A DNA stretch of 64,000 nucleotides from NCBI GenBank assembly GCA_033065855.1, contig JAVXUO010003001.1, positions 1,426,001-1,490,000 on the forward strand, given 5' to 3'. This DNA comes from Escallonia rubra. Its lineage: Eukaryota > Streptophyta > Magnoliopsida > Escalloniales > Escalloniaceae. The position numbers and the translations under genes are program-made. Below are positions 1-64,000 of this stretch, in pieces (the stretch's first letter is position 1; the number at the start of each line of letters is the position of its first letter). Below the pieces are notes generated by a model. It saw only the letters and a program-made list of their open reading frames with translations. It searched no databases and was not told the origin of the DNA.

Positions 1-211
1 AAAGTTGCAACAAAGTTGACTCTGCGGCAGGATCAAGCAACAATCTCGTCATCAGCGGTTTTGGGGCGGCCCCCGGGTTTGCATTCCCCTAGGAAAACTC
101 TAGCTTCTCCATTGGTCTCTCGTGGATATATACAGTCAGGAAGAGTCAAGGACACGGATAAAGACTGCCGACCCTAACCATCGGAAGATCAATCACAACA
201 TCCTCATTGTC

Positions 212-1125
212 ATGGCTGGACAGACAGATACAGTAACCAAGCCTAGCCGGAGCGACGAGGTTCTAGACCCAGATCACCAGCTTCAAATGGCCAGTCAGGT
301 CAGAGCCCATTTCGAATCCTTGGCACCCAAGCGCCCCATCAAGCCCAGCCGCAGCGACAACTCCGATCACAATTCCGCCCATCTGAATTCCGACGCAAGG
401 GTCGCCGTTCCTCTTCCCGAGTTCGACAAGTTTCTATCACTTCAGTCTCAATCTCAGGCTGTAATTCCTGGTGCTAATAATGCCGTGGAGCAAGACGAGT
501 ATGTCGAGACCCAGTACTACCAACAGCTGGATTCCATTGACAAACAACATCATACGGTTCATATTTATTTTTGGTTGTTTAGTTCTCTTTTCTTGGTCTG
601 ATCGCGTACAGAGTCCTAACACACAGTAAAGGTGATAATTTGATGTTGTTGTATTGAACAGACAGGAAGTGGGTTCATAAAGGTGGTGAGGGATAAAGGC
701 CAACAAGTATATGATCTCCGAGAAACCGAGGGTAACGGAAGGTATAGGGAGGCGGTGTTCAAATCCAACCCTGCAACAAACGATTGGAATCCAAGAGTCG
801 AACATGAGCAGGTACTTTTGTTTTAATTTTCTTTTTATCTTGGCTGTTGATCACTTCCCGAAACTTACACTACTAATACAACGATGAAACACATGACCTG
901 GTACAACTAATGGACGAGGGTGTGAGATGATTTGATTCAGACCAAGGGCTACCTATAATTTATCCATTCATTATATCTTGTCATTTTCAATGCTATAATG
1001 ACTTCGTTATTCGACTAAGTTTAATTGGGAAGAAACTTTCAAAGACTGATATCATGGAATTAAGACTTCTTTCTTATCAGATTGCCTACGAGTCGGCGAA
1101 GCCCAATCGGAGCGAGAGTGGTTAG
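212..1125 (+). CDS. MEE59: MEE59-like small protein, three exons
   Basis: Exons 212-556, 662-811 and 1081-1125 join in phase 0 with GT-AG introns to give 179 residues. The protein opens MAGQTDTVTKPSRSDE, continues with a conserved block (DHQLQMASQVRAHFESLAPKRP, split here as DHQLQMASQV / RAHFESLAPKRP, residues about 28-49), and ends IAYESAKPNRSESG. Repeated KPSRSD/KPNRSE motifs occur at both ends. There is no signal peptide or membrane segment and the protein is hydrophilic. This pattern resembles the Arabidopsis 'maternal effect embryo arrest 59' family, a small plant-specific family of unknown biochemistry; the assignment is from memory of the family. An in-frame ATG at 122 would add 30 residues. 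I prefer 212 because the family begins near MAGQ. The splice junctions are inferred from consensus sites and frame continuity. Confidence 0.72.
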
Positions 1126-1920
1126 ATGGTCGGAGGGAGGAACTAGAGGTGTGTCATCATTGTCTTTCTTCACTCTCTTTGGTTTGTAATATTAGAAGAA
1201 AAGATTTGGCGAAGATAAGTATGGATTTAGTGGAAGATTGAACTTACAAATTATAAGTTATATGATAAGAGGAATTCATTCTTCTGTCTTATTCTGTTAC
1301 ACCGTCGCTCATCTTTTTTTCGCTTCTTAGAGACGGTTCAGCTTTATTAAAACAGAGAAAAAGCAAAAGAGGGATCGGCCCTTACGAACCATCCATCAAC
1401 AAGACAATAGAAACATACCGACTCAAGGCATCCTCAAAACTTAAAGAACGGTGTAAATAAATACAAAGAATTTGTGAGATGTTTCAAAGTTGTGATTGGG
1501 GAAAGAAAAGGAGATGTCTTCAAGGTCTCTGCTTCAATCTAGTTCAAGGTGCAAAAAGGAGGGTCGTCGAAGATGTTAATTACGACTGGTTACGTATTGG
1601 ATATAAAACAATGGTGGAGCCAGTGACGTATCCAATGAAAACATTTTCTGCTATTAGTAACCTAATGAAATGGTGGTAACATGTCGTTGATATCTCCAAT
1701 TCACCATCCAAGCAGATTTGGTGTTTGTGTCGAAATAGACTGAGCTCTAGTCTAAGGTTAGGTATCATTCAATTACAATCACGTCACGCAACAAATACAT
1801 AATTGTAGAACAGTACAGCTATAATAGTGAGAAAATGAGATCAAAATGGAACATAGTGATCATAAGTCAGAGAGACCCAAAGCATAATTAAGGAGTCACC
1901 TGGACTATATTGCAGCACTA
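1126..1920. other. Intergenic, 3' flank of MEE59-like gene
   Basis: This AT-rich stretch follows the MEE59-like stop codon and presumably contains its 3' UTR. No coding pattern, repeat end or RNA gene is visible. Short open frames here have no recognisable similarity. Confidence 0.5.
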
Positions 1921-2266
1921 AATGCAACAGCTTTAGGCATGACAAGCCCTGTCCATTCAGCCAAATCTATTTTCTTCTCGCTAAAGTGGAAGCACTGATG
2001 TAATGACAGCGATGTCTAACCCACCAGTCGTTGGGCTAGTCCCGCTCCAGGACATGACCTCCTTAGCTTGTTTTTTCTACTTCCCCAACTTTCTCAGGTC
2101 TATACCTCGAGGGGTCTTCCCATACCTTATAGTTTGGGCCACTGTAAATGGCGTATGCATTGACCGCTACCTGCTGCCGGTTGAACAAGCAAGTAATGAC
2201 TCATGGGGTACTAATAGTGGTGCTGCTGGAAATAGTAAACGTCTCTAGAATGATGTGTTGTATCAC
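1921..2266 (-). pseudogene. Old relic of P450 (CYP81-type) exon 2
   Basis: On the minus strand this region aligns by eye along its length with exon 2 of the neighbouring P450 copies. It covers the segment from the ExxR region through the heme loop to near the C-terminus. The heme-loop core RRSCPGAG is still readable around 2045-2070, and the PHES equivalent lies near 2195-2210. Frame is lost by multiple indels and substitutions, the I-helix part is missing and no exon 1 is present. It is the most diverged member of the cluster and marks an older duplication just downstream of copy A. Confidence 0.7.
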
Positions 2267-2675
2267 ACGACAACTAGCTAGTTTGGACCCAAGCTGCAGC
2301 AGCAAATACCTGCTGGCCTTTGTTTGAGTTAATCTGTGTAGGTTCAGTGGAGAGTTTGATACCATTTTTTGCTAATGAGAATATTTGGAAGCTAGATATA
2401 GGAGGAGAACAAATTGTCGTGCCTTTAACCAGGTTGCTTCCATACTAGTGCATTTTTCATAAATGATAGCGTCTAGTGAATTTGTGGTACCCATGATGGT
2501 AATAACTAGTGATCTTGTTGATATCAAGGGAGAAAAAAGAGGAACGAACTCGAGTTGTACAAGAACCCGGTTAGAAGATAAAAGGAAAAATTCTAGCAGC
2601 TACATAAAAGTGGTACACGTACTATAGCAAAATCAATAACAGCGATGAGTCGGAGCTAACTTTTATTTGCACCAT

Positions 2676-4837
2676 TTAGAGTATCTTGTCCATGATGTGC
2701 CGCACCCTACACATGGCCACAAGAGGCTCAAGTTTTGGCATGCTGAGACCTGTACCTTCAGTCAAGTCTATTTGGTTTTCACTCATCGTCTCCCACTCAA
2801 AGCACTGAATTAATGACGCTAAGGCCAAGCCCAACACCCTTTGAGCCAGACTTGTCCCTGGACATGACCTCCTTCCCATACCAAACGGCATTAGCCTGTT
2901 CCCCTCTATTTCTCCAGCTTCAAATCTCTCAGGCTTGAAGCTTGTAGGGTCTTCCCATACCCGAGGGTCCCTGTGAATGGCCCATGCGTTGACCAATAAG
3001 ATTGTGCCACGTGGAACATCGTATCCCCCGACTGAGCAATCAGCGGATGACTCATGCGGTAATAGCAAGGGTGTTGCTGGAAATAATCTAAAGGTTTCTA
3101 AAATGATGCAATGGAGGTACTGTAGTTTGGCTAAATCTGATTCCTCGACAAGTCTCTCGTGACCAACATGATTATCTAATTCAGCTCTGGCCTTCTTCAA
3201 CACGTCAGGATGGTTGAGCAAAAGGGTCATCGCCCATTCTATCGTCACTGATGAAGTGTCCGTTCCAGCATTCAACATAACCTACACATGAGTGAAATTG
3301 GAAGAAAGTTAAAATACTAGGAATGCTGCATCCAACCCATTCTTCTTGTTCGTATCATCTTGTAGCACCAGAGCCTTTACTTATCAGATCAGCAGTAGTT
3401 TGACAGAATTTTTCGACAAACATGGTACAGATTGAGATAACTACTGATTGATTCTTAAATGGCTAATAATTGGGGGTGGGGAACCAGTATACATTTTTTC
3501 AACCTGACATCTATAGTTTGTTGGTGTTCTGAATTTCTGGATATAGTTCTAACAATTGATCACCATGGACATAACTTGTATCATGTTCAATCGATATAAG
3601 TAGTGCGCCAACCAACAAAATGGTAGGTCTTTGTGAGCCAGTGGCGAAACCACACAAACAATTTCTCCCACATCTTCGAACATGATGCCAATCCCTTGTT
3701 CGGTCGATGATACGTACGTTAGTATTAAATCTGGTAGAATGGCATGGCATGTGATGTAATTACTTGGCATTTTTATAGGTCAAGATAGAACAGGGTCTTT
3801 GTCCATCTGGCTTCTAAGAAGCCGGCTGCCGACGAACCAAAATATGGTCAAGACAAGAAACCAAATTCTCATTATCTACGTTTTTAGAATAGGCATTAGT
3901 GACCAGTAGTGCATCTTATTAAAGGTTTACTAGGGAGAGAGGGTACCAGTGCGAGGCCTTTGATGATTTGATCCGTATAGTACTCGGGCTGCGATTCTTG
4001 TAGAGAAAGCAAATGACTGATCATGTTGTTATTTTCACCATTACCACGCCGGTTTTCGTCAACAAGACCTTGCATAAATGCGTCCATCTTCTTGCCAAGC
4101 CTGACCAAATTCTTCTCCATACCCTTGTAATTAATCCAACGTAAAACCTGCAAGTAATCCCCGGGATTAGACGCAACACTTTGAGCGAATGCCTCCTTTA
4201 TGAGCTCCCGAAAGCGCTACGCCTCCTCATGATTGTCCACATCTTCGCCGAAATATCGCTTTCCTGCAACCATCCTCATTATGTTGTTAAAAGAGAGCTC
4301 AAAAAGCTTTGATTTCAGTTTCACCTTAACAAAGCCATGACGTGAAGTTTGAGCCAGCTCGTGAACTAAAATCCTGACCTCGTCCTCTCGAATGGACACA
4401 AACATGTTGAGCCGACTTGTGGAGAAGATCTCGAGGGCGCAGAGCCGACGGAGGTTGCGCCAGTGGTCACCGTAGGGAGCTCTGACCACTGTGGTCTGGT
4501 TGTAGCCGACGTGTTCGCTTATGGCAAAAAAAGGGCGGTTTGCGAGTACAATGTCGTTTTTGGTGAAGCATTCCTCAACAGCCTATGGCGACGACACTAC
4601 CACGACGAGGCGGGATCCGAACCTGAGAGAGATAATTTGCTGGCCGAGTTTTTGAGATAGCCTGTGTAGGGTCCGATGCAGAGGTTGTTTTAGGAGGTGG
4701 AGGTGACCTATTATGGGAAGCGCCGGTACTGGGCTTGGTGGCAGGTTTTGATTTTTCCTTCTTGCTTTAGGAGATAGCCTAAGGGCTAGAAATAAGAGGA
4801 AAACAGAGAGGGATGACCATAGCCATGTTATTTCCAT
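2676..4837 (-). pseudogene. P450 copy A (CYP81-type), two nonsense codons
   Basis: Exon 1 is 4837-3947 (891 nt) and exon 2 is 3281-2676 (606 nt), separated by a 665-nt GT-AG intron. Both exons have the same lengths as intact copies B1 and B2. Frame is kept throughout, but codon 85 (4585-4583) and codon 207 (4219-4217) are TAG where B1 and B2 encode Ser and Glu. Everything else expected is present: N-terminal anchor, LPPSP hinge, WRNLRR at 126-131, AGTDTS I-helix, ETFR, FKPERF and the heme loop [19 protein letters not shown]-like AGATATAG (seen on + strand) lies at 4885-4892. As read it cannot make a full P450. Lack of indels suggests recent inactivation, or sequencing errors at two sites. Confidence 0.85.
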
Positions 4838-6029
4838 GCTTTGCTTTTTGATGTGTTTCTAATTTCTAATGTGATGGTGGACGTAGATATAGAGAGAGTG
4901 TCAAGTGTGTGCCTCTTTTGTTGGCTAGGTAATGTTTGATTAAGAGATGCTTACAAAGTTTTTGCTATCACTCGCCAGTAGGATATAATAAGGCTCACCA
5001 CTCGAGTCGTGTATTGGTTATTAATATATTTCATTTCATGAGTGTAGCTAGTGTGGAGTCGAACATGTGAGAACTTCTCCGCAACAGTACAGTGGTGCTG
5101 ACATGTACCCAAAAATAAAAAAAGTGGTGCTGACACTGTCTAAAATTTGGACCGTACTTCCTACATAAGTAAGCGATGACGTCAGAATGACCGTGGCTCT
5201 CATGTCTATGGAGCCAATAATAATGGCAATAATGCTGCCAATAGTGGCGGTAGCGGTATTGTTGGTGTTATAAGTGAGGCGAGCAACGATCAAGAATGTA
5301 AAAAAAAAAATTTGCTGAAAGTGCCAATAATGGTGTCGTTGTGAAGACGAACAAGTAGCAGTTGAAGACACTGAAGTAAGTGGAAAGCGTGGTTCACTAA
5401 TAGGCCGCTAGTGACTGAGGTGAGTTCATTAAGTCACGCCTTAACTGCTATATTGTCACTGTTAATTACTATTTTAAATGGTCAGACCACGACTTTTGTG
5501 AAGGTAGTTAGTAATCAAGGTAATTTTAATACCAAATTGGTGGAAGAGATGAAAAAATTAATTGAAGATAATATTGCTTGTGAAAGTGATTTGGTTAAGA
5601 ATTTATTGGAGAAATTCAAAAACGGACTCCATTAATTACAAAGTTAATGATATGTAGCTAATGATGATGTCATCTACTAAATTTGAGAGTGTCAATCAAT
5701 TGGTGCATACGTAGACATCGATGATGATTATTAGCGATCCTGTGATATCAAAAGAACTAAACGATACTTATACAAGAACTCAGCTAAAATATAATAAGAA
5801 AAACTCTAGCGCCTAAATAATAGAGCTAAAATTACTATTACACGAAAACAAAAAGCATAAACAACTATGAGTCCAAATTAGACCCTTTTTAAATCATCTT
5901 GTTCATGGTTTCGCGCCCTGCACATGATAAGTTTAAATACTCTAGTGCCTAAATTATAAAGCTACAATTTGTTATTATATATACTAGAACACAAAGGTAT
6001 AAACATCAGTGAGTCCAAATTAATTATTT
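4838..6029. other. Intergenic region upstream of P450 copy A
   Basis: This holds the promoter side of copy A and then repeat-like AT-rich DNA. A 74-residue open frame at 5411-5635 (+) has no recognised similarity and I do not call it a gene. Around 5894-5925 there is a short extra copy of the P450 exon-2 3' end (resembling the NKM..CRA tail region on the minus strand), which suggests a small local duplication of the C1 3' end. Confidence 0.4.
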
Positions 6030-6078
6030 TCTAAAGTATATTTGTCATGATCTTCCGCGCCCCGCACACGGCCACGAG

Positions 6079-6691
6079 TAGGGGTGAGCATCAAACCGTT
6101 CAAACCGATTCGAACCGCTCAAACCGATCAAACCGAATCAATCTAATCCGAACCATCCAAAGATCTTAACGGTTTGGTTTCACATTTTCCAAACCGACCT
6201 TGGTTCGGTTTGGTTCACGGTTCACATTTTTTAAACCGATTTCAAACCGAACCGAACCGACCTATGATATGTTAATGTATTTTTAGTAACATTCCATTGA
6301 TAATTACACATATAAGGTACTAAGCAACTCCAAAATAAACAAATCTTGAAAGTTAAAAGAAACGAAAATATTAACAACACTTAGAACACAAAAAATTTAT
6401 GACCAATATCTAGTTTATATTTACTCATTCTTTCTCATTCATCAATGAGAACTTATATATCGAATGAAACAAGATTATATGCAATTTAGAAAAAATATAA
6501 CTTCAATTAGTAGTGTCAAAATGAACAACAACTTTAAGTAGGCAAACCGATCCAAACCGAACAGTTTAAACCGAGCAAACCGAACCGTCCAAACCGATGG
6601 TATTTGGTTTGGTTCGGTTCACAAATTTCAAACCGAGGGGTAACGGTTTGGTTTGCGGTTTGATCCCCAAACCGAACCGTGCTCACCCCTA
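6079..6691. mobile_element. hAT-type MITE with 8-bp TSD (613 bp)
   Basis: The termini are TAGGGGTGAGCA and its inverse TGCTCACCCCTA. The element is flanked by the perfect 8-bp duplication GCCACGAG (6071-6078 and 6692-6699), the TSD length typical of hAT transposons. The interior near both ends is rich in AAACCGAACCG-type motifs. It has no transposase. It sits inside exon 2 of P450 copy C1. Relatives with the same ends occur at 13331, 36227 and 48498. Confidence 0.9.
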
Positions 6692-6821
6692 GCCACGAGA
6701 GGCTCAAGTTTTGGCTCGCTAACACCTATCACTTCAGTCAAATCAATTTGGTTTCCATCGACCCTCTCCCACTCAAAGCACTAAATCAATGACGTCAAGG
6801 CCAAGCCCATCACCCATTGAG

Positions 6822-6982
6822 ACGGAGGATCATCTGTTGTACAATAGAGGTGTTGTACCAAAAAGGTACTGTTAAAATTTTTTTATCGACAAAAAATTAT
6901 CATTATAAATTTCAGTAATAGCGATAAAATATTTTTAGTGATAATTTTTATCGCTAAATACAATACAGCAGAAGATCTTGAT
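6822..6982. mobile_element. Small TIR element (about 161 bp) in P450 C1 exon 2
   Basis: The left end carries GGATCATCTGTTGTAC and the right end the inverted counterpart GTACAGCAG..GATC-like sequence (ACAGCAGAAGATCTTGAT). P450 exon sequence continues on both sides, with a decayed duplication of about 9 bp ending in TTGAG. The ends belong to the same family as the TIR elements at 9125, 31399 and 49393. A TSD near 9 bp would suggest a Mutator-like origin. Confidence 0.65.
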
Positions 6983-7016
6983 ACCGTTGAGCCAAACTTG
7001 CCCCTGGTTACAGTGG

Positions 7017-7370
7017 CGGACCTACCTTAGAAACGGGGGTGGGGGGCTGATGTACCCCCTCTCAACTTTCGATTTTTTTTTCATTTCACGTCATTCACTC
7101 TCTCTCACACTCTCTCTCTCTCTCTTTCTCTCTCTTTGCGACTTGCCTTATGCTGCTCAAGTCTCTCGCCCACTCACCGGTGACGGGTGATGGCCGATAG
7201 CGAGTAAAGGCGAACTCAAATCTGGAACGAGTGGGGGTGCCGACTGTCGAGGAGGTCGTCTGTGACTCTCTCTCTCTCTCTCTGTGTGTGTGACTTGCCC
7301 TACGCTAAGTCTCTCACCCACTCCCAACTGTAGACGACAGACATCCACTCGGCCACTCACCATATCTATC
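7017..7370. other. Transposon-like fragment replacing part of P450 C1
   Basis: Unrelated DNA replaces the rest of C1 exon 2 and part of its intron. It begins CAGTGGCGGACCTACC, an end type common in plant hAT elements, and has CT-rich tracts. Two related blocks (about 7138-7230 and 7290-7365) resemble part of the cargo of the CACTA element near 49780-49945. No second end is seen. Confidence 0.45.
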
Positions 7371-8716
7371 CAAATAGCTTCTTTTTAGGAAAGAAATTAG
7401 AGTTTACCTACCAGCAGCCTCTGTTTTGGATGATTGGCGGACTAAAAAAAAGGACCTTTGTTTCTCGAATTAATATTGGGCAGTCCTCTAACCCACATTG
7501 ACATCGCGACCATCATAAGCCACGGCCACATTACAGTAACCAACCGCCACCGCATCACAGACAACACACCACCACCGGCATCACAGATCCCGCCACTATC
7601 TCAGAAAACCACCACAGCACATCCCCCACCTCTCTGCCAGTGGTGCAGGGCCGTGGTTCGCGGTGGTAGGCTTCTGCGTTGGTGCCAGTGGTGCGGTGAT
7701 GGGTGGACAACTTAATGCCGCTAAAGTCGCATCTTGTTGCTAAATGAACAACTTTAGCCCCATAGAGAGAGAGAGAGAGAGAGAGAGAGTACCACTAGGA
7801 GGCCTTTGATGATTCGATCCGTAGAGTACTCCGGCTTTGATTCTTGCAGAGAAAGCATATGAGCGATAATGCTATCTTTACCTTCACCACGTCGGGTTTC
7901 ATCAATAAGACCTTGCATGAACGCCTCCATTTTCTTGCCAAGCCTGGTCAACTTCGTCTCCATACCCTTGTAATTAATCCAACGTAAAACCGGAAAGAAA
8001 TCCCCGGGATTCGACACTCCACCATAAGAGAATGCCTCCTTTATGAGCTTCTAAAAGTTTTCTGCCTCGTGACTGTCCAATTCTTCGCCGAAATATCGCT
8101 TTCCTGCAACCATCCTCATTATGTTATTAATGGTCAGCTCGGTGAGATTAGACTTCAATTCCACCTTTGCGAAGCCATGGCGTGAATTTTGAGCCAATTT
8201 CTGAAGTAAAATCCCAATTTCATCTTTTCGAATGGACGCAAACATGTTGAGCCGACTTGTGGAGAAAATCTCAAGTGCACAGATTCTTCGGAGGTTGCGC
8301 CAGTGGTCACCATAGGGGGAAGCAACCACCGTGGTACTGTCGTAGCCCAAGTGCTTGCCTATCGAAAAAGATGGTCGGTTTGCGAGTACGACGTAGTTTT
8401 TGGTGAAGCATTCCTCAACTACCGACGACGACACAACGACGAGGCGGGTTCCAAATTGGAGGGAGATTACTTGCTGCCCGACTTTTCGGTAAGCTTGTGT
8501 AGGGTTCGATGCAGAGGTGGTCGTAGGAGGTGGATGTGTCCTATTACCGGAAGCGCCCCTGCTGGGCTTGGTGGCAGGTTTTGGTTCTTTGTTCTTGCTT
8601 TGGAAAGTAACCTGAACGCTAGCCATAAGAGGAAAATGGAAAGTGATACGGATAACCATGCAATTGCCATGCTTGTTGGTTGATCTGTTCACTGTGTGAA
8701 ATGGTAGATTATTTAC

Positions 8717-8727
8717 AATATATATAG
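8717..8727 (-). promoter_or_regulatory. TATA box of P450 copy C1 (pseudogene)
   Basis: A CTATATATATTG-type box on the minus strand lies about 50 bp upstream of the C1 ATG. It is identical in placement to that of intact C2. Confidence 0.45.
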
Positions 8728-9124
8728 GTGTTATGCGTGTTATCCAAGAAATTATTGGCAAAATTTTGTTTAGTATTTGGCATCATGAGACGTGCTGGAC
8801 TGTGGTAGATTAGTCTTGTTTTCTTTTGTTTCCGGGTCTTTTTATATTTAGACAATTCTACATGGTTTTCGCGAAGATTGACCACTTTGTGGATATGACA
8901 AAAGTTGTGGGTCAAATTGGCTTTCCTCCATTTATACAGAACTCTTCGTGGCCATGACTTTTCACCTTCTCTCTCTATAGAATTTTCTCACTCTCGCTGG
9001 AGAAATATCTTTTGATGAGTACTATGGGTTTGAAGTTTGAACTATTTTGGTGCTTGTAAGTTTTTTTTTTTGGGTATTGGTAAATTGGTAAAAATGTCCA
9101 TTTATATATATCCCACATCAGGGG

Positions 9125-9932
9125 AGGCAGATCCTCTGTTGTAGCTAGGGCTGCATCATAGGTGCTGTAGGGTGATCAAAACCGTCCAAATTAATCTTAT
9201 GCCTAAGAATTGGCCACGTCATCCGAATCACTTAAAACCTAAAAAAAACTTGGTTTGAAGACTAACAGCAGCCCTCCTCTTCGTCAAACAAAATTGAGGC
9301 ATACTTCTTTCTCTCTCCTCTCTCTTTGTGTTTAGATTTTAGATTTCTTCCTCTTCTCCGTTTAGATTTCAGACTTCTTTCCTCTCTCCAATTGCAACGA
9401 CAGTTGCGAGGGTTGGATGTGGGTAGATGTAGACTAATGGAGGGTTTGGGTGATGGAGAAATGATGCCATGGGGGTGAGAAGCAGTGGTGATGGCGGCAA
9501 ATCGGCCGTCGGAAGTGATTCCACCTCTGCGTGAGACAGATCTTGTAGTTGTATTATGTTGATCAAATTTAATCTTATCACAGTTTATGAATGAACATCA
9601 ATTTTCCAGAAATTCATTGAGATTTTTTTTATGGCTTGAAATCCTAAGATCATGCAGGAAGAGAAACGTCCAGGTTGTGATGGTGGAAATGGGTGATGGT
9701 GGTGCGGCAACGGTGTTGGGAAGAGGAGTTCCTACCATGCGGTGGGGTTTTGATAGTAGAGAGGAGGATTTCAGAGAGAGGAAGACAAGGCAACGATTTT
9801 CACGTCCTCTGTAACGTCTGCCCATTCCTAAACGCAGAAATGGTGACGTGGCTGATTGTAGAGCGTCGAATTTATTTGGACGGCTTGGATCTCTCCTACA
9901 GCACCTCTGTTGTACCCCTAGCTACAGCAGAT
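9125..9932. mobile_element. TIR element with about 45-bp inverted ends (copy 1)
   Basis: The left end begins near GGCAGATCCTCTGTTGTAG and the right end is the inverse (CTAGCTACAGCAGATC). Flanking TCCCACATCAGGGG and TCCCACATGGGG look like a target duplication of at least 9 bp. The two ends of the corresponding element at 31399 match the same pattern more perfectly. The interior is mixed and contains a 75-codon open frame (9587-9814) without recognised similarity. It predates the segmental duplication. Confidence 0.65.
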
Positions 9933-10287
9933 CCCACATGGGGTTAGCACCCCTGCTTTACCATCCAACACATTCAATGAGATGATATGAGTACAAGAAG
10001 AAGACAAATCTATATGTTAAGTATTGTTTCTAATATACTCCCAACACACTGCAAAGTCGCACATTCATTGAGTTCCTCTTGATCTTCTTCCAACTCAATA
10101 CCCTGTAAAGAAAGCGTCGGTCGTCCTATTCCTTTCACCGCAATCTTAGTAGGTTCATGAGGAAGCTATTATAAACCCTGTGATTCCTTTTCATGAACAA
10201 ACTTTGGCTCATACCCGGGTTGTAGGAATATTCTTCCATCACCGTGTAAATAGTGACAATTAATAGTCGCAGAGAGAATCTTCTCTA
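9933..10287. other. Intergenic, 3' side of P450 relic D1
   Basis: This is duplicated DNA matching about 32.8-33.1 kb. No coding pattern is seen apart from the adjacent P450 relic. Confidence 0.4.
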
Positions 10288-10500
10288 TTACGATGTATTG
10301 CGTGATACATGATATCCCCTGATTGAAAAATCATCGACGGATTCATGGGGTACCAATAGTCGTACCTCTGGAAATAGTCTAAAAGTCTTTAAAATGGATA
10401 CCATGAACGTAACATAGTTGGGATGAATCAGCTTCCTAGCCTTCTTCAAGACTTCAGGATGGCTGAGGTAAAGTGTGTCTGTTGCGGCATCTAACATGAC
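10288..10500 (-). pseudogene. P450 relic D1: first third of exon 2
   Basis: On the minus strand after an AG acceptor it reads VMLDAATDT, then [24 protein letters not shown] and GYHVSRNT. This follows the I-helix to the region just past ExxR of the neighbouring P450s. The ExxR Glu is Lys (KTFR), several internal residues are deleted and the PERF and heme parts are absent. Relic D2 at 33142-33354 is the same remnant in the second duplicated block. Confidence 0.8.
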
Positions 10501-11947
10501 CTGCATATCTTGTAAGCATACTTTTTTTTTTTTTGATAAACGATGAGAATAGCATTTAAAAGACGTTGTTTAAGCGTTTGGTACAATAAGGAAACAAAAT
10601 CATGACAAGCCATGGCTTTTGCAAAAGGAAAGTACACAAAATAGACAAACAGAAGACTAAAGGTTTCCACATGAGGTTTAGATCAGGTGGCAGAGATCCT
10701 ATTGCAACAGAGAGTCGTTTAGTCAGTCTTGATAAACATCAATCTGTGCCTGACATGCAAATGTTGCTAAAGATCTTGCCTCCTTTAGGTCTAGTACTGA
10801 AGCCCTGGTCATGCTATAATAGTGAAAATCAGTAGCTATATAACAAAAGTCATACAAAATGGTGCCCACCGTTTCACGAATATCTTCAGTATCCGATATC
10901 TGTGAAAGTATGAACGAAGAGTCAGTGAGTATAGTGAGATGCAGTAAATTATGTGTTAGAACATACATTTTGTGGATTGAGTTGTTCAGGTTCTAGTGGT
11001 GACTAATCTTGAAAATGATCCTGAGTTGTAGCGTGAGTCGATGAATTCTCAAATCATACTAATTGCACAATTTAATCAATACTTTTGTATTTAAATAATT
11101 ATGCTCTCCTCAATCTAAATAACAAGAAACATTTAGCCAATTCTCTATCTTTTTCCTTTATGTCTGTTGTTTATTTTCTTGAGATAGTATCAAAGTCATC
11201 CTTCTAATATCAGCTTTCTTAATTCTTCAAAAAGGGCAGGTGAACATTCAAGCACCAAGAATAGCAGTTTTGGCATGGATCCATCAAATCCATAATTTGT
11301 CCATCATTCGAACCATCCCAGTCACTAGCTTGTTCCCATCAAATTGAACAGAGCTAATTATCCATCTTGGAGTAAATCCACGATTCATGCTCTCATAGCC
11401 AAGAATGAACTGGCTTCATCAATGGATCCATTGAGCAACTTTCAGATGAAGATCAACCAACATAATAAGGTCTATTAAACCAATGCAACATCATGATTTT
11501 ACCATGGCTCACTTACTCGGGGAACTTGATTTAGGGTGTGTTTGATAACGTCATTCAACACTTAAAACTGAAAATTTTTCAGTGATTTCAAATTAAGTAC
11601 GTTTGGTAACGCACTTTTTTTATCACTTAAAATAATAAGTGGTAGGTTAATTTAAGACCAATATTTTTAGTCACTCAAAACGAGTCATGAGTTTACTACA
11701 AACATTCTAGTATACAAATGTCGTACAAAGAGCAAAACAATTAGTCAGAAGTCAACTCTATCACCCAAAGCAATCAATAGTTTGCAAGTGAAATAGTAGA
11801 TTTTTGTAACAAACTCTAGGACCAGAAAATCGTTAAAAATTTAGCCTTTATTATCTCAAGGGTAATATGAGAGTTTCATTTCTTCCCAATTTTGAGATGA
11901 AAATTTTGGAAAGAAAGAAGTCCAAACTTTCCTCACATTTCTCTTTT
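10501..11947. other. Intergenic duplicated DNA between D1 and the Mutator-like element
   Basis: This is matched at about 33.36-34.81 kb in the second block. It is AT-rich with no gene, RNA or repeat end that I can recognise. Confidence 0.4.
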
Positions 11948-13162
11948 GGGGTAAATGCTCTTTGACCCCCTATACTTTAGGGCGGTTGCAATATGACCCC
12001 CTATTCTAAAAAAAATTGAACTAAACCTCCCTGCACTCAACGAAAGTGAACAAAATGGACGGTTTCCATCCAAGTTAACATAGTTTTTGGGCGGAAAATG
12101 CTTGGCTCCCAGAACCTGCAACTTTATGACGAAACTACCCTTTTAACTTAATAAAATGCTAAAGACTTGCAAAAAATACCCAAAAAGTCACCAATTTCAT
12201 TTCACTTACAGATCCTAGAAAATTTGTAAAAAGTGACCATTTTCATTTCATATCATTTGCAAAACAAAAACCCAAAAAAAAAATATCGAATATTTGAAAT
12301 TTAATTTCAAAAATCCGGTGGGCATAACCCGACCCATACACCCAGACCCGCGCCCACACTCTTCCTTAGAAAGTCACAGGCACAAATCCTACCCTACATG
12401 CTCCATGCCCACCCGACCCGACCGTGCCCTTTCCAAACCCAAATTCCCTCCCACAGAAACCCTAATCTCAATCAACCCTGCGCCGCCAACCTCATTCGGC
12501 ATCTCACGCCGGCGCACCCCCTTCCCTGCTGCGGCAATAGCTGCACTGTCCGCCGGTAGCCCCCTTCCTCTAATCGGCGACGCCGACCCCCTCCATTTCT
12601 CTTCCTTCTTCTTCTCTCCCCCCACTGCGGCAATAGCTGCGTTGTCCGCCGGTAGCCTCCTTCCCCTAATCGGCGACGTCGATCCCCTCCATCCCTCTTC
12701 CTTCCTCTTCCCCCCTCCCGCAACAGCCCCGCTCTTCCTCCTCCTCCATCGGCGACGCCGACCCCCCTTTCTCTTCCTTCCTCTTCTCTCCCCTAGCTCC
12801 TCGCGCTCCGCCGGCAGTCCCCCTCCCCCCGTCGACGATGGCGACCCTCCTCTCTTCCTTCCCATTCTCTCCCCTCGCCATCTGCGGCCGCAACAGCTCT
12901 GCGCCTCCGCCCCTTGCCCTGCCGCCACTGCTCATTGATTTTCTCTCCATTCTCCCTTCACCACCACTTTCACCCACCCCAAATGGTTTCAGAATAAGTC
13001 TTCAATTAAGAAGGGTAGTTATGACATTTTGACAAGTTCAGTTACGGCCGTCCATTTTTGCCCACTTTCGTTGAGTGCAAGGAGGTTTAGTTCAATTTTT
13101 TTTAAAAGAGGGGCCATATTGCAACCGCCCTAAAGTACAGGGGGTCAAAGAGCATTTACCCC
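11948..13162. mobile_element. Mutator-like element with about 115-bp TIRs (copy 1)
   Basis: Long inverted ends begin GGGGTAAATGCTCTTTGACC and read inward to the ATGGACGG region. They are flanked by a perfect 9-bp duplication TTCTCTTTT (11939-11947 and 13163-13171), as expected for Mutator-like transposons. No transposase is present. The cargo (about 12290-12990) is GC-rich and C-rich on the + strand and looks like a captured 5' UTR or N-terminal gene region. It contains a partial tandem repeat of about 96 bp starting GCGGCAATAGCTGC (about 12532 and 12628). A related copy with the same insertion site is at 34806-36063, so insertion preceded the segmental duplication. Confidence 0.85.
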
Positions 13163-13330
13163 TTCTCTTTTTCTCTTTCCTGAAAAAAACTCACAAACTA
13201 TAGAATAGGCAGAAAATGACTCACTTTCCTTTATTTTCCTCTCTTTCTTTCTTCTGGAAAAAAAAACTAACAAACAAACAGGCTACAAAAAAATTCGACA
13301 CCCCCAAAACACACTGCATAAGGTTAGCAA

Positions 13331-13837
13331 TTTAAGGGTGAGCACGATGCGGTCGGTTCGGTTTGGTTGTAGGCTGAATACCAAACCGAACCGACCAGAC
13401 CAACATCGGTTTGGAAAAAAATAAATCAAATTGCGTTCGAACAGTTCGGTTTGAATGGATTGAATAGATCGAACGGTTCGGGTTGAGCGGATCAATCGGT
13501 TTGGGCTAAACTCCTTTCTAGTCCCAGAAATAATGAATTTTGTAATAAAAACAGATCAAATTATATAACTCTAATCAAATTAATTCACACATTATATGTT
13601 AAAGTTCTAATCAAATTACATAACTCTAAAGAGATCATTACACATGATGTGTTAAAATTGTAATCAAGTTAGACATCATTCATTACACATCATCATTATT
13701 ATAACAACATATTAAGTTAAAAAGGAACAGGTCCTAAGGATCAACTTTAGCATCTTCAAAACTTTTATCACCAATCAACCTTCAATTAGCATATAGTTAA
13801 TATTTCTGAAAAATGAAAAATGAAGCAGGTTCGCAAG

Positions 13838-13899
<62 letters not shown>

Positions 13900-14843
13900 A
13901 TAATCCATTATAATAAGCGTGGAGGGAGTAGAGTTTTATGCTTGTAGAGCTGCATTGCTTCACTTAGATTCAGGGGTCAGCACTCAGCAGAACAAACACA
14001 ACAAGGCTTTATCTAGAAACTGAAGAATGATCGGTACATAACAAGGCTTTATCTAGAACCCAATTCTTTCTATTGAACTATTTCCATGTCTTTCAAGAAT
14101 GATCAGTACATAGGTGTAAGCTAATTTCCTTAGGCAGCTAAAGATTCAAACTAATTTTATTTTTTTATTTCCATCAAACCCACAAGACTCGGTTGAAGTC
14201 ATCAAGTGAATATTCTATTCCAGTATTCTGTGTATTTGGTCTATTTGGTGAGATCGTGTGGTGAAGAGAAGAAACTGAAGAGAAAGGATTCAAGAAACAA
14301 AAGAAAAGAGAAGAAACAGAAACAGAAGAGGAGAGGAGAGGATAGGAGAAAGGGAGACATAATTTCGTACTTGAGACCGAAGGAGATTGGAGGCGCCGGC
14401 GGGAGGAGAGACATCAGAGATGGAGGCACAACCGTGGGAAGTGGAGACTGTGGCTAGAGGAGAGACGTGGCTGAGGGAGGTGCTGTCGTGGAGGCGTGGA
14501 GCAATCGGCAAAATTGCAGATCTAGGCGTGAAGTGGAGGACTGGAGTGGAGGCTATGGAGCAATCTCCAGATCTTGCGGTGAGTGAAAAGTAGGGTTAAT
14601 GAAATTTAGGGTTACTTGCCTTTTATATTAATAGGTTAAGTTTAACTAAGGCAGGTAGTAAAATTAACTGGGGTTAGGTAAAAAAAATTATATTATATAT
14701 TACCTACGGTTGATTCGGTTTATATCAGTTTCAAAAAATCCAAACCGAATCGACTGTTTTTGCGATCGGTTTGGGATTAGTCGGATTGGTTGGTTCGGTT
14801 TTCACGGTTGGATCGATTTTCACGGTTTAAATGCTCACCCCTA
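13331..14843. mobile_element. hAT-type non-autonomous element (copy 1)
   Basis: The ends are TTTAAGGGTGAGCA and TGCTCACCCCTA with a decayed 8-bp duplication (GTTAGCAA at 13323-13330; ATTAGCAT at 14844-14851). AACCGAACCG motifs lie near both ends, as in the elements at 6079 and 48498. The interior of about 1.5 kb includes a TA microsatellite (13841-13895) and a purine-rich stretch (14260-14600) with open frames I do not recognise. The same element occupies the same site at 36227-37693. Confidence 0.75.
13841..13895. repeat. (TA)n microsatellite, about 55 bp
   Basis: A perfect TA run inside the hAT-type element. The paralogous locus at 36724-36748 has only about 25 bp, so the tract changed length after the segmental duplication. 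Confidence 0.95.
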
Positions 14844-15360
14844 ATTAGCATAGTGTTGACTGGGCAGGCATCCCTGTATTGTAGTCATCGACACCCAGAG
14901 ATGGAAAGTGAAGAAGCCAAAACTTTGGCTGCCTTCATATGGCATGTACACTACTAATCTTCAGCAACATGGAATATGAATTTATCATGTGAAACCAAAA
15001 TAGGCCTACCTTGTCTACAAAAAAAAGCGATCACCATCAATTGCGATCACTTTTTGTACCCAAAAAAAAAAAATCAATTGCGATCACCATCAATTGCCAT
15101 TTCATTCATTCTTTGGACGGTAAGAGGATTCCCAAAAATGCCATGTAGAAATGCAATTGGCTGTCTTGGTTGAAACCCATTCAATCGACGCTTTTGTTTT
15201 CTTTGTCATGTAGCAGTATTCCGGACGGCTGCATTACATAATATATTCTCTCTGTTTTAAAATAATCGCATTCTTTAAGGAAATAAACTTTCTTTTTCGT
15301 TTACACTCGCACTTAGTTAAAAATGCTTCGAATGGTGGTACGATGATTTAAATTTCCATA
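14844..15360. other. Intergenic, 3' flank of P450 B1
   Basis: Duplicated DNA with A-rich tracts near 15020-15075 that differ in the second copy. No gene is seen. It presumably holds the 3' UTR of B1. Confidence 0.4.
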
Positions 15361-17762
15361 TCAGAGTATCTTGTCCATGATGTGCCGCGCCCTACACATG
15401 GCCACAAGAGGCTCAAGTTTTGGCATGCTAAGACCTGTACCTTCAGTCAAATCTATTTGGTTTTCACTCATCCTCTCCCACTCAAAGCACTGAATTAATG
15501 ACGCTAAGGCCAATCCCACCACCCGTTGAGCCAGACTTGCCCCTGGACATGACCTCCTTCCCATCCCGAAAGGCATTAGCCTGTGCCCCTCTACCTCTCC
15601 AGCTTCAAATCTCTCAGGCTTGAAGCTTGTAGGGTCTTCCCATACCCGAGGGTCCCTGTGAATGGCCCATGCGTTGACCAATAAGATTGTACCACGTGGA
15701 ACGTTGTATCCCTCGATTGAGCAATCAGCGGATGACTCATGCGGTACTAGCAAGGGTGTTGCTGGAAATAATCTAAAGGTTTCTAAAATGATGCATTGGA
15801 GGTAATGTAGCTTGGCTAAATCTGATTCCTCGACCAGTCGCTCGAGACCAACGAGATTATCTAATTCAGCTCTGGCCTTCTTCAACACATCAGGATGGTT
15901 GAGCAAAAGGGTCATTGCCCATTCTATCGTCACTGATGAAGTGTCTGTTCCGGCAATCAACATAACCTACGCATAGAATGAAATTGAAACAAAGTTAAAA
16001 CAGTAGGAATGCTGCAGACAACCCATTCGTATTGTTCATATCATGTTCTAGCACAAGAGAGTAGTTTGACAGAATTTTTCAACAAATTAGTACAGATTGA
16101 GATAACTGATTGATTACATGAATGACTACTAATTGGGGGTGGGGAACCAGTATAGCTGTTTTCAAACCGACATTTATAATTGGTTGGTGTTCTGAATTTC
16201 TAGACACAGTTCTAACAGTTAATCACCACGGAAATAACTTGTGTCATATTAATTCGATATAGATAGTGCACCAACCAACGAAATGGTATATAGGTCTTTG
16301 TGAGCCCGTGGCGAAACCACACAAAACCCACAATTTCTCCCACATCTTCGAACGTGATGTCACTTAGAACAAAGAATAATGTAGTGGCTGGAAAACTCTC
16401 ACACCATTTGCCGGCTGTGAGTTGTGCTTTTTATAGAGTAGTACATGTGATAAGGAAACAAAGTATGAAATTCAAACTTAAAGGCTTATCCTATCTAAAC
16501 TGATTAGCCACCTAAAATAGCTTCTATTCAAAATACAAACCTGACTTCATCTTATCCGAATTGCCTATCTTAACAACCTGAATTCAAAGTTCAAATATTA
16601 TAACTAAGCTAATCAGATTTTGTTTTACATGGGCTAATAATGCCAATCCCTTGTTCGATCAGTGATACATATGTTAGTTTGTCCAATATCTATGTTCAAA
16701 TATGTTTCTATAGAATAGGCATTAGTGACCAATATGACTTCATCTTGTTCAAATATTATACATATGTTAGTTTGTCCAAGAAACGAAATTCACACTATCT
16801 ATGTTTCTATAGAATAGGCATTAGTGACCAATATTGCATCTTATTAAAGGTTTACTACATAGAGAGGGTACCAGTACGAGGCCTTTGATGATTTGATCCG
16901 TATAGTACTCGGGCTGTGATTCTTGTAGAGAAAGCAAATGACTGATCATGTTGTTATTTTTACCATTTCCACGCCGGTTTTCGTCAACAAGACCTTGCAT
17001 AAATGCGTCCATCTTCTTGCCAAGCCTGACCAAATTCTTTTCCATACCCTTGTAATTAATCCAACGTAAAACCGGCAAGAAATCCCCGGGATTAGACGCA
17101 CCACTTTGAGCGAATGCCTCCTTTATGAGCTCCCGAAATTGCTCCGCATCCTCATGATTGTCCACATCTTCGCCGAAATATCGCTTTCCTGCAACCATCC
17201 TCATTATGTTATTAAAAGAGAGCTCAGAAAGCTTTGATTTCAGTTCCACCTCAACGAAGCCATGACGTGAAGTTTGAGCCAGCTTGTGAAGTAAAACCCT
17301 GACCTCGTCCTCTCGAATGGACACAAACATGTTGAGCCGACTTGTGGAAAAGATCTCGAGAGCGCAGAGCCGACGGAGGTTGCGCCAGTGGTCACCGTAG
17401 GGAGCTCTGACCACTGTGGTGTGGTTGTAGCCTACGAGTTCGCTTATTGCGAAAAGCGGGCGGTTTGCGAGTACGACGTCGTTTTTGGTGAAGCATTCCT
17501 CAACAGCCGACGGAGACGACACCACGACGACGAGGCGGGATCCGAACCTGAGAGAGATTATTTGCTGGCCCAGTTTTTGAGATAGCCTGTGCAGGGTTCG
17601 ATGGAGAGGTTGTTTCAGGAGGTGGAGGTGACCTATTACGGGAAGCGCCAGTACTGGGCTTGGTGGCAGGTTTTGATTTTTCCTTCTTGATTTAGGGGAG
17701 AGCCAAAGGGCCAGAAATAAGAGGAAAACAGAGAGGGATGACCATAGCCATGTAATTTCCAT
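15361..17762 (-). CDS. Cytochrome P450, CYP81-type, copy B1 (intact)
   Basis: Exon 1 is 17762-16872 and exon 2 is 15966-15361. The 905-nt GT-AG intron joins IIKGLVL to [10 protein letters not shown] in phase 0, giving 498 residues, the normal length for the family. A hydrophobic anchor (residues 3-22) and a basic/LPPSP hinge (PPSP 33-36) indicate an ER-anchored enzyme. Further landmarks are WRNLRR 126-131, I-helix AGTDTS 302-307, ExxR Glu359/Arg362, PERF 414-417 and the heme loop [14 protein letters not shown] with Cys437. It should be an NADPH-P450-reductase-dependent monooxygenase. Family knowledge: CYP81 enzymes act on isoflavones, lignans and indole glucosinolates, but the substrate cannot be told from this sequence. 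It differs from B2 by only four residues (S9P, S11L, W20R, K327R). The intron holds a local duplication near 16690-16830 not seen in B2. Confidence 0.93.
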
Positions 17763-17804
17763 GCTTTGCTTTTTGATGTGGTTCTCTAATGTGATGGTGG
17801 ATGT

Positions 17805-17812
17805 AGATATAG
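17805..17812 (-). promoter_or_regulatory. Candidate TATA box of P450 B1
   Basis: CTATATCT on the minus strand, about 45 bp upstream of the ATG. It is conserved in position in copies A and B2. Confidence 0.45.
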
Positions 17813-18751
17813 AGGGTGTGTCAAGTTTGTGCCAAATTATTGGTTTAGCAGCACCTTCAACCTTCTCTTCTTGACATGCTTGTTAGGTGTTGGGGATTTG
17901 ATTTTTCTTCTTGTCTGTTTCTCTCGGTCTCTTTTAGTTGCTAGGTAACCTTGATTAAGACATGCTTACATATATAGTTGTTTTTGCTATCACTGGCCTG
18001 TAGGATTGCCAAATGGGAGGATAAGGCTCGCTATTCGGGTAGTGTATTGATCTATCTAATATTTTAATTTCAAAACTACTCTCTAATATATGTATATATA
18101 ATGAAAATATTACTTTCGATTTAGGAAAAAAATTTGATCTTACAATTAAGATTAAACTACTTACGAGACTTAGAAAAAAAATAATCTGACAATTGATTTG
18201 AATTTTGATAGATACCTTATTTTTAAATTTGATTAATTTCGCAAGAATAACGAGGGTTATATAATTTGTAAATAAAAATTTTAGAACTCAACCTAATCAA
18301 TAGACTTACTTATTATGACTTAATTTTGGCTATTGTATTCTTAAAATCACTCTTTCATGTGAATATAAAAATTTATATATCGAAAAAACGAAGATAACAT
18401 ATTAGATTTAGAAGGAAAAAAAATAATGTTCTAATTGACTGAAATGTACTATCAATATTCATATATATTGACATATACGTAATATACATACGATAGTCAT
18501 CGTTGATAATGAATAATGTGATATGTAAATTTAATAAACGAATTATAAGTCACCATTTTTAAATAAGATCTTACAACCACCAAACTGGTTATATTCTATA
18601 TATAAGGATTTAGAAAAAAAATCAAACTCTTTACTACGATTTATTATTGAAAATTTTGTGATATAACTATTGCGATATTTGTAAACTTTAGAAATCTAGA
18701 AAATCATTATACAACGTTTAAACTCTATGCTATATATACTAGGCTTTGATT
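17813..18751. other. AT-rich upstream region of P450 B1
   Basis: Promoter-proximal and then very AT-rich DNA, duplicated upstream of B2 (40621-41509) with small indels. No coding potential is seen. Confidence 0.45.
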
Positions 18752-19056
18752 TTGACTATTAAAACCTTGATTAGATTGTCATGCAATTCTTTCGTAATAT
18801 TTGCATACCCATATATGTTTGCTTTAGTTACTTTGAACTGTAAGTTGAAAGAATAATGAATAAATTGTGTTACAGTACTGCTTGACGATGTAAAAGAAAA
18901 ACTTAAAAAATGTAAAAATCTAGCGACAACACTATAACACAATTTATTCATTATTTTTTAAACTTACAGTTCAAAGGAACTAAATCAAACATATATACTT
19001 ATGTAAATATTCTGCAGCAATTGCATGACTATTTAATCAAGACTGCAATTTTAAAT
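18752..19056. repeat. Long imperfect inverted repeat (copy 1)
   Basis: The left arm (about 18752-18873) and right arm (about 18935-19056) are imperfect reverse complements over about 122 bp, with a loop of about 60 bp. The best-matched part is around TTTGAACTGTAAGTT / AACTTACAGTTCAAA and the TGAATAAATTGTGTTA / TAACACAATTTATTCA pair next to the loop. Transcription would give a long hairpin. The structure is retained in the second block at 41510-41815. It could be a foldback MITE or a small-RNA-producing hairpin. Confidence 0.75.
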
Positions 19057-19539
19057 GTGTATGAGCCCAAAAAAATATTCTACTGGATATCATGTTCGTA
19101 TCTTAATGTTGGTGATTCCTTGAAACGATGATTCATGAAAAAAAAATAAGAATAGACTATAACATTTACGATTCCAAAGATAAAGAACTCTTAACTTAAC
19201 TTTTCAAGCTAAGAGATTTAATTTTGAAAGGTTATAGGTTGGACCACTAAAAATTTCTTAAAAGAGATTTGGTTTTACTTGAAATATTACAAATAAAGTA
19301 TTAAAAATTTCTTACCAATAATTATAGTTTTAGTAAAAGTAGATTTCTTTTTTCCATAAGATGCTAATCTCTTTTTATTTCTTGAAATGTGGTAGGCATT
19401 GATACACTTTTTGTAATTTTTTAAAATATTTTATTAACTTATTCGAGCTTGACTCAAGATCCTAAGTTATAATATTTAATAACTGAGGCGAGAAATGCAA
19501 TGATAACTCATGACACCTCATTGTATTGTGTTTCTGATA

Positions 19540-20763
19540 TAATAAGAGTTATAGAAACTAACGTTAAACACATTAATGTTGCTAAAGATCTTCAAACATT
19601 ATTCTCAATGGGGTCCTTAATTTTGTAATTAATTAAATCGGTAAGTATAGTAAACATTTAAATAATAAGTCTTTTGCAATTCGAAAATCAATTCGAAACA
19701 TTCAAAATTATATAACCAATTTACTAACCTATTGTGACTTTATTTGAATATTATATATCAAAAAAGCTCTCTAACATGAAATATTAACCGGTAAAACAAA
19801 AATTACTTAAGAGATTTAAGAAGAAAAATTAGCTACTATTTCAAAGTCATATTTACATTTTCTGTAAATTCAAATATGAATCTAACTTGATAAATATGTT
19901 GGTTAAAAATTTTGGTCATTAATTTCCTTACTCTAAGGTTTTGTGCTATCATATTTACTCGCATCGGTTAAATATATAATATGCGGATTCTATATGAGAT
20001 ATATTTTTAAAAATAGTGTAAATTTAAAAACTTAATTATGTCAGATTTTCTTAAATTCAACTGATTTTATGTTGGAAAAGTTTTGAACCAATTCTTTTGT
20101 ATGATATTTTTATTGTTAGTAATTAAACTCTTAAGCATTTTAAATTCTACATTAGTAATATACCATTTATGATTTTATGTTAATTTTTATAATATAAAAT
20201 CTAAAAAAATATATTAGCTATGTTGTGATGAATGTAGACTAAAAGTTAAACTGAAAACCTTATTATATCTAAAGATAAATCTTACTTAATAAGCATGGTT
20301 ATTGTATACTCTGTGAAATCTTATTTAAATTTTGTTCAACAATGTCCTTACTTTGAGATTTTGAACTATCCTAAATAAACTATACACATCATATTAATGT
20401 GTAAAAATCCTAAAGAATACATTAGTAAATTACAACATAGTTCAAATAAAATACAACATAGTTCAAATTAATGTTCAAATAGTATACACCATAGTAAATA
20501 GTTCAAATAGGTTACACCACATTAACGTTCAATCACTTGGAAGTAGCAAATACGTGAGATCAAGCTCGTTCAGCTGATCCGCATTCCAACTCCAAATACA
20601 ACTGCAGTCACTTGTTCACTGAAAAAATAATAGGAAAAAAATGACATTAAAATAAATGGATACAAAAAAAAGTAAAATTAAACTGAAATAAAATTTACAT
20701 AAGGAATCACAAAAATGATAAGAGATGATACAACCAAGTAAGCTATGATACTACAAGCACTCA
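19540..20763. repeat. Dispersed repeat shared with 54.7-56.8 kb
   Basis: From AAGAGTTATAGAAACTAACG to the motif GATACTACAAGCA this matches 54743-56827. The other copy has about 860 extra bases (about 55580-56440), which include the left end of an hAT element. The matching DNA begins exactly where segmental duplication copy 1 ends. No coding sequence is visible. Confidence 0.75.
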
Positions 20764-22739
20764 ATGGAGTTAATAATGACACATAGAGTAATACTGTCAA
20801 TAATGGCGGTAACGTTGTTGTTCGCGATTCAACAAATGATCCTGCTGACAGTGGTACGAACAACAACTGCAATATAAGCAACAATTATACAAAAGATTAA
20901 ACACTACTTATATAACAACTAGTATTTAGGACGTGCGTTGCACGTGGATATAGTTGAGAGTAATGTTTGAGGTGATATTGTTATCTTTTTTAGGATCAAA
21001 ATAATGTAATTCAATTATGTTCTTATTTCTTTTATGACTTATTTTAGAAGAAATGTATATTTGATGTTCGCAATTGTAATCAGTTCAATGTTTGAAAATA
21101 TTTTTTGTAGGCTTTTGGATTGAAAAAATGTTTGATGATACTGCTGAAAATAAAAGCAAATGGAGAAATTAAAAGAACGAATCTACGTCTTTATTTTTGT
21201 GATCTGTTAAATTGGTTTATGGTTAAGATTTGTAATTTTAAAGACCATGTGTTTTGCATTTCATCGACAAGAAATGCAAAACACCCGGTCTTCAACTGCA
21301 ATAACCGAACATTTTTTCAGCTCACATTGGCGCCATATTTAAGCTTTGTTTTTTGATGCATATTTAACACTTTTTAGTTTTTTTTTATGTTTTTTTAACA
21401 ATTTTTTGTTTCTTAATTGATTTTTCACATATTTCAGTTTCTTTATTTTGTTTATATTTTTCAAATTTTCATTTGGTTAATTGTTTGCTAACCTAAAAAT
21501 GCAAGAAAAATAAATCATAGTTCTCATTAACCAGTTCAATATCTAATGTATATTTCATTTTAACAAAATTAAAAAAAGAATAATAAAAGAAATTCTTTGT
21601 TCTGTTTTTCTTTCTCATCACACTTTTCATTGTCAAATGTGTAGAATAGATTCATTACCCAATGTTCTTTTAATTTCATCAAAATTTAAATGGGAGTAAT
21701 AAAAAAGGGTAAAAATGTAATTCACATAATTAGGGGAGGACATAATCGTCCAAAAATGATTTACAACATTCATACTTTTATAGGTAACACACACGCACAC
21801 ACACACACACACAAATATATTTTTCGCAATCACACATTTTGTTTCCCAATGTGTAAATGTAGATTTAGATTAAATTTATGACCTAATGTTCTTCAAATGC
21901 ATTACAAAAAAACTAATTAGGGAAGGATAGGGTTGTCATTAGAATAACTAACGGAGGGCAAAACCGAAAATGATTACAAAAATGTTCCAAACCTACTTTG
22001 GTCGCACCCAAGGGCCCACTAGGAGTCCCGTTTTGCGCGACACGTCACATATTCAACGGTCAAAATTTTAACGCTCACAAGTCGGTCAAAGCAACACATG
22101 CTCAAGTCACGTGAATTGCTCGTGAAGCAACCTTGGCGTGCCTTCCCCCTTAGGGGGGTCGGCCACCTTAAAGGGGACGACCACCTACCTTCACGACCGA
22201 CGACCATCGCTCGCGATCATGCGCCGTAGTCTCACCGTTGTTCGCCGCCGCGCTCAATTGCCGCGACGACTGTTGCTCGCGATCGTGCGCCGTAGTCTCA
22301 CCGTCGTTCGCGGCTGCGCGTCATCCATACAACGCTGGCCGTCGCCCGCGCGTCTACTCTACGACGCCCGTCACCCGCGGTTGCTTGCCATCTCTGCGAC
22401 CCCCATCGCCCACGCCCGCACGCCGTCTTCGCGACACCCGACGCCTGGGCGCCGTCACACTCCTACACTTCACCGCGCCCATGCACCGCACCGCTGATAC
22501 GACCGTGCCCCCAGGCTCTCTCTCACAATGTCGTGCCCGGTACCATACACACTTCACCGCGCACATGCGTGACTTCCATGACATGTGCCCCCGGCAGCAA
22601 GTATTGTCTCGTACCATTGGCACCGCGCCCGTGCGCCATAATCATGTTACATGCCGCCGGGCACCACTCTCATTCACCACACCATGCACCCCCACCATGG
22701 ACGTGGAACATGCTTCGACCCACTCTCCGGAGTGTGCAG

Positions 22740-23215
22740 CATCCCACGGGGATAGGTTACTCCTCCGGGACACTATCTCTGCCAGGGAGCTTTTCAACTC
22801 CCCTTCTGCCAGGTAGACGGCTCCTCCAGAATACTACCTCGATGCGCTCCGAGTGCTTCGGCACAAGGACTCACCCGCGGGGATATGCTCGCTCTCTAAG
22901 ACATGATCTCCGCCAGAGAGCTTTTCAACTCTCCTTTCGCCAGGTAGACGGCTCCTCCGGGATGCTACCTTGACGCGCTCTGAGTGCTCCGGCACAAGGA
23001 CTCAACCGCGGGGATATGCGATTCCTCCGAGACACTATCTCTGCCAAGGAGCTCTCCAACTCCCCTTCTGCCAGGTAGACGGCTTTTCCGGGATACTACT
23101 TTGACGCGCTCTGAGTGCTCCGGCACAAGGACTAGCAGCGGGATAGACGACTCCTCCGGGACACTATCTCCGCCAGGGTGTCTTCGTGACTGGCCTATGT
23201 GCTCCGGCATTGGGG
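22740..23215. repeat. Tandem repeat, about 4 units of about 118 bp
   Basis: Units share ACACTATCTCTGCCAGGGAG, CCAGGTAGACGGCTCCTCC, GACGCGCTCTGAGTGCTCC and GGCACAAGGACT in order. Units are about 118-121 bp and moderately diverged. They lie within the GC-rich LTR-like insertion. Confidence 0.85.
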
Positions 23216-23574
23216 ACTCGCGTCGGTACCCCTAGAGACTATGACCCTCGGGTCACTCTGAGACGGGAACATTGGGAGGGCATTGCGACTAGTCCACCTG
23301 GCAGCTAGGCGTCGCGTCGGGTCTTCCCCACCGCTGCCAAGCCTACGGGACTCTACAAGGGCTTGGATTGGTGGCTAGATCGAGGGGGTTCTCTGGTCCA
23401 ACCGACGCTGCGGGAGCCAGTCTTTCCAGACAGACAGAGCGACGCTGTGCGGGGCAGGCTAGGTGAATATCTGATTCGACAGTCCGTGGAGCACCGGCAG
23501 CTGTGGACCCCTCAGTGACGTGTCACTCCCGAGGAGTGCCACGTGTCGTGTGATGACATCATCACCTCAACCTT

Positions 23575-23582
23575 TATAAATA
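23575..23582 (+). promoter_or_regulatory. TATA box of LTR-like insertion
   Basis: TATAAATA followed by GGGG and an AT-rich leader is a typical plant LTR promoter. It is the only strong promoter signal in this island. Confidence 0.5.
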
Positions 23583-24053
23583 GGGGTCTTGAGAATTCAT
23601 TCAAGGGAACTCTCATTTGACATTTTCACTTTCTTACTCTAGAATCAAAATCCTTTGGAATTCTAGAGAGAGAAACATACAGGACCTTGACTCTGGACCT
23701 TATCAGACTGTGACTGTCGTCGTATATTTACCGTGTGCTGTCGCGTTCACAACATTGCCACCCTCAGGCTCTGTCTGGGAAGCCCTTGGTCTCTGCCCTT
23801 GTTCCACCCTTGCTGTGTCCCACGTCAGAACATTTGGCATCTGACTCGGACTGCATTCCTTGTGACACATCCACATTGACTGCGAACCCACTTTCTTTGG
23901 CATAACAAAATTAGTAATTAATAATAGTATATTTATGAAAGGGTAGAATAATATAGAGTAATATTTATGAAATGGTAGAATTGTTATTGGAGTGATTAAC
24001 GAATGACGAAAATAAAATAAAATGATTTACAAGATTTATATTTTTATAGATAA

Positions 24054-27000
24054 CTAGTTGGGAGCACGTGCGATGCACGTGGGTATTCACGTTAGATATT
24101 TAGAAAATGAAATAAGAATTTTGTTACCTACCATGTGAGTTCTTCTGCGAACATGTGCTCAACTGTGCATTTTTATATTATGTTAAGAAGTAATTTCAGT
24201 AACCAAACAAAGTTCAAGAGTATATTATAATTACGTACAAAATAAACAGGCTAATTCTATAAAGTTCGATCACCGAAACATAACATATTTAAATTACTTC
24301 AATTCCTAATAGGAAGAAAACTAATTGAAGATGACATTTTAAAACTTTTTCAACTTTAATTTTCTTTTTCAAGGAAATTTCACAAATCTCTTCGTCGTCG
24401 ATCATCGTTGCATCTTCGAGAACTTCTTCAATGATCATTCGTCCTCTAACTCTCACATCTTTCCTTTTTTAATCCATTTTGACGACGAATGTGAACGTCT
24501 TTCTAATGCATAATTCCAGTCTTCTTAAGATTTTACAGTTCATGCCATTTTGCAAGTGTTTTTTCTCTTTTAAGTTAAGTGCTCTGTATTTCAAAAGAAC
24601 ACAACTTGTAAATAATGGATTGTCTCGTACCTCTTTTCTGGATAGTTTGAAATTTGCCACGCTATAACCCATTAATGTTTCTACTGCAACAAATAGAGTA
24701 AGGATTGTACTTTATCCTTCATCAACTATGACAATCTTAAGTATGTACATGGTTCAGCAAACAAGTAATTTAACAAATAATCCGTATAAGTTTTTTTTTT
24801 TATAGAGGCCAAATTTATCTTGGCTCATAAGCTATATCCTGATTGATCGGACAAGATGCACAGGTTACTTGTTCTTCAACGATGGTAACTCTCTTACCGT
24901 ATTTGTTGCAAGCATCAAACCAAGGATAACTTCTATTCTTTATTTTCAGGTTTGCTGCCTTACAGGAGCAATATAATTTTTATAAATAGTGACTATTAAT
25001 GTATACATCACTAAAAAGAGAGAGTAGAGATGTTAGCTTTACACATCAAATTTTCTCTGTTTAGAGCATGGTCATTACTATTTGATCCAATGAAAAATGA
25101 TATATCAGTTTCTAACTGCGTTGAGGATATATAAGAAACTGATAGTTGTGAAACCCCTATATGCATAGCAGTTAGTATTAGATAGAATATGTCGCCTTTA
25201 GTAGTAGTGTTAGGAATTAAACAATACCTTCATATGTAGTTCGTCTTATCAACATTCTTTTTGACATCAAAGTTATTCTTTATTTTGATAATTGTGGGTA
25301 TCATTTATTCATATAATTATGCCACCAAAGTAAATATTCTCCAGAGAAGTACTCCTCACTTGTCAGTCTCAAAATAAAGTCGAAAAGCATTAAATCATTA
25401 TTTGTAGCCCAAAGAACATTTTTATTTACACTTCATTGATTTGATTTCTCGCCGTATCTAACATGATTGTATCTTTTTTTTTTTATTCTTTTACTATCAG
25501 TCTCCGTAGGCTCTTTTATCTTGTTTTATCATCCATCTTCTTAGTGATTATTAGTGAAGGTAAGTCTTCCTTGTGCATAACACTACCCTTTGAAGCCTTT
25601 GCGTTTGATGTCATTCTTGGATATAGTTAAGTGTCGTATCAAAGCTTTCTTTGGCATATCAAGCATTCTCCTTCTCTTGGAATCACAAAAGAACCTCAAG
25701 ATACTTCTTGTGCCGAGGAGTTGATAACAAATTTCAATAGAAGCGATGATCTCAAACAAAAAAAGAAACTTGATAGTTCCCTACAAGGTAATGCTTAGAA
25801 TTTATCATAACTCCATCTAGCAACGGACACCAAAGAAGGAGCATAGCCATTTAAGATAGACTTCTCAATCAATATATACAGTAGCATTAAGGAAATGGAC
25901 AAAGTGCGGTATACAAAATTAATTATGTCTCACTCTCAACAAAGGCCTTGACCAGTTTCTGCTGGAGCCAATTTGTTGTTTATAGTTTTGAGTACTTTTC
26001 CTACTCGACATTGCAAGCGAATGTTGAATTCCATACCTGAAACTATCAAAGAGAGGGGAAGAGCGTTAGACTATTACCATTCTTTTCTCAAAATATGGAC
26101 ATTGCTTTTTAGTTTTTAGCAGGTTTCCCCAAGTATCTCCAACAAAACCTTGTACATTCTCTGGATTTTTCATTTTCAGTTACCTTTTCTACGCTTCTTA
26201 TTAGTAGCCCCTTGGGCTGTTGAGTTAAAAAGAAAACACATACTTTAAAGAAAGGCAAAAAAATGTGCCAACAAATTTGTTGCAAAGGTAATCATTTTGT
26301 TTTTAATAATTAACTGTAAGAGACGTTCAAAGAAAGTCCCACGACCTTCACAAGATTTTAAAGACTTCTGCATATTCCTAATATGTCATTTCATAGAATG
26401 AAATAGTTCTATTCTCTGGCTACGATGTGTACCTGATAACATATCTTTTAATTCTTGTTATCATCTCTTAGTTGGTTTGAGCTTGAAGGTTATAATACTT
26501 TAATATTTTTTTTGATAGACAAAGTGACTGAGGAGAGGGACACCATGAAAATGAAGTCTCTTTAGGACACAGACACACATGACCAAAATAAAAAAAAATG
26601 ATTGACTTTAAAAAGTGTGAAAACCATGTCACACTTATACACTCAATAACTCTTTGAACACCTAAACTCAAGCTCAAGTTGTAGCGAGTATATGTTGTCT
26701 CAGACTAACCATCAAGGAGAATCCATTTTTCAGGGACACACAACCACATGATTACAAAAAATAGGACAAACAACTCGTGATCAAATTGCTAGTATTTAAA
26801 CAAACAGGAGAAACATAATGGAGATGTCAATGCAAGACCATGTAAAAGAATTTCTTTAAAGACCCGAGGAAGACAATTGTTCCTTTGAATTTTATTCTAC
26901 CCATTGAGCTCGTTTGGTTTTGTGGCTCTATGAGAAAATATACCTTCATCGCACACGCACACATACATATCTATACATTAGTGTGTGTGCACAACTATCT

Positions 27001-28417
27001 ATATTTGTTTTCTCGTTATACTCTAGTAATCTACAACCATAACTGAAATCACTTATTAAAAGAAAATAAATAAATAAATAAACTTATCACTATCTAGTAA
27101 TGGTATAATAAACACAAACTTCTCAATCTCGTGGTGCATATACAATCTTCTTAATCAGGTTAGTACAAAGGAATGAAATGAGCGCAAACTGAAATGACTT
27201 TGTGTATTGCACTTACAGACTTTGTCAAATTCCGAAGTTCAGATGGCTGAGGGCCTGTAGAAAAATTTGATTTAGTAGCTAAAAGGGACTCTTGAGGAGT
27301 CCGCTACGATGCCTCTCTAGGTGAACTTCTTCTCTTCGCTTCAACTCGAAGAGCAACATCTGTCAATGCCAATCCCAATATTCCGAATTGGGATGATTCA
27401 GTCATATCGGGATAACGAATGTGTAAGTTAAACCTTAAAGACATATGAACTTAAGAAGAACTTACATTGACCGCATGTTTGTAAGCTTCCCAAAGTCCGA
27501 GCACACCTGATACTGAGCTAGTCCCAAGGCTTCTAATGATAATAATTAGAATATCAGAATGCTAAGATTTATTAAATACAGAGGAAGGTATAAAAGAGAC
27601 CAAAACGTGAGCTACATAATTGAAGCAAAAGGATGGGCTTACCAGAACTGCACGCGAGCTAGATTGATGATGGATGGGGCGAAGTACCTCTCAAGTAATT
27701 TGGGCCGTAGCATCTATATGCTGTTCATGGTCAACACTCGGCAGTGAAGCTATAGTGTACAGCTAATAAGTGGATCCTAATAAGTCGTGAACAAATTACA
27801 ACCAAGAAAATAAATCTGTAAATCCATCTTAAATTAAAAATACAGAGAGCATGAATTTACCTCCAATTTATACGAACGGTGCGCAAAGGCTGATTGGAGG
27901 CGTGACGAAGTAAATTGAACAATTATATGGTAGAAAGCCTCTCTTATCATCCAGCACTGTGGAAATGGGGAGTCGTTCATTCAACCAATTGCTGTACTTA
28001 ATTCATAGAAGATGCATGGAGTTATTTGGCATAAATAGCACCATAGGAGAGAGATCTTGAAGCGGAGGGGTTTGTAATACTTCATGCTATGGAGGTGGAG
28101 AGTCATCGGTCTAAAGAACTCTACCAATTATATTCGGGAAGATGGTGGAAGGAAGAATTATGGCCATTAAATGGAGGAAGATGGAAAATCGGATGAACCG
28201 AGAAGAAACAATGAACGGGGAGAAAGTGGAAGGACGCCAAAGAAGAGGCAAAGGGCATTCGCGTTATAACAGACTTATGTGCAAGGGTATCTTTTACCAC
28301 AAAATAGTTTACAAAGATGGGTTTCAAGGACATTCATGGTATAACTAATTTATGCAAGGGCATTCTTGACTAAAAAATAATTTACAAAATTGAGACTTTT
28401 AAAAGTAGTAATATAGA
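24054..28417 (-). mobile_element. Helitron-type element 2 (about 4.4 kb)
   Basis: On the minus strand the 5' end is TCTATATTACTACTTTTAAA (28417 leftward). The 3' end is the hairpin CACGTGC-GAT-GCACGTG (seen on + at 24065-24081) followed by CTAG (24057-24054), with A and T as flanking bases. It lies only 3 bp from the end of Helitron 1. The 4.4 kb interior is AT-rich with no replication initiator or helicase domain, so it is non-autonomous. I recognise no captured host gene in it. Confidence 0.6.
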
Positions 28418-28726
28418 TAGATACTTATATATATGACTTAATGTTCATTAAACACATTACAAAAAAATTCACGAAATTTTTTATTTTTATACAAAAAATA
28501 ATTACAGAAAATTTTTCTTTTTATTTCTTAGCTTTGTTTTTCTCTTGGACACACACACACACGCACATATATATATATTAACTAAGGGCAAAATTGAGAA
28601 CAATTACAAAATTCGTAATTAATAGTAGTATTGATGGAAGGGTATGAGTGTTATTAGAGTAATTAACGAAGGTCAAAACAGGAATAAAAAGATTTATAAC
28701 ATTGGTACTTTTATAGGTAGTATAGA
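28418..28726 (-). mobile_element. Helitron 5'-end remnant
   Basis: The right edge reads (minus strand) TCTATACTACCTATAAAAGT, a third Helitron-like 5' end. The stretch resembles sequence near 21640-21790 and 23905-24050. It is probably the 5' part of an element interrupted by Helitron 2. Confidence 0.4.
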
Positions 28727-28846
28727 TATATATAGATTCAGTCAAAATATATAAGTAAAAAACCTCCACGGGCTAAATAATAGAGCTATAATTATTACAA
28801 ACTTATTCGGAAACCCAAAATCATAAAAGTTCACGTGAAACATTTT

Positions 28847-30021
28847 CTAAGGTATCCTGTTCATGATCTTCCGCGTCCTACACATGGCCACGAGAGGCTC
28901 AAGTTTTGGCATGCTAACACCTTTCCCTTCAGTCAAATCAATTTGGTTTCCATCAACCCTCTCCCACTCAAAGCACTGAATCAATGACGCTAAGGTCAAG
29001 CCTACCACCCGTTGAGCCAGACTTGCTCCCGGACATGACCTCCTTCCTATCCCGAAAGGTAGTAGCTTGTGCCCCTCTACCTCTCCAGCTTCAAATCTCT
29101 CAGGCTTGAAGCTTGTAGGGTCTTCCCATACCTGAGGGTTCCTGTGAATGGCCCAAGCGTTGACCAACAGTATGGTGCCGCGTGGTACGTTGTATCCCCC
29201 GACTGAGCAATCAGCGGATGACATGTGCGGTACTAGCATTGGTGCTGCAGGAAATAATCTGAAAGTCTCTTGAATGATGCTGTGAAGGTAATGTAATTGG
29301 GATAAATCTGCTTCCTCGACCAATCGATCTTGGCCCACGTGATCATCTAGTTCAGCTCTGGCCTTCTTCAACACCTCAGGATGGTTAAGCAGAAGGGTCA
29401 TTGCCCATTCTATCGTTACTGCTGAAGTGTCTGTCCCGGCAAGCAACATAACCTGCATATCAATCAATCAACTTCAGTTAAAAAAGGAAGCATACGTGCA
29501 CACAGGACTGAGCCAGATGAAGCTGATCCTAAGACGTCCACGTCGATACATGAATGGCTAAGATCGACTTCTTATCTTAAAAACTCACCGAGCACCCATC
29601 TCTTGGGCAGTTGGTACAACTCTATCCAAAATAGCTTCTTTTTAGGAAAGAACATTAAAGTTTAGCTACCAACAGCCTCTATTTGATCGGCGAACTACAC
29701 AAAAAAAAAAAAAAAAATCTTTCTCGAATTAGTATTGGGCAGTCCTCTAACCAACATTGACATCGCGACCACCTTAGGCCACGGCCACATCACAGTAACC
29801 AACCACCGCCGCGTCACAGACCACACACCACCACCGGCATCACAGATCCCGCCACTATCCCAGAAAAACCACCGCGTCACATCCCCCAGCTCTGGCAGTG
29901 GTACAGGGCCGTGGCTCACGGTGGTGGTGGGCTTCTGCGTTGGTGGCAGTGGTGCGGTGGTGGGTGGACAACTTAATGCCGCTAAAGTAGCATCTTGTTG
30001 CTAAATGAACAGCTTTAGCCC

Positions 30022-30060
<39 letters not shown>

Positions 30061-30948
30061 TACCACTAGGAGGCCTTTGATGATTCGATCCGTATAGTAG
30101 TCCGGCTGTGATTCTTGCAGAGAAAGCATATGAGCGATCATGCTATCTTTACCTTCACCACGTCGGGTTTCATCAATAAGACCTTGCATGAACGCGTCCA
30201 TTTTCTTGCCAAGCCTGGCCAACTTCGTCTCCATACCCTTGTAATTAATCCAACGTAAAACCGGAAAGAAATCCCCGGGATTCGACACTCCACCATAAGA
30301 GAATGCCTCCTTTATGAGCTTCTGAAAGTTTTCTGCCTCGTCACTGTCCAATTCTTCGCCGAAATATCGCTTTCCTGCAACCATCCTCATTATGTTATTA
30401 ATGGTCAGCTCGGAGAGCTTAGACTTCAATTCCACCTTCGCGAAGCCATGGCGTGAATTTTGAGCCAATTTCTGAAGTAAAATCCCGATTTCATCTTTTC
30501 GAATGGACGCAAACATGTTGAGCCGACTTGTGGAGAAAATCTCGAGTGCACAGATACGTCGGAGGTTGCGCCAGTGGTCACCATAGGGGGATGCAACCAC
30601 CGTGGTATGGTCGTAGCCCAAGTGCTTGCCTATCGAAAAGGATGGTCGGTTTGCGAGTACGACGTCGTTTTTGGTGAAGCATTCCTCAACTACCGACGAC
30701 GACGACACGACGACAACGAGGCGGTTTCCAAATTGGAGGGAGATTACTTGCTGCCCGACCTTTTCGGAAAGCTTGTGTAGGGTTCGATGCAGAGGTGGTC
30801 GTAGTAGGTGGAGGTGTCCTATTACCGGAAGCGCCCCTGCTGGGCTTGGTGGCAGGTTTTGGTTCTTTGTTCTTGCTTTGGAAAGTAACCTGAACGCTAG
30901 CCATAAGAGGAAAATGGAAAGTGATACGGATAACCATGTAATTGCCAT
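28847..30948 (-). CDS. Cytochrome P450, CYP81-type, copy C2 (intact)
   Basis: Exon 1 is 30948-30064 and exon 2 is 29452-28847. The 611-nt GT-AG intron joins IIKGLLV to [10 protein letters not shown] in phase 0, giving 496 residues. An N-terminal hydrophobic anchor is followed by LPPSP, then WRNLRR, I-helix AGTDTS, ExxR Glu357/Arg360, FKPERF and the heme loop [14 protein letters not shown] with Cys435. All essential parts are present. It belongs to the same CYP81-type clade as B1 and B2 but to a distinct paralogous branch (it opens [19 protein letters not shown]). It is probably an ER monooxygenase; the substrate is unknown. The intron begins GTA directly followed by a CT microsatellite (30022-30060 on +), so the donor site sits at the edge of a variable repeat. 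Its broken sister is C1. Confidence 0.92.
30022..30060. repeat. (CA)n(GA)n microsatellite at P450 C2 splice donor
   Basis: This compound dinucleotide repeat begins 1 bp inside the intron donor of C2. C1 has only a GA run (7763-7788) at the same place. Confidence 0.9.
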
Positions 30949-30995
30949 GCTTGTTGGTTGATGTGTTCACTGTGTGAAATGGGAGATTATTTACA

Positions 30996-31005
30996 ATATA
31001 TATAG
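30996..31005 (-). promoter_or_regulatory. TATA box of P450 C2
   Basis: CTATATATAT-type box on the minus strand, about 50 bp upstream of the ATG. It is preserved in C1. Confidence 0.5.
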
Positions 31006-31398
31006 GTGTTATGCGTGTTATCCAAGAAATTATTGGCAAAATTTTGTTTAGTATTTGGCATCATGAGACGTGCTGGACTGTGGTAGATTAGTCTTGTTTT
31101 CTTTTGTTTCCGGGTCATTTTCTATTTAGACAATTCTACATGGTTTTCGCGAAGATTGACCACTTTGTGGATATGACAAACGTTGTGGGTCAAATTGGCT
31201 TTCCTCCATTTATACAGAACTCTCCGTGGCCATGACTTTTCACCTTCTCTCTCTATAGAATTTTCTCACTCTCGCTGGAGAAATATCTTTTGATGAGTAC
31301 TATGGGTTTGAAGTTTGAACTATTTTGGTGCTTGTAAGTTTTTTTTTTTGGGTATTGGTAAATTGGTAAAAATGTCCATTTATATCCCACATCAGGGG

Positions 31399-32783
31399 AG
31401 GCAGATCCTCTGTTGTAACTAGGGCTACAGCATAGGTGCTGTAGGGATCCCGTCCAAATTAATCTTATGCCTAAGAATTGGCCACGTCATCCGAATCACT
31501 TAAAACCTAAAAAAAACTTGGTTTGAAGACTTTCAAGGATTCGTTTGACAATTTTTTTTTTTAGTTTTCAGTTTTTAAAGAGCAGTTTTTTAAAGAGCAG
31601 CTTAAATTTTTTTTTTTTTATAAAAACAAGTGGGTGTTTGATAACCACTTTTTTTTTTTTTGTGTTTGGTAACCCTTTTTATTTTGACTTTTTTTTTTGG
31701 TGGTTTGCGGTGGCGGTGGTGGCCGGCTGCCGGTGGTCGCCGGCGGCCGGAGGTCGCCGGCAGTGGTCGCCGGCGGCCGGAGGTGGCAGCCGGCAGTCTC
31801 CAGCGGTGGTCGCCGACGGCCGGAGGTGGCAGCCGGTGGTCGCCGGCGGCTGGAGGTGGCTGCCGGCAGTCTCCGGCGGTGGTCGCCTGAGGTGGCTGCC
31901 GACGGTGGGAGGGTGGTGGTGGTGGTCTAAGAAAAAAAAACCAAAAGTGAAAAAAAAAACCAGTTTCTGGAGTTTTTTTTTTTACTCTTCAGTTTAAAAA
32001 CTGGTTTTTAAAATTGAAAAAAAAATGGTTACCAAACGCTCCTTTTTTTTTCAGTTTTTAAAAACTGAAAAAAAAAAAGAGGAAAAAAACCGAGTCAAAC
32101 TGGCCCTACAGTAGCCCTCCTCTCCGTCAAACAAAATTGAGGCAGACTTCTTTCTCTCTCCTCTCTCTTTGTGTTTAGATTTCAGATTTCTTCCTCTTCT
32201 CCGTTTAGATTTCAGACTTCTTTCCTCTCTCCAATTGCAACAACAGTTGCGAGGGTTGGATGTGGGTAGATGTAGACTAATGGAGGGTTTGGGTGATGGA
32301 GAAATGATGCCATGGGGGTGAGAAGCAGTGGTGATGGCGGCAAATCGGCCGTCGGAAGTGATTCCACCTCTGCGTGAGACATATCTTATAGTTGTATTAT
32401 GTTGACCAAATTTAATCTTATCACAGTATATGAATGAACATCAATTTTCCAGAAATTCATTGAGATTTTTTTTATGGCTTGAAATCCTAAGATCATGCAG
32501 GAAGAGAAACGTCCAGGTTGTGATGGTGGAAATGGGTGATGGTGGTGCGGCAACGATGTTGGGAAGAGGAGTTCCTACCATGCGGTGGGGTTTTGATAAT
32601 AGAGAGGAGGATTTCAGAGAGAGGAAAACAAGGCAACGATTTTCACGCCCTCTGTAACGTCTGTCATTCCTAAATGCAGAAATGGTGACGTGGCTGATTG
32701 TAGAGCGTCGAATTTATTTGGACGGCTTTGATCTCTCCTACAGCACTTCTGTTGTACCCCTAGCTACAATAGAGGATCTGGAT
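31399..32783. mobile_element. TIR element (copy 2), with later insertion
   Basis: Same element as 9125-9932, flanked by CCCACATCAGGGG on both sides. The inverted ends match well: GCAGATCCTCTGTTGTAACT, and the inverse ending CTACAATAGAGGATCTG. It is longer than copy 1 because of the insertion at about 31532-32105. Confidence 0.7.
31532..32105. mobile_element. Insertion unique to duplication copy 2, with GC minisatellite
   Basis: Copy 1 runs straight through at 9270, so about 575 bp were added here. Both ends have T-rich/A-rich inverted sequence containing GTTTGAC/GTCAAAC and TTTGGTAACC/GGTTACCAAA motifs. That suggests a MITE of the type whose ends read 'GTTTGGTAACC'. The core (about 31700-31920) is a minisatellite of GGTCGCCGGCGGCCGGAGG-like units. 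Open frames across it are simple repeats. Confidence 0.65.
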
Positions 32784-33141
32784 CCCACATCAGGGGGTTG
32801 GAACCCCTGCTTTACCATCCAACACATTCAATGAGATGATATGAGTACAAGAAGAAGACAAATCTATATGTTAAGTATTGTTTCTAATATACTCCCAACA
32901 CACTGCAAAGTCGCACATTCATTGAGTTCCTCTTGATCTTTTTCCAATTCAATACCATGTAAAGAAAGCGTCGGTCGTCCTATTCCTTTCACCGCAATCT
33001 TAGTAGGTTCATGAGGAAGCTATTATAAACCCTGTGATTCCTTTTCATGAACAAACTTTGGCTCCTATCCAGGTTGTAGGAATATTCTTCCATCACCGTG
33101 TAAATAGTGACAATTAATAGTCGCAGAGAGAATCTTCTCTA
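32784..33141. other. Intergenic, 3' side of relic D2
   Basis: Matches 9933-10287 of copy 1. No gene is seen. Confidence 0.4.
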
Positions 33142-33354
33142 CTACGATGTATTGCGTGACACGTGATATCCCCTGATTGAAAAATCATCGGCGGATTCAT
33201 GGGGTACCAATAGTCGTACCTTTGGAAATAGTCTAAAAGTCTTTAAAATGGATACCATGAACGTAACATAGTTGGGATGAATTAGCTTCCTAGCCTTCTT
33301 CAAGACTTCAGGATGACTGAGGTAAAGTGTGTTTGTTGCGGCATCTAACATGAC
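33142..33354 (-). pseudogene. P450 relic D2: first third of exon 2
   Basis: Same truncated remnant as D1. It reads [33 protein letters not shown] and GYHVSRNT. The I-helix Asp of D1 (AATDT) is Asn here, so it is still decaying. There is no exon 1 and no heme region. Confidence 0.8.
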
Positions 33355-34805
33355 CTGCATATCTTGTAAGCATACGTGTTTTTTTTTATTTATATAAACG
33401 ATGAGAATAGCATTTAAAAGACGCTGTTTAAGCGTTTGGTACAATAAGGAAACAAAATCATGACAAGCCATGGTTTTTGCAAAAGGAAAGTACACAAAAT
33501 AGACAAACAGAAGACTAAAGGTTTCCACATGAGGTTTAAATCAGGTGGCAGAGATCCTGTTGCAACAGAGAGTCGTTTAGTCAGTCTTGATAAACATCAA
33601 TCTGTGCTTGACATGCAAATGTTGCTAAAGATCTTGCCTCCTTTAGGTCTAGTACTGAAGCCCTGATCATGCTATAATAGTGAAAATCAGTAGCTATATA
33701 ACAAAAGTCATACAAAATGGTGCCCACCGTTGCACGGATATCTTCAGTATCCGATATCTGTGAAAGTATGAACGAAGAGTCAGTGAGTATAGTGAGATGC
33801 AGTAAATTATGTGTTAGAACATACATTTTGTGGATTGAGTTGTTCAGGTTCTAGTGGTGACTAATCTTGAAAATGATCCTGAGTTGTAGCGTGAGTCGAT
33901 GAATTCTCAAATCATACTAATTGCACAATTTAATCAATACTTTTGTATTTAAATAATTATGATCTCCTCAATCTAAATAACAAGAAACATTTAGCCAATT
34001 CTCTATCTTTTTCCTTTATGTCTGTTGTTTATTTTCTTGAGATAGTATCAAAGTCATCCTTCTAATATTAGCTTTCTTAATTCTTCAAAAAGGGCAGGTG
34101 AACATTCAAGCACCAAGAATAGCAGTTTTGGCATGGATCCATCAAATCCATAATTTGTCCATCATTCGAACCATCCCAGTCACTAGCTTGTTCCCATCAA
34201 ATTGAACAGAGCTAATTATCCATCTCGGAGTAAATCTATGATTCATGCTCTCATAGCCAAGAATGAACTGGCTTCATCAATGGATCCATTGAGCAACTTT
34301 CAGATGAAGATCAACCAACATAATAAGGTCTATTGAACCAATGCAACATCATGATTTTACCATGGCTCACTTACTCGGGGAACTTGATTTAGGGTGTGTT
34401 TGATAACGTCATTCAACACTTAAAACTGAAAAATTTTCAGTGATTTCAAATTAAATGCGTTTGGTAACGCACTTTTTTTATCACTTAAAATAATAAGTGC
34501 TAGGTTAATTTAAGACCAATATTTTTAGTCACTCAAAACGAGTCATGAGTTCACTACAAACATTCTAGTATACAAATGTCACACAAAGAGCAAAACAATT
34601 AGTCAGAAGTCAACTCTATCACCCAAAGCAATCAATAGTTTGCAAGTGAAATGGTAGATTTTTGTAACAAACTCTAGGACCAGAAAATCGTTAAAAATTT
34701 AGCCTTTATTATCTCAAGGGTAAAATGAGAGTTTCATTTCTTTCCAATTTTGAGATGAAATTTTTGGAAAGAAAGAAGTCCAAACTTTCCTCACATTTCT
34801 CTTTT
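33355..34805. other. Intergenic duplicated DNA
   Basis: Matches 10501-11947. AT-rich, with no gene or element end recognised. Confidence 0.4.
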
Positions 34806-36063
34806 GGGATAAATGCTCTTTGACCCTCTATACTTTAGGGCAGTTGCAATATGACCCTCTATTCTAAAAAAAATTGAACTAAACCTCCTTGCACTCAACG
34901 AAAGTGGACAAAATGGACGGTTTCCATCCAAATTAACATAGTTTTTGGGCGAAAAATGCTTGGCTCCCAGAACCTGCAACTTTATGACGAAACTACCCTT
35001 TTAACTTAATAAAATGCTAAAGACTTGCAAAAAATACCCAAAAAGTCACCAATTTCATTTCACTTCATTTACAGATCCTAGAAAATTTGTAAAAAGTGAC
35101 CATTTTCATTTTATATCATTTGCAAACATTCCTTTTAAAGGCCACCGCAAAACAAAAACCCAAACAAAAATATCGAATATTTGAATTTTTGAAATTTAAT
35201 TTCAAAAATCCGGTGGGCATAACCCGACCCATACGCCTCGACCTGCGCCCACCCTCTTCCTTAGAAAGTCACAGGCACAAATCCTACCCTACCTGCTCCA
35301 TGCCCACCTGACCCGACCCGACCGTGCCCTTTCCAAACCCAAATTCCCTCCCATAGAAACCCTAATCTCAATCAACCCTGCGCCGCCAACCTCATTCGGC
35401 ATCTCACGCCGGTGCACCCCGCCCCCCCCGCTGCGGCAATAGCTGCAGTGTCGGCCGATAGCCCCCTTCCTTTAATCGGCGACGCCGACCCCCTCCATTT
35501 CTCTTTCTTTTTCTTCTCTCCCCCCACTGCGGCAATAGCTGCGTTGTCCGCCGGTAGCCTCCTTCCCCTAATCGGCGACGTTGATCCCCTCCATCCCTCT
35601 TTCTTCCTTTTCCCCCCTCCCGCAACAGCCCCGCTCTTCCTCATCCCCCATCAGCGACGCCGACACCCCTCTTTCTTCCTTCCTTTTCTCTCCTCTAGCT
35701 CCTCGCGCTCCGCCGGTAGTCCCCCTCCCTCCGTCGACGATGGCGACCCCCCTCTCTTCCTTCCTCTTCTCTCCCCTCGCCATCTGCGGCCGCAACAGCT
35801 CTGCACCTCCGCCTCTTGCCCTGCCGCCACTGCTCATTGATTTTCTCTCCATTCTCCCTTCACCACCACTTTCACCCACCCCAAATGGTTTCAGAATAAG
35901 TCTTCAATTAAGAAGGGTAGTTATGACATTTTGACAAGTTCAGTTACGGCCGTCCATTTTTGCCCACTTTCGTTGAGTGCATGGAGGTTTAGTTCATTTT
36001 TTTTAAAAGAGGGGCCATATTGCAATCGCCCTAAAGTACAGGGGGTCAAAGAGCATTTACCCC
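34806..36063. mobile_element. Mutator-like element (copy 2)
   Basis: Paralogue of 11948-13162 with the same long TIRs and 9-bp flanking duplication (TTCTCTTTT left; TTCTGTTTT right, one substitution). The cargo matches copy 1, including the partial tandem repeat with GCGGCAATAGCTGC, but has extra bases and substitutions. Confidence 0.85.
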
Positions 36064-36226
36064 TTCTGTTTTTCTCTTTCCTGAAAAAAACTCACAGAAT
36101 AGGCAGAAAATGACTCACTTTCCTTTATTTTCCTCTCTTTCTTTCTTCTGAAAAAAAAAAAACTAACAAACAAACAGGCTACAAAAGAAGTCGACACCCC
36201 CAAAACACATTGCATAAGGTTAGCAA

Positions 36227-37693
36227 TTTAGGGGTGAGCACGGTGCGGTCGGTTCGGTTTGTAGGCTGAATACCAAACCGAACCGACCAACATCGGTTTG
36301 GAAAAAAATAAATCAAACCGCATTCGAACAGTTCAGTTTGAACGGAGTGAATAGATCGAACGGTTCGGGTTGAGCGGATCAATCGGTTTGGGCTAAACTC
36401 CTTTCTAGTCCCAGAAATAATGAATTTTGTAATAAAAACAGATCAAATTATATAACTCTAATCAAATTAATTCACACATTATATGTTAAAGTTCTAATCA
36501 AATTACATAACTCTAAAGAGATCATTACACATGATGTGTTAAAGTTGTAATCAAGTTAGACATCATTCATTACACATCATCATTATAACAACAGATTAAG
36601 TTAAAAAGGAACAGGTCCTAAGGATCAACTTTAGCATCTTCAAAACTTTTATCACCAATCAACCTTCAATTAGCATATAGTTAATATTTCTGAAAAATGA
36701 AAAATGAAGCAGGTTCGCAAGAAATATATATATATATATATATATATTCAAATAATCCATTATAATAAGCGTGGAGGGAGTAGAGTTTTATGCTTGTAGA
36801 GCTGCATTGCTTCACTTAGATTCAGGGGTCAGCACTCAGCAGAACAAACACAACAAGGCTTTATCTAGAAACTGAAGAATGATCGGTACATAACAAGGCT
36901 TTATCTAGAACCCAATTCTTTCTATTGAACTATTTCCATGTCTTTCAAGAATGATCAGTACATAGGTGTAAGCTAATTTCCTTAGGCAGCTAAAGATTCA
37001 AACTAATTTTATTTTTTTATTTCCATCAAACCCACAAGACTCGGTTGAAGTCATCAAGTGAATATTCTATTCCAGTATTCTGTGTATTTGGTCTATTTGG
37101 TGAGATCGTGTGGTGAAGAGAAGAAACTGAAGAGAAAGGATCCAAGAAACAAAAGAAAAGAGAAGAAACAGAAACAGAAGAGGAGAGGAGAGGAGAAAGG
37201 GAGACATAACTTCGTAGTTGAGACCGAAGGAGATTGGAGGCGCCGGCGGGAGGAGAGACATCAGAGATGGAGGCACAACCGTGGGAAGTGGAGACTGTGG
37301 CTAGAGGAGAGACGTGGCTGAGGGAGGTGCTGTCGTGGAGGCGTGGAGCAATCGGGAAAATCGTAGATCTAGGCGTGAAGTGGAGGACTGGAGTGGAGGC
37401 TGTGAAGCAATCTCCAGATCTTGCGGCGAGTGAAAAGTAGGGTTAATGAAATTTAGGGTTACTTGCCTTTTATATTAATAGGTTAAGTTTAACTAAGGCA
37501 GGTAGTAAAATTAACTGGGGTTAGGTAAAAAAAAATATTATATATTACCTACGGTCGATTCGGTTTATATCGGTTTCAAAAAATCCAAACCGAACCGAAT
37601 CGACTGTTTTTGCGATCGGTTTGGGATTAGTCGGATTGGTTGGTTCGATTTTCACGATTAGATCGATTTTCACGGTTTAAATGCTCACCCCTA
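36227..37693. mobile_element. hAT-type non-autonomous element (copy 2)
   Basis: The ends are TTTAGGGGTGAGCA and TGCTCACCCCTA with GTTAGCAA (36219-36226) and GTTAGCAT (37694-37701) as an almost perfect 8-bp duplication. Paralogue of 13331-14843. Confidence 0.8.
36724..36748. repeat. (TA)n microsatellite, about 25 bp
   Basis: Shorter counterpart of 13841-13895. Confidence 0.95.
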
Positions 37694-38206
37694 GTTAGCA
37701 TATGTTGACTGGGCAGGCATCCCTGTATTGTAGTCATCGACACCCAGAGATGGAAAGTGAAGAAGCCAAAACTTTGGCTGCCTTCATATGGCATGTACAC
37801 TACTAATCTTCAGCAACATGGAATATGAATTTATCATATGAAACCAAAATAGGCCTACCTTGTCTACAACAAAAAGCGATCACCATCAAAAAAAAAAACT
37901 TTTTGTACCCAAAAAAAAAAAAATTGCGATCACCATCAATTGCCATTTCATTCATTCTTTGGACGGTAAGAGGATTCCCAAAAATGCCATGTAGAAATGC
38001 AATTGGCTGTCTTGGTTGAAACCCATTCAATCAACGCTTTTGTTTTCTTTGTCATGTAGCAGTATTCCGGACGGTTGCATTACGTAATATATTCTCTCTG
38101 TTCCAAAATAATCGCATTCTTTAAGGAAATAAACTTTCTTTTTCGTTTACACTCGCACTTAGTTAAAAATGCTTCGAATGGTGGTACGATGATTTAAATT
38201 TCCATA
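37694..38206. other. Intergenic, 3' flank of P450 B2
   Basis: Matches 14844-15360 of the first block with changed A-rich tracts. No gene is seen. Confidence 0.4.
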
Positions 38207-40570
38207 TCAGAGTATCTTGTCCATGATGTGCCGCGCCCTACACATGGCCACAAGAGGCTCAAGTTTTGGCATGCTAAGACCTGTACCTTCAGTCAAATCT
38301 ATTTGGTTTTCACTCATCCTCTCCCACTCAAAGCACTGAATTAATGACGCTAAGGCCAATCCCACCACCCGTTGAGCCAGACTTGCCCCTGGACATGACC
38401 TCCTTCCCATCCCGAAAGGCATTAGCCTGTGCCCCTCTACCTCTCCAGCTTCAAATCTCTCAGGCTTGAAGCTTGTAGGGTCTTCCCATACCCGAGGGTC
38501 CCTGTGAATGGCCCATGCGTTGACCAATAAGATTGTACCACGTGGAACGTTGTATCCCTCGATTGAGCAATCAGCGGATGACTCATGCGGTACTAGCAAG
38601 GGTGTTGCTGGAAATAATCTAAAGGTTTCTAAAATGATGCATTGGAGGTAATGTAGCTTGGCTAAATCTGATTCCTCGACCAGTCGCTCGAGACCAACGA
38701 GATTATCTAATTCAGCTCTGGCCCTCTTCAACACATCAGGATGGTTGAGCAAAAGGGTCATTGCCCATTCTATCGTCACTGATGAAGTGTCTGTTCCGGC
38801 AATCAACATAACCTACGCATAGAATGAAATTGAAACAAAGTTAAAACAGTAGGAATGCTGCAGACAACCCATTCTTATTGTTCATATCATGCTCTAGCAC
38901 AAGAGAGTAGTTTGACAGAATTTTTCAACAAATTAGTACAGATTGAGATAACTGATTGATTACATGAATGACTACTAATTGGGGGTGGGGAACCAGTATA
39001 GCTGTTTTCAAACCGACATTTATAATTGGTTGGTGTTCTGAATTTCTAGACACAGTTCTAACAGTTAATCACCATTGAAATAACTTGTATCATATTAATT
39101 CGATACAGATAGTGCACCAACCAACGAAATGGTATATAGGTCTTTGTGAGCCCGTGGCGAAACCACACAAAACCCACAATTTCTCCCACATATATCTTCG
39201 AACGTGATGCCACTTAGAACAAAGAATACTGTAGTGGCTGGAAAACTCTCACACCATTTGCCGGCTGTGAGTTGTGCATTTATAGAGTAGTACATGTGAT
39301 AAGGAAACAAAGTATGAAATTCAAACTTAAAGGCTTATCCTATCTAAACTGATTAGCCACCTAAAATAGCTTCTATTCAAAATACAAACCTGACTTCATG
39401 TTATCCGAATTGCCTATCTTAACAACCTGAATTCAAAGTTCAAATATTATAACTAAGCTAATTAGATTTTGTTTTACATGGGCTAATAATGCCAATCCCT
39501 TGTTCGATCAGTGATGCATATGTTAGTTTGTCCATCTGGCTTCCAAGAAGCCGGCTGCCGGCCGACGAACCAAAATATAATCAAGACAAGAAACGAAATT
39601 CATGCTATCTATGTTTTTAGAATAGGCATTAGTGACCAATATTGCATCTTATTAAAGGTTTACTACATAGAGAGGGTACCAGTACGAGGCCTTTGATGAT
39701 TTGATCCGTATAGTACTCGGGCTGTGATTCTTGTAGAGAAAGCAAATGACTGATCATGTTGTTATTTTTACCATTACCACGCCGGTTTTCGTCAACAAGA
39801 CCTTGCATAAATGCGTCCATCTTCTTGCCAAGCCTGACCAAATTCTTTTCCATACCCTTGTAATTAATCCAACGTAAAACCGGCAAGAAATCCCCGGGAT
39901 TAGACGCACCACTTTGAGCGAAGGCCTCCTTTATGAGCTCCCGAAATTGCTCCGCATCCTCATGATTGTCCACATCTTCGCCGAAATATCGCTTTCCTGC
40001 AACCATCCTCATTATGTTATTAAAAGAGAGCTCAGAAAGCTTTGATTTCAGTTCCACCTCAACGAAGCCATGACGTGAAGTTTGAGCCAGCTTGTGAAGT
40101 AAAACCCTGACCTCGTCCTCTCGAATGGACACAAACATGTTGAGCCGACTTGTAGAAAAGATCTCGAGAGCGCAGAGCCGACGGAGGTTGCGCCAGTGGT
40201 CACCGTAGGGAGCTCTGACCACTGTGGTGTGGTTGTAGCCTACGAGTTCGCTTATTGCGAAAAGCGGGCGGTTTGCGAGTACGACGTCGTTTTTGGTGAA
40301 GCATTCCTCAACAGCCGACGGAGACGACACCACCACGACGAGGCGGGATCCGAACCTGAGAGAGATTATTTGCTGGCCCAGTTTTTGAGATAGCCTGTGC
40401 AGGGTTCGATGGAGAGGTTGTTTCAGGAGGTGGAGGTGACCTATTACGGGAAGCGCCAGTACTGGGCTTGGTGGCAAGTTTTGATTTTTCCTTCTTGATT
40501 TAGGGGAGAGCCTAAGGGCCAGAAATAAGAGGAAAACAAGGAGGGGTGACCATAGCCATGTTATTTCCAT
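38207..40570 (-). CDS. Cytochrome P450, CYP81-type, copy B2 (intact)
   Basis: Exon 1 is 40570-39680 and exon 2 is 38812-38207, with an 867-nt GT-AG intron. The product is 498 residues with the full set of P450 landmarks at the same positions as B1 (PPSP 33-36, WRNLRR 126-131, AGTDTS 302-307, ExxR 359/362, PERF 414-417, heme Cys437). Compared with B1 it has Pro9, Leu11, Arg20 and Arg327; all other residues are identical. Three of the four changes are in the membrane-anchor region, so the catalytic domains are practically the same. The enzymes probably share substrate, and any difference would lie in expression or anchoring. The substrate cannot be inferred. Confidence 0.93.
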
Positions 40571-40612
40571 GCTTTGCTTTTTGATGTGATTCTCTACTGT
40601 GATGGTGGATGT

Positions 40613-40620
40613 AGATATAG
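40613..40620 (-). promoter_or_regulatory. Candidate TATA box of P450 B2
   Basis: CTATATCT on the minus strand, about 45 bp upstream of the ATG, as in B1. Just beyond it B2 lacks a stretch present upstream of B1 (around 17822-17860). Confidence 0.45.
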
Positions 40621-41509
40621 AGGGTGTGTCAACCTTCTCTTCTTGACATGCTTGTTAGGTATGACCAAACAACAAAGGTTTTGGGGATTTGATTTTTCTT
40701 CTTGTCTGTTTCTCTCGGTCTCTTTTAGTTGCTAGGTAACCTTGATTAAGACATGCTTACATATATAGTTGTTTTTGCTATCACTGGCCTGTAGGATTGC
40801 CAAATGGGAGGATAAGGCTCGCTATTCGGGTAGTGTATTGATCTATCTAATATTTTAATTTCAAAACTACTCTCTAATATATGTATATATAATGAAAATA
40901 GTACTTTCGATTTAGGAAAAAAATTTGATCTTACAATTAAGATTAAACTACTTACGAGACTTAGAAAAAAAATAATCTGACAATTGATTTGAATTTTGAT
41001 AGATACCTTATTTTTAAATTTGATTAATTTCGCAAGAATAACGAGGGTTGTATAATTTGTAAATAAAAATTTTAGAACTCAACCTAATCAATAGACTTAC
41101 TTATTATGACTTATTTTTTGCTATTGTATTCTTAAAATCACTCTTTCATGTGAATATAAAAATTCATATATCGAAAAAACGAAGATAACATATTAGATTT
41201 AGAAATGTACTATCAATATTCATATATATTGACATATACGTAATATACATACGATAGTCATCGTTGATAATGAATAATGTGATGTAAATTTAATAAACGA
41301 ATTATAAGTCATCACTTTTAGATAAGATCTTACAACCACCAAACTGGTTATATTCTATATATAAGGATTTAGAAAACAAATCAAACTCTTTACTACGATT
41401 TATTGTTGAAAATTTTGTGATATAACTATTGCGATATTTGTAAACTTTAGAAATCTAGAAAATCATTATACAACGTTTAAACTCATGCTATATATATTAG
41501 GCTTTGATT
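40621..41509. other. AT-rich upstream region of P450 B2
   Basis: Matches 17813-18751. No gene is seen. Confidence 0.4.
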
Positions 41510-41815
41510 TTGACTATTAAAACCTTGATTAGATTCTCATGCAATTCTTTCGTAATATTTGCATACGCATATATGTTTGCTTTAGTTACTTTGAACTGTA
41601 AGTTGAAAGAATAATGAGTAAATTATGTTACAGTACTGCTTGGCGATATAAAAGAAAAACTTAAAGAATGTAAAAATCTAGCGACAACACTATAACACAA
41701 TCTATTCATTATTTTTTAAACTTACAGTTCAAAGGAACTAAACCAAACATATATACTTATGTAAATATTCTGCAGCAATTGCATGACTATCTAATCAAGA
41801 CTGCAATTTTAAATG
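41510..41815. repeat. Long imperfect inverted repeat (copy 2)
   Basis: Same foldback as 18752-19056, with arms of about 122 bp that have acquired different substitutions in each block. Pairing is retained overall. Confidence 0.75.
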
Positions 41816-42307
41816 TGTATGAGACTAAAAAAATATTCTACTGGATATCATGTTCGTATCTTAATGTTGGTGATTCCTTGAAACAATGATTCATGAAAAA
41901 AAAATAAGAATAGACTATAACATTTACAATTCCAAAGATAAAGAACTCTTAACTTAACTTTTCAAGCTAAGAGATTTAATTTTGAAAGGTCATAGGTTGG
42001 ACCACTAAAGATTTCTTAAAAAAGATTTGGTTTTACTTGAAACTATTACAAATAAAGTATTAAAAATTTCTTACCAACAATTATAGTTTTAGTAAAAGTA
42101 TATTTCTTTTTTCCATAAGATGTTAATCTCTTTTTGTTTCTTGAAATGTGGTAGGCATTGATACACTTTTTGTAATTTTTTAAAATATTTTATTAATTTA
42201 TTCGAGCTTGACTCAGGATCTTAAGTTATACTCCGGAGTAATATTTAATAACTGAGGCAAGAAATGCAACGATAACTCATAACACCTAATTGCATTGTGT
42301 TTCTGAT

Positions 42308-43309
42308 AAGCTGAGGCTCAAACCTAATTTACATGAACTGTCATTGCACATCATGTCAATTTGCATTTCCTTTCTAAGCTGACCCTGCTGGTTGGGGATG
42401 GGGAAGGCGGAGGCTAAGGCTGAGGTGAGGAGAGGCGACGCACAAGGGAGTTCAGCATGGACTTCCTTTGCCTAGTTCTGCTCATTTTTGGCTAACCTTA
42501 GTAGAGTACATACATGATGGTTCTACCAGCAACACAACTAGATCCAAGTCATAAAATGGTCTTATTTGTATTTTTCCTAATGGGCGGTGGCGGGGGGTGG
42601 AAGTGGGGAGGGGGGAAGGAGGGTGTATGGGGGAGGAGGAACGGGCTGAGGCTCAAACCTGTGATCAACGCAGGAAAGGGAGAGGCTCTAGCTACCATTG
42701 GATTGCCCCCACCTTGAAGTTAAATTGTCAACCTTCTAAACAAGTTGATTCGGTACCAATGAAGTGTGATTGACTATAACACTGACATGAATTTCAGTTC
42801 AAGACAGCGGAAATACTAAGCCATTTCTGATCGGGATACGCCCAGTTCTGTTCCAGCAATAGAAAACAATTCTGCTACTTTAGACCATCATACAATCATT
42901 ATCACAAAAAAGTTGGGGTTGGTAAATCAGCAGGTCCTGCACCGAGTAAATAAGTTTAAACATCTAAGATACAGCAAGAAACCATCTATCCACAACTATT
43001 TGTTGTCCTGCTGTTTTTGGAAAAGAATAACTAACAGGGATCCTGCAGGGTCCAAGAACTTCGCACTAGATGACCTCGTGAGAAGCACAACAGTGGGAGA
43101 GAAAACATCTAGTCTAACATTCGCATACAAAAGATTCCAGTACATCTAAGTATCTGAAAGACGAAGATGCTTATTATTCAGTTCATCCATTATAAATTTG
43201 CTTATTGCTTTTACAAAACACGACTATGTTGCTCCGAGCTCAAGATGAAGAATGAGCCAAGCAATAATATACATACTACCTTATTGAAGAAAGTAAGCAA
43301 GCCTTGAAA
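42308..43309. other. Intergenic between duplication edge and receptor kinase
   Basis: Unique DNA with a G-rich patch near 42583-42650. No gene or element end is recognised. The last part is presumably the 3' UTR of the receptor kinase. Confidence 0.4.
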
Positions 43310-45922
43310 TTATCTAGCATCATCAATCCTCAACTGGGAGAAAACGTCACTGGCACTCGTATAACTTGTAGCCAAACCATCATCAGTTGATAAGGGCATT
43401 TCATCCTTGTGAATTGGGATGCTATGGGACGGTAAACGTTGAAAAACAGGCAATGGCAACTCCCACGAAACATCAGTTGTGCTGTCCTCGTGGGGTTCTC
43501 TGAGCTTGATGGTTTGTTGAAGCTGCAGTGCGTATTCCAAGTCCCACACCACATCAAGCATAGTTGGCCTGTCAACACCATCCTCCTTTAGACACTTCTC
43601 CGCTGTTTCACCAAATTTTCTCAATGAGTTGGTACAAATATCATCCACGATGAAAGGATCCACAACTTTTTCAAGTTGTCCTTTCTTTTGCCAAACGATC
43701 CCCCAATCCGCTAAGTTCACTTGCTCCCGCGGAAGCACGTTATTAAGAGCCGGTCTAGCACAAAGCACTTCAAGAAGAACCACCCCAAAGGAGTAGACAT
43801 CAGATTTCTGAGTCAATTGTAGGCATCTAAAATATTCTGGATCAAGATAACCAAAGCTTCCTTTTACATCTGTGCTGACATGGCTTTGATCAGGAGGACC
43901 TGATCTTGAAAGACCGAAATCAGCGACTTTAGCTACATAATGTTCATCAAGTAGGATGTTTGTGGACTTGACATCACGGTGAATGATTCCCCCGTCTGAA
44001 CAAGTATGAAGGTAGTGAAGGCCTTTGGCTGCACCAATGCAAATTTCAAGCCTCCGATTCCAAGACAATTCAGGTTTTGAAGATGATCCTTTAGAACCTC
44101 CCTTCCAACTGTATAGATGTTCTCTCAAAGTCCCCTTCTCCATGTACTCATACACTAGTATCATCTCTGACCTCTCATCACAGTAACCAATCAAAGAAAC
44201 AAGATGACGGTGGCGGATTTTTGATAGGATAATTATCTCTGTTTGAAACTCCGCGAGGCCCTGACCATGTCCCGGCTCACTTCGTTTAACAGCCACTTTC
44301 ACTCCACTTGGGAGGGTTCCTTTGTAGACTTTCCCAAAGCCACCCTCACCAATCATCAATTTGGCATCGAAATCATTTGTTGCATAAACAATTTCAGCAA
44401 AAGGTACCTTCAGCCCAAGATTCAAATTGGCATAGGATGACGCATTTGTATTTCTTTCAGTAATCCCACTATAGGGACTCCCATCATTTGAAGGCACTAA
44501 AGGCCAATCCAATGTTGCAACAGACTTCGTTTTTTTGTATCTCAAACGAATCAAGAACGCCATCAACACAACAAAAACAAAAGCTACACCTCCAACAACA
44601 GAACCAATTATTATAGGCACCTCTTTCTTCTTTCGCTCGCGTTTTTCTGGACCTGTACTCAAATTCGTCATTAACTCCATAATCTCCAGCCCATTCAGAA
44701 AAGCTGTTTGACTCACTGAATCCTCACGAGGGCCAATACTGACGTTCATAACACCAGAATTGTCAGTATCCACCACAAAATCATAGTAAAAAGGAGCTCC
44801 CTGTTGAGGATAATAACCCCTTGGATCAATCAGCAAGCCGAATTCACTATAGATATACAAATTGAACTTCAGATCTTCAAGTGCAGGACCAATAACGAGG
44901 TGAGTGGCATTTTTACTCACATTGAAACGCCAAGTCACGTTGAAGAAGTTATTCACCCTAGCACTATCTATATTCAACTGTTTGGCTGTCTGGTAAACAG
45001 GATCCGGGGCGAAATACTCTGTTGCCCCTCCATCCTGGTATTTAGGCTTAGTTCCATAAAATTCACTATTCTTTGCTGCATCCCTAAGATATAAATACTC
45101 ATCATCAGGCACCCAATTCCTCCACAGCGTATCATTATCCTGCGTGAGTTTCACACCGCCAACATTAATCCTATATATCGTACGTAAAGCATGGGATTTC
45201 AAATCGTTGTAGTCACTTTTCCTTCCTGAAGGACTAACACGAGTTGCAGAATCTGGAACAAATCCATCAGGAGCAAGAAATACTTCTACTGCATTAACAA
45301 ATGCAAAGGTTCTTGTTTCTTGAGAAGGCGTGAAGTAAATTCTGAACTTCCCAACACTGATGGAAATTAAAAACTCTTGTATCACAGGTGAATTGTCACT
45401 TTTTTGGGGTGTGAAATTCGATAACAGAGAGAACCCAGATGCCGAAACGTTGAACTGGGCATCAGAAAGATTGTTTGAGGACGAAAATAGATAGAAGTGG
45501 AGGCGTACCAGGTAAGTGCCGTTTTCGGCTATTTGGAGCTCATACCAAGAAGGTCGTGTGAAGATTCGTGCAGTTTGGTAGAGAGGTGACGTGGATGACG
45601 ACAGGTTGGTGTCTTTGACAGGATTGCTTTGTCCGGTGAGGGAAAAAGAACGGGAGCTTATGTCGCCGATGAAATTCCGGCCATTGATGCTAGTGCTGGA
45701 GGCGGACCCGCAGTTGATGAAGTATTGTTCAGGTGGAGTGTAGGCTGATGAGAGAAAGGGAAGAGAGGAGAGTCGGAAGAGCAAGATAAGGAGATAGAGA
45801 GTAAGAAGAATCTTGGAGGAGTGAAGCTCATCCATGGAATTTGATGGGGTGATCTTGTTGTGGAGGGAACGAAATATACATGACTTCATTGTGGACTGCA
45901 ATAATGATGAAGTTGACTTCAT
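43310..45922 (-). CDS. CrRLK1L-family malectin-like receptor kinase
   Basis: A single-exon frame of 870 codons. Order: a hydrophobic signal peptide (about 37-60), an extracellular malectin-like region starting YFINCG (about 66-420) with several N-x-S/T sites, one membrane segment (about 436-460), a basic stop-transfer, and a Ser/Thr kinase domain. Kinase landmarks: glycine loop GEGGFGKV 525-532, VAVK Lys546, HRD 648-650, Asn655, DFG 668-670, and DPE 694-696 in place of APE. All catalytic residues are present. CrRLK1L receptors (FERONIA, HERKULES, THESEUS) sit in the plasma membrane and sense cell-wall state or RALF peptides. This one most resembles the At5g24010-type branch, from memory. The first 29 codons look atypical. 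The Met at 45835-45833 (MDELHSS), followed directly by the signal peptide, is probably the true start, giving about 841 residues. Lack of introns is normal for this family. Confidence 0.93.
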   Translation of the reverse strand: MKSTSSLLQSTMKSCIFRSLHNKITPSNSMDELHSSKILLTLYLLILLFRLSSLPFLSSAYTPPEQYFINCGSASSTSINGRNFIGDISSRSFSLTGQSNPVKDTNLSSSTSPLYQTARIFTRPSWYELQIAENGTYLVRLHFYLFSSSNNLSDAQFNVSASGFSLLSNFTPQKSDNSPVIQEFLISISVGKFRIYFTPSQETRTFAFVNAVEVFLAPDGFVPDSATRVSPSGRKSDYNDLKSHALRTIYRINVGGVKLTQDNDTLWRNWVPDDEYLYLRDAAKNSEFYGTKPKYQDGGATEYFAPDPVYQTAKQLNIDSARVNNFFNVTWRFNVSKNATHLVIGPALEDLKFNLYIYSEFGLLIDPRGYYPQQGAPFYYDFVVDTDNSGVMNVSIGPREDSVSQTAFLNGLEIMELMTNLSTGPEKRERKKKEVPIIIGSVVGGVAFVFVVLMAFLIRLRYKKTKSVATLDWPLVPSNDGSPYSGITERNTNASSYANLNLGLKVPFAEIVYATNDFDAKLMIGEGGFGKVYKGTLPSGVKVAVKRSEPGHGQGLAEFQTEIIILSKIRHRHLVSLIGYCDERSEMILVYEYMEKGTLREHLYSWKGGSKGSSSKPELSWNRRLEICIGAAKGLHYLHTCSDGGIIHRDVKSTNILLDEHYVAKVADFGLSRSGPPDQSHVSTDVKGSFGYLDPEYFRCLQLTQKSDVYSFGVVLLEVLCARPALNNVLPREQVNLADWGIVWQKKGQLEKVVDPFIVDDICTNSLRKFGETAEKCLKEDGVDRPTMLDVVWDLEYALQLQQTIKLREPHEDSTTDVSWELPLPVFQRLPSHSIPIHKDEMPLSTDDGLATSYTSASDVFSQLRIDDAR

Positions 45923-47425
45923 GTTGACTTGTGGATATCTGCAGTGACAATTTTTCTCATTGGGGAATAATTATTCCGCCAGTAATTGTTTTCATTTTAA
46001 AAAATTAGACTTTTAATACTTTCATTTTGCTAATTTTGTTTGTTAGCAGCATTTAAAGAAAAAATAAGTATTGATTCATTGTGTTGCACATGAGAGGAAC
46101 GACTGTTAAAATATTCTATCGAAAGCTTATACTTATACATCGAATAGTAATAACAAAGTTAATAGCAATATTAATAATGCTATTTTTACTTTTTTATGAG
46201 TATTTTTACTATTTTTAGTGACAATCGTTAGTCTTTAAGCAACAAATCCAATAGTAAAATATAAAATCGTATAAATAATCTCTGCCAACTAGTAATAATA
46301 ATAGAACCTATGTGTTAAAGTTTGTATTGATAAAACTCACAAAAATTAGTATATAAAGATATGGAATAAAATATAAAATAAAATATGAGAGAAAATTACT
46401 TTATCCATCCCACATAATTTGGTTAACTCTTTTTTTACGTAGATTAAGGATTTAAGTGATATATTGTGTGTTTCTCATTCTATCCTTAAGAGATGAGGGA
46501 AAAAAAGTAAGTCAAGAGAGAGAAAATAAATCAGTGAAGTGTTAAATGTTGAGAGAGAAATATATAAATAAGTGTAAAAAGGTGGGTCGGAAGAGAAAAC
46601 ATAAGTTGATTGAAGATTAAACGTGGACAGAGAAATATAATAATTTTTTTATAAAAAGGATAAATATGTAAAAATACCTAAAGAATTTTTTTAATTTTGG
46701 AAAATGAGTAATTTTTATGTAACTGTCCAAAAAAATAATATGATCAATTTATGTGGTACGGAGAGAGCATATATGTGTGTGTGTGTGTTAAATTGTAAAA
46801 AAGTATTAGACTTGTCTAAAATATAAGATATTGTTAAGATTTAGATGAGAGGTATAAATATAAAACTATTAAGAGAAAGAGAGTTTTTGGCGTAATCTCG
46901 AGAATCAATTTTTGTGTGGGAGATGTCAAAGTGTAAGAGAGAAAATGGTGAAATTCATTTGATTAGTAGAATGATAAATGATATTACGATAGGCACGTCA
47001 AGTAGAAGAGAGAAAGTTTGCATTCTCTCAGTTTAAATACACAACTACCTTAATTATAGGAAGATAGCAACAATATCCATATAGTAACAATTAAAAGTCG
47101 CTAAATGTATCTAATGATTCAGTGACAATTCTTAACAGAACTTTTTAGCTTCATCAAATAAAAGCTATTAATCAATTGTCGCTAGACAGAAAGTTATAAC
47201 TAACTTTTTACAATTCCAAAAACAGCCAAAACTTTTCTCATTTTAAATTGATTCTAAAAGATTATTTAGAACCAAGCATTAAGAAAAAGGTGTTGTTGGG
47301 GGGTTAATAAAATTTGTGTTGCTATAATATCTTGATGGTTAACATTTTAATCAACTTTTGGCTACTAGAGACTCCTTAGCGTCAAATTACTACATCACAT
47401 GTTGTAAGAATGTCACCATAAATAT
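45923..47425. other. AT-rich upstream region of receptor kinase
   Basis: Presumed promoter and intergenic DNA, with a short GT run near 46774-46788. No coding sequence or transposon end is recognised. Confidence 0.4.
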
Positions 47426-48342
47426 TAAACCTGACAAACGGGTAAAATTCGGCCGGGTCCAAGTAAATTTTATCCGATTTTTTGGGTAGAGCTTTTTAGT
47501 ACCCATATCCTACCAAGGTAGGTCGGGTATTACCTGCGAGTAAATTTTTAAATTTTAATTTTTTTATTAACAGATAATCACTGAGCTATTTTTTTAGAAT
47601 ATTTTTTTCTTTTTTTATTATTATTACTACTACTACTACCACATTCTAAATCAATTTATACGATTCACTTGGGACGTGATCATCTCAAAATTCTCAATTC
47701 TCAATCCAACACAATTATTCCAAGTCTCCAAACACAATAGGCACAATATCTTAACACAAATACTAGAAAAATCATCTACAAAATAATTCCTATGTATGAA
47801 GTAATAAAATACTTAAATACATACAAAAACACAACACACAAACACAAATAATACAAATAAATCTAATCGGAGATGGTGGCTGTGAAGCTATGCGAATCTG
47901 TGGCGAATTTGATCTAAGACATTGAAGTCAGATATACGGTGGATCTGGCAGCGGAGCGTGAGAGGGACGATGGGGCGCCGTCCAGTTGATGTAGAGTAGC
48001 TTGGTCATCAATGGATTTGACTGGTGGGTCAAAGAGAACGCAGTAGTGTGAGAAAGAAAACACCGTCGACTGTCTTGAGAGAGAGAGAGAGAGTTCAGAG
48101 AAAGAGGGAGGAGCGGCACAAGAGAAGAAGAGATAGAAGAATTAGCGAATGAAAACCCTAGCACTTACTTATATAATAAAAAAATTCGGGTAGTCCGGGT
48201 AATCCATATCCAATCCAAAAATTACAAGCCAGTTCAAGTACGCATCTATTCTCAACGGATCTTCAAAATACATACCTGAACCTGAAGTTTTTGGCCGGGT
48301 ACGAATAGACGAGCGGGTCCGGGTTTTTTTTTGTCAGGTCTA
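47426..48342. mobile_element. hAT-type element with 8-bp TSD (917 bp)
   Basis: The ends are TAAACCTGACAAA and the inverse TTTGTCAGGTCTA, flanked by a perfect 8-bp duplication ATAAATAT (47418-47425 and 48343-48350). GGGTCCGGG/ACCCG motifs lie near both ends. The centre contains CT/GA-rich sequence and open frames that I do not recognise. No transposase is seen. Confidence 0.85.
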
Positions 48343-48873
48343 ATAAATATCTTAGCTCCAACATTTTGCTAAATGGCAGCAAAATACTTGTTCTGACGTA
48401 GTGACATTCAAGGCCATTACATCCATTAAACCATCCTCCAGTATAACATGTTTATATACAAATCACAAATCCAAGAAATAAGAATCAACACTGTACTTAC
48501 GAGTGAGCATGGTTCGGTTTGGAGGCTGAATACTAAATTGAACCGACCAACCTCAGTTTGAAAAAAAAAACTGAACCTTGGTTGAACGGTTCGGTTTCAA
48601 CGGTTCAGTTCCTACGGGTTGAACAGATCAATTTGGACAGCTTAATCGGTTTGGGTCAAACTCAATTTTGGGCAAGTTTAGGTCCACAATTTAATAACTT
48701 ATACATGCTAATAAGTTCCAAAAAAACTACTTTTTTTTTATAATAATTGATAACATTTAGTGAGATATATGCGAAGAGTGAAAAATGTGTGTTACGTCAA
48801 GGAATTTAGGGTTTATCACATTTTATATTAGTGGTTAGATAGCAAGGGCTAGTAAAAAATAATTAGGATTAGG

Positions 48874-48876
<3 letters not shown>

Positions 48877-48922
<46 letters not shown>

Positions 48923-49039
48923 CTGATCCGTTGCTAGCGCTAGCACCGTCCGCTATATAATGTAGCGGACGGTGAATTATCGTCCGCTACATTATATAGC
49001 CGATGGCAAAATAGTGCTAGCGCTAGCAATGGATCACGA

Positions 49040-49090
<51 letters not shown>
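48877..49090. repeat. Paired (TA)n tracts flanking the foldback MITE
   Basis: Two nearly pure TA runs, about 41 and 49 bp long, separated by the 124-bp foldback. Confidence 0.9.
48918..49041. mobile_element. Foldback MITE between two TA tracts (about 124 bp)
   Basis: Inverted ends share GATCC-TTGCTAGCGCTAGCAC. The core holds two copies of a CGTCCGCTA motif that pair with TAGCGGACG. It is bounded on both sides by TA runs (48877-48917 and 49042-49090), consistent with insertion at a TA dinucleotide as in Stowaway/mariner-type MITEs, followed by expansion. Confidence 0.7.
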
Positions 49091-49091
<1 letters not shown>

Positions 49092-50255
49092 TGTTGGTTC
49101 GATTTATGTGGTTTCAAAAAAATTCAAACTGAATCGACCGAACCCAATGTACGGTTTGGAAAAAAACATAAATCAAACCGATTGATTTTTAGATCGGTTT
49201 GAAAATAGACGGATTGGTTGGTTCGATTTTTACGATTCGATCGATTTCAACGGTTTAAATGCTCACCCCTAACTGTACTATCCTTACTTCATTGATACAA
49301 AGTAGTTAATTTAAGCTGGAGATTTTTATGTGATATTATTGCGGCCCAACAAATAACTCAAAATTAAAAGGTACAATGTCACCCGAGAGGGGGATTAGGA
49401 TCCCCTGTTGTAACTCATGGTTACAACAGGGGTGCTGTGATCCCAAATAAGAGAGGGGGAAGAGAGAGAGAGAGAGTAACCATGGTTTACATCCCCCTCT
49501 CTCTCTCTTCCCTCTCTCTCTCTCTTCCCCCTCTCTCCTTTGGGATCACACACTACGCCAAAACTGGCCTATAGTGTCGAAATTGCCTACGGTATAGAAG
49601 GAACCGTAGGTACAAGTTAGGTATGCCTACGGTTACGACTTGTACCGTGGCTATTCGTGCTGCTTCGGTTTGGAAGAGCAGTCACGACGGTGCTTACCGT
49701 GGGGGCAGAAGTGTGGCAACTCCCTCTCTCTCTCTCTCTTCCCCCCCGACAGACGCACGACTCTCTCTGTCTCTCTGTGACTTGTCTCTCAGTCTCTCAC
49801 CCACTACCAAACCGAAGACGGCAGACATCACCCCCGACAGCGACACGCTCACACTCCGACACGGCGGCCGGCAGGGGCTTTCACCTCCACTAGCCAACTC
49901 TCTCTGTTGAGGAGAGCTCAGATCTGGAACGAGTGGTCGGAGTGGAGCCATGGAAGGAGATGGAGATGGACCGGTGAAGAGGTCTTCGAGGTGAGGACTC
50001 CACCGGCCAAGAACCCACTGCCGGCGACGACGCGTCGACGACCGGTGACCCGTGACCGGTCAATTAATCAACTGCCTTCATCATTTTCAGATTTAGGTAC
50101 ACATTTCAGATTGTTAATTGATCACTTGCTTTCCCAATTGAGCTTTTTAGATTGTTAATTGAGGTCATTGAGCATTTCGGATAAACTAGAATTGTTGAAG
50201 AGAAATCACACACACACTTGTAGAGAGGGAGAGAGAGGTGTTTTCCGGTAGAAGA

Positions 50256-50545
50256 ATGTGGCGATCGTCGTTCGTGTTACTGAGACAGACCGCCGCGTCG
50301 GCGGCTAGGGCTACGCCGAGGTCATTTTCGGAAGTTCGGGCGTGTCTGGAGCTGAACGAGCTCTGTGGCTGCTCGTTCTGGACCAAACCGGTCGCGGCAT
50401 TCTCGACCGATTCGAGTTTCGACGGTGCCGGAATTGGAGGCGGAAAAGGCAGAGAATAAGGTGGTGGGGTGCGGGAGGAGGGGGGCGATACGATTTCGTT
50501 TGGGGAGGCGAGGAAGCTGATGAGGCTGGTGAACGTGGAGGATAA
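50256..50545 (+). pseudogene. Captured fragment of mitochondrial calcium uniporter (MCU) exon 1
   Basis: One frame reads MWRSSFVLLRQTAASAARAT (a presequence-like, Arg/Ala/Ser-rich start). After an in-frame TAA at 50457-50459 and a glycine-rich stretch it reads GDTISFGEARKLMRLVNVED. The ISFxEAxxLMRLVNVE motif is the conserved region near the N-terminal domain of plant MCU proteins, recognised from memory. The pore region (WDxxEP) is absent. Lying inside a CACTA element, it is best read as a captured and decayed first exon. Confidence 0.7.
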
Positions 50546-51167
50546 TCTAAAAGGGATGCCCACCGATCACCGCCACAACCAGGTTGCCTTCTTCGCCGCT
50601 TGCCAATCGTACCAATGTGAGTTGCAGTTGGTTTTGTGTCCTTTGACCGCTGGGAAAGGACTTGTGGCAGATGGAGGGGTCCCACACGCATTTGGGGGCG
50701 ACGGCTGTGTGTTCGTGTGTGCAGATTTATGTGTATATGTTCGTTTGTGCAGATACATGCCTGTGTGTAATTGTGTACGTTTGTGTGTGCGCAGATTGGT
50801 GGCGGTGGTGTTGTGGTAGTTGGTGGTTTTAGGATGTTGCGATGGTTGTGGATGGTGGTGTTGGGATGATACCGTGGTGCTGGTTGGTGGCTAATGATTG
50901 TAGTTGGCGAGGGAAAAGAAAGAGAGGGGAGAGAGAGAGAAATGAAACCTAATGTTATGGGAATCTAACACAAAATATTCATATATTGAATATGGATGTT
51001 CACTTTGTAAAACACCGTGTTTTGACTGTAATTTACTCCAACTCAGAGAGAGAGAGTTTAGCTATATTATCTATATTCAATATACTAATGCATGCTAATT
51101 TAGTGGAACAATACCAATGCATGCTAATTTAATAGAGAGGTTATTTGGAGTTGTAATTGGTGCACAG

Positions 51168-52278
51168 ATACTGATTGTCGACTACAAATTGACCTTTCCA
51201 AGTGGCATGGCGACTGCTGTTCTTATCAATGGGTTTCATGCCCGGGGAGACGTGTAATATCCCACATCGGTTGTGGGAGAGTTTGCGATTTGCCTTATAA
51301 GACCCTGCCTATGAACTCATAAGTACCTACTTGGTTAGCCCTTTTGAGGGAGGCAATGCTCTGTGGTGGGGCCGTGGACCGGGTCGTTACAGATAGTATC
51401 AGAGCCGACTCTCGAAAGCTCGGGCTGAGCTGTCCAGTCGGGTTGCCAATGGTTGGGGCAACGAAGGGTGAGCCGGGTATATCTCACATTGGCTAGAGAG
51501 GAAGATTCTGGGCTATGTGTGATCGAGCCTTAGCGAGGACGCTAAGAAATAAGGTGGGGAGATTGTAATATCCCATATCGGTTGTGGGAGAGTTTGCGAT
51601 TGGCCTTATAAGACCCTGCCTATGAACTCATAAGTACCTACTTGGTTAGCCCTTTTGAGGGAGGCAATGCTCTGTGGTGGGGCCGTGGACCGAGTCGTTA
51701 CAAGACGAGATGGCCAAGTACTTACTGAAACTTCCACTTGACCCCTCTTATCAATTGCCTGCATATGTAAATAATGCAGATCTTGAAGCACATCTCGATC
51801 CTTCATGTTACTTGCAGGAAACAAGTAGCCGGGTTTATGAGGTTCTTCTCATTTAGTTTCTTGTGGGGTTTTTTTCAATGGTTCTACACTGGGACAGAAG
51901 GATGTGGGTTCGCACAGTTCCCCACTTTTGGGTTGCAAGCTTGGAAGCAAACGTATGTCTTGCTCCATATTCATGTGTCTGTGAGCTCCTCTGCAGTTCG
52001 GAGGCAATAGCATTGCTGAATTTTGCTATTAATGGAGTATACCTTCTTAGTAACAAATGAATGTTAATGGCTTTTCCTCTGAGGACTGCAGATGATCTGC
52101 TTCAGCATATATAGACGCATGCAATTTCCTGATTTACGAGCCTAGCTTGGGAATGTCTGAGTGACGGTTTCAAGCTGATTTGGGTTTTTGTGTAGATTCT
52201 ACTTTGACTTTAGCTTGACTTATGTGGGAACGGGAATGATCTGCCCTCACATTGTGAACTTGTGTTTATTGTTTGCAG
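51168..52278 (+). pseudogene. Captured fragment of a YSL/OPT metal-nicotianamine transporter
   Basis: Three exons with introns are recognisable. Exon a (51168-51252, continuing 51708-51717 after the TRIM) reads [20 protein letters not shown] then HARGDEMAK. Exon b (51818-51953) reads [20 protein letters not shown] then [20 protein letters not shown]. Exon c (52196 to about 52278) reads [20 protein letters not shown] then NLCL. Splice sites are canonical and join in frame. The motifs are those of plant yellow-stripe-like oligopeptide transporters, here a central membrane portion only (about 1/6 of the protein). Introns are retained, so capture was from genomic DNA. Exon a is interrupted by the TRIM element. 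Confidence 0.85.
51253..51702 (+). mobile_element. TRIM retrotransposon, 450 bp, 139-bp LTRs
   Basis: LTRs 51253-51391 and 51564-51702 are equal in length (139 bp) and nearly identical. They begin TGTAATATCCCACATCGG (ATATCGG in the second) and end TCGTTACA. Just inside is a primer-binding-like site for initiator tRNA-Met (TAGTATCAGAGCC, 51396-51408), and a purine tract (AAGGTGGGGAGA) precedes the second LTR. The perfect 5-bp duplication AGACG (51248-51252 and 51703-51707) flanks it. It has no coding capacity, as is normal for terminal-repeat retrotransposons in miniature. Confidence 0.95.
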
Positions 52279-52808
52279 TACTTCAACTGTTGTGATAATT
52301 TGAGGATTACTTTCTTTTGTTTCTATATCTTTTGAGTTGGATTCTGTGTGTTTGCATTTAAGTGCTTTAAAGATAATGTACCACTATGGTTAGATCTCTT
52401 AATACTGAAGCTGGTGCTTGGCAGGGTACAGTGGTAGCATGGAAATGATTTTCGAAATATTTTTTTTGATAAATAAGGAGCTATGCCTACGGTAGTACCG
52501 TAGGCATAGGTTGGGAATAAAAATAAGAATACAGCTATACCTACAGTAGTACCGTAGGCATAGCTGGGAATAAAAATAAGAATACAGCTACGGTATAACC
52601 GTAGGCATAACCTTCAACCCCGTAGGCATAGATCTAGGGCATCGCCACTTCTGGCTACGGTATAATACCGTAGGGATAGGCTATGCCTACGGGACATGGC
52701 ACCTATACCTACGGTACTGTACCGTAGGCATAGGCTGGTTTTCTTGTAGTGACAGCACCCCTGCTATAACCATGGGTTACAGCAGGGGATCCTGATCCCC
52801 GAGAGGGG

Positions 52809-52875
52809 GATCTGGATCGCCTGTTGTGGCTAGGGTTACAGCAGGCATGCTGTAGCCCCAGTCACAGCCGTCCGA
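52809..52875. mobile_element. Single end of a further TIR element
   Basis: GATCTGGATCGCCTGTTGTGG and following bases repeat the end pattern of the TIR family at 49393, directly abutting its target duplication. The matching right end was not found downstream, so the element is probably truncated. Confidence 0.45.
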
Positions 52876-54742
52876 TCGAGTTAGTTGGGAAGGAACGACC
52901 CAGATTAAGCCGCGTCTTCCAGCTATTTATTCTTCTCATTATCTCTCTGCCGACACAACATTCTCAGGCCAAACGAAGCGTCTCTCTCTCTACCTTCCCA
53001 ATTCTATCTACTGACAGCGACGACACCTCCACTTCCGGCGACAACGATTCATGGTACTTAAATGGAATAGTTGATGACGACTCCCTCTCTCTCCATGTGC
53101 TGAAATCGATCCATGGGCGACGGTCATCCCTCTCTCTTCCAAACCGTAGCCTGACGACACTTTTCGGCGACTGTACCTTCGCCTTACTGCCGTAACCCCT
53201 CTTCGGTCAGTCATGGGTCCAAGATTATGCTCGTGGCTTCTTAAGGTCAACACCAAGGGGTAATTATTTCTCACTCCTCTGCAATTGTTCTAGGGTTGAA
53301 TTTGACGTATAAAACTGAGTCAAAAGTGAATGGCAATCACTAATAAATATGTATTGCTTCATGAGTCAAACTGGCTGGGATCACATTGGTCAGTTTAAAT
53401 GATCAAATCGTTCGAATTTCTATGAACGCAATTGCTCAATCATTTCTATGTTGTTGATGATTGATTTTTAAAAGTCACAATGTTCTTGCTGGATTTAACA
53501 TATTTATACTAAAATATCTGAACAGGTTCACCTTGAACCCATATCTTCACGGGCCTTACCTTGCTAAGATTTGCATGGAAGATCAAAATATACAGGAATG
53601 CTACAAGCAACTAAGGACATACTCCGTATTAAACTTCCCAATCTGTTATATGGTGCTCTTCAAGTTACCTGTTGCAATGTGATTACATTCATTGGTATAT
53701 GCTTGTACAGTGTTGCTATTTGTTTGCCTGAAGCAAACAGGTAGCAGGTCTATCGGCAATTGGATTCATCTGGCCCCCAAACATATACAAGCAATTGAGT
53801 CTTTAAACTTTTGTTGTAAATTATTTTTACTGGGGTGGTGGGGGGTCGGGTAATTCAATAATTCTATGCAACTTTTCCAGTTCATCCAAGTTAATTGCTT
53901 GTTGCTACGGTTGTTTGCTGGATTGTCACCAACACTCATTTTAAAAACTTCTGTATATGTTGCTCGTTTAGTCACCACTTGTTTGCAGACAACGCGAATG
54001 TTACTGAGAAATGGCATGTGTTGCTGTGTTTTTGTTTTTTTTCTTGCCATTCTTATCCTCTATTGAAATGATAATGGGGGCTTGGCCTCGAGCATTACTT
54101 GACGTTTCAATTCTTCTTTCTTGTTAAAAGTAATTTGCGTGTTTGTAAACTCGTTGCTTGCAAAACTGTGGCATACCTTTCTATTAACATAACGATACAT
54201 GATTTCACAAAATGGGAAGCTTGATTATTGATCTATGATGGTTGGATTAACCGTACATTACGCAACATTGAACTTTAATGTTTGGGTTAACTGTTACACT
54301 GAATCCATCATGAGCAGGTTCAATAAATTGGTAGTTGCAGTGATTGTCTACTGCATTTCGAACGCCAGAGATAAGAGAATATTTGCTCAATAGTAGATTG
54401 ATACTCGGCAGGTTCTCGCTCAAATTGAATCATGGATGAAGTTTCGTGTGTTTAGCTGGACAAAATTTAAGGACACTCCATGCAATCGGCAACTATGATG
54501 CTTGGATTATCTCTTCAGCAGTTCTACATTAGCTAGTCCCTGTTAGCTCGTGAATTCCTTTTGTTTTTCTGGTACTAAGGTGTAGGAAGGTTTCCCCGTG
54601 TCAAGATGTTTGTATATTTTTAATAGCAATTTCTTTTCATTTAATCCAAGGCAGGAAAAAGCTGTAACATATTGTGCAATGACAGTTCATGTAAATTGGC
54701 TTTGGATCATTGATCTAAATTTATTAATAACATTCTTGCATG
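52876..54742. other. Intergenic, unidentified
   Basis: The first 400 bases are CT-rich and may be cargo of the truncated TIR element. The rest has no recognised gene. A peptide near 53521-53682 (LHGPYLAKICMEDQNIQECY) has an exon-like look but no match I can name. Confidence 0.35.
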
Positions 54743-56827
54743 TTTGGATAAGAGTTATAGAAACTAACGTTAAACATGTTAATGTTGCTAAAGATCTTCA
54801 AACATTATTCTGAATGGGGTCCTTAATTTTGTAATTAATTAAATCGGCAAATATAGTAAACATTTAAATAATAAATCTTTTGCAATTCGAAAATCAATTC
54901 AAAACATTCAAAATTATCTAACCAATTTACTAACCTATTGTGACTTTATTTGAATATTATATATCAAAAAAGCTCTCTAACATGAATTATTAACCGGTAA
55001 AACAAAAATTACTTAAGAGATTTAATAAGAAAAATTAGCTACTATTTCAAAGTCATATTTACATTTTCTGTAAATTCAAATATGAATCTAACTTGATAAA
55101 TATGTTGGTTAAAAATTTTGGTCATTAATTTCTTTACTCTAAGGTTTTGTGCTATCATATTTACTCGCATTGGTTAAATATATAATATGCAGATTCTATA
55201 TGAGATATATTTTAAAAAATAATGTAAATTTAAAACCTTAATTATGTGAGCTTTTCTTAAATTCAACTGATTTTATGTTGGAAAAGTTTTGAACCAATTC
55301 TTTTGTATGATAGTTTTATTTTTAGTAATTAAACTCTTAAGCATTCTAAATTCTACATTAGTAATATACCATTTATGATTTTATGTTAATTTTTATAATA
55401 TAAAATCTAAAAAAATATATTAGTTATGTTGTGATGAATGTAGACTAAAAGTCAAATTGAAAACCTTATTATATCTGAAGATAAATCTTACTTAATAAGC
55501 ATGGTTATTGTATACTCTGTGAAATCTTGGTTAAATTTTGTTCAACAATGTCCTTACTTCGAGATTTTGAACTATCATATATCGTCATGTTGGTTAAACT
55601 TTTTAAACTTTATATAATTACCTCATACTCTGATTACTATTTTCTATGTATACTTTGTTGGTGGATTACATTTTGTTCTAAAAATGACCCATCATCTTTT
55701 TTTAATTAGTCGTGTTGATTAACTGTAATACCCTGATTTAATCTAAGCGAGAATTAGATTAATCGAGGGCATTAGTTTTATCGATATTATTATTTTTATC
55801 GATAATCGACTAATTAGAGTAAAATGGGAAGTTGGTTTGGCCTTCGGGGTCAAAATGTAATTTTAGAAAGTTAAGGGGTAAAAATGTAATTTTAAAAAAT
55901 ATATGGTGAACAGGATGCATATTTTAATCAATTTGCATCATTTCGATGATAATGAGGTACTAGGTGGCTAAACGAGGGGTTAGGGTAATTTTGGGGTCAA
56001 ATTATAATTTTCCAAAGTGGAGAGGGGTCAAAATGCAATTTTGAAAACTTGAGAGGCCAAAGTGCAAAAGTTGAAACTTTGCAAACTTTTGTCATAACCT
56101 TGTTGAAAACAGGCCATGCACGATGGCCACCTCCTGCTTGCTATAATCTGAGTCTAGGGATGGCAATGGGGCGGGTCGGATATGGATTTGCTAAAATCTG
56201 AACCCGCCTCGCTAGTCGATGAACTTTGCCCCGCCCCGGACCGGGTCATGTATGTAAAATACCAGAACCGATCCTATGTGCATTTAGGAACCCCGAACCC
56301 GCCACGTTCCGACCCGCCCCCGCAGTAGCGCACAAAAAACAAAACTAACCCGACCCGACCCGGTTTGTTCTGCTTGGTTCAGCAAATAGTTCTCACTTTT
56401 TAAACATTTATTACACCCAAACTTGCACCTGTGTCACAAAAAATAAACTATACACATCATATTAATGTCTAAAAATCCTAAAGAATACATTAGTAAATTA
56501 CAACATAGTTCAAATAAAATACAACATAGTTCAAATTAATGTTCAAATAGTATACACCATAGTAAATAGTTCAAATAGGTTACACCACATTAACGTTCAA
56601 TCACTTGGAAGTAGCAAATACGTGAGATCAAGCTCGTTCAGTTGGTCCGCATTCCAACGCCAAATACAACTGCAGTCACTTGTTCACTGAAAAAATAATA
56701 GGAAAAAAAATGACATCAAAATAAATGGATACAAAAAAAAGTAAAATTAAACTGAAATAAAATTTACATAAGGAATCACAAAAATGATAATAGATGATAC
56801 AACCACGTAAGCTATGATACTACAAGC
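54743..56827. repeat. Dispersed repeat shared with 19.5-20.8 kb
   Basis: Matches 19540-20763 except for an extra segment (about 55580-56440). That segment contains the left end of the hAT element starting at 56155, so the repeat straddles the element boundary. Confidence 0.75.
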
Positions 56828-57179
56828 AACCAAGCAGGTTCTGCTTCTTTCATTGTACGGTCAATATAACGTTTGGATTCCTATTTTTACTAGTTCAAGT
56901 TTGATTAGTTCATAACCATATAGTCCTAACAAAACTTGTGAATAAACGACAAGCTTGTGAACGGCAAGCTATCCACCGGACTCACATCAGGAAGGGTTCA
57001 TCGAACGACAAGCTTGTGAATCAAGAACAAATCCCAAAAGAAGAAACCAGAAAAAAGCTCAAAAGACAGCACTTTTCGGTAGTGCAATACTTGAACCTTC
57101 ACAGCCAATCCATTAGAGGTTTCTTCTGGTTGTCAGTGATGATTCTGGTATGCTTCATATTGCCATCATAGCCTTGTGA

Positions 57180-58916
57180 TTGATTATGGCTCTCTGTGAG
57201 AAATGGTTAGTGCCGAGAAATAACTCCGACCATCCCCTCTCCTCCCCTTCCCCTTCCCCTCTGGTCGGCGAAGAATCTCAGCCTGCTAACCCCTCGAGTG
57301 TTTCTCCTCATCTCGTCCCACCAAGACCAGATCCACCCCCTGCTCCTTGCTTAACCGGAAAATTCTAGAGTTCTCCTGTGGACGGAGAGGAACCTAAAAT
57401 GCTTGAGCAAGAAATAGAAACAGAGCATGCATTAAACTCTAAGTACATGTAAAGCTCTGCCAACACCACCCCGGATGTCAACCCATCATGGAATAATGAT
57501 GGAGAGAGAAATTTGAAGAAAAGTAAGAAGGCTCACCAAACCCAAACTACATATGTGAATTTGAGCCAAAAGAAGAGAGATGAAGACATGACAGAGGCAG
57601 AAGTCATTCAAACCAAGAATAATACTGAGAATCTCTTGGAAGGACCTGCAAACCCAGAATTTGTTTCCATGATGGAAGACTCCAACCCCCAGGAAAAGGA
57701 TGGGAATATGGTCCCATCCTTGCCCCCACCACTACCTAGTGTCGACTCCACAACTATTAAATCCTACAGAGACACGGTCTATAAAAGTCAGGAGGACAAA
57801 GCTGTGTACTTCATTGATGGAATGGAAGACCTTCAATTCGAAACAGATATATGAAACACAAACTCCGGCGAGGGAATCATACCAGAGATCACACTTCCAG
57901 ATACTCTTGTCCAATCTATCAGAGCACAATGGTAAGACTGCATTATCATCAAACTACTAGGAAAAGCCATCGGATATCGTGCTCTATCTACCAGACTAAA
58001 ATCGATTTGGGATTTGCAGGGAGATTTTAAAATGATTGATTTAGATGAGGGGTTTTTCTTAATTAAATTTGATTTCAAACAGGATGCGACGCATGCATTA
58101 AACGGAGGACCATGGATAATCCTCAACCACTATCTCACCGTTCACAAATGGGAACCCAACTTCAAACCTTCAGAGGCTGTAGAAACTTCAACATCGGTTT
58201 GGCTCCGGTTATCGGAATTACCAATTGAATATTACAGTGAAAGTGTGCTATGAAGAATTGCAGTCAAATTTGGAAGACCCATTAAGGTTGATTTCAATAC
58301 GGCTACATCCGCGAGGGGGAAATACGCACGTATCTATGTGGAAATCGATCTCTCAAAGCCTCTAACACCAGCATACATTCTAGCTGGAAAGGAATACAAG
58401 GTAGAATATGAATTCATACCTCAGATTTACTTTGAATGTGGCCGAGTGGGTCACCGAAAAGAGACATGTTCTCATCGGCCGGAAAACAAAATCTCGGAGC
58501 ACTCTTCCCAAAAAACATCTCACCTGATACAAGCCAACGGTAACCTGTTGCACAAGAACGGTAACATTGGAAATGACCAAAGCCTGGTGAAAGAGACAAC
58601 TGAGAAAATGATCATAAGTCAACAAAGACCAAACTATGGATCTTGGATGATGGTCAAAAGGAAGCCACAGAGGCCCAACACATTCACACCGAGGAGATTC
58701 ACAGACAACCCCCTGAGTGGCCCAAAGAAAAACTCGGAAAACCAAAGCCAGAAGCCCATTACCAATTATAACCGTTTTGGGGCCCTGATATATGAAGATA
58801 ACAACCATGGCCCTATAGAATTGAGCCCAAACGGGAACCCTCAAGATGATGGACAAGAAACCATAAGACCGTCACAGACTATCTTAAAAGGACCAACAAG
58901 CCCAGTCCAGTGCTGA
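57180..58916 (+). pseudogene. LINE ORF1 (gag-like nucleic-acid-binding protein)
   Basis: One frame runs throughout but is cut by in-frame stops at about 57366, 57852, 57942 and 58251. The TGA at 58251 lies where CGA (Arg) is likely, a CpG-decay pattern. The N-terminus is Pro/Ser-rich. The DUF4283-like core (LLGKAIGYRA, RLKSIWDLQGDFKMIDLDEG, FFLIKF, LNGGPWIILN, VWLRLSELPIEYY) lies at about 57950-58250. It is followed by the knuckle ECGRVGHRKETC, where the expected first Cys is Tyr, so the CCHC zinc site is incomplete. The tail is Asn/Gln/Pro-rich. The protein would bind LINE RNA in an active element. Confidence 0.85.
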
Positions 58917-59456
58917 TTTTACAATTACAGCCCACAAGAAAACACCCACTTCACAGACCCTACTACCTAGCCCTCTTAATCTCTCTAGAACCACTGACCC
59001 AGCCATATCGAACCCTAAACAGAAACTATACACTTCTAGTTCTGAGCATGCCGCATGCTCCACTATCGGCATTACCCATTCCATCGTCCCACACCCCTTG
59101 TCCGATGGAGACCCTAAATAATTCATCTCCTCACCCTTCAACTTCAAACATGAGTAAACCACCAGATCCGCAACCCACTCCAAAACTCCATTCTGAAATT
59201 GATCGAAGTCAGAAAACTCAACTTCTTGGAGATGGAAATGAAAGAATAGAAAGGCGACAATCTGATCATGCTCTACGAAACAATAATCGAAGAGTTCAGA
59301 CTGATACTGAGACCAGATCGATGGAAAGAAGCAGAAGTCCCGTCAGAAGTAAGAATGTCAACTGTGACACATCCAACGTTTGGACTGGAAAGGGCGAAGA
59401 CAGTTCTGAAAGGTAAGCTCCCCTGTTTTGATAAAGATATCCTTGACAAGCTCTCG

Positions 59457-62400
59457 ATGACGGTTTTGATCTGGAACACCAGAGGTGCGGGAAACAGGAA
59501 TTTTAAAAATCATTTTTGGCAACTCCATCATGAGTTTAAACCAAATATTGTGGCTCTCATGGAAACTAAAGTCACCTTCCAGTCTATGGGTAACTTCTTT
59601 GAAAACCTCGGGCTAACGATGTCCAGTATAATAGACCCCAATGGTTGCGCTGGGGGTATTTGGGTTATCTGGAATCCGATCGAAGTCACTGTCATCCCCA
59701 TTCAAACGCATCAACATGTGGTTCATGTGGAGGTGAAGAAATTGTTTTTTGAAAATTGGTTCTTTTCGGCTGTGTACGGTAACCCACATCAAGCTAGCAG
59801 AGCTGAGTTATGGGAAAACCTCTCTAACTTTGTCGACGCCTTTCCGGTTCCTTGGGTGGTTGCGGGTGATTTCAACGACTACACTGGACCCTCGAAACGA
59901 CAAAGCTTCACACCTTTCACTGATAATCATCGATGCCAACTCTTCAACAACAATCTGAATAAGTGTGACCTTATGGACCTGGGAAGCCGTGGCCTTAGAT
60001 TGACGTGGGACAATGGAAGACAGGGCCTTGCCAATACCAAAGAACGCCTGGACCGTGTGGTTGCTAACAGTGATTGGAGGATCAGATTTCCTGAGGCACG
60101 ATCACTAACATTCCTCGTATGTACTCTGATCATTGCCATTTACTTTTGCATATTCATGGCATTGATAAACTTAAAACCCATAATAGACCTTTTAGGCTGG
60201 AAGCCATGTGGCTGGAGCACGAAAATTTCAAGAATGTTGTTGTTAAAGTCTGGACTAATAACACTCCCTTAAACCAGGCCAAAAATAACTTCCGTCCCCT
60301 TGCTAATAAATGGAATCATGAAACTTTTGGAAATATTTTTAGAAGGAAAAGATGTATTCTTGCCAGAATGAATGGTATTCAATCTGCCCTATCTGACCAT
60401 TCAGCTTCAACCTTGATAAGCTTGACAGAGAGCTGAAAAAAGAGTACAATAATATTCTTAAACAAGAAAAAAAAATTTGGTTCCAAAAGTCGAGAGCTCA
60501 AGCCATAACGCTTGGTGAAAGAAACACCAAATTCTTTCTTGTGACGACTCTTAAAAGAAGGAAAAGAAATAAAATTGAGGGCCTTAAGAACATCAATAAT
60601 ATCTGGACTGATGATCCTAATGAGCTGAAATCTATTATTATAGACAACTTCCAAAATCTCTTCTCTGATGATGAGCATGTTAGATACTACCCCAGTTGGG
60701 ATAATAATGTTTCGCTGGAACCAGAACTCCAGGTTTCCCTTATCAAAAATGTTGATCACATCGAAATTAAGAGAGCTACGTTTGATATTAAGGCTAATAA
60801 AGCCCCTGGGCCCGATGGGATATCCTCTCTTCTTTATCAAAAATTCTGGGATGTCATAGGTCCTTCCACATGTCAATATGTTAAAGATTGTTTCCAAAAT
60901 AAATATCTTCCTCCTGAGGATAAAAATGTGTTGGTTGCTCTCATACCCAAAATTGACCTCCCTGAAAGAATTACTCAATTCAGGCCCATCAGCCTTTTCA
61001 ATGTGAATTATAAAATTATTACCAAAATCATCGTTAACAGAATCTGCCCCTACCTTGAAAACCTTATAGGCCCTTTTCAGAGCAGCTTTCTTCATGGTAG
61101 ACACTCTGTCGACAACATTTGCATCACCCAGGAAATATTGCATTCTCTCAAAGCTAAGAAAGGCAAGCAAGGGGGTATGATTTGGAAAATAGACCTTGAG
61201 AAAGCCTACGATAAGATAAAATGGCAATTCATAAAACACACCCTCCATGAATTCAAGTTCCCTAAGAACCTCATTGATTTAATCATGGATTGTGTGATGG
61301 GTAACCACATGATTTTTCTCTGGAATAGTGAAACCACTAATCACATCAAACATGGTAGAGGGATTAGACAAGGAAAATGGATCCAAAATTTCCTTATGGA
61401 ATGACTGGTGGTGCGGTGATAAACCTTTGAATCAAGATGGGTTGAGAGGTAACACTAACATGAAAGTTTGTAGCATAATAGAAGGGAAAGAATGGAAAAT
61501 TAATGAAATTGAGAATGCTTTATCTACCACTGAGAAAACTGAGATAATGAACACCTCCTTAGCTAAACTTAGTGACATCCAAGACACCCCTTGTTGGGGA
61601 CCCTCAGGTAATGGTAAGTTTTATACTCAAGCTATTTTTGCCTTGATGTCCAGCTCCAACCCCCAGCTGCCCCACCCTATTAACAACAATTGGAGCAGAA
61701 TTTGGAAGATGCACATCCCCCAAAAATTAAAAGGTTTTGTTTGGACCATCCTCCATGATAGACTCCCTACCAACTCCCTTAGGAAGATTCGTGGCATAAC
61801 TGACATTAACCTTTGCCCCAGATGCCTTAACTATGAGGAAACCACCCTACATGTCATATGGAGTTGCAAGTATGCAATTGAAATCTGGGCTCCTCATCTT
61901 GATAACCATCAAACTCAACAACTTCAGAATCTTGATGTGGCTCAATGGTTTTGGAAATGGGTGAAAATGAAAGAACATCATATCCAATATTACCCCTGGG
62001 AAATTCTTTTCATAGCTACTATGTGGACTAACTGGAAATGCAAGAACAAAAAGGTGTTTGACAATAAACACACATCTATTGTGGAAGCACTGTACTTCAG
62101 CAAGAATTTGGCAAGGGATGTATCTATGGCTTTTCATCTAAATAATATAACACAAAACACAAGATTCCCAAACTAATCAAATGGTTTTTCCCAGATGCAG
62201 ATTTAATCAAAGTGAACACAGATGGAGCAGCTAAAGGCAATCCAGGGATGAGCGGTTATGGTGGAATAATCAGAGATGATCAAGGGAGATGGATGAAGGG
62301 CTTCTATGGAAACATTGGCCAAAATACAAGCTTAAATGCGGAAATATGGGGTATACACAGAGGCCTCATTACCATAAGAGAGAGAAAATGGCAGAGAACA

Positions 62401-62588
62401 ACGGTGGAAACGGACTCAACAGCTGCCTTACAGCTAATCATGAAACAAGACATTCAAGACCACCCCTCAGACCCATGGTGGAAGATTGCCGAAAAATCAT
62501 CACACAGTCGAGAAGCGCGCTAATGCACACCATGCGAGAAAGAAATCAATGCGCGAACAAACAGAACAATACGTTTGCATTCAGATAA
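59457..62588 (+). pseudogene. LINE ORF2 (endonuclease, truncated RT, RNase H)
   Basis: It begins MTVLIWNTRGAGN. Endonuclease landmarks: METK, VYGNPHQASR, VVAGDFND, ERLDRVVAN. The final SDH appears only in another frame after a frameshift near 60115. A further shift occurs near 60420. The reverse transcriptase then reads NKAPGPDGIS, ALIPKI, QFRPISL and IDLEKAYDK, up to GRGIRQG at about 61374. There it jumps directly to a later region (NGSKISLWNDWWCGDKPL), so the palm half with YADD and the thumb are deleted. zf-RVT follows (CPRCLNYEETTLHVIWSCKY). After another shift near 62170, the RNase H domain opens VNTDGAAKGNPGMSGYGGI. It cannot be active. Confidence 0.9.
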
Positions 62589-63321
62589 CACCTGTAGAGA
62601 TGAACAACCTTCTTATGGCTGACTTGAGTGGAGTGGCCTTTGAGAGGCCCTCAAAGTAACATGTTTTCTTTCTTCCGATGTACCAAAAAAAAATACTTGA
62701 ACCTTCTAATTAGTGCAATCGAAACAAAATCGGCAAAAATACTTCTAATCAGTGCAATCGAAACAAAATCGGTGAAAATTACACAACAGTATAAAGACGA
62801 GTATACTGAAAGCAAATCATACATCATTCTGGAGTTTCAAATTTCAGATTGTTAACTAAATTCAGATTGTGGCATCTCAATGGTGATGTCACCTTGTATA
62901 TGATTATATTCACTTTAACCAAATTCTTTTCACCTCACATTCATGTAACATACATTCATGCGCAGTTATAGTGAGGGAGAGAGACTTACCAACGGTCCAA
63001 CGCAGGTGAGGGAAGACGGAGGAAGGCCAATGGATGCAGGTCGTTCTCTAGATGAAGGTGGTTCGCCGGCGATAGAACTAACACCGAAAAGGTTGCACAC
63101 TGAAATTTCCAAAAGTCCCAAATCAAAACCCTAATAATCATAGATTTCCACCAAAATATACATGCCGATGAAAATACTGAACTACAAGGGAAATTGGGGT
63201 CGTACGATGGAGAGTGGCGGTGCACCGTGCGGTAGCGGTACTGCCGACTGCGGTGGAGAGGCAGAGAGCGGAGAGTGGAATGGAGAGCCGAAAGTGAGAA
63301 ACATTAGGGCTTCCCATCAGC

Positions 63322-63324
<3 letters not shown>

Positions 63325-63377
<53 letters not shown>
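63325..63377. repeat. (TA)n microsatellite, about 53 bp
   Basis: A pure TA run inside the right part of the hAT element. Confidence 0.95.
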
Positions 63378-63380
<3 letters not shown>

Positions 63381-63627
63381 ACACAATGGACGCCTAGGAT
63401 CAACTAATATTTTAGGGGATGGCTAAGATTAACTAAACTATTAGGGTAACTATAACGGGTCGGGTCGCGGGGCGGATTAAGGTGAATACCATACCCGACC
63501 CTAACCGCTGCAGGCTTTTAAAACAAATACCATACCCGCCCCACGCCCAGGTCAAAGTCAACTTGACCCGCTCCGATTGGGGCAGAGATCCGTGGGTTCG
63601 GATATTTTTGCCATCCCTATCTGAGTC

Positions 63628-64000
63628 ATGGTTAGGAGTTATAAAGTATTTGGGATAAGCTTATGAGAAGGGAATTATCAAGAAAACAAACTTTGGGGTG
63701 CAAAATTGAAATAACCCAAACTAAAGAACATGAAGAACACGCACTATAGCAGCTACGGGAAGGAGGAAAAAAAAAGAGAAGAAAAAAGGAAGAAGAAAGA
63801 AAGGAAGGGAAAAAAGGGGAAATCCAAACCCTAACGGGGTATGATTTTGAACCAAAATTCGTGAAAATTGAATGAAGATATATATATATATACATATAGG
63901 GGGCCGATCAGGATCGACCGGTGGATATTATCCACCGGACCGCAACTAGGAGTTGCGGTTCGTATCATTAATTTTTTTTTACACCCACCCCCAGTGCGGT
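63628..64000. other. Window end: purine-rich tract and start of a foldback element
   Basis: A purine-rich stretch (63760-63820) is followed by a TA run. After it, GGGGCCGATCAGGATCGACC begins sequence with small inverted motifs (GGTGGAT/ATCCACC, CCGCAACT/AGTTGCGG). This looks like the left end of a MITE inserted at TA, cut by the window edge. No gene is seen. Confidence 0.4.

Follow-up and report, generated by a model that had tools for sequence, protein, structure and literature searches.

The 64,000-nt window of Escallonia rubra DNA analysed here contains a CACTA element that has captured, at the DNA level, slices of two unrelated host genes, an MCU gene and a YSL metal transporter gene. This capture, proposed in the first-pass annotation of the window, is confirmed by the introns kept in the cargo, by both donor genes in the same genome, and by the presence of the MCU cargo in eight further copies of the element, three of which also carry YSL. 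The element belongs to an established type, Pack-CACTA, and its history can be read unusually well. We consider it likely that this Pack-TYPE CACTA took up host DNA serially, by repair of breaks or gaps within the element, and that its cargo is passenger DNA.

The window is the whole stretch analysed, positions 1,426,001-1,490,000 on the forward strand of contig JAVXUO010003001.1 (assembly GCA_033065855.1), and the feature coordinates given below are window positions. Searches covered a genome of 566 Mb in 3222 contigs, where the window is C3195:1426001-1490000. W denotes the window copy, L021-L029 and L065 the places that were fetched, and L026 and L003 the MCU and YSL donors.

The element and its insertion site

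The element spans 49551-52751 on the forward strand (3201 bp) and is flanked by ACA target-site duplications at 49548-49550 and 52752-52754 (+), with tips, limits and duplication exactly as first annotated. Its terminal inverted repeats, at 49551-49572 (+) and 52730-52751 (-), carry the CACTA and TAGTG tips and match at 17 of 22 positions; exact matches to the 5' family tip number at least 65 genome-wide (26-base pattern; 41 forward, 24 reverse), and the reversed pattern, used as a control, gave 0 and 0. The family 5' core (subterminal region) at 49551-50181 (+) is also present in copies without MCU, and the family 3' core at 52263-52751 (+), with TGCCTACGGTA-type subterminal repeats, is 98.4% identical to the 3' end of copy L027, the match running from 52259. 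Subterminal words CCTACGG/CCGTAGG occur three times at 49586-49626 and nine times at 52486-52722, versus eight times in the rest of the window. Pairing of the 46 CACTA and 59 TAGTG words in the window gave 199 CACTA...TAGTG pairs 1-6 kb apart, and a single one of these had matching 3-bp flanks, namely the element at 49551-52751.

Inverted-repeat comparison identified the recipient of the insertion as a foldback element, with its left part at 49390-49550 and its right arm at 52752-52800. Positions 49390-49438 pair with 52752-52800 at 90%, and 49436-49474 with 49512-49550 at 95%; the insertion point coincides exactly with the ends of the arms, at 49550 and 52752. Removal in silico of the element and one ACA restores a single long inverted repeat. 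Since the foldback is continuous once the element is left out, the insertion of one CACTA element into this repeat is established independently of the tips.

The family has the features of CACTA (En/Spm) transposons, with CACTA...TAGTG terminal inverted repeats (the 3' tip only in L025), a 3-bp duplication and subterminal repeats at both ends. It also has those of Pack-TYPE elements, which are the lack of an own transposase, host DNA between the tips with donors elsewhere, and cargo multiplied by transposition. No transposase domain was found in the scanned open reading frames of the element (ten, then four). Transposase_21 (PF02992) frames are abundant in the genome; among the 150 scored of 2228 transposase candidates none was linked as a partner with CACTACRCCAAAACTG family tips, and the closest pair of transposase and family end on one contig, among the matches listed from the same scoring, lies about 52 kb apart as read by eye. 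The element is non-autonomous, its transposase presumably supplied in trans by a putative partner.

The captured slices and their donors

The MCU slice lies at 50194-50541 (+), with an ATG at 50256 and an in-frame TAA at 50457-50459, and shares 94.6% identity with a gene at C2596 (L026) whose second exon matches Pfam MCU at E 3e-49. The slice alone has no MCU match in Pfam or PDB, so its MCU identity rests on the donor gene. The MCU origin given by the first-pass annotation stands, and the intact homologue that it called for aligns here; the piece described as an MCU-like first exon is, however, only the 5'UTR and the first part of exon 1, closed by the in-frame stop. The slice occurs at ten places in the genome, namely nine CACTA copies including the window copy, and the donor (all nine other places were fetched), and copy L027 holds 1.55 kb or more of the MCU gene. 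Comparison of the MCU piece with viral and genome contigs gave nothing useful, nor did that of the tip pattern with viral contigs, and a literature text search for the MCU peptide found no paper.

A 12-nt filler at 50542-50553 (+), for which no long template was found, separates the MCU slice from the YSL slice. The first part of the latter, 50554-51252 (+), is mostly intron, with an exon from 51168, and is 96.9% identical to L003 3653-4339; the second, 51703-52262 (+), holds the rest of that exon, an intron, an exon from about 51819, another intron and an exon from about 52196, and is 98.3% identical to L003 4336-4908. Both derive from one contiguous donor stretch of about 1.25 kb (L003, C2072), now split by a TRIM retroelement. 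Three colinear OPT matches in the slice have E values from 1.2e-4 to 1.3e-5, each just under the Pfam cut-off, and a structure match is the iron-phytosiderophore transporter PDB 7wsr (E 1.1e-19); the last open frame of the donor, 469 codons long, matches OPT at E 8.9e-90. The earlier reading of YSL exons with their introns is borne out by the three OPT matches, the kept introns and the donor at 97-98% identity, which is the intact homologue that was to be sought in the same genome, but its limits needed correction, as the slice starts at 50554 rather than 51168, ends at about 52262 and is interrupted by the TRIM. An open reading frame at 50554-50820 in the window copy (MPTDHRHNQ...) was considered as a third gene and rejected, being YSL intron, as are the first 600 nt or so of the slice.

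The TRIM, at 51253-51702 (+), lies inside a YSL exon, is 450 nt in all and has no coding region. Its LTRs (51253-51391 and 51564-51702) are 139 nt each with three differences and TG..CA ends, the 5-bp duplication is AGACG, and the element contains what we take to be a primer-binding motif. It is missing from donor L003 and from copy L028, though L028 spans the site, and therefore entered after the YSL capture. The TRIM, the foldback target and the stepwise history are all absent from the first-pass description.

Sibling copies and the order of captures

The 5' core matched at up to 98% identity among 40 places scored of 559 candidates, and the 3' core was present in 34 of 41 rows among the matches listed (40 of 90 candidates scored). 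Pairing of the tips in other copies, a check named beforehand, was found in eight of the nine MCU-bearing copies, and in each of these eight fetched copies the two tips are bordered by a perfect 3-bp duplication (ACA, AGT, AAA, TAA, ACC, CGT, TTA and TAA). The ninth, L025, has only the 3' tip, with no 5' end within the fetched stretch. The search for copies with and without the cargo, also suggested in the first pass, yielded MCU in nine copies, YSL in at least four of these (the window copy, L022 at C2344, L025 at C1010 and L028 at C2258), and the 5' core in copies without MCU. For YSL, 40 of 1861 candidates were scored, many of the rest being matches to a MITE within the donor intron, and there may be more copies with YSL. 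An apparent loss of 290 nt of YSL in L022 and L025 was rejected, the donor stretch L003 3261-3551 being a high-copy MITE; both copies show the MITE-free site, which implies that the captured allele was one without the MITE.

The five other MCU copies (L021, L023, L024, L027 and L029) lack YSL and contain a RAD51 slice some 627 nt long (Pfam E 1.3e-16, tested in L027), with a donor stretch at C1222 (95-97%; PDB RAD51 match E 6.3e-29). It sits inside a slice matching C3058, part of which we take to be LINE-like, and is flanked by a 71-nt duplication of that slice. An aspartate aminotransferase slice lies inside the MCU exon in four of the five, L027 being the exception, with about 10 nt lost; tested in L021, it matches PDB 5ax8 at E 2.9e-12 and Pfam at 0.033, under the cut-off, and a candidate donor lies at C2838 (98% over 665 nt). 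A sibling without MCU, at C2541 (L065), has ATG16 cargo (Pfam E 2.4e-10). The stretch of this copy between the 5' and 3' cores also occurs at C1066, C2652, C2322 and C1027, and most of it is present at C378 and C3182, which did not appear with the cores among the matches listed and may be its donors. The idea that MCU and YSL are functionally linked through metals was rejected because the sibling cargo (RAD51, aspartate aminotransferase, ATG16) is unrelated to metals, and the shared metal-transport theme is probably coincidence, which the first-pass annotation had allowed for.

Within each copy that carries both slices, MCU differs more from its donor than YSL does: 17/348 (4.9%) versus 13/1241 (1.0%) in the window copy (p 3e-5), 17/497 (3.4%) versus 11/1424 (0.8%) in L022 (p 9e-5), 22/497 (4.4%) versus 12/1427 (0.8%) in L025 (p 2e-6), and 15/333 (4.5%) versus 26/1535 (1.7%) in L028 (p 0.003). 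The excess persists with CpG sites excluded, weakly for L028 (p 0.041). As MCU is the more diverged slice in four copies out of four, the captures were sequential and, on these counts, that of MCU was the older. In L022 and L025 a 37-nt C3058 piece (92% to L064) is kept after YSL, and where L027 joins its 3' core both copies are 98-99% identical to it; this remnant and the L027-type junction indicate that some 2.2 kb of interior like that of L027 gave way to YSL.

The 3' ends of the YSL copies are of the L027 type, those of L021, L024 and L029 are of another, and L023 stands apart. Eight sites in the first 70 nt or so of the W 5' tip are common only to L024 among the eight copies compared, L022 and L025 disagree at the 3' tip, and a stop codon in MCU is common to the window copy and L025, which together suggest exchange between copies. 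The YSL junctions, read by eye, are of three types. In the window copy the left junction has the 12-nt filler and the right one 5 nt of microhomology; L022 and L025 show 4 nt of microhomology between MCU and YSL and 1 nt between YSL and the 3' side; and L028 has a 2-nt filler, an 8-nt microhomology, and a filler with about 20 nt copied from nearby YSL.

Routes of capture and the fate of the cargo

We propose that host DNA entered the family in several successive rounds. The MCU, C3058 and RAD51 slices would have come first, the RAD51 slice being assigned by parsimony to the YSL-branch ancestor; in one branch the YSL slice would then have replaced the 2.2 kb of interior, after which copies would have dropped differing internal pieces and swapped ends with one another. 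Most likely, uptake occurred when host DNA at ectopic sites served as the template for repair of a break or excision gap in the element, with template switching, microhomology joining and filler, and the cargo, as passenger DNA, would have no function at the protein level.

That the similarity reflects segmental duplication or chance in place of transposon capture has practically no probability left, being refuted by eight copies at different places, each with its cargo enclosed by paired tips and a perfect duplication. The published Pack-CACTA model (PMC8903248), in which two adjacent CACTA insertions fuse and take in the donor DNA between them, is unlikely for the family as a whole. There is no family tip inside the nine copies, and relaxed matches (up to four mismatches) never begin with CACTA; this is weak evidence, because the model as worded in PMC8903248 and PMC13317346 lets inner ends be deleted or mutated, and absent tips are compatible with it. 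Stronger evidence comes from the aspartate aminotransferase and RAD51 slices, which lie inside older cargo with the short loss or the 71-nt duplication described above, and from YSL, which replaces an interior stretch; from such positions we infer repair of breaks or gaps within the element. A relaxed scan of the donor loci gave one match with an intact TAGTG, at 1476-1497 of the L026 reverse complement; it ends in TTGTAGTG, lies 3.3 kb upstream of the MCU slice and could speak for fusion, though it may be chance. Fusion is possible for the earliest MCU uptake, whose slice adjoins the 5' core. The YSL gene may have been tapped once or several times. The three junction types differ at both the left and the right side, as they might if L022/L025, L028 and the window copy had each received its own slice of the same donor, and most variable YSL sites are private: of 13 such sites in the 316 nt common to the four copies, one sets all of them apart from the donor, in donor 3653-4648 eight differences are window-only, 11 L028-only and four shared, and in donor 2497-3041 four are common to three copies, seven L028-only and one L022-only, shared differences being open to a reading as donor changes in this comparison without an outgroup. 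Against such repeated tapping, all four copies have the L027 3'-end type without the aspartate aminotransferase insert, their YSL slices overlap and are colinear with the donor, after MCU in the same orientation, the breakpoints of W and L028 are nearly equal (MCU 5122/5119, YSL 3653/3648), W and L025 have the MCU stop codon in common, and repeated capture of one gene is unlikely a priori. Several captures are on balance doubtful, and the overlap, colinearity, 3'-end type and near-identical W and L028 breakpoints favour one capture followed by deletions. The stronger form, a recurrent hot spot in which three sibling CACTA lineages captured YSL independently and the C2344 copy made an in-frame mitochondrial-presequence/YSL fusion, appears improbable.

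An active chimera, acting as a fusion protein or through small RNAs on MCU or YSL, is very unlikely. The points that could speak for it are the predicted in-frame MCU-YSL open reading frame of L022 (C2344), with 262 open codons, which we do not read as a gene; the YSL exon piece, with zero nonsynonymous and one synonymous differences from the donor in L022 and zero and two in L025, too few to judge; and perfect 24-nt words shared by the window copy and the donors (MCU 86/325; YSL 473/675 and 421/537), through which small RNA effects would be possible in principle. Against it, an in-frame stop codon is present in the window and L025 copies, and the window slices, in sense orientation, give no hairpin. 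Ratios of nonsynonymous to synonymous change per site in MCU, each from few changes, are 1.32 in L022 (.037/.028), 0.99 in L025 (.046/.047), 2.17 in the window copy (.061/.028), 0.97 in L021 (.032/.033) and 0.65 in L023 (.036/.056), and by this measure the MCU slices look neutral.

Several known systems come close to this family. Pack-CACTA and Pack-TYPE elements of Arabidopsis, rice and maize, as described in PMC8903248, are likewise non-autonomous, with CACTA tips, host DNA inside and cargo spread by transposition; the route published for them is fusion of neighbouring insertions (for Arabidopsis, as given in other papers), whereas the Escallonia junctions suggest repair with filler and replaced older cargo. 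Soybean Tgm-Express1, in the account of PMC1947982, is a CACTA element with fragments of five unrelated genes, exons and introns kept, but its site is an intron and chimeric transcripts arise from it, while the Escallonia element lies in a foldback repeat. Animal Pack-TIR elements share the breakpoint microhomology, and gap filling with template switching is proposed for them (PMC8277862); they differ in being animal families with 56.9% of copies, by that account, within 15 kb of the parental copy, as against donors on other contigs in Escallonia. The Chenopodium CACTA elements of PMC8978399 have host gene fragments and 3-bp duplications as well, though the examples seen there carry a transposase-associated domain, and the AP2 fragment is 80 bp long. 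The 3-bp duplication of the Escallonia family agrees with PMC8978399, unlike the 5-nt duplication printed for the CACTA elements annotated in PMC8903248. PMC11598098 was also part of the comparison. Our literature searches found no paper on the Escallonia CACTA family, which is not proof of absence, and a search on CACTA elements that gain cargo serially or through gap repair gave nothing useful.

How plant DNA transposons take up pieces of host genes is still argued over. This family keeps intermediates, in the form of copies with older cargo, copies in which a slice has replaced it, and exact junctions, together with donor places for MCU, YSL and RAD51 and candidates for the aspartate aminotransferase and C3058 slices; with these, capture through repair can be weighed against the fusion of adjacent elements. 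If repeated captures were true, the YSL gene would be a recurrent capture hot spot. For annotators, MCU-like and YSL-like pieces in the Escallonia rubra genome can be transposon cargo.

Genomic surroundings of the element

On its minus strand, the window that houses the Pack-CACTA element also contains a tandem array of cytochrome P450 genes (positions 2679-41000), where a Pfam search of ORFs returned eight that match the p450 family. Comparison by eye indicates that this cluster apparently holds a duplicated block, with the stretch at 8-18 kb resembling that at 30.7-41 kb. Other neighbors of the element are a malectin-like receptor kinase ORF of 885 codons (43316-45970, minus strand) and a LINE-type retroelement (57453-62520) with pieces of endonuclease, reverse transcriptase and RNase H.

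The YSL donor intron and the capture breakpoint

An intron of the YSL donor gene, in stretch L003, contains a high-copy MITE at L003 3261-3551, and the YSL slices captured by two other family copies, L022 and L025, are without it. A YSL-intron stretch of around 75 nt (window 50554-50630) has 83-85% matches in three unrelated places (L030, L031 and L032); its start coincides with the breakpoint of the window copy and of the family copy L028, or lies within 6 nt of the breakpoint.

Variation among family copies

Within the first 70 nt or so of the window copy (49551-49620), eight sites are common only to this copy and L024, one of the five family copies with a RAD51 slice beside MCU, among the eight copies compared; this restricted distribution suggests tip exchange between copies. 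At element positions 741-1526 of L022, a YSL exon is joined in frame to the MCU presequence and N-terminal domain, giving an MCU-YSL fusion frame of 262 open codons.
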